From Collinsella aerofaciens (lineage in GTDB: Bacteria > Actinomycetota > Coriobacteriia > Coriobacteriales > Coriobacteriaceae): DNA of 10,546 bases. Made by a program: the position numbers and the translations under genes. Numbering within the stretch: position 1 is the stretch's first letter; every line of letters starts with the position of its first letter. The notes under the pieces are model-generated. The model saw only the letters and a program-made list of their open reading frames with translations, did not search any database and had not been told where the DNA came from. Positions 1-10,546 of the stretch are shown here, in pieces. Location: assembly GCA_008671285.1 (NCBI GenBank), contig RPYR01000195.1, forward strand, positions 1-10,546, in the 5' to 3' direction.

Positions 1-1518
1 CTCCAGGCCGGTCAGGCGGCGCAGCTTCATCTCGAGGATGGCCGTGGTATCCTCCTCCTTAAAGCAAAAGCGCTCGATAAAGCGACTGCTGGCCTCGGAG
101 TCAGTCTGCGAGGAGCGGATGATGCTAATGACCTCGTCGATATGGTCAAGGGCCATCAGGTAGCCCTCGAGGATATGCGCGCGGGCCTTGGCCTACTTAA
201 GGTCGAAGCTGGTGCGGCGGGTGACGACGTCGACCTGGTGGTCGATGTAGTGCTGCAGCATCTCGCGCAGGCTCAGGCATTTGGGAACGCCGTTGACGAG
301 TGCCAGGTTGTTGGCGCCAAAGGTCGTCTGCAGCGAGGTGTACTTATACAGGTTGTTGAGCACGACCTGCGGAATGACGCCCTTCTTGAGCTCGATGACC
401 AGACGGATACCCTTCTGGTTGGACTCATCGCGCATATCCGAGATGCCCTCGATGCGCTTGTCGTTGACGAGCTGGGCGATCTTCTCCTGCAGGGTGCCCT
501 TGTTGACCATGTAGGGGATTTCGGTGAAGACCAGGCGGCTGCGACCGGTCTTGGTGGACTCCACGTGCGCCTTGGCACGCACGGTAATGGAGCCGCGGCC
601 GGTCTCGTAGCTCTGCTTAATGCCGGCGCTGCCCATGATGATGGCGCCGGTGGGGAAGTCCGGACCGGGCATGATCTGCATGAGCTCGTCGACGGTGGCG
701 TCGGGGTTGTCGATCAGGTAGCAGGTGGCCTCGATCGCCTCGGCGAGGTTATGCGGGGCGATGTTGGTGGCCATGCCGACGGCGATGCCCTGGCTGCCGT
801 TGACCAGCAGGTTGGGGAAACGTGCAGGCAGTGCCACGGGCTCGGCGAGCGATTCGTCGTAGTTGGGCTGCCAGTCGACGGTATCCTTCTGCAAGTCACG
901 CAACAGTTCCATGGCGGGCTTTGCCAGGCGGCTCTCGGTGTAACGCATGGCCGCCGCGCCGTCGCCGTCGATATTGCCGAAGTTGCCGTGACCGTCGATG
1001 AGCGGCGTGCGCATGGAGAACCACTGCGCCAAGCGGACCATGGCCTCGTAGACCGCGAAATCGCCGTGCGGGTGGTACTTACCGATAACTTCGCCGACCG
1101 TCCACGCCGACTTCTTGTGCGGGCGGTTGGGGTAGATGCCGCTCTCGTTCATCGCGTACAGGATGCGGCGGTGCACCGGCTTTAAGCCGTCGCGCACGTC
1201 CGGCAGGGCGCGCGCCGTGATGACCGACATCGAATACTCGATAAACGACTGCTTCATCTCGCGACCGAACTCCGAAATCTGGAGCTGGCCGCCGTTGATA
1301 TCCTCGCCGGCCGAGGCGCCACGGTCGACTTCGCCAAAGCTCTCCTCGAGCTCGCCGTCGTCGTCCTCTTCCTCGTCATCATCGGCATCGGGGTTATAGG
1401 CGTCAGGATCGCCGTCCTCGCCCTGCTCAGCACGGGCAAGCAGGCGCTTCAGATCATCGGGCATACCGGCATCGCCGGCCTCGCCCATACCCTCGCTATT
1501 GTTGATATCGTCTGCCAC
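1..1518 (-). CDS. gyrA: DNA gyrase subunit A, 3'-truncated by window edge and interrupted by an in-frame amber codon
   Basis: GyrA is the breakage-reunion subunit of the A2B2 gyrase that introduces negative supercoils. Start is GTG at 1516-1518, with the Shine-Dalgarno AGAGGAGG just upstream, 11 bases after the gyrB stop. Residues 1-77 form an unusual acidic extension (an Asp/Glu run at about 46-60). Family sequence begins near residue 87 ([14 protein letters not shown]). The catalytic tyrosine is Tyr193 in [10 protein letters not shown]. The quinolone region reads [14 protein letters not shown], with Phe154 at the E. coli Ser83 position (39 residues before the catalytic Tyr, as in E. coli) and Glu158 at the Asp87 position. 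After residue 441 the frame meets TAG at 193-195, then continues in the same frame with clear GyrA sequence ([15 protein letters not shown] ... LRRLTGLE) to base 1. The TAG therefore replaces a residue normally Lys/Arg. Either this is a sequence error or point mutation, or the product is a 441-residue fragment lacking the C-gate end and the C-terminal pinwheel. Confidence 0.95.
193..195 (-). other. In-frame TAG codon inside gyrA
   Basis: The minus-strand codons read TTC GAC CTT AAG TAG GCC AAG GCC CGC, that is FDLK-stop-AKAR. Homologous GyrA proteins have ELRKAEARAH or similar here, so the stop sits where Lys or Arg is expected, one substitution from AAG. The frame is intact on both sides. 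TAG also ends dnaA, dnaN and rpmH in this window, so it is a normal stop in this organism. Confidence 0.9.
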
Positions 1519-1529
1519 GTTACCTCCTC

Positions 1530-3602
<2,073 letters not shown>

Positions 3603-3609
3603 TTATCGT

Positions 3610-3639
3610 AAAAAAATACCCTCGGGAACGAGGGTATTT
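3610..3639 (-). terminator. Rho-independent terminator between dciA and gyrB
   Basis: A perfect 11-bp inverted repeat (arms 3614-3624 and 3629-3639, loop of 4) reads on the minus strand as AAATACCCTCG, TTCC, CGAGGGTATTT. A run of seven T, shared with the stem end, follows down to 3610. It lies 26 bases after the dciA stop and about 50 bases before the gyrB start. It should end the dnaN-recF-dciA transcript and leave gyrBA dependent on its own promoter or on read-through. The A-run on the other side means plus-strand termination is also conceivable, but there is no plus-strand gene here. Confidence 0.88.
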
Positions 3640-3665
3640 GGCTCTACAAGGCCACCAGATGCGAT

Positions 3666-4229
3666 TTAAGGCTCTTTTTTGCTTTGCACGCCCTTGGCCC
3701 ACTCGGCACTGGCTCTCATGGCGTTCTCGAGGGCCTCGCGCAGTTTTTGGTCTTCGATGGGCGCCACTTGGCGCTCAATCTCGGTGCGCTCGGCCTCGCT
3801 GAGGTCGGCGTGCGGGGCCGGCGGGCGCTCGGTCGTCGCCGGGCGCAGGCGCTCCTTGGCGGCGGGTGGCGTGTGACCGGGCGCGGTGGTTTTGAACACC
3901 AGGCCGTCCACATGCGCACCGGCGCGCTCCATGCGCGCGCGAATGATCTCGCGCAACAGCGTCATTTCCTGCGTCCACGAGGGCGAGTCGAGATATACCA
4001 GCAACTCATTGGACTCGGGCAGGTAACGCAGCCCCGTCACATGCCGCCCCTCGCGCGTGCCCGAGCACACCGCGTTCCACGCGCGATAGACCGCGCGCGA
4101 CTCCTCGGCAGCCTCCATCTGCGCACGGCGCTCAGGGGTCGCAGCCGCCAGGATGCGTTGGCGCTCTGCGTTTAAAAATCCACTGAAGGCGACCGTTTCG
4201 CTCTCGCGCTCGTAATTAGCACGTCTCAC
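3666..4229 (-). CDS. dciA: DciA-like DUF721 protein (helicase loader/operator family)
   Basis: This 187-residue protein carries a DUF721-type core at about residues 47-112. The core has the conserved opening Trp51 (AWNAVCSGTREGRHVTGL), an alternating hydrophobic strand (NELLVYLDSPSW) and a following helix (TQEMTLLREIIRARM). DciA proteins interact with the replicative helicase DnaB and are the usual loader where DnaC/DnaI is absent; that role is taken from the family. The tail (about 115-187) is Pro- then charge-rich and probably disordered with a terminal helix. Start is GTG at 4227-4229, which overlaps the last 14 bases of recF in another frame and suggests translational coupling; only a weak AGGTGG lies upstream. 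The position between recF and gyrB is typical of actinobacteria. Function is inferred from family and position; sequence identity in this family is low. Confidence 0.85.
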   Translation of the reverse strand: MRRANYERESETVAFSGFLNAERQRILAAATPERRAQMEAAEESRAVYRAWNAVCSGTREGRHVTGLRYLPESNELLVYLDSPSWTQEMTLLREIIRARMERAGAHVDGLVFKTTAPGHTPPAAKERLRPATTERPPAPHADLSEAERTEIERQVAPIEDQKLREALENAMRASAEWAKGVQSKKEP

Positions 4230-5322
4230 CCATGCTCACCACCTTGGCTCGATCAAGCAGGTCATCGGTAAAATACCCCAGGTTGGTCGTGGTTATGACC
4301 GTCTGGATATCATCGCCGATCAGCCGCAGAAAAGCGCCGCGTCGGTCGCCGTCGAGCTCGCTCATCACGTCGTCCAAAAGCAGCAGTGGGGCGGTGCCCA
4401 GGACATCGCGAGCCACGGCCACCTCCGCCACCTTCCAGGCCAAAACCAACGTCCGCTGCTGACCTTGGCTGGCAAATGAACGGGCGGATCGACCCGCCAC
4501 GGCAAACTCAATCTCATCGCGATGCGGTCCCACCAACGTCACGCCGCGGCGAATTTCCTCGTCGGCGTGCTCATCAAGGGCAGCCAGCATGCGCTCGTAC
4601 GCCCAGTCCTTCAGCTCTTCGCGATCCTCGACCTGGGGCAAATCCCCCAGCGTGGACGCATAGGTCACGTTGGCGGCCTCGCCGGACGCCACTTGCCCGT
4701 AGGCAGTGTGCACATGGCCCGCCAGCCGGTCGAGCAGGGCCAACCGGTGCACGAGCAGGGCCGAGCCCGCGCGGGCAATCGAATCGTTCCACGCGCCGAG
4801 CATCTCGCGGCAGCACCAGGCCTCCTTGAGCAAGGCGTTACGCTGGGTCACGCAGCGCCCATAGGTGCTCGCAAGATCGGCATAGCGTGCGCTCAGTTGC
4901 ATGCCAAAGTCATCGAGGGCGGCACGGCGCACACTGGCGCCTCGCTTAACCATGTCCAGATGGTCGGGGCAAAACAGCACGCTCGGCAGGACCCCGCGCA
5001 CACCGGCGGCAGAGCATCTCTTGCCGTTGCGGCTAAACGAGCGCTTACCGTCCTCCGCGCTCAATCCCATATCAAGCACGCGGCCGTCGCCCTCGAGCCT
5101 CAGCTCAACCTTGCACGAGTCCGCGCCGTCATGGACGAGCTCGGCGGCGGTCGGATGCCTAAACGAGGCGCCGCTCGTCAGCAGCTGCAGCGCCTCTATG
5201 AGATTGGTCTTTCCCGCCGCGTTGGGTCCCGCAAGTATCGTCACGCCCTCGTCCAGGGCAAGGCGATAGCTATCGAAGCTGCGGTAGTGCGCGACGGAAA
5301 GATCGCGGGCGAACATGGTCAT
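4216..5322 (-). CDS. recF: DNA replication/repair ATPase RecF
   Basis: RecF is an SMC-like ABC ATPase that, with RecO and RecR, loads RecA onto gapped DNA and helps restart stalled forks. The 368-residue reading from ATG 5320-5322 gives MTMFARDLSVAHYRSF, a normal RecF N-terminus and length. A second ATG two codons later (5314-5316) is equally possible. Walker A is GPNAAGKTN (32-40), the ABC signature is SFASQGQQR (282-290), and Walker B is LLLLDDVMSELD (313-324). The open frame extends upstream over the dnaN 3' end, but that part is Arg/Ser/Pro-rich shadow sequence. No clear Shine-Dalgarno is seen. The start lies 10 bases after the dnaN stop, so coupling is likely. The stop overlaps dciA by 14 bases. 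Confidence 0.97.
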   Translation of the reverse strand: MTMFARDLSVAHYRSFDSYRLALDEGVTILAGPNAAGKTNLIEALQLLTSGASFRHPTAAELVHDGADSCKVELRLEGDGRVLDMGLSAEDGKRSFSRNGKRCSAAGVRGVLPSVLFCPDHLDMVKRGASVRRAALDDFGMQLSARYADLASTYGRCVTQRNALLKEAWCCREMLGAWNDSIARAGSALLVHRLALLDRLAGHVHTAYGQVASGEAANVTYASTLGDLPQVEDREELKDWAYERMLAALDEHADEEIRRGVTLVGPHRDEIEFAVAGRSARSFASQGQQRTLVLAWKVAEVAVARDVLGTAPLLLLDDVMSELDGDRRGAFLRLIGDDIQTVITTTNLGYFTDDLLDRAKVVSMGETC

Positions 5323-5332
5323 AGGGCGGTTG

Positions 5333-6436
5333 CTAGATGCGGACCGGCATGACCAGGTACAGGTAGTTGATCTTGTCGTAGGACTTGAAGATGCCCGCCT
5401 GCGAGTAGCTCTTGAGCTCCAGCGTGATCTCCTTCTCCTTGGACAGGGCATTGAGGCAGCCGAAGATGTAGTGGTAGTTGAAGGCGATGGTACCCGACTC
5501 GCCCTTGGCCTCGACATCGATCGTCTCCTGCGCCAGATCCTGGTCGTTGGAGATGGAAGACAGGCCCATCTGCCCGTTCTCGACGTCGATCTCGAACTTG
5601 ACGGCGGGGTTGGCGCTCGCGATAACGGCAACACGCTTGAGGGCGGCATTGAAGGCGGCGACGTCGATCTTGACGCTCGTCACGCACGAATCGGGGATGA
5701 GCTGCTTGTAGTTGGGGTACACGCCCTCGATGCGGCGCGACACGTAGGTGGTGTTGCCGGCCTCGAAGACGACCTGGGTGTCGGTAGCCCCGATCATGAT
5801 GGTCGCCTGGCTGGCCATGATGTTCAGCGCGTCGTTAAAGGCGTCGGCCGGAACGTTGAGTTCAAAGGAACCCTCGAGAGTCGAGGTCTCGACCTGCGTA
5901 TCGCACACGGCCAAGCGGAAGGAATCGGTCGCCACCAGGCGCACGGTGTTGTTCTCGACCTTCATGTGCACGCCACCCAGAATGGGGCGGGCCTTGTCGG
6001 TCGAGGTGACGCGCCACACGCGGCCGACCATTTCGGACAAGATATCGGTCGGCAGCTCCACGGCACTCTCGATGGCATAGGCCGGAAACTCGGGGAAGTC
6101 ATTGACATCGAGCGTGTTCAGGCGGAAAGAGCTCTTCTCGCAACCAATCAGCACCTGGCGCTCGGACAGCTCAAAGGTGACCGGGGCATCGGGGAGGGTC
6201 TTGGTGATATTGGAGAGCATCTTACAGGGGATAACCATCTCGCCCTCTTCTTCGACATGCGCCGCGATGCGATGACGGATCGAGATGGTGTAGTTAGAGG
6301 TCTGGAATTCCAAGATGCCGTCTTGGGCCTTAACGAGCACGCCCGACAGGATGGGAAGGGTGGATGCCGAAGCGACACCCTTCATAACGACGCCGATGGC
6401 TTGTGTAAGCGAGCTCTGGCTGACGGTGAACTTCAT
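5333..6436 (-). CDS. dnaN: DNA polymerase III sliding clamp (beta subunit)
   Basis: The beta clamp is a ring-shaped dimer that tethers polymerase III and other clamp-binding proteins to DNA. The 367-residue product starts MKFTVSQSSLTQAIG, has the family segment ASTLPILSGVLV near residue 24, an internal Arg-rich turn (SRRIEGVYPNYKQLIP), and the hallmark C-terminus YLYLVMPVRI. Length is standard. Start ATG 6434-6436 is preceded by GAAAGG at about ten bases. It ends in TAG, ten bases before recF. A 238-base origin-like segment separates it from dnaA. That segment may carry a dnaN promoter, since the DNA just upstream of dnaN is strongly AT-rich, but I could not assign hexamers with confidence. 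Confidence 0.98.
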   Translation of the reverse strand: MKFTVSQSSLTQAIGVVMKGVASASTLPILSGVLVKAQDGILEFQTSNYTISIRHRIAAHVEEEGEMVIPCKMLSNITKTLPDAPVTFELSERQVLIGCEKSSFRLNTLDVNDFPEFPAYAIESAVELPTDILSEMVGRVWRVTSTDKARPILGGVHMKVENNTVRLVATDSFRLAVCDTQVETSTLEGSFELNVPADAFNDALNIMASQATIMIGATDTQVVFEAGNTTYVSRRIEGVYPNYKQLIPDSCVTSVKIDVAAFNAALKRVAVIASANPAVKFEIDVENGQMGLSSISNDQDLAQETIDVEAKGESGTIAFNYHYIFGCLNALSKEKEITLELKSYSQAGIFKSYDKINYLYLVMPVRI

Positions 6437-6454
6437 CTTTTAATACCTTTCTAT

Positions 6455-6468
6455 AGATATAAATATCT
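6455..6468. repeat. AT-rich inverted repeat upstream of dnaN
   Basis: AGATAT and ATATCT are perfect complements separated by AA, giving a 14-base dyad 18 bases upstream of the dnaN start codon. It could be an operator or a chance product of the AT-rich tract. Confidence 0.45.
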
Positions 6469-6483
6469 TAATAATAGTAATAG
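6469..6483 (+). promoter_or_regulatory. Candidate DnaA-trio array
   Basis: The plus strand reads TAA TAA TAG TAA TAG, five consecutive triplets fitting the DnaA-trio pattern (3'-[G/A]A[T/A]-5'). Twelve bases further 3' lies TGTTGATTA in the TGTGGATAA-like orientation, so trios and box have the same relative order and polarity as in the Bacillus subtilis basal unwinding system. DnaA filaments are thought to grip single-stranded trios during melting. The spacer is longer than in Bacillus and not strongly GC-rich. Confidence 0.6.
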
Positions 6484-6495
6484 CACTGACGAAAC

Positions 6496-6504
6496 TGTTG
6501 ATTA
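6496..6504 (-). promoter_or_regulatory. Candidate DnaA box next to the trio array
   Basis: TGTTGATTA is the complement of TAATCAACA, which matches TTATCCACA at 7 of 9 positions. Its orientation and closeness to the trio array make it more credible than an isolated match. Confidence 0.45.
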
Positions 6505-6566
6505 CTCCCAAAGACGCAGGTCAGACCCAGAAAGAGAATCGACAGCAACCTGTGTGCAACGGGGGT

Positions 6567-6586
6567 GGTTTTCCACGTTCAAAACC
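6567..6586. repeat. 20-bp imperfect dyad overlapping a DnaA-box-like 9-mer
   Basis: Arms GGTTTT (6567-6572) and AAAACC (6581-6586) share their centre with the palindrome ACGT (6575-6578), giving 16 of 20 symmetric positions. TTTTCCACG at 6569-6577 matches the DnaA box at 7 of 9. This could be an operator or part of an origin box cluster. Confidence 0.45.
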
Positions 6587-6599
6587 TGCGCAAAACTTT
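6575..6599 (+). repeat. 25-base element shared with the second origin segment (copy 1)
   Basis: This direct repeat matches 9840-9864 at 21 of 25 positions, including the exact core TTCAAAACCTG and the shared end AAAACTTT. The copies lie in the two non-coding segments that flank dnaA and its upstream partner gene. Confidence 0.75.
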
Positions 6600-6621
6600 T
6601 CACCACCGCGGGTTGGGTTTT

Positions 6622-6666
6622 AGACACCTTATGCCCATGGTTTCGACAAGTTTCCAACAGGTGTCT
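6622..6666. repeat. Inverted repeat just downstream of dnaA
   Basis: AGACACCT (6622-6629) and AGGTGTCT (6659-6666) are perfect 8-base complements around a 29-base loop containing TTTCGACAA (6641-6649) and TTTCCAACA (6651-6659). On the minus strand it begins about nine bases after the dnaA stop, but it has no T-run after it, so it does not look like a standard terminator. Confidence 0.5.
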
Positions 6667-6674
6667 CTATTTCC

Positions 6675-8399
6675 CTACGAGCGCAGTGTAATTTTATCGC
6701 GCAGCGATTTGAGGTCTTCGGTGACGGTACGGTCTTCCTGGATCATCTTCTGGACCTTTTTGTAGCTCGTGCTGACGGTCGAGTGGTTGCGGTTGCCAAA
6801 TTCGGCGCCCACCGCCGTGGTCGTCATCTCGCACATCTCGATGGCCAGGTAGATAGCGATATGGCGTGCTTTGGCGATATTGGCGTTGCGACGCGGGCCG
6901 ATGAGCTCCTCGTGCGTCACGCCGTACTGCTCTTCGATGACGGACTGAACCGTCTGGACGTTGATCTTTTTGGCCGATGTGTCGAAGTACTGGCTGGCGA
7001 TGGCGTCGATATCGTCAAAGGTGAGCTCCCCGCCCTCGCGCTCGCGGTCGCCCGCCTCGCCGGCGCAGCGCTCGCAAAAGCTCTCGAGTTCGCGGATGTT
7101 GGTGCCCGAGACCTCGGCCATGTGTTTAAAGTGCTCGTCGGTCAGGTGTCCGCCGTCGCCCCCATAGGCCGCCAGCAGCGAGTCGTCGCCTGCCTCGGGA
7201 GCGGCGACGATGGTGTTCTCGTAATAGCGCTGCAAGATCTTGTATTTCATCTCGTAGCTGGGCTCTGCGACCAGGCAGAGCATGCCGGCGTTGAAGCGGC
7301 TGGTCAGACGCTCGTCCATGCTCAGGTCCTTGGGGGCACGGTCTGCCGCGATGACGACCTTCTTGTTGTTGCGGATGAACTCGTCCATGAGCTGGAAAAA
7401 GTAGTCCACGCTCGCGCGCTTGCCGATGATGTTTTGGATGTCATCGATGATGAGCACGTCCACGCCGTGGTACGCCTGCATGATGGGGGCGTTGCTCTTC
7501 TTTTGGCGGTCGAACTCGGTCATCAGGTCGTCCAGATATGCCTGGGAGTTGGCATACTTGACCTTGATCTCGGGCGACTTCTCGGCGAGCTCGTTTTTGA
7601 TGGCAAGCAGCAGGTGCGTCTTGCCCAGGCCCGATTTGCCGTAGATGAACAGTGATGTGCATGTGCCGCGCTCGTCCGCGAGGGCGGCAAACTTGAGTGC
7701 CGAGCGATAGGCATGGCTGTTTTCGGGGCCGTAGACAAAGTTCTCAAAGGTAAATTTTGAGTTCGCGGCGAGCGGGGCTCCATCCGTATTCTGCTCGGCC
7801 GGCACGGTCGGCGCCGGTATGGGTGAAGCGGGGGTCGCAGCTTGCGTGGATTTAGTCGGCGCTCCGCCCTTCATCTGGTTCATCATGCGACGAAAATCAT
7901 CGGCCGAGAGCGTGTTCTTGATTGCAATGCCCGAATCCGCGCCCGCCGCTGCGTCGTGAGCGATAGGCATGTGCGTGACGGGTGCGTTCGTTGACGTCGC
8001 CGCCGCGGTCGGCAACGGTGCCATGGTTTCACGGGAAACATCGCTGTGCTGGTGCTCGATTGTCGGCACGTCGCCTGCGGAGGTCGGTGCCGCCGGGGAA
8101 GCGGCGGGAGCCGTGGCGGGCGCCGTCGCGGCAGCGGATTCCGTTGCGGCGCCTTGCGGTGCCACGATGTCGAGCGCGATCGGTGCAAAGGCGATTTCTT
8201 CCAGATAGGCCTCAATAGTCGGCTGATGCTTTTTGAGCTGCGCGATGGCAAAGCGCGAGGGGGCCTCGATCGTGAGCGTATCTTCGGTCAGGCTTATGGC
8301 CCGCGATTGCCCCAGCATGTTGATGAGGCGTGCATCTTGGCCGTCGCGCTGGCAAAAGGCGATGGCATCCCCCAGGATGATGCTTGCTTCCTCGTCCAC
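6675..8399 (-). CDS. dnaA: Chromosomal replication initiator DnaA
   Basis: DnaA is the AAA+ protein that binds origin boxes, melts the origin and recruits the helicase. The 574-residue product has domain I (about 1-80), a long Ala/Pro/Thr-rich linker domain II (about 82-212), the AAA+ domain III and the DNA-binding domain IV. Walker A is YGKSGLGKTHL (253-263), Walker B is VLIIDDIQ (315-322), the sensor I strand is VVIAADRAPKDL, the arginine-finger region is ERLTSRF (363-369) and sensor II is GTNIRELES (432-440). The box-recognition motif reads FGNRNHSTV (534-542), with Asn where DnaA normally has Asp (RDHTTV). Two loops after domain III (about 398-417 and 445-457) are Gly/Glu-rich. Start GTG 8397-8399 follows GGGAGAG by about five bases. 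It is only 15 bases from the upstream ATPase gene, leaving little room for a private promoter. It ends in TAG. Confidence 0.98.
   Translation of the reverse strand: MDEEASIILGDAIAFCQRDGQDARLINMLGQSRAISLTEDTLTIEAPSRFAIAQLKKHQPTIEAYLEEIAFAPIALDIVAPQGAATESAAATAPATAPAASPAAPTSAGDVPTIEHQHSDVSRETMAPLPTAAATSTNAPVTHMPIAHDAAAGADSGIAIKNTLSADDFRRMMNQMKGGAPTKSTQAATPASPIPAPTVPAEQNTDGAPLAANSKFTFENFVYGPENSHAYRSALKFAALADERGTCTSLFIYGKSGLGKTHLLLAIKNELAEKSPEIKVKYANSQAYLDDLMTEFDRQKKSNAPIMQAYHGVDVLIIDDIQNIIGKRASVDYFFQLMDEFIRNNKKVVIAADRAPKDLSMDERLTSRFNAGMLCLVAEPSYEMKYKILQRYYENTIVAAPEAGDDSLLAAYGGDGGHLTDEHFKHMAEVSGTNIRELESFCERCAGEAGDREREGGELTFDDIDAIASQYFDTSAKKINVQTVQSVIEEQYGVTHEELIGPRRNANIAKARHIAIYLAIEMCEMTTTAVGAEFGNRNHSTVSTSYKKVQKMIQEDRTVTEDLKSLRDKITLRS
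8025..8040. promoter_or_regulatory. parS: parS centromere-like ParB-binding site inside dnaA
   Basis: The minus strand reads TGTTTCCCGTGAAACC, matching the widely conserved parS sequence TGTTTCACGTGAAACA at 14 of 16 positions. In the dnaA frame it encodes VSRET, the peptide typically produced when parS lies in a gene, here embedded in the otherwise Ala/Pro/Thr-rich domain II linker. parS sites cluster near origins and load ParB for chromosome segregation. Binding is inferred; one mismatch is in the central half and one at the edge. Confidence 0.72.
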
Positions 8400-8414
8400 T
8401 GTCTCTCCCGTTCT

Positions 8415-9839
8415 TTAGCTCTGAGCTCGCACGCGAGCGGCGCCGAGTTCGGTCAGATGGTATTTCTGGCCATGCTTGATGACCAAGCCGGCCTGCGCCA
8501 AGTCATTGAGCGTGCGTGACCAAGTGGGGGCCGAGTTTCCAAACGCCCTCGCCAGATCGGTTGCACCGCACGCTTGATTTTGCGCCAGATAGCCCAGCGC
8601 GGCGTTGCCGCGATCGCTTACGAACACGTCCGGTTGTGGCTGCGCATACTGATTTGCTGCATTAGGATACATCATTTGAGCTGCTGGTTGTTGAGAACTC
8701 TGCATCGGCGGCATTTGCTGTTGAAAACTTTGAGGCCACTGTTGGTAAGGCTGCAGAGGCATCTGTTGGGCCCAGGGGTTGTACTGCTGCTGCGGCATCT
8801 GCTGGTACGGCTGCTGATATCCCTGCTGGTACTGCTGCGGGAACTGCTGGCCATACCCCAGTGGCGGCATCTGCTGATATGGATATCCCCGTTGGTACGG
8901 CTGATAGCCCATTTGCTGGCCACCCGGTGCCCCCGTCGCCTGCTGCATTGCTGCTGCATCCTGATCTGCCAGCGGCATGGCCTCTGGCATGTTTGGCGTC
9001 ATCGACATAGATGCCGCCTGGGGCTCTTGTGTGGGAAGCATTCCGGGCTGCTGCATCTGCCCCACGGGGGGCTGCATCTGCTGCGTTGCCATGGGCTGCT
9101 GCGCAAAAGCTCCCGGCAGGGGATATGTGGGCTGCTCCGTCTCGGGCCGCACGGCAGCACCGCGTCCGCCGGCACGCTCGATTTCCTGCACGCGTTTAGG
9201 GTTCAGGCTTACCGTAACCACGGTGCCGTTGCCCATGTTGTCCTCGATGGATACGGCACCGCCGGCGTTTTCCAAATACTCCTGCACCATGGGAAACCCT
9301 GCTCCGGTTCCACGGATATAGCGCTTCATCTTGCTGTTTGCGCTGGTAACGCCAAAGTCGAAAGCGCGTTCCTTGTCGTCGATGCCGGGTCCTTGGTCAG
9401 CAAAGCGGATGGTGTCTCCGCCGTCCAGAATCGAGATGATGGGCTCTGCAAAGTGTGCGTGGATAAAGTTTTCGACAATCTCGCGGATGACCATGAGCGA
9501 GATATGGCCACCTTGTTCTTTCATGCACTGGTAGACGGTGTTGGTCGTCTCTTCCAAATACGTGCGGACATCTTGCGGATCGATGACGATCACACGCGGT
9601 GTCGACAGCATGTCGTCATAGACGGCGATGCGCGCGGCGTACATGGCTTTTGGCGCCTGCGTTGTCGTCTGTTCACCTTCGTCACGCTCTTCGCGCACGC
9701 CGGTGATGTGCTCGTTGTCGGGTGCCGGGTCTCCGGAATCGACCATGGTGTAAAAGTCGTCAGACATGCCGCTCGCAATCTTCCAAAAGGTTTCGAACAA
9801 ATAGTAGCTCACCGTGCAATGTTTCTCATCTTTCGACAA
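8415..9839 (-). CDS. GHKL ATPase with Q-rich linker and C-terminal winged-helix domain, heading the dnaA operon
   Basis: No named family was recognised. The 474-residue frame has three parts. Residues about 75-213 form a histidine-kinase-like ATPase: N-box REIVENFIHAHF (119-130), G1 FADQGPGI (146-153), G2 RGTGAGFPMV (176-185), and a final strand pair IEDNMGNGTVVTVSL. No phospho-acceptor His box or membrane segment is evident, so it resembles anti-sigma/SpoIIAB-type ATPases more than a sensor kinase. Residues about 237-405 are low-complexity Gln/Pro/Met/Tyr. Residues about 405-474 are a winged helix (ALGYLAQNQACGATDLARAF, then a wing ending KYHLTELGAARV). It probably binds ATP and DNA; a regulatory role towards dnaA is inferred from the 15-base gap to dnaA. 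Start is uncertain: TTG 9839 is the longest reading, GTG 9812 and ATG 9767 are alternatives, and none has a strong ribosome site. Confidence 0.85.
   Translation of the reverse strand: MSKDEKHCTVSYYLFETFWKIASGMSDDFYTMVDSGDPAPDNEHITGVREERDEGEQTTTQAPKAMYAARIAVYDDMLSTPRVIVIDPQDVRTYLEETTNTVYQCMKEQGGHISLMVIREIVENFIHAHFAEPIISILDGGDTIRFADQGPGIDDKERAFDFGVTSANSKMKRYIRGTGAGFPMVQEYLENAGGAVSIEDNMGNGTVVTVSLNPKRVQEIERAGGRGAAVRPETEQPTYPLPGAFAQQPMATQQMQPPVGQMQQPGMLPTQEPQAASMSMTPNMPEAMPLADQDAAAMQQATGAPGGQQMGYQPYQRGYPYQQMPPLGYGQQFPQQYQQGYQQPYQQMPQQQYNPWAQQMPLQPYQQWPQSFQQQMPPMQSSQQPAAQMMYPNAANQYAQPQPDVFVSDRGNAALGYLAQNQACGATDLARAFGNSAPTWSRTLNDLAQAGLVIKHGQKYHLTELGAARVRAQS
8670..8951 (-). repeat. Degenerate Gln/Tyr/Pro/Met repeat region (low-complexity linker core)
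   Basis: This is the densest part of the linker (residues about 297-390), built from short variants of (Y/F)QQ(M/G/P/W), such as PYQQMP and QGYQQPYQQMP. The plus strand shows recurring CTGCTG and GGTACGGCTG words. The repeats are degenerate at both DNA and protein level, so they look old rather than recently expanded. Confidence 0.8.
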
Positions 9840-9864
9840 ACTTTCAAAACCTGTTGAAAACTTT
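9840..9864 (+). repeat. 25-base element shared with the dnaN-dnaA segment (copy 2)
   Basis: It matches 6575-6599 at 21 of 25 positions in the same orientation. Three of the four differences are adjacent: TTG here replaces CGC in the other copy, so only this copy contains TGTTGAAAA. Confidence 0.75.
9849..9862 (+). repeat. 14-base direct repeat, copy 1 (box-like)
   Basis: ACCTGTTGAAAACT recurs exactly at 9902-9915, 53 bases away, close to five helical turns. It contains the box-like TGTTGAAAA. Confidence 0.8.
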
Positions 9865-9901
9865 GGAAAACGGACGAAAAGTTCTCAACATTGCCAACAT
9901 G

Positions 9902-9915
9902 ACCTGTTGAAAACT
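9902..9915 (+). repeat. 14-base direct repeat, copy 2 (box-like)
   Basis: This is an exact copy of 9849-9862 in the same orientation, lying just beyond the two abutting opposite-strand 9-mers at 9882-9899. Confidence 0.8.
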
Positions 9916-10010
9916 CGATGAAATATCGTGAAAAGTTGCCATGCACCGCTAAATCGAGCTTGGCTTATGGGGGAACCGTGTGAACTGCGCAACCTTTTAC
10001 CTTTGATTTC

Positions 10011-10040
10011 TTGACATTTGAACATTGATTTCCCTACAAT
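10011..10040 (+). promoter_or_regulatory. Promoter for rpmH-rnpA
   Basis: A perfect -35 TTGACA (10011-10016) and a -10 TACAAT (10035-10040, 5 of 6) are separated by 18 bases. Transcription should begin near 10047, giving a leader of about 65 bases before the rpmH start. Strong consensus fits a ribosomal protein gene. Confidence 0.88.
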
Positions 10041-10066
10041 CTTCAAGCTCACGTGTCTATATCTGC

Positions 10067-10084
10067 GTCCGCGTCCCCGCGGAC
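10067..10084 (+). promoter_or_regulatory. GC-rich hairpin in the rpmH leader
   Basis: GTCCGCG and CGCGGAC pair perfectly (7 bp) around TCCC. No T-run follows, so it is not a terminator. It ends 15 bases before the Shine-Dalgarno region and could stabilise the leader or influence rpmH translation. Confidence 0.55.
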
Positions 10085-10112
10085 ACTCGAAATGCAGCAG
10101 GAGGAACTTAAG

Positions 10113-10247
10113 ATGAAGCGTACGTATCAGCCTAATAAGCGTAAGCGTGCCAAGACCCATGGCTTCCGTGCCCGTATGGCCACTAAGGGTGGTCGTGCCG
10201 TGCTCGCCCGTCGTCGCGCCACGGGCCGCAAGCGTCTCACTGTCTAG
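10113..10247 (+). CDS. rpmH: 50S ribosomal protein L34
   Basis: L34 is a small, very basic structural protein of the large ribosomal subunit. The 44-residue product [18 protein letters not shown] ... GRKRLTV matches the whole family, with the invariant KRTYQPN start and the Arg/Lys-rich helix [23 protein letters not shown] lies about nine bases upstream of ATG 10113. It is driven by the promoter at 10011-10040, divergent from the dnaA operon, and ends in TAG. rnpA follows after 20 bases, the usual pair next to bacterial origins. Confidence 0.98.
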
Positions 10248-10267
10248 CAGCGATACACACATCTCGC

Positions 10268-10546
10268 ATGAAGACTATTAAGTCTCGGCAAGATTTCGAG
10301 CATGTGTTCAGTCAGGGGCGTCGTTTCAATCACCCTCTGATTCGAATGACCATATGGGAATCGGTGGGCGAAGGCGACTCCGGAAGGGTCGCCTTCGTTG
10401 GTGCTAAGCGACTCGGTTGTGCCGTCGTGCGCAACCGATCTAACCGTGTGAGGCGCGAGGACGCCCGCAGCTGTGGATTTCCATTTGCGGGTTATGACAT
10501 CATCTTGTTTGCAAATCCCAACACGAGGGGTTCCTCGCCGCAGGAG
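10268..10546 (+). CDS. rnpA: Ribonuclease P protein component (3' end beyond window)
   Basis: RnpA binds the catalytic RNA of RNase P and helps it process tRNA 5' ends. The visible 93 codons begin MKTIKSRQDFEHVFSQGRRF and include the family signature as VVRNRSNRVRRE (residues about 59-70), preceded by AFVGAKRLGCA, then GYDIILFANPN. The gene runs off the window in frame; the family usually has about 110-130 residues, so some 20-40 are missing. Start ATG 10268-10270 is 20 bases after rpmH and has no clear Shine-Dalgarno, so translation may be coupled to rpmH. Confidence 0.95.
   Translation, partial: MKTIKSRQDFEHVFSQGRRFNHPLIRMTIWESVGEGDSGRVAFVGAKRLGCAVVRNRSNRVRREDARSCGFPFAGYDIILFANPNTRGSSPQE

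Follow-up and report, generated by a model that had tools for sequence, protein, structure and literature searches.

Gene order around dnaA

The stretch of DNA analyzed here, referred to as the window (10,546 nucleotides), represents the region of the replication origin in a genome that resembles Collinsella aerofaciens. The genes gyrA-gyrB-dciA-recF-dnaN-dnaA are located on its minus strand, which reads from right to left, and rpmH and rnpA are divergently oriented (recF, rpmH and rnpA were named from fold match, translation and place). One extra minus-strand gene, which we call the leader gene, was found between dnaA (6675..8399, minus strand) and rpmH (10113..10247, plus strand). Its stop codon at 8415 precedes the GTG start codon of dnaA at 8399 by 15 nt, as an earlier note on this DNA had described, and its product is 100% identical in the best segment to the proteins encoded by loci L001 to L004. 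The intergenic region between the leader gene and rpmH (9768..10112) contains DnaA-box-like sites and is possibly the upstream part of oriC, and the region between dnaA and dnaN (6437..6674) is a second possible origin segment. Between recF and gyrB, a DciA-like gene is located at 3666-4229 (PF05258, 27.9 bits at a cut-off of 24). The Rfam models gave no match in the window at the gathering threshold.

The earlier note had let the leader gene start from the TTG at 9839, where a longer open reading frame (8415-9839, minus strand) opens. This TTG is unlikely to be the true start, as an in-frame stop codon separates it from the ATG at 9767 in 28 of the 40 Collinsella loci compared (L001-L022 and L025-L042, with some genomes included twice), the window itself being open at this place. 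The likely product is therefore the protein of 450 amino acids that begins at the ATG (8415..9767, minus strand) and that consists of a GHKL ATPase domain, a linker and a winged helix.

Domains and conserved residues of the leader protein

The GHKL (Bergerat) ATPase domain covers residues 44-193 (9189..9638, minus strand) and matches the Pfam model HATPase_c with 42.3 bits at a cut-off of 26.4, which bears out its original designation. The residues that are invariant in the alignment form the N box (R95-E96-I-V-E99-N100), the D box (D124-G126-G128) and the G2 box (R152-G153-G155-G157) of the window protein. HATPase_c was matched by all 50 family members scanned, and among 145 proteins, as counted with loose patterns, the N box was recognizable in 142, the D box (DxGxG) in 145 and the G2 glycine box in 138. 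A Glu at the position of E96, where the N box has its general base, was present in 139 of the 142 proteins with a recognizable N box. By these motifs and the HATPase_c match, the leader protein is a predicted member of the GHKL ATPase superfamily, and it would be expected to bind ATP.

The C-terminal winged helix (residues 381-450; 8418..8627, minus strand) stays below the Pfam cut-offs in the window protein (HVO_A0261_N 31.7 against 35 bits; HTH_IclR 19 against 22 bits), whereas the relative P0122 passes that for HTH_IclR with 36.5 bits. Moreover, 47 of the 50 members matched HTH_IclR at E≤1e-3, and the winged helix forms a confident domain in the structure model of P0122, so that the presence of this domain in the leader family is upheld. 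In the same model the first strand of the GHKL domain begins at residue 24. The two domains of the window protein are joined by a Q/P-rich linker of low complexity (residues 194-380; 8628..9188, minus strand) that is lineage-specific. A long linker is typical of Collinsella and of some of its kin, and the long disordered linker proposed in the earlier note does not hold as a feature of the family, many members of which total only 240-300 residues; a relative from Slackia has 255.

For 22 Collinsella alleles compared in 231 pairs, dN/dS amounted to 0.022 for the GHKL part, 0.098 for the winged helix, 0.257 for the linker and 0.229 for the N-terminal tail. The values for the first three of these parts rule out the possibility that the leader gene is a chance open reading frame. 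Together, the conserved ATP-site motifs and the purifying selection point to a functional protein.

Linkage of the leader gene to dnaA

We collected 176 loci with a leader gene, many of which are near-identical Collinsella loci, some even from the same genome twice. Wherever dnaA was visible (162 loci), it was located downstream on the same strand. When the C. aerofaciens block (L001-L042) and repeated genomes were left out, this arrangement was found in 124 of 138 loci, which were returned or picked from match lists over a spread of E-values and do not sample the genomes at random. Ten of the 14 others have dnaA at the start of the contig and the leader gene no more than 236 nt from its end; these were counted as linked on the assumption of circularity, which brings the number to 134 of 138. 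The available DNA of the remaining four ends too soon to show dnaA, and no counterexample was encountered. Hence the coupling to dnaA that had been noted for the window, understood as gene linkage, applies to every testable locus, and the pair spans at least four classes. The window gene, with a GHKL domain and a winged helix encoded directly upstream of dnaA on the same strand, belongs to what we propose as the dnaA-operon leader family.

As a yardstick we used the other neighbors of the pair. Where they could be seen, rpmH was divergent upstream in 161 of 163 loci and dnaN was downstream in 87 of 93 loci. The whole dnaA region is therefore stable, and the extra stability of the pair rests on six loci (L073, L076 and L101-L104), in which dnaN is on the other side and the leader gene and dnaA are nonetheless together; in L073 and L076 rpmH is elsewhere as well. 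These six loci may represent only a few independent events. Part of the fixed linkage can thus be ascribed to this overall stability. The distance from the leader stop codon to the first in-frame dnaA start codon has a median of 16 nt; it is within 30 nt in 71 of 119 loci and beyond 200 nt in six, and a few loci show overlaps of 4 nt. This spacing is compatible with a single transcript, on which the two genes would be co-transcribed. Across 92 loci, pairwise distances between the family proteins correlated with those between the corresponding DnaA sequences (Mantel r 0.567; 0 of 2000 permutations), as expected for genes that would have been inherited jointly and vertically.

Distribution across Actinomycetota

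In the Coriobacteriia, 265 of 296 genomes were matched at E≤1e-6. One of these, G111 (best E-value 3.5e-7), has a kinase-like match at a locus without dnaA, and when it is left out strong matches remain in 264 of 296 genomes (E≤5.5e-23). The leader gene is thus widespread in this class, which rules out an architecture restricted to Collinsella. In the phylum-wide survey, 157 of 396 genomes were matched at E≤1e-12. Strong full-length matches were found in 30 of 39 genomes in the class of G476 (33 when kinase-like matches are included), in 14 of 31 genomes in the class of G409 (23 with kinase-like ones) and in 49 of 99 genomes in the class of G428, which takes in G418, the L170 protein of which (P0242) is named as that of a Thermoleophilia bacterium. 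In the class of G318, which is probably the Actinomycetes, 40 of 118 genomes were matched at E≤1e-8, but a full-length match was found in none of the 118. The partial matches in this class look like histidine kinases: those listed score 47.7 bits at most, and all end at or before position 198 in a profile of 254 positions. The organism names among the best 120 matches were all from Actinomycetota, most of these matches carrying no name.

We examined 13 of the 31 Coriobacteriia genomes that were missed in this survey. Seven, in which the C-terminal domain of DnaA could not be detected, are probably incomplete genomes, and one ends at a contig edge. In the other five (L222-L226), rpmH adjoins dnaA and the leader gene is absent; these are probable natural losses. 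The leader gene is not universally essential, since at least these five genomes of the survey keep dnaA without it. Three genomes in the carrier classes likewise have dnaA and no leader gene, namely G323 in the class of G428, and G324 and G310 in the class of G409. Its function would thus be dispensable or replaceable in these eight non-carriers, and L222-L226 provide a useful natural comparison. In 20 non-carriers from the phylum-wide survey, no family member was found in the region around dnaA; rpmH was divergent upstream in 16 of them, once at a distance of about 2.4 kb. A family HMM that detected 109 of 109 held-out members found none in 25 non-carrier loci, which speaks against a leader gene hidden there between rpmH and dnaA.

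A literature search, with most subscription papers outside its coverage, yielded no description of the leader gene, and a term search of PMC13270200 gave no occurrence. The conserved gene is apparently undescribed.

DnaA boxes and putative regulatory sequences

Three DnaA-box-like sites (TTTTCAACA, TTCTCAACA and again TTTTCAACA, at 9852, 9882 and 9905) were found upstream of the leader gene within 9852..9913, a segment that also contains an exact repeat of 14 nt, ACCTGTTGAAAACT. They are among ten matches to the DnaA box with at most one mismatch in the whole window, compared to 0.99 expected. In 128 regions between rpmH and the leader gene (four genomes being counted twice), the top shared 9-mers were DnaA boxes, which occurred in 61, 57 and 53 regions compared to at most 9 in shuffled sequences. 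DnaA boxes were also observed between dnaA and dnaN, where loci from the class of G476 have most of theirs (14-18 per locus). Among the 67 loci for which both regions were available, boxes were more numerous upstream in 32, more numerous downstream in 22 and equal in 13. The replication origin may therefore consist of two parts.

A simple promoter and terminator scan of the window returned a single promoter-like site, which lies on the strand of rpmH. By eye, the sequence TACTAT (9801..9806, minus strand) can be read as a possible −10 element of a leader-gene promoter. It is present in several related loci as well, and is located inside the formerly assumed N-terminal extension. The above scan, based on consensus sequences, identified no promoter for the leader gene, including at this position. 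A promoter for dnaA may lie inside the leader gene.

When the DnaA boxes in the 128 regions were masked, the remaining motifs differed by group, and several of them resemble promoter or ribosome-site elements. No motif common to the whole family was left that could represent a dedicated operator, and for this reason no operator can be named.

Comparison with known systems

No named family in Pfam, NCBIfam, PHROGs or PADLOC covers the whole protein. The statement in the earlier note that the motifs match no named architecture is therefore nearly right, except that the order of a GHKL domain followed by a winged helix is shared with the DIP2311-like AlbA_2-HATPase_c_4-wHTH proteins (PDB 3lmm; Pfam PF04326, PF13749 and PF22168). 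Of three sets compared by hhalign, only this one aligned over both leader domains (95.7%), the comparison sets being small (17 AlbA_2-type and 9 kinase-like ORFs). However, the leader family does not have the N-terminal SLFN_AlbA_2 domain that is present in the AlbA_2-type comparison protein, and its members match HATPase_c, with no HATPase_c_4 in any member scanned. Furthermore, the leader gene is tied to dnaA, whereas up to 26 HATPase_c_4 matches can occur in one genome. This domain is expanded in G231, where the 26 matches were counted, and in G211, which has 12.

For the GHKL part alone, the kinase-like ATPase set gave the best hhalign match (98.8%, compared to 60.4% for the GyrB set). The ATP-binding HATPase_c domain is thus shared with sensor histidine kinases, but the leader proteins carry a C-terminal winged helix, and no HisKA-type phosphoacceptor domain was matched in 50 members in Pfam at E≤1e-3. 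A small GHKL domain with a Glu in the N box is also characteristic of SpoIIAB-type anti-sigma kinases. In this case the likeness is limited by the winged helix of the leader proteins and by the weak match of the spIIAB model, which hit 9 of 50 members with a best E-value of 1.9e-4. No sigma-factor or STAS (anti-anti-sigma) gene was present among the eight scanned proteins of the window. SpoIIAB and kinase folds were not among the 50 structures listed in the fold comparison, which is uninformative alone. With the Csa3/CasR proteins, which are CARF-wHTH one-component regulators, the family shares a sensor domain combined with a MarR-like winged helix; both the sequence and the fold of its winged helix match Csa3, and there is a resemblance to the winged helix of MarR regulators too. 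The leader sensor is however a GHKL and not a CARF domain, as the matches to CARF/Csa3 models are confined to the winged-helix end, from residue 384 onward in the window protein and from residue 159 onward in P0122, and the context is dnaA instead of CRISPR. A sensor and winged helix that would work like those of Csa3 is an analogy, not a membership. Overall, the leader family lacks a tested defining feature in each case for histidine kinases, DIP2311-like proteins and CARF regulators.

Possible roles of the leader protein

The control of replication initiation or dnaA expression that the earlier note had proposed is plausible as a hypothesis. In our reading, the chances are about even that the leader protein is an ATP-gated one-component regulator whose gene has long belonged to the dnaA operon of Actinomycetota. 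The GHKL domain would bind ATP and, through the conserved Glu, would perhaps hydrolyze it. The ATP state would then alter DNA binding by the winged helix, probably in a dimeric form, with the intergenic DNA that separates rpmH from the leader gene as the presumed target. Sharing, as we presume, one mRNA with DnaA, the protein would set the output of its own operon and therefore the DnaA level, most likely by autorepression that tracks the nucleotide state or the origin copy number, and perhaps it would act on origin firing too. Its most likely role, in which we place middling confidence, is thus to control the dnaA operon in an ATP-dependent manner from the promoter region close to the origin, a direct role at oriC coming next.

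For such a direct role, the winged helix would bind oriC and contact DnaA or the helicase loader, and the ATP state would license or block unwinding instead of acting on transcription. This is a possibility that we regard with some doubt. Many loci have DnaA boxes on one side of the gene pair or on both, the pair survives where other neighbors are elsewhere, and family-protein distances correlate with DnaA distances, all of which argues for it. However, box-like sequences can still be made out by eye in the regions inspected from five non-carriers, and the analysis revealed neither a contact surface nor a co-loss with a DnaA feature. It is only a tentative suggestion that an ATP-gated oriC regulator of a hitherto undescribed kind, with a GHKL switch that senses the nucleotide state and a winged helix, has licensed initiation alongside DnaA since early Actinomycetota and is missing from Actinomycetes.

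It is unlikely that the leader protein regulates unrelated genes and merely shares the dnaA transcript, being kept in place by the stability of the region. The nearly constant positions of rpmH and dnaN, together with the fact that the leader gene can be absent, speak for this explanation. They are countered by the six loci in which the pair is kept with dnaN elsewhere (in two of them rpmH too), and by the spacing of a few nucleotides to dnaA in several groups. Least probable is a protein kinase, similar to SpoIIAB or to histidine kinases, with DnaA or some other partner as its substrate and with the winged helix serving for location: the Glu at the general-base position, the kinase-like profile match and the name ‘anti-sigma regulatory factor (Ser/Thr protein kinase)’ that JGI gives to many members point in this direction, but the missing HisKA-type domain, the sparse and weak spIIAB matches and the lack of sigma-factor or STAS genes in the window make it very doubtful.

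To our knowledge, the control of initiation in Actinomycetota outside the well-studied Actinomycetes is largely unknown. The leader protein, as a predicted ATPase and DNA-binding protein encoded together with DnaA in at least four classes, is a concrete and testable candidate, and with its gene, a gut bacterium and numerous distant relatives would have a candidate element for the control of chromosome replication. In mycobacteria, Rv0004 lies beside dnaA. Genes of the dnaA region have yielded real replication factors, as a report on mycobacterial Rv0004 indicates (PMC5720831).

Group-specific motifs and the DnaA signature of Collinsella

Several of the motifs left after masking are specific to particular groups. 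Collinsella and its kin have a TTTCA-N4/5-TTTCA motif between rpmH and the leader gene. In some Coriobacteriia the palindrome TGAAANNTTTCA is found near the start codon (11 of 128 regions: L052, L059, L063, L065, L066, L069, L070 and L088-L091), and in 9 of these 11 it lies 46-75 nt before the assumed start codon. It is a possible candidate operator, though able to overlap with DnaA-box-like sequence. The group motif of the class of G476 is a CCTGCAAA repeat. Among 14 intergenic regions (L153-L160, L162, L164-L167 and L187), CCTGCAAA was present in 11 and AGTATATC in all 14. In four of six regions inspected, CCTGCAAA exactly flanks the upstream DnaA-box cluster on both sides, and near matches were seen in the other two.

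The DnaA proteins of three Collinsella loci have RNHST in the DNA-binding signature, and 44 other classed loci have RDHST or RDHTT. In the upstream regions of the RNHST loci we counted five copies of TTTTCAACA and none of TT[AG]TCCACA, and in those of the RDH loci both sequences occur (18 and 63 times, respectively). These counts suggest a possible shift in DnaA specificity in Collinsella.
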